DNA of 64,000 bases from Novipirellula herctigrandis (GTDB taxonomy: Bacteria; Planctomycetota; Planctomycetia; Pirellulales; Pirellulaceae), in NCBI GenBank assembly GCA_007859835.1, contig SJPJ01000001.1, positions 4,693,078-4,757,077 on the forward strand. The letters are read 5' to 3'. The translations under genes and the position numbers were made by a program. Positions 1 to 64,000 of the stretch are shown one piece after another (position 1 is the stretch's first letter; each line of letters begins with the position of its first letter). The notes under the pieces are model-generated. The model saw only the letters and a list, made by a program, of their open reading frames with translations. It made no database searches and was not told the DNA's origin.

Positions 1-341
1 TAGCCAGCTTTGGTCCCCACGACGATCGCCCATTGATCCTGCAAACGCTGCGACACGCCCTGCAAACGCCGCTGGTCTCGTTCGAATACCATGATTCGAA
101 TGCCATGAACGGTGAAACGGCCATGAACGGTGAAACGGCCACCAGACCGGCCCGCCCAAGGAGGTCACGAAGCAGCGAGCTTCTGGCGGGGCGACGGAAA
201 TACGAGAATTTCGATTTGGGCCGTTTTGAGTCTGCCAAAAACAGAAGTTCCCAAGACGGTCCCTACTCGAATCCCGTTGTCTCGGGCATAATTACGGGCT
301 TTTCAACAACGAATGACACGCGTCTGCGGTGAGGCAAAAAG
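1..341. other. Upstream region of guaB
   Basis: No gene could be supported here. An open frame on the plus strand (33-332) has no recognisable protein features and partly consists of a short tandem repeat, so it is not called. The last bases hold a GAGG ribosome-binding site 7 nt before the guaB ATG. The guaB promoter presumably lies here, but no convincing -35/-10 pair was identified. Confidence 0.4.
103..138. repeat. Two-copy 18-bp tandem repeat
   Basis: The 18-base unit ccatgaacggtgaaacgg occurs twice back to back with no mismatch. It belongs to the same class of short tandem repeats found at 41.6, 44.0, 45.9, 47.3 and 49.3 kb, although the unit sequence is different. It lies in the presumed non-coding region upstream of guaB. 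Confidence 0.85.
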
Positions 342-1823
342 ATGGATGAGAAACTTGGGATCATGGGGGTGACCTTCGACGATGTGCTGCTGATGCCCCG
401 ATATAGCGAGGTGGTCCCTAGCGAAGTCGACGTCACTAGCCAGCTGACCAACCGCATCACGCTCCAAATCCCCCTGCTTTCCTCGCCGATGGATACCGTC
501 ACCGAATCCGAAATGGCGATCGCACTGGCCAAAGAAGGAGGAATTGGGATTGTCCACAAAAATCTTTCACCTCGTAGTCAGACCCAGCAAGTGCTGAAGG
601 TCAAACGGTCGGCCAACGGCATTATCGTCGATCCAGTAACGCTGCCGCCGGAGGAAAAAGTGGGCCGGGCAGCCGAATTGATGGACCAGGCCAATGTTTC
701 AGGCATCCCAATCGTACTGGCCGACCGTACACTTGCTGGCATTTTGACCCGCCGAGACCTTCGCTTCCTAGAGGACCCAGACCTCCCCGTTAGCGAAGTC
801 ATGACCCGTGAGAACTTAGTGACGGCAGTAGGGAATGTGACGCTTGAGGAAGCTGAGAGGATTTTAACGGCAAAAAGGATCGAGAAACTTCTCCTGATTG
901 ACGAAGATAGAAGACTGACGGGGTTAATAACGATTCGTGACATCGACATGATGAAACGATTCCCGCGTGCTTGCAAAGACCCACAGGGGCGATTGCGGGT
1001 CGGAGCGGCCATCGGAGTCGGCGATTTTGATCGAGCGGAAAGCTTGATACGACAAGGCGTCGATTTGTTGGTGGTCGATTCAGCTCACGGGCACAGCAAA
1101 AACGTGATTGAGACCGTCCGAGAAATCAAACAACAACGTGATTGGGACATTGATGTCGTGGCAGGGAATGTTGCCACGGGCGAAGCGACGCGTGATTTGA
1201 TCGAAGCAGGTGCAGATGCGGTAAAAGTCGGCATCGGACCTGGCTCGATTTGCACCACGCGTGTGATTAGTGGCGTCGGCGTTCCTCAGATCACAGCGAT
1301 CCTTGAAGCAGTCAAGGTCGCGGAAGAACGAAACATTCCCATCATCGCAGACGGCGGTATTCGCTTCAGCGGTGATGTGACAAAGGCCATTGCGGCCGGG
1401 GCTAGTACCGTGATGATCGGCAGTTTGTTTGCTGGTCTAACCGAAAGCCCCGGTAAGAAGATTTTGTACCAAGGGCGAACGTTCAAGTCGTACCGAGGGA
1501 TGGGATCGATCGGCGCGATGGGCAAAGGAAGTAGCGATCGGTATCGGCAAAAAGGGACACCCACGGACAAACTTGTTCCCGAAGGTGTCGAAGGTCGAGT
1601 ACCGTTCAAAGGTCCCCTTAGCGATTACGTTTACCAATTGGTCGGCGGTTTGCGAGCGGGGATGGGATATGTCGGAACACGGACGATTGACGAATTACGT
1701 CGTGATGCGAGGTTCACTCGTGTCTCGGCCGCTACGGTTAGGGAGAACCACCCGCATGACATTGCGATCACCCAAGAAGCGCCAAATTATAGTCCCGACG
1801 TTCAAGCGGGCGAGACGCTGTAG
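342..1823 (+). CDS. guaB: IMP dehydrogenase
   Basis: Cytoplasmic enzyme that oxidises IMP to XMP with NAD+, the committed step of guanine nucleotide synthesis. The 493-residue length is normal for bacterial GuaB. The N-terminal TFDDVLL segment is typical, a pair of CBS domains spans about residues 95-205, and the catalytic loop GPGSICTTR places the active-site cysteine at residue 304. The IMP-binding ADGGI segment and the mobile-flap region with YRGMGS follow. The ATG is preceded by GAGG at 7 nt, and the next possible starts would cut into the conserved N-terminus. The downstream gene is on the same strand, 124 bp after the stop. Nothing suggests unusual regulation beyond the CBS module, which senses adenine or guanine nucleotides in this family. 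Identification is secure. Confidence 0.97.
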
Positions 1824-1947
1824 CGACCCCGTGACCGAAGTCACAGCGACGGTTGCCGTAGGCGCAGAGACTTCGGATTCACACATGTTGCCGTCGGCAG
1901 AAATCTCAACGCCGTCGGTTACACGTTCTCGATACGGCCAAATCAAG

Positions 1948-3597
1948 ATGGTGCGACGTGTTAGCTTAGCAATTCTTATTGCAAGCACCGGCTTGTCCAC
2001 GGCATTCCATTCGAACCCATTGTGGAGTCAACAACCCGGCACTCTTCGCCCCGTGCCCAAAATGGGTTTTGAAGACCCAACGTCTGCCGCAGCACCCGTA
2101 CACAATCCCCAGCACGATGGATGGAATTTGAAGTGGCGACGGAGCGATAGTATAACACCGCTGCATCGCGATCCAGCCGACCGCGAGTTGGCCAATCAAG
2201 ACCCGTTTGCCGAGGATCTGCCTCGTCCTCAATCAGCACAACCAGCGATTGTTGCTACCGCTAGTTCGCTATCCAACGCGATACAGGTCGCTGCACCGGA
2301 TCCATTGGTTCAGCCCATTGCCGCTTCGCAAACAACGGTTTCACAGGCAGCATGGAACACTCCCCAACAAGGTGGTGGATTTGAATTGCCGCAGGAGAAT
2401 CTCCCAACCGACCACGGCAATGGTCTGCGCGATACTCAAACGGGCGAACCCGATTTCTTTGAAAACCCTTTCGGCAGTGCATCGCCTAAGACTCAAACAC
2501 CCCAGCCCAAAGAAAGCAGCAGTCAATCCGGTGGTGAGCTCAAAATTCCGGCCGATCCTGTTCGTCCGAGTGAATCGCGTTCGATGAACCAACTTCGTGG
2601 CGGCGCAGGAAACGAGTTGGCTCCTCCAAAACTTCCGGACCCCAAATCGAATGCCCCAAACGACAGTGGACCATCGCTTGGGGAAATGCTTCGAGAGCAA
2701 CCACCATCGCCAAAACAAGACCGCGATGATGATCTCGAATCGCTGCCTGATTTGCGCGGCGAACCAATCGAATCACCTTCGGATCGTTCGGGCCCGTTCG
2801 AAAGCCCGTTTGGCCGCGATCGAAAAATGGATTCCAACCGAAACCGTTTCGAAGACAACAAGGAAGACGACTGGGGGGATGAAGAATCCAGCCAAGATGA
2901 ACTCAAAAAAGATATGGGTTTGACTTGCGAAGACTTCCGGAGCCGCATTGCGGGGCAAACAATCGACAAAGTCTCGCTCGACATCAGTCCTCCATTCCGG
3001 CCTGACGTGATCAGCGAATCGGAATACCAAAAACTGAAAACAAAATTTGACCAGAATCAAACCGACCGCCAATGGCGTTCGATCGATGGTCGCCCGTTGG
3101 CGTCAGGCCGACTTGTTGATTTGGCTTACGAAAAGGCCTTGATTCAAACCAGTTACGGGACGACCGAAGAAGTTTCAATCAATCGTCTCAGCGAACCGGA
3201 CTTGGCTTACATTTCCCAAAATTGGGGGTTGCCAAAAGAGTGCCTGATCGAGCAAGTTGCCTACGTACCTCGTTCGTGGCAAAGCACAACGATGACTTGG
3301 AAAGCATCCAATTTGTGCCACAAACCGCTGTACTTTGAAGATGTGAATCTTGAACGCTACGGGCATACTCGCGGACCGCTCTGGGAACCTGTCGTTTCCT
3401 CAGCTCACTTCTTTGCCAACATTGCCGTGCTACCCTATAAGATGGGTGTCCATACGCCACACGAATGCCAATATGCTTTGGGGTACTACCGTCCGGGGAA
3501 CTGCGCACCTTGGATCAAGCCGCCAGTACCAATCAGTGTCCGAGGCGGTTTAACGCAAGCAGCCGTAATGACTGGGGCGTTTTGGTTAATTCCATAA
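1948..3597 (+). CDS. Secreted planctomycete protein, disordered N-half
   Basis: 549-residue protein of unknown function. It starts with a clear Sec signal peptide (MVRR followed by a hydrophobic stretch, probable cleavage near residue 28). A long Pro/Ser/Gln/Asp-rich, probably disordered segment runs to about residue 320 and contains a strongly acidic patch. A Cys-containing C-terminal domain (about 325-549) is rich in Trp, Tyr and Pro, with His-Cys and Gly-Tyr-Tyr motifs, and looks like the conserved functional part. The frame stays open upstream into guaB, but the ATG at 1948 is preferred because the signal peptide begins exactly there and the upstream extension would overlap guaB. The family looks planctomycete-specific to me; no enzymatic motif was recognised. 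Envelope or periplasmic location is inferred. Confidence 0.8.
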   Translation: MVRRVSLAILIASTGLSTAFHSNPLWSQQPGTLRPVPKMGFEDPTSAAAPVHNPQHDGWNLKWRRSDSITPLHRDPADRELANQDPFAEDLPRPQSAQPAIVATASSLSNAIQVAAPDPLVQPIAASQTTVSQAAWNTPQQGGGFELPQENLPTDHGNGLRDTQTGEPDFFENPFGSASPKTQTPQPKESSSQSGGELKIPADPVRPSESRSMNQLRGGAGNELAPPKLPDPKSNAPNDSGPSLGEMLREQPPSPKQDRDDDLESLPDLRGEPIESPSDRSGPFESPFGRDRKMDSNRNRFEDNKEDDWGDEESSQDELKKDMGLTCEDFRSRIAGQTIDKVSLDISPPFRPDVISESEYQKLKTKFDQNQTDRQWRSIDGRPLASGRLVDLAYEKALIQTSYGTTEEVSINRLSEPDLAYISQNWGLPKECLIEQVAYVPRSWQSTTMTWKASNLCHKPLYFEDVNLERYGHTRGPLWEPVVSSAHFFANIAVLPYKMGVHTPHECQYALGYYRPGNCAPWIKPPVPISVRGGLTQAAVMTGAFWLIP

Positions 3598-3601
3598 ATG
3601 T

Positions 3602-3625
3602 GCTATCAGCGTTTCGCTGGATAGC
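3602..3625. other. Stem-loop between secreted protein and argE-like gene
   Basis: GCTATC and GATAGC pair, followed by AGC with GCT across a 5-nt loop and a single bulged G. There is no T-run, so it is not a classical intrinsic terminator. It lies 4 bp after the preceding stop codon and may act as a 3' mRNA-end structure. Weak evidence. Confidence 0.3.
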
Positions 3626-3654
3626 GATTAGTTAAAAGCTAACAGCGACAATTT

Positions 3655-4800
3655 ATGACTTCTCTCATCGAACAATTAAAACGACTGATCGCCTTTCCAT
3701 CGGTCAGTTCGACCAGCAACGTTTCGATCTCGGATTACGTAAAAGAACAGGTTGGATTGCTCGGTTTCGATGTGGAAACCGTCCGCTATATCGACAAGTC
3801 CGGTACAGAAAAAGCGAATGTGTTAGCCAAACGCATGCCACCGGGGGGACAATCAACCGGTGGTATCGCCTATTTCTGTCACACGGATGTTGTTCCAGCC
3901 AACCAATGGACAGGACCTGGGGGCGATCCATTTGTGGCGACCACAGAAGGAGACCGCGTCTACGGTCGTGGTTCATGTGACATGAAGGGATCGCTTGCGG
4001 CGTTCCTTTTGGCTATCGAACAGGTCCCCATCGAAAAACAAATGGCTCCGGTGTGGATCATTGCCACCGCGGACGAAGAGATCGGTTTCGATGGTGCAAA
4101 ACATTTGCTGAGTTCCTCGACGGGTTATCGAGATCTTGTCGCTGCACAGCCGCTGGCGATTATCGGTGAACCAACCAAACTGAGCGTGATTCATGCTCAT
4201 AAAGGAATCGTTGGCTTTGGCATCCGCAGCCACGGTCGCGCCGCGCACAGCAGTCGTTCGGATGGCGTCAATGCGAACGTCGCAATGGTACCAATGCTTG
4301 AAAAAATTGCCGAATTATACTGGCGAACGGTCAATGATAATCGCTACCACGATGATCGTTTTGACCCGCCAACGTTGTCATGGAATTTTGGTTTTACGGA
4401 TCACGGTACGGCGATCAATGTCACCGCACCACTGAGCGAAGCGTGGGTCAGCTTGCGGACGATGCCCGAAATTGATGGTGAAGATTTGATCGCCGAAGCG
4501 AAAGACTATGCCGAATCGCTTGGGTTAGAATTCAAACGCTACGATGGCGGTGATCCAGTCTGGGTTGACGCCCACGCGTCTTGTGTTCGAACGATGTGCG
4601 AATTGGCAAAATGCGAACCGAAAACGGAATGCTATTCTACCGATGGGGGCCAATTTACAGAACTTCGGCAACGGCTCGTTTGTGGTCCCGGCGATATCGC
4701 CCAAGCCCATACGACCGACGAATGGATTTCGATTGACCAACTCAATCGTGGTGTCGATCTGTATCGCCGCGCCATTGAAACATGGGCCGTCCAGCGGTGA
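3655..4800 (+). CDS. argE: M20 deacetylase, acetylornithine deacetylase-like
   Basis: 381-residue metallohydrolase of the M20/ArgE-DapE-CPG2 family, expected to release acetate from N-acetylornithine in arginine synthesis. The two-metal site is visible: FCHTD with H76 and D78, GRGSCDMKG with D109 as bridging ligand, the ADEE pair with E141 (general base) and E142, and a late AHTTDEW segment with the last His. Length is typical of ArgE (about 380-390). The dimerisation/lid domain occupies roughly residues 175-290. The ATG at 3655 lacks an obvious Shine-Dalgarno. The gene stands alone among unrelated genes, so pathway assignment rests on sequence only. DapE or a carboxypeptidase G2-like specificity cannot be excluded. 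Confidence 0.75.
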   Translation: MTSLIEQLKRLIAFPSVSSTSNVSISDYVKEQVGLLGFDVETVRYIDKSGTEKANVLAKRMPPGGQSTGGIAYFCHTDVVPANQWTGPGGDPFVATTEGDRVYGRGSCDMKGSLAAFLLAIEQVPIEKQMAPVWIIATADEEIGFDGAKHLLSSSTGYRDLVAAQPLAIIGEPTKLSVIHAHKGIVGFGIRSHGRAAHSSRSDGVNANVAMVPMLEKIAELYWRTVNDNRYHDDRFDPPTLSWNFGFTDHGTAINVTAPLSEAWVSLRTMPEIDGEDLIAEAKDYAESLGLEFKRYDGGDPVWVDAHASCVRTMCELAKCEPKTECYSTDGGQFTELRQRLVCGPGDIAQAHTTDEWISIDQLNRGVDLYRRAIETWAVQR

Positions 4801-4897
4801 ATGTTGCGTAGCCGATCTTGCCCATTGATGCCGGGCCATTCGCTATAATCGAGCTGGTGAGTTGTCTCTTTTTTCACCTAACGAAGTGATTTACAAA

Positions 4898-5692
4898 ATG
4901 TCCAATTCAAGCAGCAACATGTTCTACAAACACTCCGGCCGATTGGGGCTTTCCGTTCCAGCGATCTTGTTGATTGGGATTCCGGTAGTCATTCTGCTGT
5001 CAGCGATCTATGCATATATCGTCGTTTATTGCCCAGTCGTCGGCTACGTCAACGTGCTCTTTCTCGGTGGATATGTATTCGCAGCTGGGATAGCGCTGGC
5101 CATGATTGCCAAAATGTCGAAATGTCGAAGTCCCAGTGTTCTGTTGGCTCTTGGAACCCTCGGTGGACTCGTTGGACTCTATTTTTCCTGGGTGTTCTTC
5201 ATCAAAGCGCTCTTCGGTGAAGATGTCTCTGCAATCGCTGTCGCCTTGAGTCCGCTGGGGATTTTGGAGGTGGCAAAAGAAATTAACGCAAATGGTTGGT
5301 GGGGGCCAAGCGGGATCGCACAATGGGCACTCGTTGCGATTGAAGCAGCCGTGATTGTTGGCGGCATCGCACTATTCACGTCGTCGAGTATTTCCCGTGA
5401 AGCGTTTTGCGAAGACTGTAGCACGTGGTGCAATCCGTTCGAGACAATGCACTTGAAATTGACACCGGAATTGGCTGCAAAGGACCCTTCGGAACTCGAC
5501 CACTTGCAACTACTCGGCCTGGAAGAAGTCGACAAATCCGAATACCCGCGACTCGATGCCGAAGTGCTGCAATGCACCGGTTGTGAAAAGACTCAGGCAA
5601 TCCGATTCAAGAAAGTCGCCCAAGTGATGGACGACGGAGAATTGAAAGAGCAAGCGGAAGACATCCCAGGAATCTTGATACAGAAAGCCTAG
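4898..5692 (+). CDS. Four-helix membrane protein with zinc-ribbon tail
   Basis: 264-residue protein of unknown function. Four hydrophobic segments (about residues 17-45, 50-73, 80-108 and 138-160) form the membrane part. The remaining hydrophilic C-terminal third carries two CxxC knuckles (CEDC and, about 60 residues later, CTGC), which suggests a small zinc ribbon on one membrane face. ATG 4898 is chosen over an in-frame TTG at 4862 because the N-terminus then leads straight into the first helix. It converges on the next gene, 15 bp apart. No family was recognised; a sensor or scaffold role would be guesswork. Confidence 0.7.
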   Translation: MSNSSSNMFYKHSGRLGLSVPAILLIGIPVVILLSAIYAYIVVYCPVVGYVNVLFLGGYVFAAGIALAMIAKMSKCRSPSVLLALGTLGGLVGLYFSWVFFIKALFGEDVSAIAVALSPLGILEVAKEINANGWWGPSGIAQWALVAIEAAVIVGGIALFTSSSISREAFCEDCSTWCNPFETMHLKLTPELAAKDPSELDHLQLLGLEEVDKSEYPRLDAEVLQCTGCEKTQAIRFKKVAQVMDDGELKEQAEDIPGILIQKA

Positions 5693-5707
5693 TCGTCTCT
5701 CGGTCGC

Positions 5708-6124
5708 CTAGTGATGATGGCCGCTCTGGTGCCAATCATAGTGGCCAGGCTGAACGTGATAATGGTTGCCATGGCGGCGGACTTCCGTCGGATGCCAATC
5801 GTAGTGGCTCGTATCATGATATCCACCGGATCGATAACTGTGGCCGTAATTCGATCGGTAACTAGGTCGATAACTCGATCGGTAACTGTGGTAGCTTCGT
5901 TGAATCCCAGGCCCAAAATAGTGCGAAGAAGGGTATCCACTTCGATAACCGTAGTTTGACCCGTACGTGGAACCGAAGCTTGAGCCGTAGCCGCCGAAAG
6001 AAATCTGTATGCCGCTGCGTCCGAAAATGCGATTACCTGCTTCGGCACTCGGAGCATCCGAAACCAATGCCATGCTTGCGACCAAGATCGGAGCCGTCAT
6101 CCATTTAGCGATAGTTGTCATCAT
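5708..6124 (-). CDS. Small secreted His/Tyr/Ser-rich protein
   Basis: 138-residue exported protein. The ATG at 6124 (a second ATG follows directly) has AAAGG 6 nt upstream and begins a Sec signal peptide ending in a SAEA cleavage site around residue 28. The mature part is low complexity: repeated SYR, SNYG, GYxS and HYDWH motifs, extremely rich in Tyr, Ser, Arg, Gly and His, ending in a His cluster. Such composition is known from small envelope or metal-binding proteins of planctomycetes, and the His-rich tail suggests metal binding, but this is inference. The region upstream contains a 22-bp motif shared with 40282-40303. Confidence 0.65.
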   Translation of the reverse strand: MMTTIAKWMTAPILVASMALVSDAPSAEAGNRIFGRSGIQISFGGYGSSFGSTYGSNYGYRSGYPSSHYFGPGIQRSYHSYRSSYRPSYRSNYGHSYRSGGYHDTSHYDWHPTEVRRHGNHYHVQPGHYDWHQSGHHH

Positions 6125-6783
6125 GTAAAAACCTTTGGTGTTCTTATGAAAGGAAAATGGCACATTACCTAACAAACCGCTGAGGCAAGTGCTTCACTCC
6201 CCTAAGGTGCTAACGACGGGCCGTGAAACAGAACCATGAAACATTTCCGCCAACGATGCGACTCGACATCCCGCCATAAACACGCCAAGACAACACGGTA
6301 AAGCATTAACCATTAAAGACTTACGGACACAAACAGTCGGATCTAGTTCGATTGGGATTGCTTGCTGAGTCACATCGAAGCAGGGACACATGCGTGTCGT
6401 CAAATTGATGCCGCAATGTATCTTTATGCGATTGGCATCTCATCACGTGTTGCCACATACTTACGGAGTAAGGACATGAATTCCGTGCCATTCATGAAAA
6501 GACGAAACGGCAACTCGACCGACAAAAGATGGTTCGGGATGACGTAAGTCTATCCAAGGTCTAGTGGCTCGATTCTCGTTCTGTCGTCAGATATACCCGT
6601 CCCCCAGGGGTACTGGGATAGCGTGAATGGGATTGTCGTGTGCTTTTAGCTAGAGATAACAGCGCCCAAAGGAGACAAAAAATCTAAGAAATTTGCACCG
6701 AAGCCTAGAAAATTAATGCTCGCCGCAACTACAATCGAGTCGTTGTGTTCGCGTTAATCCGCTTAACTTGAAAAAGGCATTCC
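6125..6783. other. Divergent intergenic region
   Basis: About 660 bp between the His-rich protein (minus) and the PEP-CTERM protein (plus). Two short open frames (6194-6403 minus, 6362-6547 plus) have no protein-like features and are not called. The region must hold both promoters, but no consensus promoter stood out. The only notable element is the 22-bp motif at 6193-6214. Confidence 0.4.
6193..6214 (-). repeat. 22-bp dispersed motif, copy 1
   Basis: On the minus strand the core reads ACCTTAGGGGAGTGAA, preceded by GTTAGC. A second copy at 40282-40303 matches at 19 of 22 positions. Here it lies about 70 bp upstream of the start of the His-rich secreted protein and in its orientation. It could be a regulatory site or a fragment of a dispersed intergenic repeat. 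Confidence 0.45.
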
Positions 6784-7437
6784 GTGACTCGCTTCCTTCA
6801 TTATTTCTCCGTTTCGTTACTTGTCCTGTTCCTCGCTCAAGCCAGCGCAACCGCCCAAGGCATCGTCTTGAACTTGGGAAATCGTGACTTGGTTGCCAAT
6901 CAAGACAACCAAGAAATGATCTTCAGCCTCTCCGGCGGCGACTTGTTCGCAGGCGTTGACTTGACCGTAGAGGCACGTGATTCCTCCAATACCGTGCTTG
7001 CGACAAATTTTTTCAATATTCAAGGCGGCGGAATTGGTGGCCTTGGCAGCGGCCCCATTACTGGCGGCGCAGAACGAAATGGTCCAGGTTTTGTTTTCGA
7101 TGGTCAGCCTGCTGATTTTGATCGCGTTGGAGATAAGCAAGGAGGCGTAGCAGATGTAGCAATCTTGCTGTCTACTATTGATTCGGTCGCAGCCAATGGA
7201 TCGCTGATCAAGTTTTTTGTAGATACAAACGGGCTAGCAGATGGCGACTATCAACTCGTCGCAACCCGGGCTGCCTTCATTGATCAATCCGCCGCGGCGG
7301 TCCCATCCTCCGCACCCATTGGATCGTTCTCTATCAGCTCCGTTCCTGAACCAGGATCGGCAGCCTTCTTCACAGTCGTTGCCGTTCCCGCGATGTTGTT
7401 GCGACGAAGGCGTCGAAGCCTATCGCACAACCGCTGA
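6784..7437 (+). CDS. PEP-CTERM sorted exported protein
   Basis: 217-residue exported protein. It has an N-terminal signal peptide (MTRFLHY then a hydrophobic run ending ATAQG) and a C-terminal sorting signal: VPEPGS at about residue 187, a hydrophobic segment and a cluster of five arginines. This tripartite tail is the PEP-CTERM signal, which in exopolysaccharide-producing bacteria is processed by an exosortase. No exosortase gene lies in the window. The mature domain is Gly/Asp/Ala-rich and resembles other small PEP-CTERM proteins with no known enzyme function. The start is GTG with AAAGG 7 nt upstream. Confidence 0.85.
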   Translation: MTRFLHYFSVSLLVLFLAQASATAQGIVLNLGNRDLVANQDNQEMIFSLSGGDLFAGVDLTVEARDSSNTVLATNFFNIQGGGIGGLGSGPITGGAERNGPGFVFDGQPADFDRVGDKQGGVADVAILLSTIDSVAANGSLIKFFVDTNGLADGDYQLVATRAAFIDQSAAAVPSSAPIGSFSISSVPEPGSAAFFTVVAVPAMLLRRRRRSLSHNR

Positions 7438-7591
7438 GAGCGTTTAATTGAATCGAGCATGATTAAAGTTTCGCGGGAACTTTGAGCTTAGATCATCCAA
7501 TTAGAGTTGCTGTGTTCGCCAAAAAACGGAATTGCCTCTCGATGTTTTAGGCGGTTTATCTTCACGAGGTGTCTCCGCATCTAGCAAGGGA

Positions 7592-10500
7592 ATGTTCAAG
7601 GTGAAAATTCGACGTAGCGGTGCTGAATCACGACGCTCTTTCAACTCGCGACATCGGCGTCGCTTGCTAGTCGAACCCCTGGAAGAACGTCGGCTATTGG
7701 CTGTCTATTTTGTTGACAACACCGGCGGAAGCGACACGAACAACGGACTGAGTTTGGGCGCCTCATTTGGCACCATTCAGCGAGCCGCCAATCAAGCCCA
7801 ACCGGGCGACACGGTTCAAATTCGAGGTGGTACTTATCGTGAAACCGTCACGCTACCTCGGTCCGGTAGCAGTGCGGCCCCAATCGTCTTCAAACCGTAC
7901 AACAACGAAGATGTCGTCATATCAGGTGGCGAGCTAGTGACTGGATGGACCCAGTACAGTGGCGATATTTGGCAAGCCAATGTCAATTGGGATGCTGGCG
8001 GTAACGCGGATGGCAACACTCTGTTTGTTGGCGGTGTGATGCAACAGGAAGGACGCGAGTACTCTTCCTTTGCGTCTCGCACCAGCAACGAGGGTGACCT
8101 GCTTGACATTAACGAGTGGGGGCAGATCCCCCAAGGAGCTGTGACGCCTACCAGCTTCACCTCCAACGATGCAAAAGGCTGGGGAGACGACTACTGGAAT
8201 GGAGCGAGAGTCCGCTTCCATACCAAGGACTGGATCATCGAAGATGAGTTGATCACCGACTACGCATCCTCTTCGGGAAAGATATCGTACGCGGACGTTG
8301 GCACGATTTCGCAGAAACAAGTTCAAGGTTTTTTCATCTACGACACGCTCAAGACGGTCGACCAAGAAGGCGAGTGGTTTAAGGATGGCGACACGTTGTA
8401 CTACCAAGCCGCATCAGGCCAGGATCCCAACTCGCTTGATATCGAATTCAAACTGCGTGGCTACGGGTTTGACGCCGACAGCCGCGACCACATTCACATC
8501 GAAGGGATCACCTTTCGCGGCGTCAGTATCGACACCGATTCCAACACCGATTCCAACATTTACCAGGGCAACACGTTCTACGCCTATGACCGGGCCAATG
8601 TCGGCAGGTTCTATATCACGGGCGACGATAACATTTTCCGCGACAACGAAGTCTCGCACACCTGGATCAGCGGCATTACCATCAATGGCGAACGCAACTC
8701 ACTGATCAACAACTACATTCACGATATCGGCTACAACGGAACGGCGCGTACAATCGTGATGAGCGGCGCGGAGCATCTATTTAGCCACAATACCGTGAGC
8801 AAATTCGCGAGGAGTGTTTTCGACGGCTACCCATCGCGCAGCGAGATCGCTTACAACGTTTTTGAAGACGGCGGACGATTGTCCTACGACACGGGCGTTT
8901 TCGACAGCGACGGTGGAAATGGAAATAACAGTTTCTCGATCTTCCACCACAACGTGTTTCGCAACACGGACTCTCGCGGGATTATGGAGGCCTTCTACGG
9001 GAATAATAACAATGCGGTAATTCACCACAACATCATCTACGACTTCCAAAACGGCAGCCGCAGTTTTACCGCGAATGGCTCGGATTTCCGCCAGGTCTAC
9101 CACAACACCATCATCAACACCTCACCTCCGGACGGTCTTCGCTCGGATTCCCCCGACCCTGATGCCATCATCCAAACTCGGTACAACAACAACCTGCAGA
9201 TATCGCTAAGTGACATGGAGGCTCTTGGCGTTGATATGCGAGGCAATCACAACTATTCCTCGTCCGACTTTGTTAACTTTAATGGTAAGGACTTTCGCCT
9301 AGCCGCAGGGTCCGATGCAATCGATATCGGTGTCGTGCTGCCCGGTGTCAACGATGGTTACTCCGGGGCCGCGCCTGATGCTGGGGCTCTTGAGTTCGGT
9401 GAGAGCATGTGGGCCGTCGGGCATGACTTCGTTAACAAGCCCACACCCATCTATGCATGGGAAGCCCTCCCCGGCACGAATATTTACACAAACAGTCAAT
9501 TCAATCAGGGCATCGCCGACTGGACGATCGTTTCCGGTTCGCCCAATTCCGCTGATCGCAACTCGTGGAACCTCAGTAGGGAAGGCAATTCTCTGACTGG
9601 ATTCATCCGCACCCAGAGCGTCGAATTTACGCCTGGTGAGGCAATGAGCCGCGAATTTACGGGCCTAACACCGAACACCACCTATACCGTTGGGGCTGGT
9701 GCCAGAATCATCAACCAAGTCACGGTAGGCAGTCAATTTGACGCTTCCTCCGGTTCGGTATCGACGGGAATCTACCGCGACGAACGATTTGCAACCGGAC
9801 TGTCCAGCGGCGAGTGGGTCCGCTACGACAACATCGATTTCGGGGATGCTGGTCAATTTGATCTGATCGAGGTGCTTTATACCCGAGCGGCATTGAACGA
9901 CTCGATTGCAGATGTAGAAATCCAAATTCGCCTCGACAGCCCAACGGGACAATTATTGGGTGAGTTCGTCGATCCGAAAGACGACCCGGGCCAAAATTGG
10001 TTTCGAAATCGAGGCGACTTGCCTACCATTTCGGGAAGCCACTCGATTTATATTTCTGCAAGCGGGAGCAACTCCGTCAATCTGGCGGTCGGCCCCGTAA
10101 GGCTGCTCAAGGAGACGCCTCCTGCAAGTGATAAGCTTACCGCGACCGCCCAGTCCAGTGGCACACCGACAGTGAGCTCGCCGATCGGATGGACCGACTG
10201 GCAACTCGGTTACGAGACGTTTGCCTTCAAGACCGGGCCGAGTGCGACTAGCGCGACCATTACTTTTTCAAATAACGGTCGCATCAACGCTTATCTCGAC
10301 CGACTTTTTTTAATCGAGGGCGAACTTCGTACGGGCATCAATCTAGCGTATACCGACGGAATTGCCTCGCAATCGACGACTGAAGTCAGCATGTCGGCGT
10401 CCAATGCAACCGACCAAGATCCGTTGACTCAGTCGCAAACGCTAGCAACCGACAATAACAGTTGGTGGCAAGTGCGGTTCCCCAAAGATTTTTCCATCGG

Positions 10501-13500
10501 CGAGATTGAGCTGTTCAATCGCGACAATGCCTCCTACACCGAACTCAGCAACTTCACCGTTTCGATCTGGAACGAAGACCCCGACAATGGTGGTAGCAAA
10601 CTCTGGGAAAAATCGTACTTAAGCAATGGCAGTGTGAACCGTGGTGGATCATTACGGATCACCGGCGGGGAAATTGCTGACGGCTCGACGTTACACTTGG
10701 CGACGGTACTTGGACGGGTCGTCCGTGTGCAACTCAATGGGCATAACAATGACGGCAACGGAACATTGTCGCTTGCGGATGTACGGGTTGTAAGCAGCGA
10801 CAAGGCCAATCCGATTGCCAACGTCGCGCTGTCAGGAACAGCAACCCAATCGAGCAACCACTACTACACACACGGATTCGCCGACACTGCGATCAACGGC
10901 ACGGTAGACCCGGCAGCTGAATTCACTACCACGCAAAACTCGTCGCAACCGTGGTGGCAAGTCGACCTTGAGCAAACAACCGAGATCGATCAGATCGTCC
11001 TGTACAATCGCCAAGATGCAGCGGACCGACTTGGCACCTTCCGAGTGTCTGTTTGGAACGGCGATCCAACGTCTGGTGGGACCGAGGTTTGGGGGAAGAA
11101 CTACTCGTATTCAAGCAGCGCCCCAGCCTTATCCACGACTTCCATTGGCCCCGGTGGCGGGCTGTTGATTGACGGTAGTGTTACCAGTGGTGGCACACGA
11201 CTCGATGAAGTGACTGACGGGCAATTCGTACGAGTACAACTCACGGGATCGAACTTCTTGTCGCTCGTAGAAGTCCAAGTGTGGAAAGCTGGCACCGTTA
11301 TTGACGCCAATGCACTCCAATACAATTACGATCCTGGCACCTCCGCAGCAATCTTCCCCGGCTCGCAACTTCTTGCGCCCAATGTCACCGGAGACATCTC
11401 TTTCACAGGAACCGTGGACGCTGTCGATCGAGGCAGCTCGTCGGGTAACGCCTATAATCGCGATTTCGTTCGCGGAACGACACCCGCGATTTTCAATCAT
11501 CGAATCGCCAATGGACGTTATCGCGTAACCCTGAACATGAGTGATCCGAGCGTTTCATTGGACAACATGTATGTGCAAGGTGAAGGTGTTGTCCTAGCAA
11601 CCAACATTGATCGCCCAATCGGCCAAAACGGAACGATGTCCTTGGAGGTCGATGTCACTGACGGTCAGCTAAATTTGGAATTTGGCGATGCCGACACGGT
11701 CAATCCCCTATGGGTAGTCAACCGAATCGTTTTGACTCGGATCCCGAACGGATCGCCTGCAATCGACCCCAACGGTGGCGTGGTTGATGAGGGAACCGAA
11801 GCCACGTTTACCAACCCTGACGACGTAGGCACCATCTACTACACCACCGATGGTTCGGACCCCAAGTTGCCCGACGGCAACATCAACCCCAATGCGGCGA
11901 TGGCCGGAGGCACAGTCACAACGATTGTGAATCTCCAAGACTTTGATGGCGTAACGGCACCGGCAATCCCCTCACAATGGACAGCAACGACAACCAATTC
12001 CGCAAGCAATTGGACGACCAATTCGTCTGCGAGTGATGGTGGACTCAACGGTGTTTCGGTAAACAACACCAGTCAAACGGCCGATGTGCGTTTGACATCC
12101 GCCCCGTTCGCGGTCGAAGCGAATAGCAGGCAAATCAGCTTCCGCAATTCTTACAATGTCGAAAGCACATACGACGGTGGGGTGTTGGAGATTTCCATCG
12201 ACTCGGGAACGTTTGTTGACATCCTGGCAGCGGGCGGGAGCTTCGTGGAAGGTAGTTACAACCAAACGATCAATGCGAGTTATGGCAATCCGCTTGCAGG
12301 ACGTCAGGCTTGGAGCGGCAACTCGAATGGATTCATTGATACCGTCGTCAATCTCCCAGCGACAGCAGTTGGTTCGGATGTGCAACTTCGCTGGCGGTTT
12401 GGCTCAGACAATATTGTGGCTGGTAGTGCTTGGGCGATCGATACCATTGAGCAAACCGTTGAAGAGATGTTCCCAGGTACCGTTGCAATTACCGAGGACA
12501 TGACGATCACCGCGCGAACTTTGATTGGCAACGTTTGGTCCGGTACCGCTCAGGCGTCGTTTGCGTTGACGCAACCCGCGACGATAGAAAGTCGATTGTT
12601 GTTTTACAACAACAGCGATTTCGACGGGAATGATTCCGCTGCGAACACCGCCGATGAAGGTGCAATCGCATCAGACAAACAGGCGTTATTACCAGGTCAA
12701 AATGCCAGCTTTGCAAACTACACTAGTTACAGTCGCGGCGTAAACGGGATCATAATTGACATCGCCAACCTGCCTGCGAGTGGATTGTCAGCGGATGATT
12801 TCACATTGCGTGTGGGCAACGATAGCGACACCAGCACGTTCACGGACCTGGAAATCGTTCCTGGTTTTTCGAGGCGTACCGGTGAGGGGGCTAATAGCAG
12901 CGACCGAATTACCTTGACGCTGCCCGATAAAGCCGTTGTAGGAAAGTGGTTGCAAGTCACGGTCAAGGCCAACGAGAACACAGCGTTGGAAACTCCCGAC
13001 GTGTTCTACTTTGGCAATGCTCCTGGCGAAGTCGGTAACAGTACGGACGATACCTCGGTCAGCAACGCGGATGTTTTGAAGATTCGTTTGAATCGAACCG
13101 CTGGCGGTACCACGGTGGACTCTACCAGTCCCTACGATATCAATCGTGATCAAATCGTATCCAACGCCGATGTGCTGCTTGCTCGACTAGGCCGAACGAC
13201 CTCCGAGGCTGAACTGAAACTGATCACTCCGAGCGGTGCAAGCAACTTCAGCAGTATTGTTGGCGTCTCTGCGTTGCAGGCAACCGATACCAATGCCGAC
13301 GGTGTCGTATCGGCAATGGACGCATTACTGGTGATCAATCATCTCAGCGGGTCAACCAACAATACGTCAGGCGAAGAAACAGCGTCCCAAGAAAAGTGGA
13401 GTCATTTGGACGTTGACGGCAACGGTCATGTCACGGCATTAGATGCTTTGATGGTGATCAATGAAATGAACCGTTCGCAGACCAATCCAAACTCATCCGT

Positions 13501-13603
13501 CAGCCAATCCCCGCAAGCGTTTGATCTTGCCCTTCGGGATCTGCAGTCCGAGGACGAAGAAGATGACATCCAATTGCTCGATTCACGACTCGACTCGGTG
13601 TAG
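7592..13603 (+). CDS. Giant LEPR-x-LL surface protein: beta-helix, carbohydrate-binding, dockerin
   Basis: 2003-residue surface protein. A basic N-terminus carries the EPLEERRLL motif (residues 28-36), the planctomycete LEPR-x-LL type signal. Next comes a right-handed beta-helix domain (about 40-600) resembling pectate lyase/chondroitinase-B folds, with many Asn-rich rungs. It is followed by a CBM6-like domain (about 710-835), two discoidin/F5-8 type-C-like domains (about 915-1070 and 1072-1233; WWQVD in the second, WWQVR in the first), a malectin-like domain (about 1243-1385) and a chitobiase C-terminal-like domain split by an insertion. The C-terminal cassette (1662-2003) has dockerin-type Ca-binding repeats (DTNADG, DVDGNG). 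Binding or degrading polysaccharide outside the cell is the likely role. ATG 7592 is chosen over TTG 7532 because AAGGG precedes it and the basic signal region begins there. Confidence 0.85.
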   Translation: MFKVKIRRSGAESRRSFNSRHRRRLLVEPLEERRLLAVYFVDNTGGSDTNNGLSLGASFGTIQRAANQAQPGDTVQIRGGTYRETVTLPRSGSSAAPIVFKPYNNEDVVISGGELVTGWTQYSGDIWQANVNWDAGGNADGNTLFVGGVMQQEGREYSSFASRTSNEGDLLDINEWGQIPQGAVTPTSFTSNDAKGWGDDYWNGARVRFHTKDWIIEDELITDYASSSGKISYADVGTISQKQVQGFFIYDTLKTVDQEGEWFKDGDTLYYQAASGQDPNSLDIEFKLRGYGFDADSRDHIHIEGITFRGVSIDTDSNTDSNIYQGNTFYAYDRANVGRFYITGDDNIFRDNEVSHTWISGITINGERNSLINNYIHDIGYNGTARTIVMSGAEHLFSHNTVSKFARSVFDGYPSRSEIAYNVFEDGGRLSYDTGVFDSDGGNGNNSFSIFHHNVFRNTDSRGIMEAFYGNNNNAVIHHNIIYDFQNGSRSFTANGSDFRQVYHNTIINTSPPDGLRSDSPDPDAIIQTRYNNNLQISLSDMEALGVDMRGNHNYSSSDFVNFNGKDFRLAAGSDAIDIGVVLPGVNDGYSGAAPDAGALEFGESMWAVGHDFVNKPTPIYAWEALPGTNIYTNSQFNQGIADWTIVSGSPNSADRNSWNLSREGNSLTGFIRTQSVEFTPGEAMSREFTGLTPNTTYTVGAGARIINQVTVGSQFDASSGSVSTGIYRDERFATGLSSGEWVRYDNIDFGDAGQFDLIEVLYTRAALNDSIADVEIQIRLDSPTGQLLGEFVDPKDDPGQNWFRNRGDLPTISGSHSIYISASGSNSVNLAVGPVRLLKETPPASDKLTATAQSSGTPTVSSPIGWTDWQLGYETFAFKTGPSATSATITFSNNGRINAYLDRLFLIEGELRTGINLAYTDGIASQSTTEVSMSASNATDQDPLTQSQTLATDNNSWWQVRFPKDFSIGEIELFNRDNASYTELSNFTVSIWNEDPDNGGSKLWEKSYLSNGSVNRGGSLRITGGEIADGSTLHLATVLGRVVRVQLNGHNNDGNGTLSLADVRVVSSDKANPIANVALSGTATQSSNHYYTHGFADTAINGTVDPAAEFTTTQNSSQPWWQVDLEQTTEIDQIVLYNRQDAADRLGTFRVSVWNGDPTSGGTEVWGKNYSYSSSAPALSTTSIGPGGGLLIDGSVTSGGTRLDEVTDGQFVRVQLTGSNFLSLVEVQVWKAGTVIDANALQYNYDPGTSAAIFPGSQLLAPNVTGDISFTGTVDAVDRGSSSGNAYNRDFVRGTTPAIFNHRIANGRYRVTLNMSDPSVSLDNMYVQGEGVVLATNIDRPIGQNGTMSLEVDVTDGQLNLEFGDADTVNPLWVVNRIVLTRIPNGSPAIDPNGGVVDEGTEATFTNPDDVGTIYYTTDGSDPKLPDGNINPNAAMAGGTVTTIVNLQDFDGVTAPAIPSQWTATTTNSASNWTTNSSASDGGLNGVSVNNTSQTADVRLTSAPFAVEANSRQISFRNSYNVESTYDGGVLEISIDSGTFVDILAAGGSFVEGSYNQTINASYGNPLAGRQAWSGNSNGFIDTVVNLPATAVGSDVQLRWRFGSDNIVAGSAWAIDTIEQTVEEMFPGTVAITEDMTITARTLIGNVWSGTAQASFALTQPATIESRLLFYNNSDFDGNDSAANTADEGAIASDKQALLPGQNASFANYTSYSRGVNGIIIDIANLPASGLSADDFTLRVGNDSDTSTFTDLEIVPGFSRRTGEGANSSDRITLTLPDKAVVGKWLQVTVKANENTALETPDVFYFGNAPGEVGNSTDDTSVSNADVLKIRLNRTAGGTTVDSTSPYDINRDQIVSNADVLLARLGRTTSEAELKLITPSGASNFSSIVGVSALQATDTNADGVVSAMDALLVINHLSGSTNNTSGEETASQEKWSHLDVDGNGHVTALDALMVINEMNRSQTNPNSSVSQSPQAFDLALRDLQSEDEEDDIQLLDSRLDSV

Positions 13604-13722
13604 TGCGGTGCGACCACAAGCGTAGCGAGCTACCGCTCGGAGTGCGTTCGCCCGCTACCGTTGGTCGCTAGAATCGTGTCATGAAAACACCAATTCCAGC
13701 GATAACGGGTGTAGGATTCATT
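12574..13722 (+). repeat. 1149-bp direct repeat, copy A
   Basis: Identical to 17423-18571 (offset 4849 bp) except for one base, C at 13690 versus T at 18539, by line-by-line reading. It encodes the last 342 residues of the beta-helix protein and continues 119 bp past its stop codon. It contains no transposase and no terminal inverted repeats were seen. Unit boundaries are sharp: flanking sequence is unrelated on both sides. Confidence 0.97.
13610..13668. other. Stem-loop in 3' flank, copy A
   Basis: GCGACCA and TGGTCGC bracket a 45-nt interior that itself contains the hairpin GTAGC-GA-GCTAC. It lies 7 bp after the stop codon. No T-run follows, so it may be a factor-dependent terminator, an mRNA stabiliser or part of a dispersed repeat. 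The same element recurs at 18459-18517 inside the second repeat copy. Confidence 0.5.
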
Positions 13723-14183
13723 AACTGTTCGAGACATGCGGACGCGAAACAATGCGTCAAGTTGCCGCACTCGGGTTCCAACTGTCATCAAATAACCACT
13801 TGAACAACGTGAAACGGCGAAAGGCAACGAATACGGCTGGCATAGGGTTTCCTCTTTCCTCACATTGTCAACAAATTGGATTGACCAATACCGTGCCTCC
13901 CACGACAATAGTGGCATTGGTGAAGACGTTGAGTAGTCGCCGTGGTGGGTTGAATTGCCTGTGCAAAAAGAAAGCGACGATCTTATCTGACAACAGAACA
14001 AGTTACCCTCTTCTTTCCTCGCCTTGCTGGTCCTGTGCCAACGCTATTTTGATTGCCGTCATGGCTACATTTTAACTTTCCACTATTTCACACTTCCAGC
14101 GTTCATGTTGTTGTCGCCAACTCGTCCATTCATTCAATCCCAACAACGCTAGTCATTGCACTTGCGTGCGCTACACCCCAAAC
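13723..14183. other. Intergenic region between two surface proteins
   Basis: About 460 bp following the end of repeat copy A. Short frames on both strands (13630-14001 minus, 13752-14075 plus) have unusual residue composition and no motif, so they are not called. The promoter of the metzincin gene should lie here; none was convincingly seen. Confidence 0.35.
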
Positions 14184-17100
14184 ATGTTCATGCTTAACCC
14201 TCGTAACAATCGTCACTCTTCTTCTGCGTTTCGTAAAGCTGAATCTGGACAATCTCAGCGACTTCGAAAAAGGAAATTTGGATATTTCCAAGCGTTAGAG
14301 GCGCGGCAACTACTGACAACGCTTTTGGTTGACGGATTCGCAGTGAATTGTCCCGAGATTGAGACGATCCAAGCTGGCGTCGAAAGTGTCACGATACCCG
14401 CAAGCGATCTGGTCGTATCGGTTTCGAATAACGACGCGATAGAGCAATCGCTTGAATCTCAATCGGTTGTTAGTACCGACAAGAAAGACTCGAACGATCA
14501 AGTCGATGCACTGGCATTGCCGAGTGATTTGCCATCAAGTTTCTCTGTGTCGATTGAGTATTCCGGTGAAAGGCTGACACTTCATCTTGAAAAGAATTCG
14601 ATCTTTGGAGAGAACACGAGGTTTCTGGTTGATAATGGCAGCGGCACCTTGGTTCAAGTCGATGCTGGTGCGGATCGTTCTTACCTTGGCAAAGTTGTAG
14701 AACATCCGGAATTCGATGTCAGTGCACTGCTTACTGCCGAGGGTCTCAAGGCCAATATTATTCGGCCGAATCAAAATTCTCTTACCATTGAGCCATTGGA
14801 GAATTCGTCTCCGAGCGGAATCCACAAAATCTCCGTAGCCGAAGGAGTGGATTTTGATGACGAATGTGATCACGATGAAAATCATGATGATGAAGTAGCT
14901 GCTGCAATGGCTGTAGACCCCAGCGTTGACGCCAATGCAACGCCGATTGTGAGTTCAAATTATAGCGAGGTCACCTCTTCAACGATCCCCTCGACGTCAG
15001 CCGCTATGAGCTCAGGAGCGACACTTCCGCCCACCAAAGTGATGGACGTGCTTGAGTATGAGATTGGTGTAGAGATTGGCTCGGCCGCATTATTAAACAA
15101 TTATTCCGGCACTACCGTTGAGCAGAAGGTAGCGAGCGCGATGGCCGAGGCGCAAAAGATCCCTGGCAACCTCGATGCCCGTTATCTGCGTTCCGCGGGC
15201 ATCAAGTACCGCTTGGGCACGGTCATTATCCGTACCGGCAGCGATCCGTTTTCCGTCAGCAACGGCAATGACAGTTCCGGCCTTTCGGCCTTCCGCAACT
15301 ACTGGAATAACAATCCTCAGGAGGTCGGAAACACCCACGACCTAGCGGTGTACCACGTGCGTTCGTCTCCCTCAGGCCTCGCGTATGTCAACAGCGTCGG
15401 CACGAGCAATCGATATGCGCTCACCGCAAGTAATGGTCCCAGCAGTTGGGCTGACGGCACCCTCGCCCACGAATTCGGTCACTCTTGGAATTTGCGGCAC
15501 ACAAGTGATTCCGGGTTCTTCTATGAGTCAAAACCTAGAGATAATTCAGGCACCGACGAGGCAGGGGGTTCTGAAGTATTTGTCAGCATCATGCACGGTG
15601 GCGGTGACCACAATATCGGCAGGCTGGCCTCAGCTGAAGCGGACGAAGTCTACAAAATACGCAATCAAAAGCGATCGTATGGGACTCCCTATACCCCAGG
15701 AGCAGTTGCTCCATTTGGTCATAATGACACAGCGGTGGTTAGCAGTTCCGCGAGAATCCTAGACGTCATTGCAAACGATTACGACGTCAATAACGATGTG
15801 CTTGATGTTCAGTTGCTCGATACGGTCAGCCAAAAAGGAGGGACCATAAGTCTTTCGGTTGGCACTGGGCCCGGCGGTAGAAACGAGATTCTTTACACTG
15901 CGCCCGCCGGCGTAACGGGAGAAGACTTCTTTCACTATACGGTTTTTGACACCTCTGGCAAAACCGATTTTGGGGCAGTTAACATCACGATCCCCGACCC
16001 CGTTACCGTTGATTTGACACAAACCGTCTACAATTATGATCCAGGCACAGACACGTCTCCGGTTTTTTCGGGCGCAACACGCCTGACGTCTGGTGTCCAG
16101 GGCGAAGTTTTCTTTAGTGGCGGTGACGTGAGCGGAGTGGACCGAGGGGACATCTCGGGCGTTAACGCTTACAACCGTGACTTCATTCGCGGGACATCCC
16201 CTGCGACGTTTAACCATCGGGTCGTCAATGGACATTATCGTGTGACGTTGAACATGAGTGACCCAACCGGCTCGCTGGACAACATGTTCGTGAGTGGTGA
16301 AGGCGTGACCTTGGCATCGGACATTGATCGACCGGTTGGCACGAACGCGACATTCAATGTCGAAGTGGATGTCGTGGATGGTCAATTGAATTTGGAATTC
16401 GGAGATGCCGATACAATCGACCCCGCATGGGCGGTCACCCGAATCGTCGTCACACAGCAATATCCCTTCGTTGATCTAACACAGACCGTCTACAATTATG
16501 ACCCTGGCACAGATACATCCCCGGTGTTTTCGGGCGCAACGCGTCTCGCGCCAGTGTACCAAGGTGAAGTCTACTTTAGTGGCGGAACGGTGGACGCGGT
16601 GGACCGAGGAGATCTCTCGGGCGTCAACGCTTATAATCGAGATTTCATTAGCGGAACAGCGCCAGCGACATTTAACCACCGAGTCATAAACGGGCAATAT
16701 CGTGTGACATTGAACATGAGTGATCCAATCGTCGCATTGGACAACATGTTTGTGCGTGGCGAAGGTGTGACCTTGGCCTCGGATATTGATCGGCCGATTG
16801 GCACGAACACAACGTTCACAGTCGACGTCAATGTCTACGATGGTCAATTGAATTTGGAATTCGGAGACGCCGATACAGTTGATCCAGCTTGGGCGGTCAC
16901 CCGAATCGTGTTGACGCAACAAGACGTTTTCGAGGATCCCACGGTCGTTAACCTGACCCAAACGAGTTATCGCTACGATGTGCAACCTTATGGGCTGTCT
17001 ACTTTTGATTCCACCTATGTGCCGCTCACTGACAAGGTCAATGGTGATATCTATTTCACCAGTTCCGTGGCATCGATCGATAACGGTAGCGCTCCTGGAG

Positions 17101-18452
17101 CGAATGGACTAAACCGTGATGGAATTTTCATCACCAGTGGCTCGATGACATTGGAACACAAAGTTGCTGATGGCGTTTATGACGTGTTGGTAACGGTGGG
17201 AGACCTCAACCACGCGATGGACGACATGGTCGTTTCGGCCGAAGCTGGTGCCGTTGTGTCAACAAGTATGTCCACCAACGCTAACCAATACTTGAACACA
17301 TTTGCCAATGGTGTCGCGGTATCCGACGGATCCCTTTCATTAACCTTCACCGCAGAAGGGGGAACAAACGATCGCTTCGCAACGACGCGTATCATCATTA
17401 CTCGAACGGGCGATTTGCCTACACCCGCGACGATAGAAAGTCGATTGTTGTTTTACAACAACAGCGATTTCGACGGGAATGATTCCGCTGCGAACACCGC
17501 CGATGAAGGTGCAATCGCATCAGACAAACAGGCGTTATTACCAGGTCAAAATGCCAGCTTTGCAAACTACACTAGTTACAGTCGCGGCGTAAACGGGATC
17601 ATAATTGACATCGCCAACCTGCCTGCGAGTGGATTGTCAGCGGATGATTTCACATTGCGTGTGGGCAACGATAGCGACACCAGCACGTTCACGGACCTGG
17701 AAATCGTTCCTGGTTTTTCGAGGCGTACCGGTGAGGGGGCTAATAGCAGCGACCGAATTACCTTGACGCTGCCCGATAAAGCCGTTGTAGGAAAGTGGTT
17801 GCAAGTCACGGTCAAGGCCAACGAGAACACAGCGTTGGAAACTCCCGACGTGTTCTACTTTGGCAATGCTCCTGGCGAAGTCGGTAACAGTACGGACGAT
17901 ACCTCGGTCAGCAACGCGGATGTTTTGAAGATTCGTTTGAATCGAACCGCTGGCGGTACCACGGTGGACTCTACCAGTCCCTACGATATCAATCGTGATC
18001 AAATCGTATCCAACGCCGATGTGCTGCTTGCTCGACTAGGCCGAACGACCTCCGAGGCTGAACTGAAACTGATCACTCCGAGCGGTGCAAGCAACTTCAG
18101 CAGTATTGTTGGCGTCTCTGCGTTGCAGGCAACCGATACCAATGCCGACGGTGTCGTATCGGCAATGGACGCATTACTGGTGATCAATCATCTCAGCGGG
18201 TCAACCAACAATACGTCAGGCGAAGAAACAGCGTCCCAAGAAAAGTGGAGTCATTTGGACGTTGACGGCAACGGTCATGTCACGGCATTAGATGCTTTGA
18301 TGGTGATCAATGAAATGAACCGTTCGCAGACCAATCCAAACTCATCCGTCAGCCAATCCCCGCAAGCGTTTGATCTTGCCCTTCGGGATCTGCAGTCCGA
18401 GGACGAAGAAGATGACATCCAATTGCTCGATTCACGACTCGACTCGGTGTAG
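14184..18452 (+). CDS. LEPR-x-LL surface metzincin protease with malectin-like repeats
   Basis: 1422-residue surface protein. The basic N-terminus carries LEARQLLT (residues 38-45). A metallopeptidase domain spans about 275-505: HEFGHSWNLRH supplies three His ligands (429, 433, 439) and E430, and SIMHGG is a plausible Met-turn, so it is a metzincin. A cadherin-like/tandem domain (about 506-602) follows, then three malectin-like domains about 150 residues each (608-757, 761-912, 920-1074), the first two closely similar (TVYNYDPGTD) and related to the single one in the upstream neighbour. The C-terminal 342 residues are identical to that neighbour and contain dockerin-like EF-hand loops. Start: ATG at 14184, with ATG 14190 and GTG 14166 as alternatives. 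An extracellular protease anchored to surface glycan is the likely role. Confidence 0.85.
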   Translation: MFMLNPRNNRHSSSAFRKAESGQSQRLRKRKFGYFQALEARQLLTTLLVDGFAVNCPEIETIQAGVESVTIPASDLVVSVSNNDAIEQSLESQSVVSTDKKDSNDQVDALALPSDLPSSFSVSIEYSGERLTLHLEKNSIFGENTRFLVDNGSGTLVQVDAGADRSYLGKVVEHPEFDVSALLTAEGLKANIIRPNQNSLTIEPLENSSPSGIHKISVAEGVDFDDECDHDENHDDEVAAAMAVDPSVDANATPIVSSNYSEVTSSTIPSTSAAMSSGATLPPTKVMDVLEYEIGVEIGSAALLNNYSGTTVEQKVASAMAEAQKIPGNLDARYLRSAGIKYRLGTVIIRTGSDPFSVSNGNDSSGLSAFRNYWNNNPQEVGNTHDLAVYHVRSSPSGLAYVNSVGTSNRYALTASNGPSSWADGTLAHEFGHSWNLRHTSDSGFFYESKPRDNSGTDEAGGSEVFVSIMHGGGDHNIGRLASAEADEVYKIRNQKRSYGTPYTPGAVAPFGHNDTAVVSSSARILDVIANDYDVNNDVLDVQLLDTVSQKGGTISLSVGTGPGGRNEILYTAPAGVTGEDFFHYTVFDTSGKTDFGAVNITIPDPVTVDLTQTVYNYDPGTDTSPVFSGATRLTSGVQGEVFFSGGDVSGVDRGDISGVNAYNRDFIRGTSPATFNHRVVNGHYRVTLNMSDPTGSLDNMFVSGEGVTLASDIDRPVGTNATFNVEVDVVDGQLNLEFGDADTIDPAWAVTRIVVTQQYPFVDLTQTVYNYDPGTDTSPVFSGATRLAPVYQGEVYFSGGTVDAVDRGDLSGVNAYNRDFISGTAPATFNHRVINGQYRVTLNMSDPIVALDNMFVRGEGVTLASDIDRPIGTNTTFTVDVNVYDGQLNLEFGDADTVDPAWAVTRIVLTQQDVFEDPTVVNLTQTSYRYDVQPYGLSTFDSTYVPLTDKVNGDIYFTSSVASIDNGSAPGANGLNRDGIFITSGSMTLEHKVADGVYDVLVTVGDLNHAMDDMVVSAEAGAVVSTSMSTNANQYLNTFANGVAVSDGSLSLTFTAEGGTNDRFATTRIIITRTGDLPTPATIESRLLFYNNSDFDGNDSAANTADEGAIASDKQALLPGQNASFANYTSYSRGVNGIIIDIANLPASGLSADDFTLRVGNDSDTSTFTDLEIVPGFSRRTGEGANSSDRITLTLPDKAVVGKWLQVTVKANENTALETPDVFYFGNAPGEVGNSTDDTSVSNADVLKIRLNRTAGGTTVDSTSPYDINRDQIVSNADVLLARLGRTTSEAELKLITPSGASNFSSIVGVSALQATDTNADGVVSAMDALLVINHLSGSTNNTSGEETASQEKWSHLDVDGNGHVTALDALMVINEMNRSQTNPNSSVSQSPQAFDLALRDLQSEDEEDDIQLLDSRLDSV

Positions 18453-18571
18453 TGCGGTGCGACCACAAGCGTAGCGAGCTACCGCTCGGAGTGCGTTCGC
18501 CCGCTACCGTTGGTCGCTAGAATCGTGTCATGAAAACATCAATTCCAGCGATAACGGGTGTAGGATTCATT
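17423..18571 (+). repeat. 1149-bp direct repeat, copy B
   Basis: Second copy of the cassette at 12574-13722. It encodes the C-terminus of the metzincin protein and continues 119 bp into the downstream region, where the single mismatch (T 18539) is found. The stem-loop at 18459-18517 is included. Identity of synonymous positions and of non-coding flank shows that the copies are recent or kept identical by gene conversion. Confidence 0.97.
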
Positions 18572-18892
18572 GGCCTATGGTGCCATCCATACACCGGCAA
18601 AAAAGTTGGTTTGTGGGTCACACGCAAAGCGGTTTCCTTCTAGATGCCCGCCGCGAATTCCGACACAGACACATAAGAGGGCCCTACATTGACGCTTGTT
18701 GCGCAAACTCCGAAACAAGTTTGGCTCTATTTGTAATTGTCAGAATCCTGAGAATCCTCTTGATCGGACGGACGCCCCTCTCAACGGACTTTTTCGGTGT
18801 CGCCCACCACTCGTGCACAATGTAGCGTGACGTAGCCTTGATGACTCGTAATCGACCATGTTTGGGCCATCAGCTATCGGAAGACTAGCAAC
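18572..18892. other. Intergenic region before lipoprotein hydrolase
   Basis: About 320 bp. A plus-strand frame (18577-18825) encodes a Cys/His/Arg-rich sequence without recognisable features and lacks a ribosome-binding site, so it is not called. The promoter of the next gene is expected here. Confidence 0.35.
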
Positions 18893-19978
18893 ATGCTTTT
18901 CCCGCATTCTCACCGTACTCGGAATCTTCATACGATCTCAGTCACTTGTTTAGGGCTCTTGATCGTGACGTTTTCGGGATGCCTTCCGACGACACCAATC
19001 GAACCGTTTTCCGTTGAATCGGTTTCACTCCCTGAAATGCCGTCACGGCCAACGGGCAAGGCAATGGCGGGTTCAACCGCATTGCGTTTCAACGTCTCCC
19101 TTCCTGTCGAACTTGGTCAACCAGGTGAGGCGAGTCAGGTTGTCGTTTTGATGCCATCGAAAAAGCCGCAGCTTAAACTTCCGTGCTTGGTATACACGCC
19201 CGCTGGATCGCCATTGTTTGCCGGAATGCAATTAACCCAACAGGACGAAATGCAAATGCTGCCCTACGTTCAAATGGGGTTCGCAGTAGTGTGCTACGAG
19301 ACCGACGGCGGCGCCCAAGCACTAACACCGCAGACTCCGCCCAAAGAGATGGCGGAATTGGCACGAAAATACGTTGCGTCCAAGGCGGGTTTAGTCAATG
19401 CACGCAATGCAATCACATGGGCGTTGCGATGTTTTGAGGAGATCGACAAAACGAAGATGTATGCGATCGGACATAGCAGCGGCGGAAAGCAGGCGTTGCT
19501 GTTGGCTGCCCATGACACCCGTATCCGCGGATGTGTCGCGTTCGCACCTGCCTGCAAAATGGATAGTTCGATTGGACGACTCATACGGAGTTGGCCTGTG
19601 GAAGACCCTGACCAATTGGTGACAGAAGTCCGTCGGTCCGTTCCTATGTCACACAGCGATCGGATCCAGGTGCCATGCCTATTGATCCACAGTCACAATG
19701 ACCGCATCGTCCGTTCATCCGAGGTCCAACGAATGGGTCAGGCAATTGGATCGGAAAGCGAGATCACCGAAGTCGATTCGGAAGACCATTTCGATATCCC
19801 CCAAGTCGGATTTGTAACTGCCGCGAAATGGCTTCAGAAACACACAGGGCTTGAGAGCGACGATTCCATCGATCCTATCCGCCCCGTCTCGCTCCCGGCA
19901 AAGTCACCAACACCAGTTCGACGCACCAATGTTCGGCATAACAGCGGAGACGTCCAGTACAATCCGTATCTGCAATAA
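18893..19978 (+). CDS. Lipoprotein alpha/beta hydrolase (dienelactone hydrolase-like)
   Basis: 361-residue exported hydrolase. A hydrophobic signal ends in the lipobox-like TFSGC with Cys30, so the protein is probably a lipoprotein. The catalytic triad of an alpha/beta hydrolase is visible: GHSSGG with nucleophile S195, HSHNDR with D270, and EDHFD with H299. The segment between residues 95 and 180 fits the core strands of the family, with a Gly-Gly oxyanion region around 139. The substrate is unknown; dienelactone hydrolase, acyl-esterase or peptidase S9-like activity are possible. A Pro/Arg-rich 45-residue tail follows the domain. It is monocistronic as far as can be seen. Confidence 0.8.
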   Translation: MLFPHSHRTRNLHTISVTCLGLLIVTFSGCLPTTPIEPFSVESVSLPEMPSRPTGKAMAGSTALRFNVSLPVELGQPGEASQVVVLMPSKKPQLKLPCLVYTPAGSPLFAGMQLTQQDEMQMLPYVQMGFAVVCYETDGGAQALTPQTPPKEMAELARKYVASKAGLVNARNAITWALRCFEEIDKTKMYAIGHSSGGKQALLLAAHDTRIRGCVAFAPACKMDSSIGRLIRSWPVEDPDQLVTEVRRSVPMSHSDRIQVPCLLIHSHNDRIVRSSEVQRMGQAIGSESEITEVDSEDHFDIPQVGFVTAAKWLQKHTGLESDDSIDPIRPVSLPAKSPTPVRRTNVRHNSGDVQYNPYLQ

Positions 19979-20160
19979 CATTGCTATCCGGAATAGCACA
20001 AACGGAGTGAACCGGCGGCGTTGGCGTTCGCATAGAAGACGCCAAAGTCATTATTTCCTACGATTTGAATGGAATGTTGCGTACCGTCTTGCTCTATTTG
20101 GGCTCTCGCAAAATATCGGTTACTGTTTCCTTACCTTTCACATTATAGAAAGACGTTTCG

Positions 20161-20685
20161 ATGCGATTTCTGCCAATGCTGTTGACCATGTTCGCCATGA
20201 ATTTGTCGTTTGTTTCAGGCGTTTCGGGGCAAGAGCCTGACGCCGCTAAGATCCGAATTGGAACTTATGACAACCGCTCGATTGCGGTCGCTTACGCCGC
20301 ATCACCCCATAATCCTGTCGCCGAAAAAATGGTTGAACTCGATGCTGCGAAAAAGAACGGGGACGAGGAAGCTGTGAAGCGATTGAACGCATGGGGAAAA
20401 AAACGGCAACGGTTGCTGCATTTTCAAGGGTTTGCCCATGTGCCCGTTGGCGACCTTCTTGCGCCCGTCACAGATCAACTGGCAGACATTGCCACAAAAC
20501 ATTCGCTTGTGGCAATTGTCAGGGAATGCGATTACCTTCGATCCGATGTTGAAACGATCGATGTGACAGAAGAATTGGTAGAACTATTCCAACCCAACGA
20601 AAAAATCCGCAATATGGCTCGCAAGATTCGCGATGCCAAGCCTGTTGAGCTAACCGTGCTTTCCGAGATGTCTGCGGACAAATGA
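20161..20685 (+). CDS. Small exported protein of unknown function
   Basis: 174-residue protein with a signal peptide (MRFLPMLLTMFAMN, cleavage probably after VSGQ near residue 24). The mature part starts with an IRIGTYDNRSIAVAY strand, then a charged Lys/Glu helix region, and ends with an IDVTEELVELFQP segment. The overall strand-helix-strand pattern recalls OmpH/Skp-like periplasmic proteins only loosely; no firm family was recognised. ATG 20161 is the natural start because the signal peptide begins there. Conserved hypothetical is the honest label. Confidence 0.65.
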   Translation: MRFLPMLLTMFAMNLSFVSGVSGQEPDAAKIRIGTYDNRSIAVAYAASPHNPVAEKMVELDAAKKNGDEEAVKRLNAWGKKRQRLLHFQGFAHVPVGDLLAPVTDQLADIATKHSLVAIVRECDYLRSDVETIDVTEELVELFQPNEKIRNMARKIRDAKPVELTVLSEMSADK

Positions 20686-20760
20686 ACCACTCGCAGAGAC
20701 GAGAACTCAACTTTGAATGCAAATGGATCCGATTGCAGCAAGCATTGCCGTAATCGTGAG

Positions 20761-21696
20761 TCAATCGTTTTGCACTAATTCTTCGACGTGATGGCCAACG
20801 CATTCCGCCAACACCAACGGGTTGTAGCCGCCTTCCAGTACGCTCACAATTCGCCCCTCGGAATGCTTTTGCGCGATCCGGATCACGGCGTCGGTCAAAG
20901 CGGTGAAATCCTCGGTTTCGAGCCCCAGTGAACCGACCGGATCGAGGCGATGGCTGTCAAAACCGGCACTGATCAACACTAATTCGGGCGATATCAAGTC
21001 CGCGAAATCGCTGAGTGAATCGGTGAACTGTTCGAGTTGATCTTTGCGAGAGGTACCGAACGCAATCGGCAAATTGCGAGTGGTTCCTTCACCCGCACCG
21101 ATCCCGGTTTCATCTTTCAACCCCGTATGCGGAAAGAACGGGGAACGGTGCATCGAAAAAAAACCGACCTTGGGATCGTCATAAAAAATCGCTTGCGTTC
21201 CGTTCCCATGATGAACATCAAAGTCGACAATCAGAACTCGGTCGAGTCCCAGCCTTTCGGTTGCGACGCGAGCAGCGACAGCGATGTTGTTGAACAAGCA
21301 GAATCCCATCGCTTGGTCAGCGAGTGCATGATGCCCCGGAGGCCGCGATAAGCAAAACGCATTCGTATTTTCCCCTTGCATGACGCGTTGGACCGCGTCG
21401 ACCACCGCTCCGGTGGCTTTACATGCAACGTCGAATGATCGGCGGCTCACGACCGTGTCTGGATCAAGTTGCCCACCACCTTCCATGGCCATCTTTTCGA
21501 CCGCCTGAATGTGCTCGGGCGTATGTACCATCATCAACGTCTTTGGCGATGCAGCATCCCACGAAGGGCGTTTACAAATGGCATCGAGAGACACAAAATG
21601 CAGATACCGAAGAACGGGCATTATACGCCCCGCGTTCTCCGGATGGTCGCCCGTTTCATGTTCTTGAAAAAGCGGATCGGAATAGAAAAGTGTCAT
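20761..21696 (-). CDS. Histone deacetylase superfamily hydrolase
   Basis: 311-residue zinc-dependent deacetylase of the HDAC/AcuC/acetylpolyamine amidohydrolase family. Motifs in order: HPEN near residue 18, RPPGHHA with H122 and H123, VDFDVHHGNGT with zinc ligands D160 and H162, SAGFDSHR with the third zinc-ligand Asp, and EGGYN with the catalytic-type Tyr. The substrate could be acetylated lysine, acetylpolyamine or another small amide. The start codon overlaps the thiD stop by 4 bp (ATGA), so the two are translationally coupled. Note that a GNAT-fused acyl-CoA synthetase lies 2 kb away, so protein acetylation is a possible but unproven context. Confidence 0.9.
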   Translation of the reverse strand: MTLFYSDPLFQEHETGDHPENAGRIMPVLRYLHFVSLDAICKRPSWDAASPKTLMMVHTPEHIQAVEKMAMEGGGQLDPDTVVSRRSFDVACKATGAVVDAVQRVMQGENTNAFCLSRPPGHHALADQAMGFCLFNNIAVAARVATERLGLDRVLIVDFDVHHGNGTQAIFYDDPKVGFFSMHRSPFFPHTGLKDETGIGAGEGTTRNLPIAFGTSRKDQLEQFTDSLSDFADLISPELVLISAGFDSHRLDPVGSLGLETEDFTALTDAVIRIAQKHSEGRIVSVLEGGYNPLVLAECVGHHVEELVQND

Positions 21697-22514
21697 CGAT
21701 TGTGACTCTGGATAGCAGTTTTATGTTCTCGAAATCGCCTCGTCTCTGTGTGAAAATCGACCGGCTGAATTCCCTCGCCGACGCCCGCCCCCCTCCGAAT
21801 CGCCGCGCTGACAAATTGTTTGGCTGCGTCGATCGCCTCAATCAAGGGTAGACCACTGGCCAACCCTGCCGTGATAGCAGCCGACAAAACGCAGCCTGTA
21901 CCATGCAAGTTCTTTGTGTCTAAACGATCCGAAGCGAACCGAAGCGATTTTCCCAAGCCATACAAAAGATCGACCGATTGGTCGCCTTCAATGCCGCCTT
22001 TGACCAGAACATTCCTGGCTCCCATTCGAACAATCGCTTCAGCGGCTCTTTCCATTTCGTCAAGGCAACTCACATTCATGCCGGTCAATCGGGAAGCTTC
22101 AAAACAATTGGGCGTGACCAAACACGCATGCGGCAGCAAGCTTGACCGCAACGTCTCAATGGCTTGATCATCGATTAACACGGAACCGTGCTTGCTGATC
22201 ATCACCGGATCCACAATCAACGGAAACTCTGCGTTGGCGACACGCTCTGCGACGGAGCGGATGATTTCCGCATTTCCCAACGCCCCCGTTTTCACCGCCG
22301 ATGGAGGAATGTCTTGCAGGACCGCGTCGAGTTGGGCGAGAACGAATTCGGGGTGAAGCAGTTCCACCGATTTTACTGCTTGCGTATTCTGAACAGTCAA
22401 TAAGGTGACTACTGACATGCCGTAGACACCATGTTGGTGAAAGGTCTTCAGGTCCGCTTGTAAACCGGCACCTCCGGAGGGATCCGAACCGGCGATTGTC
22501 ATCGCAACGTGCAA
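21693..22514 (-). CDS. thiD: Hydroxymethylpyrimidine (phosphate) kinase
   Basis: 273-residue cytoplasmic ribokinase-fold enzyme that phosphorylates HMP and HMP-P in thiamine synthesis. The N-terminus MTIAGSDPSGGAGLQAD is the family signature, VTLLTVQNT follows, and the C-terminal LHGTGCVLSAAI holds the anion hole and catalytic Asp-equivalent region. TTG at 22514 is preferred as start because GGAG sits 7 nt upstream; the in-frame ATG at 22502 has no site at proper spacing. The stop overlaps the next gene's start by 4 bp. No other thiamine gene is nearby. Confidence 0.92.
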   Translation of the reverse strand: MHVAMTIAGSDPSGGAGLQADLKTFHQHGVYGMSVVTLLTVQNTQAVKSVELLHPEFVLAQLDAVLQDIPPSAVKTGALGNAEIIRSVAERVANAEFPLIVDPVMISKHGSVLIDDQAIETLRSSLLPHACLVTPNCFEASRLTGMNVSCLDEMERAAEAIVRMGARNVLVKGGIEGDQSVDLLYGLGKSLRFASDRLDTKNLHGTGCVLSAAITAGLASGLPLIEAIDAAKQFVSAAIRRGAGVGEGIQPVDFHTETRRFREHKTAIQSHNR

Positions 22515-22713
22515 CGATGTTCTCCAGTCTCGGTTGGAACCGCTGAGTGGTGACGGTCGTAGTGAATAATCTCAGTCATGATAGCAATTGTTCCAGGCCA
22601 CTTCATAATACCGTTCAGAGCATTCGTATTATTGCCCGAAACCGACCATAACGCTGTCCCTTCATTTGTATACGTTGTGACAAGGATCGTCCAATCCACC
22701 AAGGTGTTCAAAG

Positions 22714-23784
22714 ATGGATCGACTCATCAAAACCCTAACTTCCGCTATTATCTTTGCACTTTTGACCTCCTTTTCCACGTCCGTTTTTGGCCAATGGAGG
22801 TACGCAGAGCGAAGCCCAATACAAACCGAGGGTGAATTGCACCGCGACTCGTCACTGAAATACCAACCAGCAATCAACAATTTCCACAACCTCGATTTAC
22901 CAGCTCCGTACTGTTACGAGCCCGTTTTTGGTGCCGACGTGGGCTTTCTCGGACTGATACGTTCGAGCTCCGATGCATTTGCTCTTGTTACCAATGATAG
23001 TTCCGAAGTCGTTGCAACCAGCGATGCACTCGATCCAGAGATGAAGCTGGGCTACCGAGTTTCCGCAACGCTATTCAATCTCAGTCGTCACGTTCAGGGG
23101 CTCGACACGGGGATTTCGTTTTTCTCCGTCGGAGGAACCGTTGGCGAATCAGTCATCGGCACTCCAGGGGACTTGTCGACCAATTTATATCCCCATTTTT
23201 ATGCTGGAACGCCAACCAGTCCCCAGTCAAGCTATTCGATATTTTTAGAATCGGACCTCGATTCCGCTGAATGGATGATCGGCTATCGCCCCATCCCACG
23301 GTTGCGATTGTCCGCAGGTGTTCGATGGTTAAAACTCGACGAAAACTTTGACGTGTTACGAACCGCTGAATTGAGTACCGGCACTCGCTTGGGATTTTAC
23401 GCAGAATCGCACAACGACGCATTCGGATTTCAAGTCGGCGGCGAAGGAACCCTGTGGACCAACGGCAGTGCACGCGTCTATTTCTGCGGCAAGTACGCAG
23501 CTCTGAACAACGAAGTCGAGGGTAAAGCGATCGCCCAAAACATTACCTTCGACTACGAAGGCGACACCAACACTTCATTGGTAGACATTGAAATTGGAGC
23601 GCACGCTTGGGTCGCGTCATGGGCGTCAGTTGGAATCGCCTACCAAGGATTGTTCCTGGCCGATGCTGTCGGAGCATTAGAGCAATCCGATCAACAATCG
23701 ATGTTCGACGCAGCACTACAAAAACCTTTTTACCATGACATCACTTGGCACGGTTTACACGTAGGAATCAAAATGATCTGGTAA
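22714..23784 (+). CDS. BBP7-like outer membrane beta-barrel protein
   Basis: 356-residue exported protein. A signal peptide (MDRLIKT, hydrophobic run, VFGQ near residue 28) is followed by alternating amphipathic strands typical of a barrel, with many Tyr/Trp/Gly residues, RYRPIPRLRLSAGV-like strand patterns and a C-terminal residue of Trp preceded by alternating hydrophobics, as barrels require for assembly. The composition and length resemble the BBP7 family of planctomycete barrel proteins. AAGG sits 9 nt upstream of the ATG. It is divergent from thiD with a 200-bp spacer. Function (structural porin or other) is unknown. Confidence 0.7.
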   Translation: MDRLIKTLTSAIIFALLTSFSTSVFGQWRYAERSPIQTEGELHRDSSLKYQPAINNFHNLDLPAPYCYEPVFGADVGFLGLIRSSSDAFALVTNDSSEVVATSDALDPEMKLGYRVSATLFNLSRHVQGLDTGISFFSVGGTVGESVIGTPGDLSTNLYPHFYAGTPTSPQSSYSIFLESDLDSAEWMIGYRPIPRLRLSAGVRWLKLDENFDVLRTAELSTGTRLGFYAESHNDAFGFQVGGEGTLWTNGSARVYFCGKYAALNNEVEGKAIAQNITFDYEGDTNTSLVDIEIGAHAWVASWASVGIAYQGLFLADAVGALEQSDQQSMFDAALQKPFYHDITWHGLHVGIKMIW

Positions 23785-23822
23785 GCTCCGATCCCTACGA
23801 GGGAAAGCCTCTATCGCATGCC

Positions 23823-26510
23823 TCACGTCCATTGTTTTCGTGCAATCACCACATCGGATGCGACCGTGCGGTCGAGTTCAAATCCGCGGTGGGCGAAAAT
23901 ATCAATCATCCGTTTGTTCGACGGCGACATTTCTGCGACCACACGGCGAATGTTCCAAGACTTGCAAAGATCAAGACAATAGTCGGTCAAGATGCCGCCA
24001 AGCCCGTGCCCCTGCCACTGATCGCTGACCAACACTGCATACTCCGCTTCGCGGTGATCTACATCAGCAACCAATCGTCCGACTCCAACAAACACGGACT
24101 CACCATCGATCTGCGTTTCGGCGGCAATTGCGACTTCACGATCGTAATCGTTGAAACAAAAACGCGTTGCCATTTCATGAGTCGTCGCTTTGAACATATA
24201 ACGAAAACGCATCTGAATTGTCTCGGGCGAACACGATGCCACCAATCGGCACCATAGTGGCTCATCCTCGGGCTGGATTGGCCGCAAGCACATCTGTGTC
24301 CCGTCGTCGAGCGATAAATCTTTAATGAAGTCCGATGGATACGGACGAATCGCCAAGTGTGAATAGGGCGTCGTTTGCTGGTTCGCGGATTCGCGATCAA
24401 GAATGACGCGTGAATCGAGCGCAATCGCATTGTCGGGTGTGACCAAGAGAGGATTGACATCGATTTCCGAGATTTCGGGATGATCGGCAACGAGATAACT
24501 GATTCGCATCAGCACATCCACCAATTTATCAACGTCCACGCTCGGCTTGCCACGGTAATCTTGAAGCATCGGCCACGCACGAAGTGATTCCAACATCCGC
24601 CGGGCGAGTCTTTCGTTTAGCGGCGGAAGCTCCAACGCACGGTCTTGTAATATCTCGGCCATCGTTCCACCGGCACCGACCATCAAGACGCTGCCAAACA
24701 CTGGATCACGTTTTGCGCCGACAATCAATTCGCGACCGTAGGGCCGCGCCATCATCTGCTGAATCGTGACACCATCGATCCGAGCGTCGGGGACCTTTTG
24801 TTTTGCATCAGTGGTGATTCGATCAAAGGCTTCCGTCACGTCCTCGGCCGTGCTTAGATTCAACACGACTCCGCCAACATCGCTTTTGTGTGTAATTTCG
24901 GGCGAGAAAATTTTCATGACCACTGGATAGCCAACTTGCTCGGAAAGCCGTACGGCTTCCTCTTTGTTTCGAGCGATGAAGGTTTTCGTTGTAGGAATTT
25001 GGTAAGCTTCAAGCAGCGTCTTGGATGCGACTTCACTGAGCGTGCTCGCGCCATCGGTTTCGATCGAATTCATTACGCTTTCGAGACGCTGAGAATCCAA
25101 ATTGAATCGGATTGGAATGGATCGCGGTGTCTCGTATAACATTTCACGCCGACGCGAGTACTCGACTAAGTGCATGAACGCCGACACTGCTTTCTCTGGC
25201 GTTGCGTAAGCCGGCACTCCGGCAGAATGGAAAAGCTCGCGTCCCGGACGAACCCTTGCGCCTCCCATCCAAGCCGTCAAAACGGGTTTGCTAGAAGTCT
25301 TGGCTGCCTGAATGACTTGTTCGGCGGTTTGCATCGGATCGGTCATCGCTTGTGGCGACAACACGACCAACGCACCGTCCACATTTCCATCGGCAAGAAC
25401 CGTTTGGATGGTGTCTCCGTATCGCTTTGGCGGTGCATCCCCGAGCACGTCGATGGGATTACCATGTGACCAAGGCCGAGGCAACGATTTGTTTAACGAT
25501 TCCATGGTCGCATCGGATAGGTTCGCGAGCACCCCTTGGCGCTGCAATAGCGCGTCAGTTGCCATCACGCCTGGTCCACCCGCATTGGTGATGATCGCCA
25601 ACCGTGGTCCTTTCGATTCCTTTTGGCGTGCAAGTAACCCAGCACAATCGAAAAGGTCGTCCACATCAAAAACGCGTATGATTCCCGCTCGGGCAAACGC
25701 GGCTTCGTAAACACTATCCACCCCCATCATGGCACCCGTGTGTGATGCAGCAGCGCGTGCCGATTCAGCGAACCGGCCTGCCTTGTAAGCAATGATCGGT
25801 TTGCTACGTGTAAACGCTCGCGATGCCGACATAAATTGGCGAGCATCCGTGATTGACTCGACGTAAAGAATGATCGAATCGGTCCAACGATCCATCGAGA
25901 AATAGTCGATCAAATCGGCGATGCCGACATCAAGCATATTTCCAACCGATACGAAGTGAGAAAAACCAATCTGCTTTTCAATGGCCCAATCCAACACAGC
26001 GGTACAAAGTGCACCTGATTGAGAAATAAAAGCGACGCGTCCTTTGATCGGCGAATCGGCTGCAAAACTGGCGTTTAAACCCGAATGCGGGGACATAATG
26101 CCCAAACAGTTTGGCCCGATGATTCGCATTCCTTCGAACTGTTTCTTTACCTCAAGAATTTCTTGTTCGAGTGCGATGCCGCGTTCACCGATTTCGCGAA
26201 AACCGGCCGACAGAATGACCACCCCTAAAACGCCTGCGTTGCCACATCGACGGACTACCTCCGGAACCGAGGCAGCGGCTGTGCAAATGACCGCCAAATC
26301 AGCGGGTGAAGGTAAATCCGGCACTGATGGGTAACACCGAACGCCTTCAATTTGGTCAAACCGCGGATTGATTGGATAGATCTCGCCTTGATAACCGCCC
26401 GCGATTAAATTGCGAATCACCGTGTTCCCGACACTCATAGGGCGCTGACTCGCACCAATAATGGCGACACTTTTCGCTGCAAAAATCTTTCTTAGATTAC
26501 GAATCGGCAT
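23823..26510 (-). CDS. ADP-forming acyl-CoA synthetase fused to GNAT acetyltransferase
   Basis: 895-residue fusion. The N-terminal half is the ADP-forming acetyl-CoA synthetase alpha part: a CoA-binding Rossmann domain (SVAIIGASQRP), the ISQSGALC motif at about 163-169 and the phosphohistidine region ASHTGAMMG with H257. A middle ATP-grasp/beta-subunit-like part (about 470-720) with KxxSPEITHKSDVGGV follows, and a GNAT domain (about 740-895) ends the protein. This architecture is that of the Pat/PatZ-type protein lysine acetyltransferases, so acetylation of acetyl-CoA synthetase or other enzymes is the likely activity. Unlike the inactive synthetase half of PatZ, the His is retained here, so a real synthetase activity cannot be excluded. 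ATG 26510 is preferred to an upstream TTG. Confidence 0.85.
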   Translation of the reverse strand: MPIRNLRKIFAAKSVAIIGASQRPMSVGNTVIRNLIAGGYQGEIYPINPRFDQIEGVRCYPSVPDLPSPADLAVICTAAASVPEVVRRCGNAGVLGVVILSAGFREIGERGIALEQEILEVKKQFEGMRIIGPNCLGIMSPHSGLNASFAADSPIKGRVAFISQSGALCTAVLDWAIEKQIGFSHFVSVGNMLDVGIADLIDYFSMDRWTDSIILYVESITDARQFMSASRAFTRSKPIIAYKAGRFAESARAAASHTGAMMGVDSVYEAAFARAGIIRVFDVDDLFDCAGLLARQKESKGPRLAIITNAGGPGVMATDALLQRQGVLANLSDATMESLNKSLPRPWSHGNPIDVLGDAPPKRYGDTIQTVLADGNVDGALVVLSPQAMTDPMQTAEQVIQAAKTSSKPVLTAWMGGARVRPGRELFHSAGVPAYATPEKAVSAFMHLVEYSRRREMLYETPRSIPIRFNLDSQRLESVMNSIETDGASTLSEVASKTLLEAYQIPTTKTFIARNKEEAVRLSEQVGYPVVMKIFSPEITHKSDVGGVVLNLSTAEDVTEAFDRITTDAKQKVPDARIDGVTIQQMMARPYGRELIVGAKRDPVFGSVLMVGAGGTMAEILQDRALELPPLNERLARRMLESLRAWPMLQDYRGKPSVDVDKLVDVLMRISYLVADHPEISEIDVNPLLVTPDNAIALDSRVILDRESANQQTTPYSHLAIRPYPSDFIKDLSLDDGTQMCLRPIQPEDEPLWCRLVASCSPETIQMRFRYMFKATTHEMATRFCFNDYDREVAIAAETQIDGESVFVGVGRLVADVDHREAEYAVLVSDQWQGHGLGGILTDYCLDLCKSWNIRRVVAEMSPSNKRMIDIFAHRGFELDRTVASDVVIARKQWT

Positions 26511-26557
26511 GTTCGTTCGGACCAAAGACGGGGTGGGAAAAATGAGTATCCGCTTAA

Positions 26558-28171
26558 TTACAACACGGGTTTAAAAAGGGCAGGCGTGTTGATGGCGTAA
26601 GTGCGTTCTTCGTCCGTGAGCAACTCTTGCGATTGAAGTTGTTGTTCCAATACGGATTCATTGGCATCGGATGCATCCTCGTTGTGCTGCGCGCGTTCTG
26701 CGACACGTTGTCGCAGAGTTGATTCTTCAACGGGGAAATCCAAAATGCGAAAGGCAACGTTTTGGTCTCTGGCCAATTCGTAAAACGCATCACGTTGTTG
26801 ACGCTTCAAAAACGTCGCATCAACAATCACGCTATATCCAGCTCTTAGGATACCGCGCGCGGCTTGTTGAAGTCGACAGTAAGTCGACTCCCTAGCGGAA
26901 TTCGAATAAAGTTCTTCAACCTGCTCGGGATCTGGGCGTGAAATCGGGCTAAGTCCCACTTCTTGTTTCCGAAACACGTCCGACCGAATTCGTATCGCTC
27001 CTGCTTGTGTGATCAGACTTTCGGAAAGCGTCGTTTTTCCACTTCCGCTAACTCCGTGCGTGATTGACAACGTCGGACGCTGAATGTGCGTAAACTGGTC
27101 GGCCAAATCAATGTAGCGATCGCGAATCTTGAATTCTTCATCTCGCTGGGCATCCGATTGCCCAGCTTGATCGGCGCGAATTGATGCCACTTTTGCACGT
27201 ACCAGCGACCGATAGACCAAATACCAACGCAACAGTGCAAGTGATCCATAGTCGTTAGTTTGTTCCAAGTACGTGTTGACGAATAGATGGAAAAATTCGG
27301 TATGCCCAAATGCTGAAAAGTCCATCGCCAAGAACGCCGCATCGCTCAGCACATCGATCCATCGGAACGAATCGTTGAACTCAATACCATCAAATGGCAT
27401 CAATCGCCCATGCCAAGCGATCACGTTATTCAAGTGCAAATCCCCATGGCACTCACGAATGAATCCGTTTTCCACACGCTGTTGAAACTCATCCTCATAC
27501 TGATCAAAGAATGACTCGCTCCACTGCAAAATCTCGTTTACGATCTCCGGCTGCCGAGACAAACCTGCGCAGGCTTTCCCCGGCAAACCAAGAACGGAGC
27601 TCGATTCTTCCCGTCTCCACAAAGCATCAAAATTGTCCAATGCATCACGACGCACACTAGCCGGATTCCCCCACGGCTCACCGGCACCGGACACCTTCGC
27701 CAGATGATGGAACTCGGCCACAACCCTGCCAAGCTGTTTTACCTTTGCAAAGGTGAGTTTTCCCAATCGCAACTGTGCACTCAATAAAGCATCGTCTGCG
27801 AAGCGACGCATCTTCACGGCAAACTCGATTGGCTCGCCATCGCCTTCCACCCTGATCTTGCCATCGGTTAGCGTGATCGGAACGACGCCCAAATAGAGAT
27901 CCTTTGCATAACGACTATCGAGACGCAGTTCCTCATGGCAAAAGTGCTCTCTCTTTTCAAGGGTCGTGTAATCCAAGAATGCCGTGGCAATCGGCTTCTT
28001 AACCTTGTACGCATACGGACCAACCAAGAAGACCCACGAAATGTGCGTTTGGTGAACCACAACCAACTCACCATCGCCACGAGAGTAGGAACTCGAATCA
28101 CAAAGAGCCTCAATGAGCTTCTCTGTTGAAATCAAGCCCCTCAATAAGACGTCGTTGTATGAACTAGTCAT
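26558..28171 (-). CDS. Kinase-like (APH-type) and P-loop kinase fusion
   Basis: 537-residue fusion. Residues about 30-330 resemble the aminoglycoside-phosphotransferase/choline-kinase fold: CHGDLHLNN (H242, D244) is the catalytic loop and PFDGIEF the metal-binding segment, with IDVLSD following. Residues about 365-537 form an AAA_33-type P-loop kinase domain with GVSGSGKT at 373-380. The arrangement is known as a widespread uncharacterised family; the substrate is not known. The gene ends 47 bp upstream of the synthetase/GNAT start, so co-transcription is likely. ATG 28171 is chosen because the upstream TTG (28183) adds only four residues. Confidence 0.85.
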   Translation of the reverse strand: MTSSYNDVLLRGLISTEKLIEALCDSSSYSRGDGELVVVHQTHISWVFLVGPYAYKVKKPIATAFLDYTTLEKREHFCHEELRLDSRYAKDLYLGVVPITLTDGKIRVEGDGEPIEFAVKMRRFADDALLSAQLRLGKLTFAKVKQLGRVVAEFHHLAKVSGAGEPWGNPASVRRDALDNFDALWRREESSSVLGLPGKACAGLSRQPEIVNEILQWSESFFDQYEDEFQQRVENGFIRECHGDLHLNNVIAWHGRLMPFDGIEFNDSFRWIDVLSDAAFLAMDFSAFGHTEFFHLFVNTYLEQTNDYGSLALLRWYLVYRSLVRAKVASIRADQAGQSDAQRDEEFKIRDRYIDLADQFTHIQRPTLSITHGVSGSGKTTLSESLITQAGAIRIRSDVFRKQEVGLSPISRPDPEQVEELYSNSARESTYCRLQQAARGILRAGYSVIVDATFLKRQQRDAFYELARDQNVAFRILDFPVEESTLRQRVAERAQHNEDASDANESVLEQQLQSQELLTDEERTYAINTPALFKPVL

Positions 28172-28390
28172 GGTTTTCCGCAACCACTCTGCGCGCTAAT
28201 GCCGCACACTTTAAATCCGACATAGCACACGAATAGGACAAACGCACGTAAAACCCAAATCGGTTTTACGCATCAAATTGCGTGCAAACATTGTGCCTAC
28301 ATGATCAACGCTGACACTGTTCCCGAGAACTCAACGCAGCGTCTTAACGCCCAATTTGCTTGATGACGGAATCAGCAAAGCATCCTGCTA

Positions 28391-29743
28391 TCATCCGACA
28401 TTGATCCACGAATCAACATTGTCGATCGTCCAAGGTTCACGCTGTTCACGACGAAGCATCGCTGTAGCCGCTGCATCGCCATCAGCGAATTTTTCTTGGT
28501 CAGGATCCCACCGCAGCCTGCGACCAAGCTGCATCGCAATGTTACCAAGGTGTGCGACCGAGATGGTGCGGTGTCCAATTTCTGCCGGTGCGTAAGCTTG
28601 TCGGCCTTCTTTGATCGCATCGGAAAAGTCCATGTGTTCCCCCCCTTGGCCGTCGGTTCGAGGTCGCCGTAGCCGCTTTTCTTCTGGCAGCACGGTTTCC
28701 AGCAACTCAGGCCGGTTCGACTTCACGGGACCTCGCCAACCTCGTGATAGGATCCAACCATTGGTACCTTCAAACTTTAACCCCGGAGCGTCTGTGAATA
28801 GCTCGGTCGTAAGCCCCGAAGGATAACGATAGTTGACTTTGAACGATGTTGCCGTGTTCCATATCCCATCGCGGGGCGGAAATTCGCCTTTGCCTTCGAT
28901 CTCTACCGGACCGGTCAATTCGTTGCCGGTTGCCCAATGAGCGAGGTCAATCATATGGGCACCCCAATCCGTGATGACACCTCCCGAATACGCAAGATGC
29001 CAACGGAAATTGTAATGGACACGAGACTCACAATACGGCATCTCGGTGGCTTGCCCTTGCCACATCTCGTAATCGAGTCCCGATGGTGGCTTGCCCAAGG
29101 TCGGATCGACTGCTTGCCGATGGCGATTGCTCGGTGGCAACAAAATTTTGACATGCTTGATCTCGCCAAATACTCCTGCTTTGACAAGTTCGACCATCCG
29201 AATGTAGGACTCGATCGACCGGTTTTCTGAAGCCGTTTGAAAAACTTTTCCCGATTGCTTGGCGACGTCCGCCAAGATACGACCTTCGCTTAACGTTAGG
29301 GACAATGGCTTTTCACAGATAACGTGCTTTCCAGCTTTCAGTGCAGCAAGTGCAGCGATAACGTGCCAATGATCGGGCGTGCCAACATGCACTGCATCGA
29401 TATCTTTGTCATTGACGAGATCCCGGAAATCGGAATACGCCTTACAACGGTAGTCACTGCCCAACTTACTAGAGTAGTGTTTGTTGACTTTCGTTTCGGC
29501 ATGGGCCAAGTGGTTAGAGTCGACATCACAGACAGCCAAGACTTGCTGATCCTCGTTGGCAAACATGCGATCCATATTCCAACCCGATCCATGGTCACCG
29601 CTACCGATTTGGCCCATCACGATTCGCTCGCTCGGAGCGGTGTGCCCGTCACGTCCCAGCGCCGAAGCCGGGATAACCAGGGGAGCGATCGCAGCCGTTG
29701 AAAAGGCTTTCACAAATTGTCGTCGAGCAGTTCGGTATACCAT
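28391..29743 (-). CDS. Gfo/Idh/MocA family oxidoreductase, Tat-exported
   Basis: 450-residue NAD(P)-dependent sugar oxidoreductase. The N-terminus MVYRTARRQFVKAFS is a twin-arginine signal and suggests export folded with cofactor. The Rossmann domain follows with VGTPDHWH, and CEKPLS is the family motif that contributes catalytic Lys. The C-terminal half is the substrate-binding sheet domain with GGVITDWGAHMIDLAHW typical of planctomycete versions. ATG 29743 has GGGA 6 nt upstream. The next gene upstream (DUF1080-SGNH) is 96 bp away on the same strand, so an operon is likely. Substrate unknown, sugar or cyclitol by family. Confidence 0.9.
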   Translation of the reverse strand: MVYRTARRQFVKAFSTAAIAPLVIPASALGRDGHTAPSERIVMGQIGSGDHGSGWNMDRMFANEDQQVLAVCDVDSNHLAHAETKVNKHYSSKLGSDYRCKAYSDFRDLVNDKDIDAVHVGTPDHWHVIAALAALKAGKHVICEKPLSLTLSEGRILADVAKQSGKVFQTASENRSIESYIRMVELVKAGVFGEIKHVKILLPPSNRHRQAVDPTLGKPPSGLDYEMWQGQATEMPYCESRVHYNFRWHLAYSGGVITDWGAHMIDLAHWATGNELTGPVEIEGKGEFPPRDGIWNTATSFKVNYRYPSGLTTELFTDAPGLKFEGTNGWILSRGWRGPVKSNRPELLETVLPEEKRLRRPRTDGQGGEHMDFSDAIKEGRQAYAPAEIGHRTISVAHLGNIAMQLGRRLRWDPDQEKFADGDAAATAMLRREQREPWTIDNVDSWINVG

Positions 29744-29839
29744 GACCATTCCCGTTAGCAAGGTGAGAGTTATGAAGGCGGCTTCGCTTTTTGAAAAACC
29801 AAACAGCGTGCTATGCGAATCGTTCGATAATGGATCGAA

Positions 29840-31585
29840 TCACCATTTCAGTTCACGTCGAAACACGGGTTCAAGTTCGTCCGCGATCTTGACATGCTCT
29901 GGCGCAACCGGGTGAGCATCCACGCCCGGTCGGCCAGGGTAGTATCGGACGTCGATTTTTGTGATGTTCGATTCGCCCAAGGTTGCTATTGTTTTTTCGA
30001 TATACTGGTTCAATTTTTTGCGGTTTTCATTGTCGCCGAACATGGGCGAGTTCAACAAGAACAAGTGTGCGTCGGGCGCATCACGCCGCAGTTGTCTAAT
30101 AAAATCAACATACGCCTTTACATAGGTTGCTTCGTCAGGAACGCCTTGGTTGAAATCATTCGTACCGAGACAAATTGAAATAGCATCGGGCACGTATTGA
30201 GTTGCATCCCACGAAGAATTGGCGTCGTCCGAAAGCGCCCACTCATAAAACTGTGGCGCATTGTTTGTCTCTGTCATCCCTTGCCAATCACGAATTAGCC
30301 CACGTCCACCGTAGGCGATCAAATGACATTGGGCACCAAGACGGTCTGCGAGAACGCGGCCATAAGCGAGACGCCCGTTGGAATGATGGTCGCCTGTGGC
30401 CGGATCATCGGGCAAAATATCAATGGAGGCTCCGGCGGTAATCGAGTCGCCAATGAACAACAATTTTCGCTTCGGCAATGGCATCGGTGCCACGAAATGC
30501 CCCGTCGACGCTTCAAATGAGATTGCTTTCAAAATCCCCTGCCAACCTTCGGTACGTTTGTGAATCTCAACGGTATGTTCACCTGGTGAACCACTAAACA
30601 GCACTTGCTCGTGCTTGCCACTACGGAGTTGAATCCTTTGAGTGTCGGTGGAATCGACAATCACATCAACGTAGACCGAATCGCTGGTCGCCTGATACTT
30701 CATCAATAGTTGTGGCCCAACGAATGCCACTTTGATCTTCGTCCCTGGGTATGCAATTTTGACAGATCCATCTTCGCTTCGCACCGAGCGTCCTTCGAGA
30801 AGCACCAGCGAAGAATCAGCAGGAACCACTGATTCCAATCGAGTTGAAACACTCTTTTGAATCGCAGCATCTTGATCGGTTGTCAGTGGCGTGACTTTCA
30901 GATTTCGATATGCGACCGGGCCATGATCGCCCTGCAGTCGTATTGGTCCCGTGGCTGTTTCCTGTTTCGACATTCCAGATCTCGTCATACCGGTAACTTC
31001 CACATTTTCGTGAATGAGTTCACCGTTATGAACGACTTTCACAAAACAGGCATTAGCGATTTTTTCTCCTGAATCGTTGAATCGAGGTGCACGAAACGTG
31101 ATGTCGAAACTTTGCCATTGGCCTGTGACTCGGCTTACATTCTTGGCTGGGGAATGTCCTTCGTATGCTCCACGTTGCCCATCGTGTCGGGGATAAATTC
31201 CCCCGCATTCGATCCCTGGGTACGCAGCTTTGGCAACGCCAAAGCTGTCATAGATTTGAATTTCGTAGCGTCCCATCATGTAGACCCCCGAATTCGATCC
31301 TTTGGGGATATAGAACTCAACATGCAATTGGACATCGCCATAGTCCGCTTTTGAAAGCAAGTAGTCTGCTCGTCCACTGCTATAGAGGACACCGGTTCCC
31401 GCCTCGGCAACGAGTTGAGACGAATCGTCAGGATTCAAATGCACGTTTTTGGCTAGCTGCCATTGCTTGCTCAAAGGACTCTTGCTTTGGCGCCAAGCCG
31501 ACAAGTCGCTGGTGCCAATCGATTCAGAATAAGCAATCGTGCAAGAAAGTACGGCAAGTAAAAAAGCAATCAATGATCGGTTCAT
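29840..31585 (-). CDS. Secreted DUF1080 - SGNH esterase (CE2-like)
   Basis: 581-residue exported protein. A signal peptide (MNRSLIAFLLAVL, cleavage near AYS-ES) precedes a DUF1080/3-keto-disaccharide hydrolase-like beta-sandwich (about 55-235; FYIPKGSNSGVYMMGRYEIQ). A CE2-like beta-domain (about 255-360) is followed by an SGNH hydrolase (about 372-581) with FIGDSITAG (nucleophile S381) and a late DAHPVAPEH segment supplying the catalytic Asp/His. Deacetylation of a polysaccharide combined with glycan hydrolysis is the likely function. Start could also be ATG 31597, four residues upstream. Divergent from the sulfatase fusion; the two SGNH domains are not obvious duplicates. Confidence 0.85.
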   Translation of the reverse strand: MNRSLIAFLLAVLSCTIAYSESIGTSDLSAWRQSKSPLSKQWQLAKNVHLNPDDSSQLVAEAGTGVLYSSGRADYLLSKADYGDVQLHVEFYIPKGSNSGVYMMGRYEIQIYDSFGVAKAAYPGIECGGIYPRHDGQRGAYEGHSPAKNVSRVTGQWQSFDITFRAPRFNDSGEKIANACFVKVVHNGELIHENVEVTGMTRSGMSKQETATGPIRLQGDHGPVAYRNLKVTPLTTDQDAAIQKSVSTRLESVVPADSSLVLLEGRSVRSEDGSVKIAYPGTKIKVAFVGPQLLMKYQATSDSVYVDVIVDSTDTQRIQLRSGKHEQVLFSGSPGEHTVEIHKRTEGWQGILKAISFEASTGHFVAPMPLPKRKLLFIGDSITAGASIDILPDDPATGDHHSNGRLAYGRVLADRLGAQCHLIAYGGRGLIRDWQGMTETNNAPQFYEWALSDDANSSWDATQYVPDAISICLGTNDFNQGVPDEATYVKAYVDFIRQLRRDAPDAHLFLLNSPMFGDNENRKKLNQYIEKTIATLGESNITKIDVRYYPGRPGVDAHPVAPEHVKIADELEPVFRRELKW

Positions 31586-31691
31586 AGCAGAGAGCATGAG
31601 GCAGGAGAGGGGGGCAGGTGCTTAGCGTGAGTGATCCGAGTATCATCATACCAAGAACCTTTTGTTTCCACATGAATTTGGATTCCAACTG

Positions 31692-34559
31692 ATGAAAAAA
31701 ACTGCGTTTCTGCTTCTAATGCTTGCTGTTTCGTTCGTTGGAAAGAATCCGGCACAATCGCAAGAGTTCCCCAATCCAACGAACCTGCAAACTGTCCGCG
31801 GAGCAGCGTCAACGCTACAGCGCAGTTTGTCATTAATGGCTGAAAGCACAGCTGAAAAACGGAACCACGTCAAAGTATTGTTCTATGGTCAATCGATTAC
31901 CGAACAAGATTGGTCACACGCGGTTGCCGATGATCTTCGGAAGCGTTTCCCTCATGCGGACTTGGAGATCGAGAACCGTGCGATAGGAGGCCATTCATCC
32001 CAGATTCTTAGCAAGACTGCTGAAGCCGATCTGTATCCTTTCTATCCTGATCTTTTGGTCTTTCACGTTTACGGGGATCATCGCGATTATGAAGCGATCA
32101 TACGTCGAGTGCGTGAACAAACCACCGCTGACATTCTGCTTCAAAACGATCACTTTCAACGCAACGGAAAATTGGATGAAGAAAAAGACCCTGCAAACTT
32201 AACACCTGCGAATTGGGCTCCGTGGTTCAATCATGTATTTTTGCCTGGGTTGGCCGAGAAATACGATGTTGGCTTGCTTGACCAACGATCAGTATGGAAA
32301 ACGTACTTAGAGGACAACCAACTCACACCCCGCGACTTGCTGCGCGATGGTGTACATCTTAACGAACACGGAAACCATCTTATGGCCGAGATAGTCAACT
32401 CAGGCTTGCAGTATACGCCTGGGACCACGGTGGTAGAGGATGATCGAGTGACAACGATTCCGATCAACTCAAACGATTGGACCGGAGGTCAACTTACGAT
32501 TCCGTTCGAGGGCAATCGAGTCGACGTGATTACTGCAAATCAAGGCGAACCAAGAGAAGTTCAAGTCTTGGTAGACAACCGAAATCCGAGTGACTTTCCC
32601 AATGCATACTGCATGACCAAAACGAGCGGATATCTCGGCACGAATTGGCCATGCCTTTTGCAGATACAACGTGGCCCATCACCGGTCATCCCCGAAACAT
32701 GGTCGATCCGAATCACCGAAGCTTCAGACGACTACAACCAATTTCGTTTCACGGTGACGGGTTCGGTCTCAGGCGATGATGGCGAAGGGACTGCGACAGA
32801 GACGTTTGTCTCCAATTCGGGTCGATTGAAAATTGAACCGCGAGATTGGAACCTCGCCTATTGCCGAAAGGTTTTTGAAAAGCCACTTACCGTTGACGCC
32901 GTCATTCAATTCGATGTGGTTCCCCAATTCAATGACCACTTCATAGCAAAAGCGAATCCGGATCCGACTCGGGAATCAACGGTTCGGTTGATCCAAGGTA
33001 TTTCCAATGGTCAGCATACGTTGACCCTTATCGCAGACTCCGACACGCCAATTACCGCAGTGCGTGTCTATCGACCGCCGTTTGCCCGACAGACAAAATC
33101 AACTCCGAACGTGCTTGTCTTGTACGCCGATGACATGGGATTCGGAGACCTGAGTATTCAGAATCCTGCTTCAAAAATTCCAACACCGAATTTGGATGAT
33201 TTGGCACGGCAATCGATGCGGTTCTCCAATGGCCACTCATCCTCGGGCATCTGCACGCCAAGCCGATATGCCTTGTTGACGGGGCGGTATCATTGGCGTG
33301 ACTTTCATGAAATTGTCGGCCCATTTGGCAAGTCCGTTTTTGACGACAAACGGTTAACTTTGCCTGAGATGATGACGGCCTACGGATATACGACCGCCGC
33401 GATTGGCAAATGGCATCTTGGTTGGGATTGGGATGCAATAAAAAAACCCAATGCCAAGCCGATCACGGTGAGCGGATCAAAGCAGAAAAGCTATCCGCCC
33501 GAAGCGTTTGATTGGGACAAGGCAATCCCCGGTGGACCACTGGCTCACGGTTTTCATTCGTACTTTGGTGACACCGTCATCAACTTTCCTCCGTATTGCT
33601 GGATCCAAAATGATCGGGTTATCAAAGCTCCCGACGCGATGCTGGACACAAGCAAATGGAGACCCATCAAAGAAGGTAGCTGGGAATGTCGCCCAGGCCC
33701 AATGGCTTCGGATTGGGATCCTTACCAATGCCTCCCTACAATCACACATCGTGGTGTCGAATTTATTCATGCTCAAAAGGACAATGACAAACCGTTCTTT
33801 CTCTATTTTGCGTTTCCATCACCTCACGCGCCAATCATTCCCAACGATGCTTTTGACGGGCAATCAGAAGCGGGCCCCTATGGCGATTTTGTTGTCGAAA
33901 CCGACAATGCGTGCGGTCAACTGCTAGATGCACTGCGTGAATCGGGCCAAGCCGACGACACCATCGTCATCTTTAGTGCCGACAATGGGCCCGAGAATTA
34001 CGCATACGTTCGCGATGCAACCTACGACCATTGGTCAGCGGAACCTTTCCGTGGACTCAAACGCGACATTTACGAAGGAGGGCATCACGTTCCGTTTTTG
34101 ATTCGCTGGCCCGGCGTCACCAAACCAGGAACGGTATCGGATAGTTTGGCGTCACAAATCGACATCATGGCGACCTTAGCCGATGCGATTGACTACGCGT
34201 TGCCCGAGGATGCAGCGGAAGATTCCCATAGCCTTCTGCCAATCATCCGAGGCGATTCGAATTTGGTTCGAACCGCTCACGTACATAACACTTACAAGAA
34301 TGCTTATGCAATCCGCGAAGAAAACTGGTTGTTGATTGATTCGAAAACGGGATACCACCGAAAACCAAATCAAAAATGGGAAACCAAGCACCTCTACAAT
34401 GCCGATGATGACCAAGCCGTTGAGTTGTATGATTTGTCGATTGACATCGGGCAACGCCACAATGTCGCTAGCCATCATCCCGATCGCGTTCGGTCAATGC
34501 AAGCGAGGCTAAAATCGATTCGCTCGGCCAAACATTCAGCACCTCGTTTTGATCCGTGA
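31692..34559 (+). CDS. Secreted SGNH hydrolase - sulfatase fusion
   Basis: 955-residue exported protein. Signal peptide (MKKTAFLLLMLAVSF), then an SGNH hydrolase domain (about 55-250: VLFYGQSITEQ with S68 and DGVHLNEHG as Asp/His). A beta-rich linker (about 260-465) follows, and a complete type-I sulfatase (about 470-955) with LYADDMGFGD metal ligands and the active-site CTPSRYALLTGR, where C521 must be converted to formylglycine. The IGKWHLGW and SADNGPENY segments complete the metal site. Cleaving both ester sulfate and an acyl group from a polysaccharide would explain the fusion, but this is inference. ATG 31692 is preferred; the frame continues upstream to a TTG. Length is about twice a normal sulfatase. 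Confidence 0.92.
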   Translation: MKKTAFLLLMLAVSFVGKNPAQSQEFPNPTNLQTVRGAASTLQRSLSLMAESTAEKRNHVKVLFYGQSITEQDWSHAVADDLRKRFPHADLEIENRAIGGHSSQILSKTAEADLYPFYPDLLVFHVYGDHRDYEAIIRRVREQTTADILLQNDHFQRNGKLDEEKDPANLTPANWAPWFNHVFLPGLAEKYDVGLLDQRSVWKTYLEDNQLTPRDLLRDGVHLNEHGNHLMAEIVNSGLQYTPGTTVVEDDRVTTIPINSNDWTGGQLTIPFEGNRVDVITANQGEPREVQVLVDNRNPSDFPNAYCMTKTSGYLGTNWPCLLQIQRGPSPVIPETWSIRITEASDDYNQFRFTVTGSVSGDDGEGTATETFVSNSGRLKIEPRDWNLAYCRKVFEKPLTVDAVIQFDVVPQFNDHFIAKANPDPTRESTVRLIQGISNGQHTLTLIADSDTPITAVRVYRPPFARQTKSTPNVLVLYADDMGFGDLSIQNPASKIPTPNLDDLARQSMRFSNGHSSSGICTPSRYALLTGRYHWRDFHEIVGPFGKSVFDDKRLTLPEMMTAYGYTTAAIGKWHLGWDWDAIKKPNAKPITVSGSKQKSYPPEAFDWDKAIPGGPLAHGFHSYFGDTVINFPPYCWIQNDRVIKAPDAMLDTSKWRPIKEGSWECRPGPMASDWDPYQCLPTITHRGVEFIHAQKDNDKPFFLYFAFPSPHAPIIPNDAFDGQSEAGPYGDFVVETDNACGQLLDALRESGQADDTIVIFSADNGPENYAYVRDATYDHWSAEPFRGLKRDIYEGGHHVPFLIRWPGVTKPGTVSDSLASQIDIMATLADAIDYALPEDAAEDSHSLLPIIRGDSNLVRTAHVHNTYKNAYAIREENWLLIDSKTGYHRKPNQKWETKHLYNADDDQAVELYDLSIDIGQRHNVASHHPDRVRSMQARLKSIRSAKHSAPRFDP

Positions 34560-34606
34560 CCCAAATTTGCCCGCCTCGCTATCGATTGTTTTCAAATCCC
34601 CGACCG

Positions 34607-35917
34607 TCACGTTTGCGGGGCAGGTGCATTGAGAAAGGATCGACGACGGCGAGTAATCGCTTCCCGTGTGTACAATTGCTCGGCTAACCAGTAGATCCCA
34701 TTTCGAAGCTCGTCGACTGACATTTGCAAAGGTTCGAAGTTCACGTCAAACAAAGTACATCGATCCCATCGTCTCGGTTGCAAAATCCGGCCATCCTTTA
34801 GCAATCGGTCGTAGAGCGGGGTGCCTGGGAAGGCCGTCAGTATTGTTATTTGCACATCCCAAATTCCGGTTTCGTTAGCGAACTGCAAAACCTGTTCAAA
34901 TATCGCAGGGCTTTGACTATCAAGCCCGAGAATGAAGCAGCCATTGACGGTGATTCCATGCGATTGGATTCGTTTAACCGCTTCTCGCGGGTCACCCTGG
35001 TAACGCGATTTAAAATTGGCGCGTAGCTCAATACCGTCAAGGGACTTTGGTTCCGGGCTTTCCAATCCAATCAGAACTTGTTTGCAACCCGCCTGACGCA
35101 TCAACGCGAGAAGTTCATCGTCGTCGGCCACCGAAATATCCGTTTCCGTAAACCACTTGATTCGCTCAGGAATCAATTCGCGGCATAGACGCTTGCCCCA
35201 TTGGTGGTCGACGAAAGTGTTGTCATCTGCAAACTCGACGAATGGTCGACGTTGAATTTGCTTGATCGCTCGGATATCCCGTATGACATCTGCCACCGGA
35301 CGTTTGCGATACGGTTGCGACAGCATGACGTTGGACGCACAAAAATCGCAGCGCCACGGACAACCGCGTGTCGTTTGGACGGGAAAGCGAGTGTAAGGGC
35401 GGTTGGCCAACAAATCATAGCGAGGAACGGGGAGCGAACTGACCCTGATTGGCGGTGAATCCCGTGCGTCCCAAACCCGCCGCGTTGTTGAGGCCTCGAT
35501 TTCGGGGACCGCTTCGCTCCACATTTGTTCGCCTTCGCCCAGAAAGACAAAATCCGCATGCTCAAGTGCTTCCCCTTGTTCCACGGTGACGTGTAATCCC
35601 CCCATCGCAACCTTCACCCCCTTAGCTCGTAAGCGATCCGCAATCGCGTAGGCTTCAAAGACCTGGGCTGAGAACGTACTAATGGCAACTAGGTCACAGT
35701 CGTAGACTTCGGTCGGCTCGCTTCCATCTCGCTCCGCTTCGAAATAATGCAATTCGTGGCCTGCGGGAGTCGCCGCTGCTAAGTACAGGAGTCCCAAGCT
35801 TGGCAATGCCGAGAGCACTTTCCCTCGTTCGATCACACCGGGAAGGGTCAGTCCAAGTTTCAACAGTTTCGCATCGTGTGCCCGTAAGCCACTCAATGCT
35901 AGGAATCCAATCTTCAT
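34607..35917 (-). CDS. B12-binding radical SAM protein
   Basis: 436-residue cytoplasmic iron-sulfur enzyme. The N-terminal B12-binding-like Rossmann domain (about 1-165) is followed by the radical SAM barrel, whose cluster motif TRGCPWRCDFC has C186, C190 and C193 in CX3CX2C spacing. FADDNTFVD and LIGLESPEP fit the barrel strands, and the C-terminus has the FPGTPLYDRL segment of this family. It belongs to the class of B12-dependent radical SAM methylases/oxidoreductases that include hopanoid- and antibiotic-modifying enzymes, but the substrate is not predictable. ATG 35917 overlaps the stop of the upstream membrane protein by 4 bp (ATGA), so translation is coupled. Its stop faces the sulfatase gene 47 bp away. 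Confidence 0.92.
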   Translation of the reverse strand: MKIGFLALSGLRAHDAKLLKLGLTLPGVIERGKVLSALPSLGLLYLAAATPAGHELHYFEAERDGSEPTEVYDCDLVAISTFSAQVFEAYAIADRLRAKGVKVAMGGLHVTVEQGEALEHADFVFLGEGEQMWSEAVPEIEASTTRRVWDARDSPPIRVSSLPVPRYDLLANRPYTRFPVQTTRGCPWRCDFCASNVMLSQPYRKRPVADVIRDIRAIKQIQRRPFVEFADDNTFVDHQWGKRLCRELIPERIKWFTETDISVADDDELLALMRQAGCKQVLIGLESPEPKSLDGIELRANFKSRYQGDPREAVKRIQSHGITVNGCFILGLDSQSPAIFEQVLQFANETGIWDVQITILTAFPGTPLYDRLLKDGRILQPRRWDRCTLFDVNFEPLQMSVDELRNGIYWLAEQLYTREAITRRRRSFLNAPAPQT

Positions 35918-36288
35918 GGTGGCCCATTTTGTAAGGTTTGGATGACGCCGATGAAAAGAGCGACGACGGGAATAAAGAACAAGTGCCGAAACGGCTTCTT
36001 CCAAGCGGTCAAAAAGCAGACCGTCGGCATCGCAATGCCGCCGATAATGAACGCCCACGAGGCAATTTGCGTTTCCAATAATCCGGTCGTCGGCGTCGAA
36101 ACGCTAAAGAGGACATTCATCATCCCGAGTGCAGCTTGGGCGATATGCCCGAGTCGAAGGAGACGTCTACGAAACGAACCGTATCCGCCGAAAAAGTCCT
36201 CGCGATGGAAAAAGAGACCAATAATGGCCCCGGTGCCGAAAGCGGAAGCAATAAGGGCCCATCCGAAATACCAATTGAGTGTTGTCAA
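35914..36288 (-). CDS. Small membrane protein, coupled to radical SAM gene
   Basis: 124-residue protein with about four membrane helices (segments near residues 8-27, 45-66, 75-95 and 102-120). No family recognised. It begins with TTG at 36288, which overlaps the stop of the upstream membrane-protein gene by 4 bp, and its own stop overlaps the radical SAM start by 4 bp. Both overlaps indicate strict translational coupling and argue that this is a real gene despite its rare start codon. Role: probably an accessory or transport partner of the radical SAM product, by context only. Confidence 0.7.
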   Translation of the reverse strand: MTTLNWYFGWALIASAFGTGAIIGLFFHREDFFGGYGSFRRRLLRLGHIAQAALGMMNVLFSVSTPTTGLLETQIASWAFIIGGIAMPTVCFLTAWKKPFRHLFFIPVVALFIGVIQTLQNGPP

Positions 36289-36695
36289 AGGACGTCCGTA
36301 GTGAAAGTGGCTGCAGCATCCTTTTCCGCAGGGCGATAATAGGCAACTGCAAAGAGAATGAGCATCACAAAATCAATCAGAACAAATGGCTTGAACAAAA
36401 AGGGACAACCAATCATTACCCAGTAATAGCTAACGATGCTAACATAGCTAATTTTTAGCAGCATCCCATAAGGCATGAGATTGCGATTGCGATGGGGATC
36501 TTTGGCAATGCTAAAGAACATGGTTCCAAAAACCATTAGCATCAGCGAACAGAATTGAACGTAGCCCCAATGACTAGGATGAGGGATACCAGAGGCGTCG
36601 AAGAGTTGTTTCCCAGCCAAAAGGAAAACCAAGCCAATCGCAAAGTCGTAAACCGCTGCGATGGCAAAGAGTATACGCGTTGTGAATCGTGACAC
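36285..36695 (-). CDS. Small membrane protein, first gene of radical SAM operon
   Basis: 136-residue protein with about four hydrophobic helices (near residues 8-28, 40-60, 75-95 and 100-122). It overlaps the next gene by 4 bp. GTG 36695 is chosen because GGGGAG lies 8 nt upstream; a longer frame to 36782 would run into the intrinsic terminator of the preceding gene (36758-36788), so it is unlikely. No family recognised. As first gene of a three-gene set its promoter should lie in 36696-36757. Confidence 0.65.
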   Translation of the reverse strand: MSRFTTRILFAIAAVYDFAIGLVFLLAGKQLFDASGIPHPSHWGYVQFCSLMLMVFGTMFFSIAKDPHRNRNLMPYGMLLKISYVSIVSYYWVMIGCPFLFKPFVLIDFVMLILFAVAYYRPAEKDAAATFTTDVL

Positions 36696-36757
36696 GACAT
36701 GCTCCCCGAGTGATATTTGGCTAACCGACCAGAGCCCGTCACTTATCTTAGCATACG

Positions 36758-36788
36758 AAAAATCCGCATGTGAAAACTCCACATGCGG
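36758..36788 (-). terminator. Intrinsic terminator of SPOR-like gene
   Basis: Perfect 9-bp stem CCGCATGTG/CACATGCGG with a 7-nt loop (36764-36788), followed on the minus strand by a run that reads ATTTTT. It lies 30 bp downstream of the stop of the exported SPOR-like gene and separates it from the radical SAM operon, whose GTG start lies 60 bp further on. Confidence 0.85.
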
Positions 36789-36817
36789 AAATCGATTGCC
36801 GATTCGACTTGGTGAGC

Positions 36818-37948
36818 TTATCGCATTCCTAGAGCACCGTTGTACAAACTACGTTTGGAAACGCGTGGGACGGCGATCGGGGCGGGGTTGATGTCGAAGG
36901 GGATCATCGCGGCATGATTGACGGCAACGCCGTTTCGCTCGGGAACGTAGCGAGCAACACGCGAATTGAAGGCTCGATATTTTTCGATCGTTTGACGAAT
37001 GTCCATCGCATACTCGAAACGCCCGTCGGGAAGCTCGCGGCCGAGCGATGCAAAACCACCTACCGTAACGAGCGACCGAGTACGATCGTGGAATTGGTAT
37101 GCTTCAACGCCGTCGGCGCGAAGTTTTTTGCACATTTTGTCCGCATCGGCGGCGAATTTATCGAGCCGTTTGCCGCTCGGCTCGAACTCCTTTTCTTTCT
37201 TGCCATCAACGATCGTGCCGAGACCCTCAAAGGTTCCGACCACAACGGTGTACTTGGCTTTACAGTCGAGCAGGCTGTAGTCTTTGTCTTCGTTCAGTTG
37301 ACGAACAAAGGAATCGACTTCGGGAGCATCAAAGTACTCCGCGGGCAACATCGGATTGCGCGTCACAAAGGCACTCGCCATCGGACCAAGTGTTTTGTCT
37401 TTGCGGATGGATAGCAGCTTTTGGCTCATCGCCTTAACGGAAGTCACTGGATTGATGCCGCTGGTTTCCTTTTCCACTTCTTCTTTGTCGGAGAAAATCG
37501 GCAATCGTGCTGTTTTGAGTGTTTGCAGGTCTTTGTCGATGTTTTCGTTTTCAACTCGGTCATATTCGCCCACCAAGACCGCGTAAGCTTCATATTGGTA
37601 CGAGTTTGCATAGCGTTGATGACGATTGCCAGAATTGTGCTTATTGACCTCGCCGGTGAAGTCGAATCGTTCAAGATAAATGTAAGCAGGCAGGCCTAGC
37701 TCGCTGCGAATCTCCAATGCCAATCGCTTGGCTCTTGCTTTGGAGCCTTCGCCGACACAAGTGGATGCCAGTATCATCCATGGCCCATCTTCTTCGCTGA
37801 GCAAGTACTCGGCCGATGCATCCGCTTCGACTTTCGGTGAAGGACGAAACATGCGGAGAAATTCTGGGGGCGCGGCCGTCACGGATGGAATCGAAAGGGC
37901 GCAAAAACAGAACGTCAATGTGATTGAAATGCGTTTCGAAGTAAGCAT
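36818..37948 (-). CDS. Exported protein with SPOR-like repeats
   Basis: 376-residue exported protein, signal peptide MLTSKRISITLTFCF to about residue 25. Two regions (about 55-100 and 235-300) have the beta-alpha-beta look of SPOR domains, which bind denuded peptidoglycan: GPWMILAST...AYIYLERF and TVVVGTFEG...EAYQFHDRTRSLVTVGGF. The middle is charged and helical. The C-terminus is a short RSLYNGALGMR tail. It ends 30 bp before a strong terminator. No other gene shares its operon. The SPOR relation is a reading of the pattern, not a match found in a database. Confidence 0.6.
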   Translation of the reverse strand: MLTSKRISITLTFCFCALSIPSVTAAPPEFLRMFRPSPKVEADASAEYLLSEEDGPWMILASTCVGEGSKARAKRLALEIRSELGLPAYIYLERFDFTGEVNKHNSGNRHQRYANSYQYEAYAVLVGEYDRVENENIDKDLQTLKTARLPIFSDKEEVEKETSGINPVTSVKAMSQKLLSIRKDKTLGPMASAFVTRNPMLPAEYFDAPEVDSFVRQLNEDKDYSLLDCKAKYTVVVGTFEGLGTIVDGKKEKEFEPSGKRLDKFAADADKMCKKLRADGVEAYQFHDRTRSLVTVGGFASLGRELPDGRFEYAMDIRQTIEKYRAFNSRVARYVPERNGVAVNHAAMIPFDINPAPIAVPRVSKRSLYNGALGMR

Positions 37949-38102
37949 TTGCCTTTTTCCGGGCGAGGAACGAACTAGGGACTCTTAGCAGATAGGCCGT
38001 CAATAACAAAAATGAACGACATGACGAAAGAGAAAAACTTGAGCGAAAGTGAGGAGTTTTTCGATATTTTTGACCCCTGTAGTAAAAACGGGTAATTGGC
38101 CT

Positions 38103-39302
38103 GTGAGAAAGCAAGTTCAAAAAGCGGTACAAGCCAGTGCTTCGCGACTCCGAAGTCCTGCCGACGCCATGCACCAAGTCGTCTGGATCACCGACCCGGT
38201 AGGCCATTTGCTGTACCGCCATAAGCAAGGTCTGGAGTTGCTTGAATCGCTGTCGTTTGATCATCCCGAAAAAATTCGTCCACCCCGATGATTTTGTCGC
38301 AGAAGCGACGGTTTGGCAGGAATGTATGGAAGATCGAACGGTGTATGAACGCGAACATCGGCTACCGACTATCCATGGCGAGTATCGTTGGTTCCTTTCA
38401 CGTGGCATCCCGATTCGCGACGAGGACGACCAAATCGAGTGTTGGTACGGGACATCGACCGATATTCAAGAACTGAAAGATGGCGAGACGAATCTGATCG
38501 AACAACGTGATAAGAATTGTCAGTCAAAAAGATGGAAGCGATCGGCCGTTTAGCGGGCGGTGTTGCCCACAATTTTAATAACCTGCTGATGGTGATCCTG
38601 GGCGAATGCAGCCAACTGCTCACACAAGCCGAACAGAGAGGTAAAAACACGAGCAAAGAACCAGTGGATATTGAACAATCTTTAGGGTCACTACGAGCGA
38701 TTCGCGACGCGGGTGAACGTGCCTCGGCATTGACCAATGCAACTCCTGACATTCAGTGGCCGAGTTCCCCTGGCCGCAGATACGATCGATCTGAATAAAA
38801 GGGATTGGCGAGATTGAAAACCTGTTAAGGAGAATGGTACCGAAGAAGACCCAAATTCCGTTTTGTTTCCACGCCGATCCCATTTGGGTCCAAAGCGATC
38901 CAACTCAATTGGAACAAATCGTTTTTAACCTCGTTTCCAATGCAAGCGATGCGATGCCCGAGGGAGGAAAGATCACGATCAACACGCAAACGTTGACCGG
39001 TGAGCAAGCCAAATGCATGCGACTTGCACCTTGCCAAGATGGGTATGCCGTTGTGTCCATTACCGATATTGGGCAGGGGCTCGATCCTGTGCAAGCGGAC
39101 AAAGATGTTTGAGCCATTCTTCACCACCAAGCCTGTTGGGCAAGGGACGGGGCTTGGATTGGCAGTGGTTCACGGCCTTGTCGAACAATACCACGGTGTC
39201 GTCCGTGCCTCATCGACTGATACTGGAACGATGCTACAAGTGTTCCTGACTCAAAAAAGGGGGAAACGCGACAAAGAGTGTCAGTCATCAAGCAAGTTGT
39301 AG
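38103..39302 (+). pseudogene. Decayed PAS - histidine kinase
   Basis: A hybrid-free PAS histidine kinase broken by at least five frameshifts. Pieces in order: a PAS sensor (HQVVWITDP, later HPDDF, EYRWFLSRGIP and ECWYGTSTDIQ), the H-box [25 protein letters not shown], an N-box region with QIVFNLVSNASDAMPEGG, a G1-like DIGQGLDP and [23 protein letters not shown]. Frame changes fall near 38220-38280, 38515, 38720-38740, 38805-38825 and 39095, and the segments are otherwise well conserved, so the decay looks fairly recent. Long neighbouring genes are intact, so sequencing error is unlikely for so many lesions. It converges on the intact FixJ-like regulator. GTG at 38103 is the probable original start. 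Confidence 0.85.
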
Positions 39303-39892
39303 CGTGCAACGACGGTCGCTAATTCGGCAACCGAGTCAAGTTTCATCACTTCGAGGATGTGTTGACGGCGACGGTCGAGTGTTCGTGAACTGATTTGAAG
39401 TCTCATTGCGATCGCTTTGTTCGGCGCACCCGAGATCATTTCGCGAAGCACGTCGAGTTCATTTGCCGATAAACTGTGAATACGACGTCGAGCATCGTTG
39501 GCTTCGCTCCGCAACCGTCGCTGAGCTCGCGTCAGCTCAATTGCTTTGTCGACGGTCGAGAGCAATTGATTCGCATCCACCGGTTTTTCGATCAGCGAGA
39601 CGGCACCTTGCTGCATCAGATTTACCGTCGTCGGAATATCGGCATGTGCAGTTAGCACAACGACCGACACCAACCGATCCAGTTCACGAATTTTTTCAAG
39701 AAGCTCCGCGCCATCCATCTCTGGCATCTTGAGATCGGTCACCACACAGTCAACCGACTCATCAAAAGCATCAAGTAGCTCGTTAGCCGTTTGATAACAA
39801 CGACAATCATAACCCCCCGATTGAATCATCCGTTTGACTACATCGAGCACAGCTCGTTCATCATCAACGATACATACAAGAGGTTTCGTCAT
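39281..39892 (-). CDS. FixJ-like response regulator with LuxR HTH
   Basis: 203-residue two-component regulator. The N-terminal receiver domain has acidic DDE at 10-12, phosphoacceptor D53 ([12 protein letters not shown]), LTAH and EKPVD with the conserved Lys. The C-terminal HTH (about 145-200; [15 protein letters not shown] ... [10 protein letters not shown] ... [14 protein letters not shown]) is of FixJ/NarL type. ATG 39892 (MTKPL) is preferred because AGGA is at 8 nt; upstream starts extend it only by non-conserved residues. The stop overlaps the 3' end of a broken histidine kinase on the other strand. The partner kinase may be that pseudogene, making this an orphan regulator, or a kinase elsewhere. 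Confidence 0.9.
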
Positions 39893-39983
39893 CCGCATCT
39901 TCCTAGCTAAATCGTGGGCAATCCCCTTCATTTTAACGTCGGAAAGGCAGCACATGGCAGAAAAACCTGAAGCTGGTGGGCTG

Positions 39984-40027
39984 AAAAAAAAAAACCGAGC
40001 CGCTTCCTAAATAAGAAACGGATCGGT
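39984..40027 (-). terminator. Strong intrinsic terminator
   Basis: Minus-strand transcript end: a stem of about 15 bp with one mismatch and two G-U pairs, about 40027 down to 39994, tiny AU-rich loop, then 11 T residues (A-run 39984-39994 on the plus strand). It is 325 bp downstream of the msrA stop and just upstream of the response-regulator gene, so it ends a transcript coming from the msrA side and insulates the regulator. Confidence 0.85.
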
Positions 40028-40352
40028 CAATTCCTCATTCTCGCAGATCCAGGATTCCATCTTCGTCTAGCGAAAATGGTTCCGAATCTGTTCGCCCCAC
40101 ACTGAAACGAGAAGAGGTTCAGGATGTCCGCAAGCGTTTGCCCCAAACGCTTGTCGACTCCCTGACAGTAAACTTATCGGCCCATTTCGGACGATTGCGG
40201 TGGCGCTTCTGCGACAAAACGCAGTAAACATTCACAAATGCGTCCAGTATTGAATTACACCGCATCGCGTTCGCACAACCGTTCACTCCCCTTAGGGGGT
40301 AACAGGCATTCCACCGCGAAAGTTTACTGGGTGGATTCATCCACTCAATAAC
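40028..40352 (-). ncRNA. Candidate small RNA or long msrA 3' UTR
   Basis: About 325 bp between the msrA stop and a strong terminator on the same strand. No coding sequence is convincing (the frame 40119-40340 has no protein features). It contains the 22-bp motif at 40282-40303 and several GC-rich self-complementary segments. A transcript ending at the terminator must cover it, either as an unusually long 3' UTR or as a separate small RNA with its own promoter. No known RNA family was recognised. Confidence 0.3.
40282..40303 (-). repeat. 22-bp dispersed motif, copy 2
   Basis: On the minus strand the core reads CCCTAAGGGGAGTGAA, preceded by GTTACC. It matches the copy at 6193-6214 at 19 of 22 positions. 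It is partly palindromic (CCCCTTAGGGG). The following bases (ACGGTTGTGCGAACGCG) are not shared with copy 1. Confidence 0.45.
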
Positions 40353-41084
40353 TCACTTCTTCAGCATATCACCGAAGGTTCGATTTGTTTTGCGAACCTT
40401 GTTCCGTACCACCGCTCGGCAGTAACCCGCGTTTGGATTTCGACGAAAGTAATCTTGGTGATACTCTTCGGCGGGGTAAAATTTGGTGGCTGGCTCAAGC
40501 GTTGTTACGATGTCACGGTCAAAGTCACCTGAATCGTTCAGTTTTTGAATGTACTTCTCGGCAATCTCTTTTTGCTTTTCATCGTGATAGAAGATAGCGC
40601 TACGGTACTGAGTCCCCTTATCGTTTCCTTGCCTATTGAGCGAGGTTGGATCATGTGTTTTGAAAAAGATCTCTAGGATCTCCTCGTAAGATCGAACGCT
40701 CGGATCGTAGTAAACTTCAACTGCCTCGGCATGCCCTGTTCGGCCCGTGCAGACTTGGGTGTAATTAGGCTTGGGAACCTGGCCGCCGATATAGCCGGAA
40801 ACCACATCACCAACACCCGCGATCCGTTCATAGACTGCTTCAGTACACCAAAAACAACCACCGGCTACCGTAGCAACCGATTGAGTCGGCTGATTCGTCT
40901 GAGACAAAGTTGATGCTCCTTGAATTGGCTTTGATGGATTGGGTTGATCTGCAAAACCGCAGGACGACAAAAGAACAGGTAAGGCCAAAGCACCGATCAA
41001 CATCCCCACATGGCGAATTATACCGTTAGGGTTGCGACCTGTACGGTGCACGGAGGGTGACGATATTGTTGAGTTTGTTTTCAT
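40353..41084 (-). CDS. msrA: Exported lipoprotein methionine sulfoxide reductase A
   Basis: 243-residue MsrA that reduces methionine-S-sulfoxide in damaged proteins. The catalytic motif GCFWC has C77 as nucleophile, and the family's YIGG, TGHAEAV and EEYHQDYF segments are all present. The N-terminal 75 residues are unusual: a hydrophobic run ending LLSSC with C42 fits a lipobox, followed by a Ser/Thr/Gln-rich linker, so the enzyme is predicted to be anchored in the envelope rather than cytosolic. There is no MsrB domain. The transcript probably ends at the terminator at 39984-40027. Confidence 0.92.
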   Translation of the reverse strand: MKTNSTISSPSVHRTGRNPNGIIRHVGMLIGALALPVLLSSCGFADQPNPSKPIQGASTLSQTNQPTQSVATVAGGCFWCTEAVYERIAGVGDVVSGYIGGQVPKPNYTQVCTGRTGHAEAVEVYYDPSVRSYEEILEIFFKTHDPTSLNRQGNDKGTQYRSAIFYHDEKQKEIAEKYIQKLNDSGDFDRDIVTTLEPATKFYPAEEYHQDYFRRNPNAGYCRAVVRNKVRKTNRTFGDMLKK

Positions 41085-41190
41085 TGAACTGCATACCTCG
41101 TTTATTGAATTGCTTCACCCTCCCTATCATAGCCACTCGACCAGGGGGGGGTAAAACTCTCTTTTTCCCTCAATTGGACTGCCTTCTCGA

Positions 41191-41622
41191 ATGTTATCGT
41201 TTTTTGACCTTTCCCACACAGTCGATCCCAACGAGATCGATTCCCAACAACACGTGCATAATTTGCGGTACTTGCAATGGACGCTTTGGGCGGCCGGCAA
41301 ACATTCCGCGGCGATCGGATGGGACGCCAAAGAAGCGGCCGCCGAGGGCCTCGGTTGGGTCGTTCGGCAACACGAAATCACCTACCGGGCTGCGGCATTC
41401 GCGAACGACGAGTTGATTGTACGAACATGGGTAAGCCAGATTCAACGCTACGCATCGACGCGAAAAACACTGATTTGCCGGCCAGCAGACAATGCGGTTC
41501 TAGCCAAGGTTCAAACACGTTGGGTTTACGTTGACCTTCGCAATCACAAGGTCATTGAAATTCCTGATGACGTCCGCGAGAAGATGGCGATATCGAAAAC
41601 ACCGGCACTGCCGTGGCATTGA
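41191..41622 (+). CDS. Acyl-CoA thioesterase, 4HBT/YbgC type
   Basis: 143-residue hotdog-fold protein. The N-terminal SHTVDPNEIDSQQHVHN segment and RYLQW follow the 4-hydroxybenzoyl-CoA thioesterase pattern, with Asp17 aligned to the catalytic residue of this family, and ITYRAAAFANDEL and WVSQIQ complete the sheet. Acyl-CoA hydrolysis in the cytoplasm is likely; substrate unknown. Length is normal. It is followed by 11-bp tandem repeats and a hairpin that may be its terminator; it converges on the PAS-GAF-REC gene. Confidence 0.8.
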   Translation: MLSFFDLSHTVDPNEIDSQQHVHNLRYLQWTLWAAGKHSAAIGWDAKEAAAEGLGWVVRQHEITYRAAAFANDELIVRTWVSQIQRYASTRKTLICRPADNAVLAKVQTRWVYVDLRNHKVIEIPDDVREKMAISKTPALPWH

Positions 41623-41624
41623 TC

Positions 41625-41668
41625 GCCCCGCAAAAGCCCCGCAAAAGCACCGTGAAAGCACCGTGAAA
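41625..41668. repeat. Four-copy 11-bp tandem repeat
   Basis: Units gccccgcaaaa twice, then gcaccgtgaaa twice, immediately after the thioesterase stop codon. It is one of several short tandem arrays in this part of the window and is non-coding. Confidence 0.8.
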
Positions 41669-41680
41669 GCGTGTTCCAGT

Positions 41681-41712
41681 GGCTCATTTGAGCCGACTAA
41701 GAGTGAGTTTTT
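41681..41712 (+). terminator. Possible terminator of thioesterase
   Basis: GGCTC-ATTT-GAGCC hairpin (41681-41694) followed after 13 nt by five T residues at 41708-41712. Spacing to the T-run is long, so the call is weak. It lies between convergent genes. Confidence 0.35.
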
Positions 41713-43462
41713 ACTCGGTCGGTTTGGAACAATTCTTCTTTTCGGCAGTGTCTTCAAGAATGGTCTTAACGACGTCGACAAGTTGGTCAAGTCGGAACGG
41801 CTTGAACAGCACCCCTTTGGCATGAAGACCGTTTTGGCGCGCTTTTACGATCGAATGGCCTGGGTCGTAACCGAATCCGGTCATCAAAACCATCGGCACG
41901 TACTTCATCAATTCGCCTAAACGCAGCATCAATTGATAGCCACTATAATCGGGCAGCTTGATGTCACTAATGATCACGTCGTAGTGACTTGGATCGTCGC
42001 TGCCACGAACCATCAAGACCGCTTCGTCACCCTCGTGAGCTGTTTCAACGATACAGCCGTACCGTTCGAGTAACTCATGGGCATCCTCGCGAACTTGGTC
42101 GTCCGCGTCGACCACCAAGATGTGTTTGCCACGAAGTGCCGTATGATTAGGCGAATGAACGCCAACCGGGACCGCTTCCAATGGCGTCATCCGTTGGCCG
42201 ATTTGTTGGATGGTTTGCTTGATGTCACGAGCATTTCGAAGTACGCGGCGAAGCCGGTCTGTTACTTCGCTGCTGTGACCGATGTATTGTTCCATCACGT
42301 TGACGGCGTCGTTCAAAATTTCGTCAACTGGCAACGCCACCGCGCTATGAATCGCGTCACAGCTTTGCTGGGCTGTATTCGCTTTTTGTGCTACCAACAA
42401 TTCCAGCGTGTTCAGTGCGAACGCGATATCACGAGCAAAGATTTCGAGGAATTGCAGATCGCTATCCCCGAACGCGTCGACTTCGGGACTCTCGATGTTC
42501 ACCGTGCCAAGGACTTGGTCGTTCAGGATCAGCGGCACTGTCAAAGAACTGCGTGAATTGGCAACGCCCGGAATAAACAATGGATCGTTGACGACATCGT
42601 GACATATATAACTGACACCACTGGCCGCCACGTAGCCGGTCACACCATTGCCTTGAGGATGAGCAAAGAGCTGGCGGTCGGCTGCGTCTTGATCAATTCC
42701 GACACTAAGAAGTGGCATCAAGGTGCCCGTGGCTTGTTCGAGCAGGCGAATCTCGATGACATCAAAGTTCAGCAGGTCGCTCAAATAATGTCGGATGTTT
42801 TCTTTGAGAAGATCAATTCGCTCGTCGACTTCCATCATGAAAATTTCGGAGGGGCGTAAATCCGCCAACTCACGACCGGCTTGATGGATTGCCGCCAACT
42901 TCTGTTGCTGAAGGATCTCTTCGGTGATGTCGTTCACCGTAACGACCAATTGGCGGCTGTGGTCGGGATGCATCATCGGTGCCGCGTGGACTTGGAAATA
43001 GCGGCTATCTTCGGTGTGCAGTGTACTGTTGCTCTCGTCTCCAGTCGCCAGTGCTGTGTGGAAAGGGCAAAAATCAGGCCCCATGATCTCGGGATTCGAA
43101 AGCATTTCGTAGAAGTTCATCCCAATCGGCGACTCCGTTCGGGCAGCCCACTTCAAAAGCCGCCGATTCGCCCACAAAACTCTCAAGTCCGAGTCAAGAA
43201 GGGCAACTCCTTCGGGCATATCGCGGAGCATGATTCCACTTTGCGAGATTCCCCGAAGCTCACTGACCTGAGGTAATTGTTCGCGAGAGATCCAGACGCC
43301 GTCAATTGCGGGGTCTTCAAGTTGGTCGACGACTGCTGTGGAGCCATCGACTAGAACAAGATCCTCTTCGGGGATGTCCGCCGGTAACGTCATCGGATCG
43401 CCGATACAAATTACTTTGCGCGGCGTCACTATGTTCTGTGTTGATTGTGTTGATCGATTCAT
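41711..43462 (-). CDS. PAS-GAF-REC signalling protein without kinase domain
   Basis: 583-residue cytoplasmic signalling protein. Order: a variable N-terminal part (about 1-80), a PAS domain (about 80-190; DSDLRVLWANRRLLKW and NDITEE), a GAF domain (about 205-360; GYVAASGVSYICHDV, NIESPEVDAFGDSD), a helical region (about 365-450) like a dimerisation domain but without an H-box or ATP-binding HATPase motifs, and a receiver domain (about 460-583; ILVVDADD, IISDIKLPD, LMTGF, LFKPF). Phospho-acceptor Asp is in the IISD motif. It cannot phosphorylate itself by the usual route, so a separate kinase is needed. GGGAG at 8 nt supports ATG 43462. Confidence 0.85.
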   Translation of the reverse strand: MNRSTQSTQNIVTPRKVICIGDPMTLPADIPEEDLVLVDGSTAVVDQLEDPAIDGVWISREQLPQVSELRGISQSGIMLRDMPEGVALLDSDLRVLWANRRLLKWAARTESPIGMNFYEMLSNPEIMGPDFCPFHTALATGDESNSTLHTEDSRYFQVHAAPMMHPDHSRQLVVTVNDITEEILQQQKLAAIHQAGRELADLRPSEIFMMEVDERIDLLKENIRHYLSDLLNFDVIEIRLLEQATGTLMPLLSVGIDQDAADRQLFAHPQGNGVTGYVAASGVSYICHDVVNDPLFIPGVANSRSSLTVPLILNDQVLGTVNIESPEVDAFGDSDLQFLEIFARDIAFALNTLELLVAQKANTAQQSCDAIHSAVALPVDEILNDAVNVMEQYIGHSSEVTDRLRRVLRNARDIKQTIQQIGQRMTPLEAVPVGVHSPNHTALRGKHILVVDADDQVREDAHELLERYGCIVETAHEGDEAVLMVRGSDDPSHYDVIISDIKLPDYSGYQLMLRLGELMKYVPMVLMTGFGYDPGHSIVKARQNGLHAKGVLFKPFRLDQLVDVVKTILEDTAEKKNCSKPTE

Positions 43463-43833
43463 CGATCTTCTCCCACCGGGGAAACCTCGTGGAAAAGCTA
43501 GCGGAATGACGATTGAGGGTGTGATGCTAACATCATCGAAAACTCCCCCCTCCGAGCCAACCCGCCCGCGATCGTCGCGTGCTTGTCCAACACTATCATA
43601 AAGACTTCACCTCACCTCGTCATAGTGAGGTATCTACAGATTATCGAGATCTGACGCACGGAGCATCATAGATTGCCTTCAAGGGCCGGATTTTTGCAAA
43701 TGCTTTCGCAAATCCCCAATTGAATTTTCCGGAGATACCCAGCCGAAACGTCATCGGACCACTAAAAGAGACGCGTCGTCGCTTTGACGATAGCGCAGGG
43801 GATTTCCGGATTCTCGCCGTTTGTGACTGCCAA
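43463..43833. other. Intergenic region upstream of PAS-GAF-REC gene
   Basis: About 370 bp holding the promoter of the minus-strand signalling gene and the 3' end of the hydrolase. A 7-bp hairpin ACCTCAC/GTGAGGT is present near 43610-43635. No coding sequence was accepted, and no clear promoter was seen. Confidence 0.35.
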
Positions 43834-44757
43834 CTACGCATACCGTTGAATCATTGTCGCAGCGACGCCAATCACAAAATCGATGTCTCGTGGATCGCTG
43901 GTGAGCAAATGATCGGCGCCCGGCAGCGATACCAACGAGGCCAACGACTCCCCATCCACTCCACTTTGCCTTGTCTCGCTATCCGGCACATTGCTATCCG
44001 GCACATTGCTATCCGGCACATTGCTATCCGGCACATTGCTATCCGGCACATTGCTATCCGGCACGTTGCTATCCGGCACATTGATCAAGCTCATGATCCG
44101 AATGGCATGTTCAAAACCAACAATGTCGTCTTGCGGCGATTGAAACAACATCGTCGGAATGGCAACCCGCGCAATCAGGCGAGTCAGATCGTAGTGGCGG
44201 TAGTTGTCAACCATTTGCTTGCGGATTGACCAAGTGAGGCCGCCAATCACCACATCGCCAACCCCTTCGCTGTCAATTGCCGGATTCATCCGCACCAAAC
44301 GGTCTGCCAAGTGATCCGTATCACTCGGAGCGGCAAGCGAGATGAGACTACGAAGATTGGATCGCGTCGGTTGGTCAATATCCAAATCCGAACCAGCGAT
44401 CGCCAGCGAAGCGGCACCACCAAAACTATGACCAAACAGAGTCGTGACCATGCCCAATTCTGACTGGGCAAACTCAATTGCTGCCCGCAAATCATCAAGA
44501 TTGGTCAAGAAATTGGTTTGCGAAAAGTCGCCACGACTGCCACCAAGCCCCGTCATGTCGTATCGCAGCACCGCGATACCATGCTCGGAAAGCCCGCGCG
44601 CGATACGAACAATTGCCTTTAAGTCTTTGCTACAAGTGAAACAATGACTCAACACAACCACCGGAACCGACTGGGACGTATCAGGACGATCAACGATCCC
44701 CGCCAAGTCTTCACCGACGCCACTGGAAAACTTGACGCGATACGATTTTCGAATCAT
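43834..44757 (-). CDS. Alpha/beta hydrolase with VPDSN repeat insertion
   Basis: 307-residue hydrolase (OsmC-adjacent/esterase type of the DUF-like alpha/beta family). FGHSFGG contains nucleophile S111, D211 (SPQDD) and H283 (GADHLL) complete the triad, and LSHCFTCSKD and YDMTGLGGS are typical near the N-terminus. Residues about 227-260 are seven tandem NVPDS units, coded by a 15-bp DNA array, inserted between the acid and the His strand, probably as a surface loop. The gene starts 12 bp after the floA stop and is probably cotranscribed with it. Substrate unknown. The repeat could expand or contract in steps of five residues without frameshift. Confidence 0.85.
   Translation of the reverse strand: MIRKSYRVKFSSGVGEDLAGIVDRPDTSQSVPVVVLSHCFTCSKDLKAIVRIARGLSEHGIAVLRYDMTGLGGSRGDFSQTNFLTNLDDLRAAIEFAQSELGMVTTLFGHSFGGAASLAIAGSDLDIDQPTRSNLRSLISLAAPSDTDHLADRLVRMNPAIDSEGVGDVVIGGLTWSIRKQMVDNYRHYDLTRLIARVAIPTMLFQSPQDDIVGFEHAIRIMSLINVPDSNVPDSNVPDSNVPDSNVPDSNVPDSNVPDSETRQSGVDGESLASLVSLPGADHLLTSDPRDIDFVIGVAATMIQRYA
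43981..44085. repeat. Seven-copy 15-bp minisatellite in hydrolase gene
   Basis: Unit atccggcacattgct repeated seven times, with one G variant in unit 6 and one A variant at the end. The unit is a multiple of three and lies in frame, encoding VPDSN steps on the minus strand. Confidence 0.97.
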
Positions 44758-44769
44758 TGCGAGCGACGT

Positions 44770-45804
44770 CTACGAGCGACTACCCGGAGCGGTGATCCGC
44801 CCGCCGCGAAACGCTTCGGCCATCGCCATTGGCACTTTCGCTTCGGCCAAAACTAATTGCGAGCGGTTATCGGCCACTTTGGCTTTCATCTGTTGTTCTT
44901 CGGCGATCGCTTCGGCACGCCGTCGTTCGGCCTGAGCCCGGGCGACTCGCGTGTCCGCTTCCGCTTGATCACTTTGCAATCGAGCACCAATGTTTTCGCC
45001 AACATCAATATCCGCGATGTCGATCGACACAATTTCGAAAGCGGTTTGAGCATCAAGGCCCCGTGACAAGACCACTCGCGTGATCAGGTCGGGATTCTCA
45101 AGCACTTTAAAGTGATCTTCCGCCGAACCGATCGAACTGATGATCGCTTCGCCTACTCGCGCGATCACCGTGTCTTCGGTGGCACCGCCGATCAATTGTT
45201 CAATGTTGGTCCTCACCGTGACCCGAGCACGCACGCGGAGTTCAATTCCGTTTCGAGTGATTGCACTGAGGGTTGTCTTCCCACTTCGGCTTGGGTCGGG
45301 GCAATCGATCACTTTTGGATAGACACTCGTTTGCACTGCGTCAAGCACGTCGCGGCCAGCCAAATCAATTGCGGCGGCTTGGTCAAAGTCAAGGGGAATC
45401 TCAGCCCGATGAGCTGCGATGATCGCATGGATCACGTTCATCACATTGCCACCAGCCAAGTAGTGAGCCTCTAGACGCCGCGTGCTAATGCCATCGCGAC
45501 GATCAATGCTCAATCCAGCCTGGGCGGACATGACCTTCGCCTGCACAATTACTTGCGGACTCACTTTGGTAAAATGCATCCGAATCAAACTGACCAAACT
45601 AACGTCGGCCACCGACATGTAAGCTTGGAACCAAAGTTTTCCGTAGCGAACGAAAAAGAACCCTAAAATCGCTAAGAGAAACAGGACGAACAAGAGGCCA
45701 GCCAACGTGACCACCTGCATCGGCCCCGTTTGACCGACAAGCGAAAGAGTGAAGGAAGTAACCGAAGCAAGTGAGCTAGCCAGTAGGATTTCGGGGAGCA
45801 TCAT
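44770..45804 (-). CDS. floA: Flotillin-like membrane protein
   Basis: 344-residue FloA/YqfA (UPF0365) protein. A hydrophobic segment near residues 28-52 anchors it, followed by [12 protein letters not shown] and the conserved [16 protein letters not shown] and [13 protein letters not shown] segments typical of the family, an SPFH-like core and a coiled-coil Glu/Ala/Arg-rich C-terminal region ending [10 protein letters not shown]. It organises lipid microdomains in bacteria that have it. ATG 45804 (with ATG 45801 next) is preferred over the upstream in-frame ATG at 45849. An array of 18-bp repeats lies upstream. The hydrolase gene follows 12 bp later. Confidence 0.92.
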
Positions 45805-45911
45805 GGTGTCGCGTTCCAGTGGATTGATCGGGCCCGATGAATGAAACAACCGCGGGAACCCTTGATCATAGAGCCTCCGACGGTGCGTGCAAGTATTGTG
45901 GCCACCATTGG

Positions 45912-46031
45912 CCCGTGTTTTGGATGGGGCCCGTGTTTTGGATGGAGCCCGTGTTTTGGATGGAGCCCGTGTTTTGGATGGAGCCCGTGTTTTGGATGGA
46001 GCCTGCGTTTTGGATGGGGCCCGTGTTACAA
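45912..46031. repeat. 18-bp minisatellite upstream of floA
   Basis: Unit cccgtgttttggatggag, about 6.5 copies with minor variants, in the roughly 400-bp region (45805-46207) between floA and the YihY gene. Several frames stay open because the unit is a multiple of three, but none has a credible start site or family. The region should also contain the floA promoter. Nothing else is seen in it. Confidence 0.95.
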
Positions 46032-46207
46032 AAGGGGCCCTTGGTTCAAAAGGCGTCCGAGGCGTTGTGGGATGCCTGTGGGGAATTTACATGAAGTCGT
46101 TCTCAACCCATTGATTTGGACTCTGGACGCTTCTGTTTTCGACTCCGACCGCATTCCAAGAGCGGATTAGCCCTCTTTTTGAAACGCCTCACTAGGTCAC
46201 CAGCTCG

Positions 46208-47827
46208 TCAGCTCATCGTGGAAGCCAATGTTTTCCCAGTTGCCGCGTCTCGTTCGGCCTGTTTGAGCGTCTCCATTGCTTTCCATGCCGGATGATCGCT
46301 GATCGGGCTGGCTCGGTGTGCCAAAAGTAGAATCTCGCCCAAATCAATCTTGTCCGCTGGTCGGGCCAACGTCAACGAATCGTCCTGATCGGCCCCCTTG
46401 GAAACGTGGCGAAGCATTTCAGCGTCAACCAACTTTTGGACCATTTCTTTGACCACCCCACCGCCAAGCCCCAATCGATCCGCCAATTCTTGAAAATCGA
46501 TCGTCTCTCCTTTCTCAAACGCCTCGGCTGCCTCGATCATGATCGGCAACATCCAATCAGGATCACCCGGCAATATCCCCCCTTCGTTCCATTGATTCCG
46601 GCTCGGTCGACGCCCCCGGAGCGTTTGTAGCGTATGGGTCAAGATCAACCCGAATAAGAAAATCCACCATGTGACATAAATCCAAAACAGAAACAACGGA
46701 ATCAGTCCGAGTGACGCATAGAGAGCCGCATACGGCAGTGCAGTGACCACATAGATCTGGAACCCGAACTTGGCCGCTTCCCAAAGCAACGCACCGACAA
46801 ACGACCCGATTGCCGCAGCGCGGACTGACACATGCGTGTTAGGCATCAACGCATAGAGCAAGAACAACAACACCCAACCAGCTAAAATCGACAAACAATG
46901 ACTTAAGAACACTTGCACATTCGTCCCCAAACCGATCGCAGCGACCCACTGGACTGCTTGCCCAGACAAATACAAACTGATCGCTAACAATCCGCCGCCA
47001 AGCGTAATGATCGACCAATGAATCGCGATGCGAATGTGAATCGGTCGATGCGTGGGTGCTTCGAAGATCAAATTGAAAATCGATTCCGTTGCGTTGGCTA
47101 ACGCTATCGCAGCGTAAATAAACAGCAGCAACCCGATCACGCCGATGGATGCGAAGTCCAATGATGCAATCTTCACAGTTGCTTCATGAAGCGCCCGGCG
47201 AATTCCGGCACGCGCTTGCCGTCTGGACTCCGCGGCGATGTCGTTGGCCTCGCTACTGTTTGACTCATGGTTGATCTCTTCCAATGACGACGACGGATCC
47301 ACTGGTACGCTATCCGATTCAGCAGAGCCAGCCGGCTCTATTGATTCGGCGGGCTCTGCTAGTTCGGCGGGCTCTGCTAATTCGGCCGGCTCTGCTAATT
47401 CGGCCGGCTCTGCTAATTCGGCCGGCTCTGCTAATTCGGCCGGCTCTGCGTTGGCAAACGGTATACCCTCCGATTCATCCATTGCCTCCGACGCCGATTC
47501 GTCAAGAATATCCTCGGTACTCTGGTAGGCACCGGGAATCTCGGGGACGCCAAAGAACGAATAGAGACCGTCTTCGACTTCCTGTCGCACATCGCTGAGC
47601 CCTCCGACGATCCGAAACATCACCAACCCCAGTACGACGACCGGAATCAACGAAAAGATGGTCCGGTAGGTCAATTCGGCCGCCATCCCTTCCGCACGAT
47701 GATGGATCAATTGCCGAATACAGTGTGCCGTCAATTCCCAGGCATAACGAAGTTGGTGTTGTCGACGAGTCAGTTCTTCACGAGGCTGGCGAACCGCGTC
47801 GACGAGGTAGTTGAAAAAGTTTCGCAT
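46208..47827 (-). CDS. YihY/BrkB family membrane protein with AEPAEL repeats
   Basis: 539-residue inner-membrane protein. TM helices of the YihY/BrkB family surround the core; the first contains AELTYRTIFSLIP, a family hallmark, and GLLLFIYAAIAL and later IPLFLFWIYVTWW follow. The loop between TM1 and TM2 is enlarged to about 130 residues and contains AEPAEL units six residues each (residues about 126-165), coded by an 18-bp array. The C-terminal 140 residues form a soluble part with winged-helix look. Biological role of the family is not settled. ATG 47827 is the natural start; the gene is divergent from DUF1015. Confidence 0.85.
   Translation of the reverse strand: MRNFFNYLVDAVRQPREELTRRQHQLRYAWELTAHCIRQLIHHRAEGMAAELTYRTIFSLIPVVVLGLVMFRIVGGLSDVRQEVEDGLYSFFGVPEIPGAYQSTEDILDESASEAMDESEGIPFANAEPAELAEPAELAEPAELAEPAELAEPAELAEPAESIEPAGSAESDSVPVDPSSSLEEINHESNSSEANDIAAESRRQARAGIRRALHEATVKIASLDFASIGVIGLLLFIYAAIALANATESIFNLIFEAPTHRPIHIRIAIHWSIITLGGGLLAISLYLSGQAVQWVAAIGLGTNVQVFLSHCLSILAGWVLLFLLYALMPNTHVSVRAAAIGSFVGALLWEAAKFGFQIYVVTALPYAALYASLGLIPLFLFWIYVTWWIFLFGLILTHTLQTLRGRRPSRNQWNEGGILPGDPDWMLPIMIEAAEAFEKGETIDFQELADRLGLGGGVVKEMVQKLVDAEMLRHVSKGADQDDSLTLARPADKIDLGEILLLAHRASPISDHPAWKAMETLKQAERDAATGKTLASTMS
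47334..47450. repeat. 18-bp minisatellite in YihY gene
   Basis: Unit ggctctgctaattcggcc, about 6.5 copies from 47334, the first two with variants. In frame on the minus strand it codes for AEPAEL steps, so length changes preserve the reading frame. Confidence 0.97.
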
Positions 47828-47870
47828 CTCGTTTAACTCGTCGCGTCAGTGGCTGCTTTGAACATGTTAC

Positions 47871-47974
47871 AAAAAGGGGGCAATGACGCCGGTTATACAA
47901 CAAGTCGCCCATGGCGTGACCAGCAATAACTCGGCGACTCGCGCCAGCACTCCTGTTATCAACGCCCCCTTTTT
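47871..47974. other. Nested inverted repeat between divergent genes
   Basis: Perfect 11-bp arms AAAAAGGGGGC (47871-47881) and GCCCCCTTTTT (47964-47974), with a second perfect 7-bp pair AGTCGCC/GGCGACT (47903-47909 and 47933-47939) inside. The 104-bp unit folds as one long hairpin. It lies between yihY-like and DUF1015 genes, 43 bp upstream of the former start and 48 bp upstream of the latter. No protein-coding content. Either a structured RNA, a bidirectional terminator or a MITE-like element. Confidence 0.7.
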
Positions 47975-48022
47975 CGTATCCTACTGCACCTAACTTCCCC
48001 AGCCCTAATGTTTTGAATCAAA

Positions 48023-49354
48023 ATGCCACAAACCGCCCCCTTTTCCGCCGTTCGCTATAACATGGACCACGTTGGATCGATTTCGGACGTCATCGCGCCG
48101 CCCTACGACGTGATCGACCCGGAGCTGCAAGATCAACTGTATAAGCGACATGCCGCCAACGTCATTCGCATCATTCTTAATCGCCCAGAACCCGGCGACA
48201 GCGGCGACGAAAAATACGAGCGTGCAGCCAAGTTCGTCCAGCAGTGGAAAAGCGAAGGGGTGCTCAAGCAAGACGAAGCGCCGGCTTACTACGTCTATCA
48301 TCAACAATTCACCATCGATGGACAGACTTTCAACCGTCGTGGATTCATGGCCCGCGTGAGGTTGCAGCCGTTCGGCCAAGGCAACATTTATCCTCACGAG
48401 GAAACGCACCCCAAGGCGAAAGTCGATCGCCTAAAATTGACAAAAGCGACCAAGCAAAACAACAGCCAGATCTTTGGCCTTTATCCCGACCCTGAAAACG
48501 AAGTCATCACTTTGCTGGACGAAGCGACCAAGGGAGTCACGCCTGTCGAAGCAATCGACCATCTCGATGTCAAGCATGTGCTTTGGCCCGTGACCGACGA
48601 GGCAGTAGTCGCCAAGGTTAGCAAGTTGATGGAAGATAAACCGATGTTCGTTGCCGACGGACACCATCGTTACGAAACCGCATGCAACTATAAAGAATTT
48701 CTAACCGAAGAGATGGGAGAGTTGCCCGCCGATCACCCCGGCAACTACGTGATGACGATGCTAGTCGGAATGAGCGATCCAGGGATGATCGTATTGCCGA
48801 CGCATCGTTTGCTTCGCGGCACGACACGGTTCTCATCCGCACAAATTATCGCCCAATTGGCTGGCATGTTCGAATGCGAAGTGAGTTCGGGTGGACTCGA
48901 CGCCGCAACGACCGTTTGGTCGGCGATGGCATCGGCAGATAACCAAGGATTGATTGGTTTGTACGCGACCCAAGATGATACATGGGTGCTTTGTAAAGCG
49001 ACCGACGGTGCCTATACCAAGATGAAGGAGTTGGCAGACGACAAGAGCGACGATTGGCAACAACTCGGCGTTAGCTTGCTACATCGATTGGTGATCGATA
49101 ATTTGTTGGATTGCAAAGATCATCCCAAACCGACGTACGTCCATGACGTCAGCGAAGTGATCGAAGGAATGCGAGGTGAAGGAAGCCAAGCGGAAAGCGA
49201 CAGCGATGAACCTTACACGCTCGCTGCATTAGTCATGCCTGCGAAACTAGAGCATGTCGAAGCAATCAGTTTGCACAAAGAACGGATGCCGGCCAAAAGC
49301 ACCTACTTCTTTCCAAAGCTATTGAGCGGTTTAACATTTAATCCACTCGCGTAG
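48023..49354 (+). CDS. DUF1015 family protein
   Basis: 443-residue protein of the widespread, uncharacterised DUF1015 (SerC-like locus neighbour) family. VIAPPYDVIDPE, YPHEETHPKAKVDRLKL, FVADGHHRYETA and the LPTHRLLRG segments are typical and are conserved across the family; the DGHHRYE motif suggests a metal or substrate site. Cytoplasmic by absence of signals. Length is normal. The last codons and the TAG stop lie within a 20-bp tandem repeat that continues downstream. Divergent from yihY. Function is unknown. Confidence 0.9.
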   Translation: MPQTAPFSAVRYNMDHVGSISDVIAPPYDVIDPELQDQLYKRHAANVIRIILNRPEPGDSGDEKYERAAKFVQQWKSEGVLKQDEAPAYYVYHQQFTIDGQTFNRRGFMARVRLQPFGQGNIYPHEETHPKAKVDRLKLTKATKQNNSQIFGLYPDPENEVITLLDEATKGVTPVEAIDHLDVKHVLWPVTDEAVVAKVSKLMEDKPMFVADGHHRYETACNYKEFLTEEMGELPADHPGNYVMTMLVGMSDPGMIVLPTHRLLRGTTRFSSAQIIAQLAGMFECEVSSGGLDAATTVWSAMASADNQGLIGLYATQDDTWVLCKATDGAYTKMKELADDKSDDWQQLGVSLLHRLVIDNLLDCKDHPKPTYVHDVSEVIEGMRGEGSQAESDSDEPYTLAALVMPAKLEHVEAISLHKERMPAKSTYFFPKLLSGLTFNPLA

Positions 49355-49400
49355 CAAATAATCCACTCGCGTAGCAAATATTCCACTCGCGTAGCAGAAC
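49341..49400. repeat. Three-copy 20-bp repeat spanning a stop codon
   Basis: Unit atccactcgcgtagcaaata, two perfect copies and one diverged. The first copy contains the last codons (NPLA) and the TAG stop of the DUF1015 gene. The stop codon itself is part of the repeat. Confidence 0.93.
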
Positions 49401-49547
49401 ACTCAACGCGGACTGCTCGGACAAGGGGGTTTCCGTTTCGCAATCAACACGCGTAGACTCCGTTAGGACAAGCCTAGCGGAAGTGGAAAAGCAGAGCATG
49501 GTTGTCACCCAACGCAAGTTCAACCCTGGGTTGGAACTCGTGACACT

Positions 49548-50699
49548 TCACTGCTCCAATTTAGGAAACAGAAGTGTTCCGAAGCCGACGTGGTCTGCAT
49601 GAAACCCAGCTCCCTCGGGTCGTATCTTCTCGATGACAGCCTGCGTGTACGGCATTTCGAGTCTTTGCCGAGGATGATAGTGATTCCAAGCCATCTCCCA
49701 AATCGGACGCAGGCGGTGGCGACCTTCTTTGGAAATGAATCGGTGATGGTATTTGCCCGTGATATCGATCGTAGGCTCAAACAGCACCCCCTGACCTAAA
49801 TTATACTTGGCCGTGTACTCGAAACCTTTTAGCAAGCGATTGTCCGCAGCGGTATACAAGTCGACTCCTTGGTGCCAAGCAACTTCACAACTCTCTGCCA
49901 ACTGACCCAACCCCAATTGTGTGTGCTGTTGATCACGGCCACTTTCTTGACATTGGCCGAATTCGTTGATCACGTAATGAGTGATCGCCCCGTTGCCCTC
50001 ACCATCCAAATAATACTGTGTAGCTCGATCGAACATCGCTTGGTCGTCACAAAACACAGCGATTGCCATCACGGTCTTGATACAAGCGCCGTCCCAGTTT
50101 CCATTCGCAAACGGTGCAAAATTTTTCACCGTCGGATAGATCGCCTCGCGAAACATCTCTTCCGCACGAGCGATCTTTTCGGGAGACCAATCATCGTATC
50201 GCCAACGCATCAGCTCAGCGGCTGAAACAAATTTGAATCCATACAAGCCCGCGGCCAAGTGCGAGTCATGCCCAACAATGCCACGTAGTCTCAACGACCA
50301 AGCATCGATGATCTCAACCGCTTTCTCAGCATGTGCTTTGTTGCCGTTAATACAGTACATCAAAGCATTCTGGTAAGCCGCGTTCGCGTCCAATGCAAAT
50401 TCATTGTTTCCCGCGCCGGGACGATGGACAACCGAAAAGGGCCCTCGCATTCGATAATTGGCTTGCGATTGAGCATGTTTCGCAAATATCGCAAAGCCAT
50501 CAACCGTTGGTTGCACTTCGTCCTTGACTTGCCTAGCAATACGATCAAGATCCTCCGATGTATGCAGCAGACCTGGATGACGAAAGCTGTTTCGAACCGG
50601 CCGATCAACAACATCCGCTGCGTGTGCCGGGAAGGAGCAAATAAGCAGCCATGCAAAGAAGCACTCGACAGATAATCGGCGCGGATCGAAAGCTCTCAT
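49548..50699 (-). CDS. Exported alginate-lyase-family protein
   Basis: 383-residue exported protein. Signal peptide MRAFDPRRLSVECFFAWLLIC to AHA near residue 27. The mature domain is an alpha/alpha barrel of the alginate-lyase (PL5-like) superfamily: repeated helices with HPGLLHTSEDL, NEFALDANAAYQNALMYCI, GHDSHLAAGLYG and NGNWDGACIKT, which includes the Asn-Trp-Asp segment found in this fold. Cleavage of uronate-containing polysaccharide is a reasonable function but substrate is not proven. ATG 50699 is chosen because the signal starts there; a longer open frame upstream lacks one. Confidence 0.75.
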   Translation of the reverse strand: MRAFDPRRLSVECFFAWLLICSFPAHAADVVDRPVRNSFRHPGLLHTSEDLDRIARQVKDEVQPTVDGFAIFAKHAQSQANYRMRGPFSVVHRPGAGNNEFALDANAAYQNALMYCINGNKAHAEKAVEIIDAWSLRLRGIVGHDSHLAAGLYGFKFVSAAELMRWRYDDWSPEKIARAEEMFREAIYPTVKNFAPFANGNWDGACIKTVMAIAVFCDDQAMFDRATQYYLDGEGNGAITHYVINEFGQCQESGRDQQHTQLGLGQLAESCEVAWHQGVDLYTAADNRLLKGFEYTAKYNLGQGVLFEPTIDITGKYHHRFISKEGRHRLRPIWEMAWNHYHPRQRLEMPYTQAVIEKIRPEGAGFHADHVGFGTLLFPKLEQ

Positions 50700-51004
50700 C
50701 GGCGGATGGATTTTTGTCTCACAAGTAGTCAAACAAGATGTGATTTGTAGTACGACAATCTCACGCCGCTGAAACCCTGAGCAAATCATGGAGCGACGAT
50801 GTCGTGGTACCCATACATTCAAAACCAGAAATAGAGCGATGTCTTATGAAAAAAGAACCATGTGATAAATGGCAGAAACTAAGTGAACCCCCACGAATTG
50901 GCTCGCATGGCACGACTTCGGTTGCATCACGGGTGTGAATGCTTACGAATTACCCAGTAGCCATGGGCGAGACGTGTCGGGCGGCCGTGCAATGAGCCCA
51001 TTGA
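50700..51004. other. Gap between TonB receptor and alginate-lyase-like gene
   Basis: About 305 bp between two genes on the minus strand. No coding sequence or terminator was convincing. The spacing is large for a single operon, so a promoter for the lyase-like gene is probably present. Confidence 0.35.
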
Positions 51005-53458
51005 CTAATACTCGACCTCAACACCGAAATAGGGTGTAAAGCCAGGTGAAAGCACGGTGGTTTGTGCAAAGCCATTGGCGGCGTCCGTTGGCAGTCGCAG
51101 GTTCAAATGCTCGTAATAGTTTCGGTCGAACAGGTTCTCGACACCCGCAGTGATATTTACATTATCGGTCGGACGCAGATATCCGCGGAGATATGAAGTC
51201 GCAAATCCAGGTGTTGGAGTTTCCAATTCGATTGGCACGTCTGAGCCACTTGCCGGCACCGGACGTAACGTACCGAGACGGTCTTGGTTGTCAACGATCC
51301 GCCATCCCCATTCCAACCCATAGGCGTTTTCCGGACTGGCATCGATCCATCGCATCCCCAAGCGGCCTTCCAAAGGTGAGATCCCTGAAAGCGGTTGATT
51401 GATTTCTCGGTCACGACCGTCAAGGTACGCCAAACTGCTAAAGACTTGGAATCCTTTCAGCAGATCTGCTTCGCCGTAGGCTTCAAAACCAGCCAGAGTG
51501 GCATAGTCGGTGTTCAACGTTTTTAACAAGCGGGCACCGAGTGGATCTTCGATCGGGTTAGCAGCGTACGTGATGTAGTCGTGAATCCAAGCATGAAACG
51601 CGCTAAAACGTCCGCGAACAAAATCGTATTCCGCATCAAGTCGCGCATCGATCTGCCAGTTGCGTTCTTTCTTCAAATCCGGTGTCCCAATGATGCGACT
51701 AAAACCGCTCTGAATCGTGGACAAGAAAAGTCCATCGCTATAGCGGTCGGTCAAATCGGGCAAACGTTCGGCATAACCGAAACCAACTCGCGTTCGCCAA
51801 ATGTCGGTCAATTCAATATCATTGGTGAGATAGAATGAGAGCAAAACATCCGAAACACTTAAGTCCTGATTCACTGCTCCGCTAGTCGCGTCTTTGAAGT
51901 TCGAACGATCGGGCAGCGTGGTGCCATCGGCCCTGGTCGAGGCGAATGCGACGCGTGATCCACCGGCAATATTCCAGCGACGATTCACGCCGTATGAAAA
52001 TTCGGTGTACATACCAGGATCAAAAACTTCGGCGACCGGCAAACCCGATTCAAAAAAAGGATCCGAAATTGAGAATTGACTAATGTCATATCGTTCAATA
52101 ATGCGTTGACGTATATAGCGAAAATCAGCGCCAGCTGCGATCGAGGTTGTCTCGTCGTATTCTTGTTTGAATCCGCCACGAATACCCGCCAAGCGGATAC
52201 TGCCATCGACATCGCCGACAAATTTCCGAGTGTCATTAGGTATCACAGTGCCCGTCGAGACTGCCAACGCACTGTCAACGCGTTGTAGCACAGGAAAGTC
52301 ACTTCTGCGTTTTCCGGCTTGGTCAGTATCACCATTGAACTGAGTGTCGGAATACCAGGCATCGATGTTGTACCCAAACCCGCTCATATCGTCGTGATGA
52401 ATGATGCTTTGGCTAATCCCGTAGTGTTTCAAAGCGTCAACGTCAAAGAACTGTCCGGCGTACTCAGTCTCACCTTGATCCATAAAGCTGAATTTTGTTT
52501 CCGAGCGTGTGGCATCATCAATGTCGTGACCGAATGCTGAAAATAGATTCAACGCTTCGTAACTCGAAGGGATGTCCAAGCCATTGCCGGCCTCGTAGTC
52601 GCTACCTTTGCGGTATCCAAGATTCGCGTAGTAACCACCTTGATCACCGCCGCCTAGCAGTGTGGCAGTATTATAGGTTTGGCCACCATTGGCACGGACG
52701 TGAGTCCCAAGACGCAAGTGGTTTTCACGCCCGTTTTCGTAGCGAGGCGTCAAGGCGGAATCCACATTTACGAATGCAAAACCGCTGCCGTAGCGAAGGC
52801 CATAAGGTCCACTGATCACTTGCGTGTTGGCGATCAGCGATTGGTCAACTTTACTAAGTACGCCATCGAGGTCATTGCGAACAGGACCGACAAACGCACC
52901 GTCAAACGTCGTGTAAATTTGGCTTCCCGCGTATCCGCGTACTCGTGGTTCCAACGAGATAGGACTTCGTCGCCGGGCGCGCACGGTCGGTGCGACTGCT
53001 GCCTCGACAATCGCCTCCGCCACATCCGGGACGTTCACCAAACTGAATGTGCTAGCCGGTACGATGCTCAAAGGCGCTGTTTCAACGACACCGGTATCGA
53101 GCGGGCCGGTGGCCCGTTCCACCGCTTCTACCTGCGCAGGTGTGTTCAGACTTGTTGATGCTACGCTTGTGAGTTCAGGCTTGAATAAGTCGAACGCATC
53201 CAAACGACTAGCCAAGTCGGAGTCGTCGGACATGCCAAATGCCGAACGGTCTGAAACACCTTCGAAGTCAGTGGGTTGGGTTGCCTCGGTTGAAGCTGAT
53301 TCCAGTTGCACCAGTTGGATTTCGGGGGTGGCATCCGCCTCGATCCAATCTGCGATCCCAATCACACCCGAGTGTGGATTGTCAGGATACGCTGCGGAAC
53401 TCATCGACACGTGCGCAAGAAGCAGTAGTAATAGTACTCGCTTTAAACGACAAATCAT
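51005..53458 (-). CDS. TonB-dependent outer membrane receptor
   Basis: 817-residue receptor. Signal peptide MICRLKRVLLLLLLAH, then a 130-residue Ser/Thr/Ala/Asp-rich extension and a plug-like domain (about 170-220; SGPYGLRYGSGFAFVN). The barrel occupies the rest, with many Tyr/Asp/Gly strand ends, late GVENLFDRNYYEHLN and a final aromatic residue (VEVEY). No clear TonB box was seen near the N-terminus. Iron-siderophore or oligosaccharide uptake is possible; position next to an alginate-lyase-like gene makes the latter attractive but unproven. Confidence 0.85.
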   Translation of the reverse strand: MICRLKRVLLLLLLAHVSMSSAAYPDNPHSGVIGIADWIEADATPEIQLVQLESASTEATQPTDFEGVSDRSAFGMSDDSDLASRLDAFDLFKPELTSVASTSLNTPAQVEAVERATGPLDTGVVETAPLSIVPASTFSLVNVPDVAEAIVEAAVAPTVRARRRSPISLEPRVRGYAGSQIYTTFDGAFVGPVRNDLDGVLSKVDQSLIANTQVISGPYGLRYGSGFAFVNVDSALTPRYENGRENHLRLGTHVRANGGQTYNTATLLGGGDQGGYYANLGYRKGSDYEAGNGLDIPSSYEALNLFSAFGHDIDDATRSETKFSFMDQGETEYAGQFFDVDALKHYGISQSIIHHDDMSGFGYNIDAWYSDTQFNGDTDQAGKRRSDFPVLQRVDSALAVSTGTVIPNDTRKFVGDVDGSIRLAGIRGGFKQEYDETTSIAAGADFRYIRQRIIERYDISQFSISDPFFESGLPVAEVFDPGMYTEFSYGVNRRWNIAGGSRVAFASTRADGTTLPDRSNFKDATSGAVNQDLSVSDVLLSFYLTNDIELTDIWRTRVGFGYAERLPDLTDRYSDGLFLSTIQSGFSRIIGTPDLKKERNWQIDARLDAEYDFVRGRFSAFHAWIHDYITYAANPIEDPLGARLLKTLNTDYATLAGFEAYGEADLLKGFQVFSSLAYLDGRDREINQPLSGISPLEGRLGMRWIDASPENAYGLEWGWRIVDNQDRLGTLRPVPASGSDVPIELETPTPGFATSYLRGYLRPTDNVNITAGVENLFDRNYYEHLNLRLPTDAANGFAQTTVLSPGFTPYFGVEVEY

Positions 53459-53841
53459 TGCAGTGGCCCCCCGACCAACTACTCACACTTTCAGGATCAA
53501 TTCAAATCGATAGGCATGCGCGAATTGTGAGAGAACGCGCCCATGTTCTGTAGAATCGACTTCTTTAGGGGGGGCGGATTATTCCAAATCCCCAGATAAC
53601 GATGATTTTTCGGCTTCTAACTCATGTGACGGTTGCACGAGAGACGAAGCATTGCCCGAATAGACCATTGACCAAGTTCAACTCACCAATGTTGGTCCTA
53701 AGAATTCGAAACACCCAAGTAGAAGTTCAGTGACATATCCGTCTTGATGAACTCGTTTATGCTTGCTGGGATCAATCGGTCTCCACCGTGGTCCGGCTGA
53801 ATTCGTCATACCGGATCTTTCCGCTCTGGTGCCTCTATTGG
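53459..53841. other. Gap between kinase 3' end and TonB receptor start
   Basis: About 380 bp. It holds the promoter of the receptor. A G-rich run (GGGGGG near 53568) is present. No coding sequence, terminator or repeat was convincing. Confidence 0.35.
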
Positions 53842-56800
53842 CTACTTACTTGAAACGAGATTTGATAGCATCCAACTACTTAAGTCCCGGCGAAAATTTT
53901 TGTCTCGCATTTGCGTTAGCTGCTCCCTTAGAATTTCGCGATCCTTCCCGACAATTCGACCAGCCGTTTGAAGCAGCAGACTGCGAGCTTCCTTCTGTTT
54001 GCTACTCACTGAATAGATAAGCTGTTTGACTTGGTCCAGCATCGTATGCTGTAGCATTTCTTTGGTCTTGTCCTTCGTCTTTCTTTCCATAGGAACGGAG
54101 TCGATACCGTCAAGCAGCTTGCTGTAGGCGACAAGTCGATCGGCGAGAGGTGCCGAAGAGAGTGACAAGGCATTTGCGTGAATCATGTCCGCGAATAACT
54201 GTGCCTCAAGATACGAATCAACCAATGTCGCGCGTTGCTCGACTTCGTTCTGGAGCTTCTCGAGACATTTGATCGCCCTCCGTGTCGCTTGGGTTTCGGG
54301 CGCACCGTAGCTCGTCGGAAACCCTGCTTCGCGTACGTAGAACGACAGTTCACCGAGCCAAGCGGAAACCGCGACCGGATCGCCCGCAAGTTCCTCAAAC
54401 CGCTCGTCAGGTATCGCCTGAACTCGCGGGATTAGCTCTTCGGATCGCTTGAGCACCTTTAGCAATTCACATTGTAATTGAAGGCTTTTTCGGTACGTTG
54501 ATGCACCTGGGTTCCGCAATTCCGTATCCAAAATTTCAAGTGCCTGTTGTTGCTGTTTCGGATCATCGCTTGCGAATAGACAGTCAGCATAGAACCAAAT
54601 CATCTCAGCACGAAAATGCGAATCGGGATCGGACTCTTCCACTTGCTTCCAAACCTCGCACGCTCGCTTGGCATCCGCCGTCGCCTCGACAAGGTGCCCC
54701 TGGCGCCCTTTGATCTGAGCACTCCATCCGAGCCATTGTGCTTGGATCGCAGGAGAGCTCGCTGGGTTAAAGTCGCCAAGATCTTTCTCGGCCTGCGCAA
54801 GTTCACTTGGCAACCCCATATCCCTTGCATAACGATAGCGACACCGAGCTAACGAGTAGCTCGCTTTCGTTGGATCGGTCCACCTTGTCAGCTCAACGGA
54901 ACGCTTGAAAGCATCGATCGCGTTTATATAGAGCCGTTTTTTTTCATTCAGTGGAAGATTGCAATAGAACGCCAAATCCTCCGAACTATTGCCCAAAGCC
55001 ATGTAGGCATCATTCATTGGCACAAAATCGAGCTGTTCTCCTTCACCACCATAGGCGGTAAGCATTTCGGTGGCTTTTCTCGCGCTCTTCTCAGCACTTC
55101 TTAGTGCCTCCAATCTAAAATTCGTCTTCTCTTGCGGCTCGAAAGCAACAACGACCAACGTGTTCGCGTGACGCACGTACGCGGTGTAGAGGCTGATAAG
55201 GTGGGATGGTTCTACCGAAGGAACATCTTCCAACCGATCAATGGCAGTTTCGAGAGCCTGAGCGGAGATCCTTAGAGCCTCGACGCGTTGATCTCGGTCG
55301 ATGATTCCTTGAGCATCCTCGTATCGACGGAATGCTTGCAGGACGGCGATATTCGGATTGTCGGGATCAAGGTCGCCGGCGTTCTGCAAATAGCGATCAA
55401 AGTCCGCCTGCTCCGTTTCGTTCCACGGCTGACCGGATGCTTCTTTCTGTCGCTGAGCCAATTCTGCGGCCGCGATGTACAGCCGAGCTTGTTGCGTAGG
55501 ATCCGATACCCGATCAGCAAGTGTGTTGGCCGACATTTCGAGGCCATCCAAACGGTCGACCGATTCCGGTGACGAATCAAAAGCAACAATTTTGCTCGCG
55601 TGATCAAGCTTCAGGTAGTGCTCACAAAAATGCTGTAGCGAAACGGTGGGTAGATTGGAATCGTCTCGAATTGCGAAAGGTTTGATGATCTTCATCGCGG
55701 GATCGAGTATTCGCTCGACCCACTTCACCGAATCCAGTTCACGTTTGCCCAAACCAATATCTAATACAGCCACGGCCGTTTGCAGAAGTGCCGCGGCCGC
55801 CTTGCTGTTGGTTGGATTCGACTCACAATAATCAAGAGTGTACTCAAAACCGGCTCGATAAAGTTGGCCCAGATCGGGACTTGGCGCGGCATCGTCTCGG
55901 AAAATCAACGCTCGCAGCTGGTCGGGAATGCGAAGGTCGGTAATGCTTTTCCCTTCTCGCTGACGAGTCGCGACCTGCAGCAAGAAACTCTCAATTTGGA
56001 AATTCTGCCAACCCTTGGTTGATTCATCCTTGACCGACTCCAACCACCACTTGGCCGCCGCAATTCGATCGGCACCGGCATCCGAGGAGTAAAACCGTTG
56101 GCTCAACACTTCGCTATTGCGAACACCGGATTCCTCCACGCCGAGATTAAGAAGTGCTGTGGCAACCCACTCACAGCGTTCGGGTCCCAATTGCTTTCTG
56201 GCTTCAACGCTCTGCGGTAGCAAGGAAATCTTTTGCCAATCCTCGGCTGCCGACGCGGGCAAGTTCTGATGCCATCGCGCAAGGCCAACTAGATAGTCGC
56301 CATAGCCCGCCGGGATACGATGTGCCACATCCGTGAAAGACTCGATGTTTTCAACGCGTTTCTGCATCGGTCCCGCCGTGATCCCACCAAGTCGACTATT
56401 TTCCTCAGCCGCAGTTTCAAGTTGGATGGCGGTCGCCAAGCTCAGATTCAACCCTGTGGATCGCTTTGCGATACTCTGGACCGTCTCGGAACTTTCGGGA
56501 TCGGCCATTGCGTTTGGGCCCGCTTTGATTGCGGCGGTCAAAAATATCGCATCGATGGCAGCCACGGATTGCCCCTGTGAACTATCAACTAGCTTCAATC
56601 CCTCGGCATGGATGGCTCGGATATCCTCGAGATCCACCCTCGATTCAACCGCACTCGCTCGAGCAAGCACTTCGTTGACCCAGGGACTTTTCGCCCGTTG
56701 AAAGAATGCCTTAACCGTCGAGTCTGATTGAAGCATTTTTTCAATCAAGCCCGCGAAACACTGAGCCGCTTGTTCTGTTGTGTTGACACGAAGTCCACCG

Positions 56801-58866
56801 CGAAGCATTTTAAAAACCTCAGACTTCTGTCTGATTTTCTCATCGCTTGGATTTGGATACGTCTCAGAAAACTTGGCGAACGCATCATCAAACGCTTGCC
56901 ACTGACCAGCGGCAATTTTGTTCTTCAGATCATTCAAATCGGCTTCGATGAAAATATCGGGCCACGTATTGATGATCCGCGGTCGCAAGCCTGGACTCTG
57001 CTCAGTCGCCCGCTTCAGTTGCGTGATCAAACCATTTTCACCCTCACTCATCTCAACCCAGCGTTCACCGCACCACGACGGCAAACTTTGACGTTGCTCC
57101 GACGTCATGATTTTCTGAGCAAATTCGAGGTCACTTAGCACGTCATCCTGTACGTAGCGATCGGCCGCTGCATCGGTATTTTGATGCAACAGTGCCATGC
57201 TGACAATCGTAACCGGCGTTTGACTCGACTTACCGTTCTCACGAATCCATTGCCGAAGCTCACTCTCGTGCTCTGGCGCAAGTGATTGTCGATCCAAAGC
57301 AGCAATTTGGACACGTGCGGACAACACGTTTGACTTCAGATTTTTTACTTGCCGCGATGCGGGGTCTAGAAATGGAGCGTTCTCGTCCGTGTAAATTTTC
57401 TCGACTAGTGAAAGCTGCTCGGAAATCGGGTCATTCGAATCTGGAATTCCGCCGCCATTGAGCTGATCATTACAAACACGAATCCAAACGTTTGCCGTAT
57501 CCGCAGTGAAGCTTTGAATCTCTGCCCTTAGCTCTTCATCCGCAGAAGGGTAGGCCATCGTGACGTCATCAATCGCACGGGACAGAAGTGAGAGCGAGTG
57601 ACTAAAATTGTCTGCATTGATAGAGGCGATATTGTCGAAAGCGGTTTTGCTCGCTTGGGCTTTTTTGAAAAGCTCTTCGGGCTGGACTCCGCCGGAAAAC
57701 GTACGCTGCCATGACTCCGGCGATACCGCTCGCCATGTGAAAGCACCGCCGAAAAGCATTGCCGCGACGAGCGCGGATCCGGCGAGCAGTCTTGGCAAAG
57801 TAAACGCACTACCAGGTTTTTCGACTCCTGTAGCCACCGCCAACGCTTTAACGAATTCGGTACAGGACCCAAAACGTTTGGATGGATCAGTGTCCATCGC
57901 GATTCGCAGCACCTTGCGCTCGCGCGTCGAGACTTCATTCAGATTGAGGTCGCCGGTGCCTTTGGCCAAAATAATCGATGCTTCGGTGGTGATATCGAAC
58001 GGCAACAATCCGGTTCGAAGTTCAAAATAGGTCACCGCCAAAGCATATTGATCCATCGTCGAACTATACGTCTGGCCGCCTAACACCTCCGGTGCAGCAT
58101 AGGCAGGCGAAGCAAACACACGACGCGTCATGCGGCTGTCGCCTTCCATCTTGTTTGCTAAACCAAAGTCGCAAACTTGAACGCCACCACCAACAAGTAG
58201 AATATTTTGCGGCTTCACGTCACAGTGATAAATCGCGTGAGAATGGTTTAGCAAATCGATCGCCTTGGCCGCTTCTCGCAAATACAAAACACACTCGCGC
58301 GGCTCTAACCCCGCAGCAACTTTACGGTGTTCGGGATTTTCGGAGCTCAATCCAGCTTCCTGGCGAGCCAACTGCAATCGATCGTGCAACGTACAATCGC
58401 CCAGCCCCATCACGACGATCAATTGCTCCGCGTGATGCGCGTCGGAGTCGGCCGCTGTACTGCCAACGGCTGCACGTTCAGTGGGCTTGGGAGGGAACCC
58501 CGCTTGCATGGTGCTGGTCGCCCAAGTCGTGGAATCCTCGTCGTCGAACGATTCGGCTTCGACGCTTGTCTCACCGTCTTTTAACAGATGTCCCTGGCTG
58601 TCTTTCGTCCAAAATCCATGGACCGGACAGAGGTTGGGATGGCGGATGTTTCGCAGCTCTTTAAGCGCTTTGAGCTCTTTACGGCCGCCGATGTCCGATA
58701 ACGACCGAACCACTTTGATCGCGACATCGGTCCCCCCCGCGGCTCGGCCTTTCCACACGTCGCCAGAAAATCCGCCACCCAATCGATGCACGAGAGTATA
58801 TCCCGGGACAACTTCTTGCCCCGCTTCGTACTCTAAATGGCTCGCGTTGATCCTTCGATCGCTCAT
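53842..58866 (-). CDS. Giant membrane Ser/Thr protein kinase with repeat scaffold
   Basis: 1674-residue Hanks-type kinase. The kinase domain covers about 22-345: Gly-loop GGGFSGDVWKG, Lys51 in VAIKVV, catalytic loop YHCDVKPQN (D216; Arg of HRD replaced by Cys), DFG 233-235 and APE 258-260. An insertion of about 60 residues (85-145) lies in the N-lobe. A single membrane helix follows near 358-380. The remaining about 1290 residues are helical, with many Leu/Ala/Tyr positions typical of TPR-like repeats, and are probably outside the cytoplasm. GAGG 4 nt before the ATG supports the start. It is divergent from the giant surface protein. Non-RD loop suggests activation loop phosphorylation is not needed. 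Confidence 0.9.
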   Translation of the reverse strand: MSDRRINASHLEYEAGQEVVPGYTLVHRLGGGFSGDVWKGRAAGGTDVAIKVVRSLSDIGGRKELKALKELRNIRHPNLCPVHGFWTKDSQGHLLKDGETSVEAESFDDEDSTTWATSTMQAGFPPKPTERAAVGSTAADSDAHHAEQLIVVMGLGDCTLHDRLQLARQEAGLSSENPEHRKVAAGLEPRECVLYLREAAKAIDLLNHSHAIYHCDVKPQNILLVGGGVQVCDFGLANKMEGDSRMTRRVFASPAYAAPEVLGGQTYSSTMDQYALAVTYFELRTGLLPFDITTEASIILAKGTGDLNLNEVSTRERKVLRIAMDTDPSKRFGSCTEFVKALAVATGVEKPGSAFTLPRLLAGSALVAAMLFGGAFTWRAVSPESWQRTFSGGVQPEELFKKAQASKTAFDNIASINADNFSHSLSLLSRAIDDVTMAYPSADEELRAEIQSFTADTANVWIRVCNDQLNGGGIPDSNDPISEQLSLVEKIYTDENAPFLDPASRQVKNLKSNVLSARVQIAALDRQSLAPEHESELRQWIRENGKSSQTPVTIVSMALLHQNTDAAADRYVQDDVLSDLEFAQKIMTSEQRQSLPSWCGERWVEMSEGENGLITQLKRATEQSPGLRPRIINTWPDIFIEADLNDLKNKIAAGQWQAFDDAFAKFSETYPNPSDEKIRQKSEVFKMLRGGLRVNTTEQAAQCFAGLIEKMLQSDSTVKAFFQRAKSPWVNEVLARASAVESRVDLEDIRAIHAEGLKLVDSSQGQSVAAIDAIFLTAAIKAGPNAMADPESSETVQSIAKRSTGLNLSLATAIQLETAAEENSRLGGITAGPMQKRVENIESFTDVAHRIPAGYGDYLVGLARWHQNLPASAAEDWQKISLLPQSVEARKQLGPERCEWVATALLNLGVEESGVRNSEVLSQRFYSSDAGADRIAAAKWWLESVKDESTKGWQNFQIESFLLQVATRQREGKSITDLRIPDQLRALIFRDDAAPSPDLGQLYRAGFEYTLDYCESNPTNSKAAAALLQTAVAVLDIGLGKRELDSVKWVERILDPAMKIIKPFAIRDDSNLPTVSLQHFCEHYLKLDHASKIVAFDSSPESVDRLDGLEMSANTLADRVSDPTQQARLYIAAAELAQRQKEASGQPWNETEQADFDRYLQNAGDLDPDNPNIAVLQAFRRYEDAQGIIDRDQRVEALRISAQALETAIDRLEDVPSVEPSHLISLYTAYVRHANTLVVVAFEPQEKTNFRLEALRSAEKSARKATEMLTAYGGEGEQLDFVPMNDAYMALGNSSEDLAFYCNLPLNEKKRLYINAIDAFKRSVELTRWTDPTKASYSLARCRYRYARDMGLPSELAQAEKDLGDFNPASSPAIQAQWLGWSAQIKGRQGHLVEATADAKRACEVWKQVEESDPDSHFRAEMIWFYADCLFASDDPKQQQQALEILDTELRNPGASTYRKSLQLQCELLKVLKRSEELIPRVQAIPDERFEELAGDPVAVSAWLGELSFYVREAGFPTSYGAPETQATRRAIKCLEKLQNEVEQRATLVDSYLEAQLFADMIHANALSLSSAPLADRLVAYSKLLDGIDSVPMERKTKDKTKEMLQHTMLDQVKQLIYSVSSKQKEARSLLLQTAGRIVGKDREILREQLTQMRDKNFRRDLSSWMLSNLVSSK

Positions 58867-59205
58867 AAGACCTCATCGCGTCGCGATGCCGGGGAATCGT
58901 CCTCCATCAGTTGGTGGACCGTTTATTCTAATGCATCAGACGGGGCATAAAGACAAGACGCTCAAAAATGGGACTCGCAATCGCCGACAAGCCAGCCAAC
59001 CGACTGCCGTTAAAACAGTTAAAAGCCTCGCAACCTGTCTTATTTCCTTGATCCCTAAAGTCCGTTTGATTTAACTTAATAAGGGGCAATCATGGTGTTT
59101 TGACACCCCTCTGGCTTGCCCCCCGGTTGGTAATATTGTAATTGACTTGATTGCTCGTTGCATCCCTCAGATATCGCAGCTCGATTCCGCTTTGAAGATT
59201 TCACC
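58867..59205. other. Divergent region with nested hairpin before giant surface protein
   Basis: About 340 bp between the kinase and the giant adhesin, holding both promoters. At 59083-59122 outer arms GGGGCAA/TTGCCCC enclose GGTGT-TTTGA-ACACC (59093-59107); the element is about 84 bp upstream of the adhesin start. It could be a 5' UTR regulatory element. No promoter consensus was convincing. Confidence 0.5.
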
Positions 59206-62200
59206 ATGACGAGAATGAACTGGCCACCTTCTTGGTTCGCAAACGATACACGCATCACCAAACGATCGAAGCATCGCGGCAAGAAAATCCGTCGACCGCT
59301 GCGTTCACGCGCCATCTTGCTCGAATCGCTCGAAGGCAGATTGTTGCTGACCGGAAACGGCGGCTCTTTGCTTCCCATAGCCGAGAATAACCTGGCGGTC
59401 GTCGACATCGATGATGTCGGGTCCGTGGTTTCCGGGCCCGGCAGCGAGTACGCCATCAGCGGTGGTGCGGATCAATTACAGTTTACGATTGATCAGACGA
59501 CCGGAGAGTTGTCATTCCTAAGCGAACCCAACTTCGAAGTTCCAACCGATTCCGATAACGATAACGAATACGACGTCGAAGTGACGTTGACCGACGCAAC
59601 CAACGCGTCGGATTCGATTCTCTATTGCGTTGTCATAACGGATGTGAATGAGACTCCGTCGGCCGTGGCAAATGGTCCTTACGCAGTTCACCTCTCCGAA
59701 AGCTTGACCTTAGATGCGACCGGGTCGATCGATCCCGATCAAGGCGATTCGGTCCATTTCGAATGGGATCTTGATAGTGATGGAAACCCGGATGTCATTA
59801 CTTCAAACATCGTCACGACGATAGAGGCATCCGTTTATACGCCACTCACTGGTACTGGCGAGAATACGATTTCGCTGAGTGTGTTCGACTCACAAGGACT
59901 TGTCGCAACCGACACCGCAAACCTTAATGTCTCGACGACCTTCGCCTTTTCTCCTACAGCAGACCTGACCGACGATACGTACTCGTTAGTTCGCAGTGGA
60001 GACAATTTTGAAATTCGCGATTCATCAAATGGAATCTCGCTTGCAAGTGCGCCGGTGGCGTTGGTCGAACACATTCAAGTGAGTGGATCGGATGATTCTG
60101 AAACGCTTACGATTGACTATTCAGGTGGCATGATCAATGTGCCTATCCGTTTCGACGGAGGCCACCAATCCGTCACAGGCGATGCGTTGGTTCTCGAAAA
60201 CGGGGTCGCTGACACGATCGATTTCGGTTATCTGAACGAGCACGATGGCTCCGTCGCGATCGACGGATCCACGATTACCTACACCGGACTAGAGCCAATC
60301 ACGTCGTTGATTACGGCCGTCAATGTGGTACTGAATTTTAGCAATACCGCCGAAACGATCACGACGACCGATGCTGGCGTTGGCATGACGAATGTTGACT
60401 CAACGACTGGCGAAACGACGACCTTTGCCAATCCGACGGGAACTTTGACCATTAACACCGGTGCCGGACCCGATATCGTCAACGTCGAAGGCGTTGGAAC
60501 CGGCTTTAATGCCGATTTTGTGATTAACGCTGCTGCTACCGATTCGATAAACTTCCAAACCAACGCAACCGACATCGGCACTGGAACGTTGTCAGTCGAA
60601 GCAGGATCAATCCAAGTCGATGCCATTGTGGATGCAGCATCCGTCAAGTTGGTAGGCAACGATACTATCGCGATCGGTGCCGATATTACCGCGACCACGA
60701 ACATCGTACTCCACGGCGGAACTGATGGAACGGGATCCATCCAATTCTCTTCGGTAGGCGTGAACTTATCATCTGATACCATCGATTTACGTGCAGGCGA
60801 CGGTACCGGTGGCACAGGAACGCTTTCATCGATTGATGTAAATACCAACTTGCCGATGTTTCGCAACAGTGCTGGTACCGCAGCACCCGACACGTTCAAT
60901 TATCGCGTCGATGCAACGATTCTTGACACCGACTTGCCGGATGCAACCCAATTCGCCGGAGCTGCCTTGCCAACTAACTATGGTTTGCAATCCGATGATG
61001 GCGACGTTTCCATCACGTCTGGTGCCGCCGCATTAAAGACCGCCGGTGCAAACCTCACAATTACGACCAACAGCCTCGACAACGCCGTCACACTGACGGG
61101 AAATGGTATCCAGGCTGCCGGCAGCATTGTTGTGAATACCGGCGACGGAGCCGATACATTAACGCTGGACTTTGCTGCGGGAAACCCAGTGCCGCTCGGT
61201 GGACTGACATATAACGGCCAAGGAGACAACGGCGCACCGGGCGACAACCTTGTGCTCAACGGGCCAAATGTCAACGGCATCGCTGCAACCACCATCACAC
61301 ACACTTTCAATAACGAAAATGATGGATCGGTCGAGATCATAGCGGGGATCGAAACCGCGACGATTAACTATACCGGTCTTGAACCGATTGCCGACAACTT
61401 GAGTGCCACCAACCGCATTTTCACCTTCAACGGCGGTGCGGAGACAATCACCGTTTCTGATGATGCGGTTTTAAACAACAATCTTTCGATGATCGATTCG
61501 ACACTCGGTGAAATGGTCGTGTTTGTGAATCCAACAAACACAATGATAGTAAACGCTGGAAGCGGCAGCGATGTTGTAAACGTGGATGGCATCGATGGCC
61601 TTTTTGCCGCGACGACCACCATTAACGGCGACGCTGGAGATGACACGATTCGCATTTCTGCGCCATTCACCGCAACTCTTAACGGTGGCGATGATAATGA
61701 CACATTCGATATCGATGCGGCTTTGACCGGAACTATCAACGGTGAAGCTGGCATTGATACGCTCCAAGGTGATTTGATTGTCAACGCAACGCTGACCAAT
61801 TCCGATGCCAACGGATTTGACGGCACGGCGGATGGCGTTAGTGGCGGATTCAACGATATCGAAACGTTGATCGGCATCGGCCCAGGAACATTGACGGGCG
61901 AGAATCTGGACGCGACTTGGGCTCTCAATGGCACGCCGACTTATACGGAAGGCGCCGACTCGTTGAACTTTGGCGGTTTCGCCACGCTACAAGGTGGATC
62001 TGCAAGTGACACGTTTAATGTGACCGCTCCGAGCACGTTCGATCTAAACGGTGGTGGTGGCAATGACAGATTCGATATCGATGCGGCTTTGACCGGAACT
62101 ATCAACGGCGAAGCAGGCAGCGACACACTCCAAGGTAATTTGATTGTCAACGCAACGCTAACCAATTCCGATGCCAACGGATTCGACGGCACGGCGGATG

Positions 62201-64000
62201 GCGTCAGCGGCGGATTCAACGATATCGAAACGTTGATCGGCATCGGCCCAGGAACATTGACGGGCGAGAATCTGGACGCGACTTGGGCTCTCAATGGCAC
62301 GCCGACTTATACGGAAGGCGCCGACTCGTTGAACTTTGGCGGTTTCGCCACGCTACAAGGTGGATCTGCAAGTGACACGTTTAATGTGACCGCTCCGAGC
62401 ACGTTCGATCTAAACGGTGGTGGTGGCAATGACAGATTCGATATCGATGCGGCATTGACCGGAACTATCAACGGTGAAGCAGGCATTGATACGCTCGAAG
62501 GTAATTTGATTGTCAACGCAACGTTGACCAATTCCGATGCCAACGGGTTCGACGGCACTGCAGATGGCGTTAGTGGCGGATTTAACGATATCGAAACGTT
62601 GATCGGCATCGGCCCAGGAACTCTGACCGGTGAAGATCTGGACGCGACTTGGGCTCTCAATGGCACGCCGACTTATACGGAAGGCGCCGACTCGTTGAAC
62701 TTTGACGGCTTCGCCATGCTGCAAGGTGGATCTGCAAGTGACACGTTTAATGTGACCGCTCCGAGCACGTTCGATCTAAACGGTGGTGGTGGCAATGACA
62801 CATTCGATATCGATGCGGCTTTGACCGGAACTATCAACGGCGAAGCGGGCAGTGACACGCTCCAAGGTGACTTGATTGTCAACGCAACGCTGACCAATTC
62901 CGATGCCAACGGATTCGACGGCACGGCAGATGGCGTCAGCGGCGGATTCAACGATATCGAAACGTTGATCGGCATCGGCCCAGGAACTCTCACGGGCGAG
63001 AATCTGGACGCGACTTGGGCTCTCAATGGCACGCCGACTTATACGGAAGGCGCCGACTCTTTGAACTTTGACGGCTTCGCCATGCTGCAAGGCGGCACGG
63101 CGATCGACACGTTTAATGTCTCTATCATAGTAACACCGACGACGCTACTTGGTGGTAGTGGCGATGACCTCTTTAACCTCTCGTCCGACGCACCAATAAA
63201 CAACGGCAATGTTGACGGTATCGCAGCGGCCTTGACGATCGAGGGCGAAAGTGACACGGACGTCCTGAATATTAGTGACGAAGGCGGCGCAGCAGATGCA
63301 AGTGGATTATTAACTTCGACGACGATTACAGGACTCGGTAACGCAGGTCCGATTACGTACGCCACAATCGAAACATTAAACTTGGACCTCTCCGATGCGG
63401 GTGACGATACGCTAACGATCGCCAGCACTCATGGTGGAACAACAAACATTGATGCGGGAATGGGCAATGATATCGTCAATGTGCAGACAACGACCACCGG
63501 TAGCACAACCACAATTAGTGGGAGCGAAGGCAATGACACTTTCAACCTCGGTTCCTCCACGAACCTGTTAAACGGCATTTTGGGTCAAGTCATTTTCAAC
63601 GGCAACGCGAATCTTGCCACTCCGACGACGACCGACAGTGTGGCCACAAAAGGCAACACGGCGACTCGGACGTTGCCAGTCGGCGATACGTTGAACCTGT
63701 TTGACCAAGGTTACAACGCGGCGGCCCAGTACAACTTGTCCGACGGCATGTTCAATCGGGACACCACGGTTGCACCGACGATGTTCGCAACGGTGGAAAC
63801 CATCAACCTACTGGCGGGCCAAGCGGCAAACGACATCAATGTGCTCGACACGACCGATAACACGAAGACCACGATTATTAGCCAAGACGTGGCGGATGAC
63901 ATCGATGTCACGCTAACCGGCGACGGCAGTGTCTTGATCATCAACAGCGCCGGCGGCAATGACTCGATCGACATCGCCACCACGGGCGCTAACAGCGTCA
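59206..64000 (+). CDS. Giant LEPR-x-LL surface protein with 122-residue repeats (partial)
   Basis: Open frame of 1598 codons that runs off the window end. The N-terminus is basic with LESLEGRLLLT at 39-49, the LEPR-x-LL type signal. A cadherin-like domain (about 60-155) and a PKD-like domain (about 160-245) follow, then many Gly/Asp/Asn/Thr-rich beta segments. From about residue 825 four 122-residue repeats occur, each with an RTX-like GGGGND motif and a NGEAGxDTL motif; they look like Ca-binding beta-rolls. The TTCACC before ATG 59206 gives no good Shine-Dalgarno, but the signal begins there. Adhesin or surface-layer function is inferred. The 3' end and sorting tail are outside the window. 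Confidence 0.9.
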   Translation, partial: MTRMNWPPSWFANDTRITKRSKHRGKKIRRPLRSRAILLESLEGRLLLTGNGGSLLPIAENNLAVVDIDDVGSVVSGPGSEYAISGGADQLQFTIDQTTGELSFLSEPNFEVPTDSDNDNEYDVEVTLTDATNASDSILYCVVITDVNETPSAVANGPYAVHLSESLTLDATGSIDPDQGDSVHFEWDLDSDGNPDVITSNIVTTIEASVYTPLTGTGENTISLSVFDSQGLVATDTANLNVSTTFAFSPTADLTDDTYSLVRSGDNFEIRDSSNGISLASAPVALVEHIQVSGSDDSETLTIDYSGGMINVPIRFDGGHQSVTGDALVLENGVADTIDFGYLNEHDGSVAIDGSTITYTGLEPITSLITAVNVVLNFSNTAETITTTDAGVGMTNVDSTTGETTTFANPTGTLTINTGAGPDIVNVEGVGTGFNADFVINAAATDSINFQTNATDIGTGTLSVEAGSIQVDAIVDAASVKLVGNDTIAIGADITATTNIVLHGGTDGTGSIQFSSVGVNLSSDTIDLRAGDGTGGTGTLSSIDVNTNLPMFRNSAGTAAPDTFNYRVDATILDTDLPDATQFAGAALPTNYGLQSDDGDVSITSGAAALKTAGANLTITTNSLDNAVTLTGNGIQAAGSIVVNTGDGADTLTLDFAAGNPVPLGGLTYNGQGDNGAPGDNLVLNGPNVNGIAATTITHTFNNENDGSVEIIAGIETATINYTGLEPIADNLSATNRIFTFNGGAETITVSDDAVLNNNLSMIDSTLGEMVVFVNPTNTMIVNAGSGSDVVNVDGIDGLFAATTTINGDAGDDTIRISAPFTATLNGGDDNDTFDIDAALTGTINGEAGIDTLQGDLIVNATLTNSDANGFDGTADGVSGGFNDIETLIGIGPGTLTGENLDATWALNGTPTYTEGADSLNFGGFATLQGGSASDTFNVTAPSTFDLNGGGGNDRFDIDAALTGTINGEAGSDTLQGNLIVNATLTNSDANGFDGTADGVSGGFNDIETLIGIGPGTLTGENLDATWALNGTPTYTEGADSLNFGGFATLQGGSASDTFNVTAPSTFDLNGGGGNDRFDIDAALTGTINGEAGIDTLEGNLIVNATLTNSDANGFDGTADGVSGGFNDIETLIGIGPGTLTGEDLDATWALNGTPTYTEGADSLNFDGFAMLQGGSASDTFNVTAPSTFDLNGGGGNDTFDIDAALTGTINGEAGSDTLQGDLIVNATLTNSDANGFDGTADGVSGGFNDIETLIGIGPGTLTGENLDATWALNGTPTYTEGADSLNFDGFAMLQGGTAIDTFNVSIIVTPTTLLGGSGDDLFNLSSDAPINNGNVDGIAAALTIEGESDTDVLNISDEGGAADASGLLTSTTITGLGNAGPITYATIETLNLDLSDAGDDTLTIASTHGGTTNIDAGMGNDIVNVQTTTTGSTTTISGSEGNDTFNLGSSTNLLNGILGQVIFNGNANLATPTTTDSVATKGNTATRTLPVGDTLNLFDQGYNAAAQYNLSDGMFNRDTTVAPTMFATVETINLLAGQAANDINVLDTTDNTKTTIISQDVADDIDVTLTGDGSVLIINSAGGNDSIDIATTGANSV
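61678..63141 (+). repeat. Four tandem 366-bp repeats in giant surface protein
   Basis: Units begin at 61678, 62044, 62410 and 62776, spaced exactly 366 bp, and are nearly identical in nucleotide sequence in the last three; a diverged fifth start lies near 63148. Each encodes LNGGGGND-FDIDAAL and a shared 122-residue module. Probable products of unequal crossing-over. Confidence 0.95.

Follow-up and report, generated by a model that had tools for sequence, protein, structure and literature searches.

Architecture of the two genes and their common block

The window, by which we mean the whole 64,000-nucleotide stretch of Novipirellula herctigrandis DNA analysed here, contains two neighbouring giant genes on the + strand. 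Gene 1 (7532–13603, +; 2023 aa from the predicted start) encodes a beta-helix-like head with CBM_6 and F5/8 domains and a dockerin-bearing tail. Gene 2 (14166–18452, +; 1428 aa from the predicted start) encodes an M12 metallopeptidase head (Reprolysin_5 domain at 15096–15533, +), together with Big_9 repeats and others of ~150 aa, and likewise a dockerin tail. Pairwise comparison of 12574–13722 with 17423–18571 (both +; offset 4849) showed that, over 1149 bases, the two differ at a single position, 13690/18539. The left edges of the two copies lie in identical codon phase, the block extends 119 bp past each stop codon, and similarity drops to background immediately outside all edges. The first-pass annotation's description of a block differing by one base and reaching 119 bp past the stop was thus confirmed, and its view of a very recent duplication or conversion is supported.

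Two elements make up the block. The first is a 342-aa tail module (with the stop codon, 12575–13603 in gene 1 and 17424–18452 in gene 2, both +) that includes a Dockerin_1 domain (13283–13471 and 18132–18320, both +; E-values of 1.3e-14 and 9.4e-15 in the window genes). The second, directly adjoining the stop codon, is a mobile repeat of REP-like type, 115 bp long. In a protein search with the tail, matches began at tail residue 1–7 in 24 of the 25 best rows other than its own; the left edge of the block coincides with the point at which this widespread tail module naturally begins. The earlier idea of different heads set on one tail module is supported. The other 30 tail matches in the genome are at most 47% identical, and no further near-identical copy was seen among the 30 tail places examined out of 32. 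A search of solved structures with the tail returned two weak matches (E 0.05), both over the dockerin part. The cohesin family PF00963 had no match in the genome at E up to 0.001, with the control found in one of 14 genomes, and dockerin–cohesin anchoring of the tail was rejected on this ground. Read by eye, the C-terminus is acidic, with no evident sortase or membrane signal; together with the missing cohesin, this leaves the "anchoring" role first ascribed to the tail unsupported.

The heads had been described as completely different, which does not hold throughout. A domain of ~150 aa is common to both, present once in gene 1 (11261–11740, +) and as two tandem copies in gene 2 (16008–16919, +); residues 1244–1403 of gene 1 match residues 615–764 and 756–918 of gene 2 with 60–62% protein and 72% DNA identity. 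A further gene 1 domain (aa 1462–1640; 11915–12451, +) lies ahead of related tails in genomes G168 and G159. Neither head has an ortholog in the two congeners searched (G001 and G002): the match of head 1 in G001 is 30% identical and covers only its aa 59–631, head 1 has no match in G002, and head 2 has none in either. Relatives of head 2 in genomes G137, G163 and G089, and of head 1 in G137, show no tail match.

A mobile repeat at the stop codon

The repeat copies occupy 13600–13714 and 18449–18563 (both +), with the left GTAG of each overlapping the TAG stop, and the block continues for 8 bp beyond them (13715–13722 and 18564–18571, both +; pairwise comparison). The unit consists of 111 bp plus GTAG, lies between two GTAG tags, and shares one GTAG between tandem units; the left tag is GTAG in 19 of 33 resolved copies. 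Besides the window pair, BLAST found 18 further matches in the genome (E up to 0.1). A covariance model counted at least 21 copies including the pair, a lower bound given that 150 of 2758 candidates were scored, and 42 in G002. At metK, the one locus compared, the stop region lacks the repeat in G002 (94% identical protein) and in G001, i.e. the site is empty. The repeat constitutes a separate mobile family, and the identical non-coding part of the block is mostly this repeat rather than ordinary 3' flank. Four bases common to both window copies occur in none of 16 other aligned copies, which argues that a single inserted element was copied along with the tail.

Ends and structure of the repeat were also analysed. 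Outside the window's genus, equal 3-mer tags at both ends were found in 54 of 75 copies (permuted mean 36.2) and equal 4-mer tags in 22 of 75 (permuted 12.8; p 0.005), while equal 5-mers (6 versus 3.7) were not significant, for which reason no target rule is claimed there. Insertion may have involved either target-site duplication or an IS200-like process. The structure that RNAalifold derived from 18 copies of the genome was weak and lacked compensatory pairs; covariation is visible only in comparison across planctomycetes, with two of five measures (pairs changed on both sides; pair types) no higher than in shuffles. The long core is conserved across planctomycetes, as assessed in a scan of genomes other than the window's own. 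Rfam gave no match at gathering score in the window or in 10 loci holding the core; in 12400–14200, relaxing the limit to E up to 10 yielded three weak matches of no relevance. A known RNA element was therefore rejected as the identity of the repeat. A flanking Y1 (RAYT) transposase was rejected as well: within ~1.5 kb at 12 Y1 match loci of the genome, BLAST found no repeat match, and a single locus among them (L057) had two matches, both at the mismatch limit. As a side observation, the family often sits on stop codons, and its core, to which no Rfam family was matched, is common to many planctomycetes.

Tails of neighbouring genes in other genomes

In two further genomes, of which one belongs to another genus, neighbouring genes on the same strand likewise combine different heads with near-identical tails, which supports the module idea of the first-pass annotation. 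Identity of at least 94% was seen in four of 10 near same-strand tail pairs (three of nine without the window) and in none of 45 other within-genome pairs; the remaining six near pairs have 63–79%. A rank test of near same-strand versus other pairs gave p 0.021, or p 0.0496 without the window pair, values to be read with the non-independence of pairs within one genome. The neighbouring tails are 96.9% identical over 635 bp in G001 and 96.3% over 766 bp and 98.5% over 203 bp in G083. Each tract opens where the tail does, and the sequences upstream of it differ. In G083 a glycosyl hydrolase/lectin/cadherin head contrasts with an FG-GAP/RTX head. In G001, one gene has an endonuclease/phosphatase-type head with a lamin-tail domain, and the two heads have a 181-aa stretch in common at 43%. 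Whereas the window block extends through the stop codon and the repeat to 8 bp beyond, these tracts end before the stop: the C26 tract of G083 stops 11 bp short of it, and that of G001 stops 129–141 bp short.

G083 could be compared with G121, a second species of its genus, since both carry the neighbouring genes A and B. The heads are orthologous (A–A 88%, B–B 84% protein identity). The tails are 95.6% identical between A and B of G083, compared with 81.0% for A–A and 70.4% for B–B. AU tests rejected a B–B clade (p 0.00013) and an A–A clade (p 0.008), with head orthology known before the tree was built and the tree inspected before the tests. Tail history does not follow head orthology in this pair of species, and in G083 the tails are more alike within the genome than between orthologous genes, as concerted evolution predicts.

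Origin of the duplicated tail

We consider it fairly probable that recombination (gene conversion) copied tail and repeat as one unit between neighbouring same-strand genes. A REP-like mobile repeat would have inserted at the stop codon of a tail module, and homologous recombination between tail modules would then have copied tail and repeat together to the adjacent same-strand gene. The window pair would have arisen by the same process as the G001 and G083 pairs, and very recently. Gene 1 was probably the donor and gene 2 the recipient, because the aa 1462–1640 domain of gene 1 precedes the tail in G168 and G159, and the C-terminal 486 residues of head 2 were matched at none of 27 tail-bearing loci. 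Against conversion count the six near pairs of 63–79%, the tail-less relatives of both heads, the differing right end of the window block and the 181 aa common to the G001 heads.

Possible, but rather doubtful in our judgement, is a single recent duplication in which a tail-less gene 2 received the tail and 3' end of gene 1 once, by illegitimate recombination or template switching, without ongoing homogenisation. The tail-less relatives of head 2 (G137, G163, G089) fit such a fresh addition equally well, the right edge falls 8 bp past the repeat with no similarity further on, and among the 30 of 32 tail places examined the genome shows only one near-identical pair. A single event leaves unaccounted for, however, both the recurrence of near-identical neighbouring tails and the tail pattern of G083 and G121. 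One-ended mobilisation of the REP-like repeat, copying the adjoining gene end into gene 2, is very unlikely: the family is mobile and the block finishes 8 bp beyond the repeat, but the block edge differs from the repeat's own end, all other repeat copies examined are bare, and the near-identical tails of G001 and G083 finish within the gene, before the stop. An assembly artefact is an unlikely source of the two copies, and we give almost no credence to a single tail having been written into both genes, for although short-read errors are common where 1.1 kb is nearly identical, each copy has its own flanks on both sides within two complete genes of one 8.58-Mb contig, one base distinguishes them, and the same pattern recurs in other genomes.

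Relation to known systems

Gene conversion is well established as a cause of concerted evolution among paralogues. The G083/G121 case resembles it in that paralogous stretches are closer within a genome than orthologues are. It differs from the usual form in being limited to a C-terminal module, on different heads, and in starting at the module edge; the window tract additionally includes a mobile repeat past the stop. No gene conversion of planctomycete tails was found in the titles and abstract openings of the literature searched.

PMC6461901 describes dockerin-bearing planctomycete proteins and a hypothetical "planctosome", a model that requires cohesins. The resemblance to the window genes is that the dockerin sits on secreted proteins of large size, an M12-type metallopeptidase like that of gene 2 among them; the difference from the model is that the window's genome has no cohesin match. 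GTAG-tagged REPs are given as 20–40 bp in PMC3733652, which names R. baltica as a carrier of REP families. The window repeat shares with them a GTAG at the hairpin foot, many dispersed copies, mostly outside genes, and a related planctomycete host; it differs in its 111-bp unit (plus GTAG), outside that size range, its two tags, its GTAG-sharing tandems and its long conserved core. According to PMC6006769, planctomycetes, acidobacteria and proteobacteria are the main hosts of class 3 Y1 enzymes, whose flanking structures are atypical. A hairpin with a short tag and insertion beside a fixed short sequence recall the IS200/IS605 and RAYT systems covered there, unlike which the repeat is absent by BLAST from the 12 Y1 match loci of the genome. 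Literature searches combining Rhodopirellula with repetitive extragenic palindromes, or with intergenic MITE repeats, returned nothing, and the repeat core was not found in the texts searched.

Implications

At the cell surface, various enzymes and adhesins may rely on the tail for a single shared step of export or docking. Tail copying had been proposed as a possible device to diversify surface proteins; the data instead show tails being made alike. More speculatively, and with little confidence, we propose a "constant tail" system in Pirellulaceae-type planctomycetes. Gene conversion that depends on orientation and distance would overwrite, time and again, the C-terminal export or docking module of neighbours with varying heads, and would keep the heads matched to one co-evolving receptor, with stop-codon REP-like elements hitching along or helping to bound the tract. 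If homogenisation is indeed selected, one receptor or export machine is to be expected for the module.

The decoupling of tails from heads in G083 and G121 makes tail trees unusable for whole-gene history. A further outcome is the mobile repeat family, whose core is widespread in planctomycetes and matched no Rfam family. For the building of giant multi-domain planctomycete proteins, the analysis offers an account open to testing, in which neighbouring genes copy their tails from one another as their heads evolve apart.

The duplicated block

Base-by-base comparison at an offset of 4849 confirmed the near-perfect 1149-bp block reported by the first-pass annotation in two adjacent genes. The copies at 12574–13722 and 17423–18571 differ by a single mismatch, at 13690/18539, and similarity beyond both block edges is at background level. 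Gene 1 (7532–13603, forward strand) and gene 2 (14166–18452, forward strand) are both open frames, of 2023 and 1428 residues, respectively, and codon phase is identical at the left edges of the two copies. A REP-like repeat adjoins both stop codons; at the mismatch, which lies within it, copy 2 agrees with 13 of 16 further copies in the repeat alignment, so the difference is most simply read as a change in copy 1.

The coding part of the block specifies a 342-residue tail containing a Dockerin_1 domain. An anchoring role would be putative, and no cohesin partner was found in this genome. Dockerin-bearing planctomycete proteins, as described in PMC6461901, are among the nearest known kinds. Protein matches to the tail were obtained at 32 places in the own genome, including the two window copies (E ≤0.001). 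The other 30 showed 31–47% identity, and in 28 of these the match began no earlier than tail residue 206, which places its start close to or within the dockerin. The further near-identical copies contemplated earlier did not appear, as the window pair was the sole near-identical pair among 30 loci fetched from these 32 places; the remaining 100% pairs were overlapping stretches of a single place. Across the family, 54 of 149 genomes, own genome counted, had a tail match (E ≤1e-10), which started within the first 55 residues in 27 of the 54 and only nearer the dockerin in the others. Among the best 25 rows from outside the own genome, 24 started at tail residue 1–7, so the left block edge is the natural start of the tail module.

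Heads and probable direction of copying

The head of gene 1 resembles parallel β-helix proteins of known structure (E 1.7e-8 to 1.6e-6), including 3vst and 5mqp, which we take to have this fold, and contains CBM_6 and F5/8 domains; that of gene 2 contains a Reprolysin_5 domain. A domain of ~150 residues is common to both heads at 60–62% identity, with one copy in gene 1 and two in gene 2, where it is tandemly duplicated at 16007–16768 (DNA identity 79–81%). Elsewhere in the window, a 366-bp unit occurs in four tandem copies at 61677–63074, with 92–94% identity over 300 bp each.

The tail was absent from the head-1 relative in the compared genome G137 and from head-2 relatives in G137, G163 and G089; the G089 protein shows only an alignment at 29% with residues 925–1325 of gene 2, and the tail alone gives no match. 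The domain preceding the tail in gene 1 also stands before related tails in proteins from genomes G168 and G159, and the C-terminal 486 residues of head 2 had a match in none of 27 tail-bearing loci spanning ~1.5 kb upstream (E ≤1e-4). On these grounds, we infer that gene 1 is the favoured donor. The window pair itself may reflect either a first-time addition or a conversion of the tail.

A mobile repeat at the stop codons

Positions 13600–13714 and 18449–18563 are copies of an interspersed 115-bp repeat (111 bp plus GTAG) with 18 more BLAST matches; a covariance model detected at least 21 copies in this genome, at least 42 in the congener G002 and at least one in the congener G001. Besides the window copies, it was noted at loci L003, L019, L020, L021 and L023. 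GTAG-tagged REPs, among the nearest known kinds, are already described in R. baltica in PMC3733652. GTAG stood at both ends in 14 of 17 full-length copies selected for alignment, and tandem copies in G002 have GTAG in common. In this genome, metK ends in CCGCG-TAG followed by the repeat; in G002, whose metK protein is 94% identical, the same ending lacks it, as does the metK end of G001. This site, filled here and empty in both congeners, indicates that the repeat is mobile. At locus L042 (G002, contig C16), one copy is flanked on either side by CTGCCGTAG, exceeding the usual common GTAG, through either a longer target duplication or chance. Immediately 5' of full copies at L012 and L006, the initial bases of the repeat recur in degenerate form (GTGCGGTGCA and GTAGTGCGGTGC).

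Left ends were analysed for 33 unique copies in which they were resolved, 19 of them tagged GTAG, with the window pair counted once. Ten of the 33 start on the stop codon that ends a frame of 100 codons or more, as do seven of the 19 tagged copies; among GTAG sites elsewhere in the flanks, the count was 35 of 501. Genes with the repeat at the stop codon presumably include metK, pgi and those for a DUF1559 protein and an SLC13-like transporter. GTAG sites overlapping TAG stops thus look like harmless landing sites. C precedes the tag in 30 of 33 copies, the window pair being among the exceptions.

Among named genomes, at least 118 stretches contain the repeat core (L136–L253), and all 80 titles listed name planctomycetes; no Rfam family matched in the window or in 10 of these loci. 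A hairpin directly upstream of it keeps its pairing with differing letters, and a perfect stem of at least 5 bp was present in 77 of 117 copies, versus a mean of 7 and a maximum of 14 in shuffles. Among 41 rows, 35 of them picked for hairpin presence, both-side changes numbered 43 cells versus 11 in shuffles, and two other covariation measures were no higher than shuffles.

Near-identical neighbouring tails in other genomes

Concerted evolution of paralogues is among the nearest known kinds to the copied tail. In G001, two adjacent same-strand genes have 635 bp of tail in common (96.9%), and G083, a species of another genus, holds one pair sharing 766 bp (96.3%) and a second sharing 203 bp (98.5%) in a stretch cut by a contig end; similarity begins at the tail start in every case. 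The G083 heads are unlike (glycosyl hydrolase, lectin and cadherin domains versus FG-GAP and RTX repeats), and the G001 heads have a 181-residue stretch in common at 43%. Over the first 450 bp of tail, same-strand pairs at most 15 kb apart showed identities of 100 (window), 98.6, 98.0, 94.8, 79.2, 75.3, 66.7, 65.5, 64.7 and 63.2%, versus a maximum of 88.1% among 42 distant pairs and 64.9–67.7% in three near opposite-strand pairs. For near same-strand pairs, a rank test, in which within-genome pairs are not independent, gave p 0.021 with the window pair and 0.0496 without it. In the 88.1% distant pair, one tail lies on a 7-kb contig and the other near the end of a different contig; given this placement, loci L309 (G083, contig C42) and L311 (G083, contig C15), with tails 88–89% identical, may be a hidden neighbour pair.

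G083 and G121, the two compared species of their genus, both have neighbouring genes A and B, with heads 88% (A–A, over 285 residues) and 84% (B–B, over 749 residues) identical between species. Tail DNA identity between A and B is 95.6% in G083 and 72.2% in G121; across species it is 81.0% for A–A, 70.4% for B–B and 80.6% for G083 B versus G121 A. In the tail tree, four other tails pair across the two species, G083 A and B are joined with support of 100/99, and G121 A and B are joined less firmly (92/94); the AU test rejects both a B–B clade (p 0.00013) and an A–A clade (p 0.008). The copied tract in G083 stops 11 bp short of the stop codon, whereas the window block continues past it. The simplest source of the G083 A/B tail sequence would be A, and, as head DNA is only ~80% identical between the species, the likeness of these tails must, on these figures, postdate the species split.
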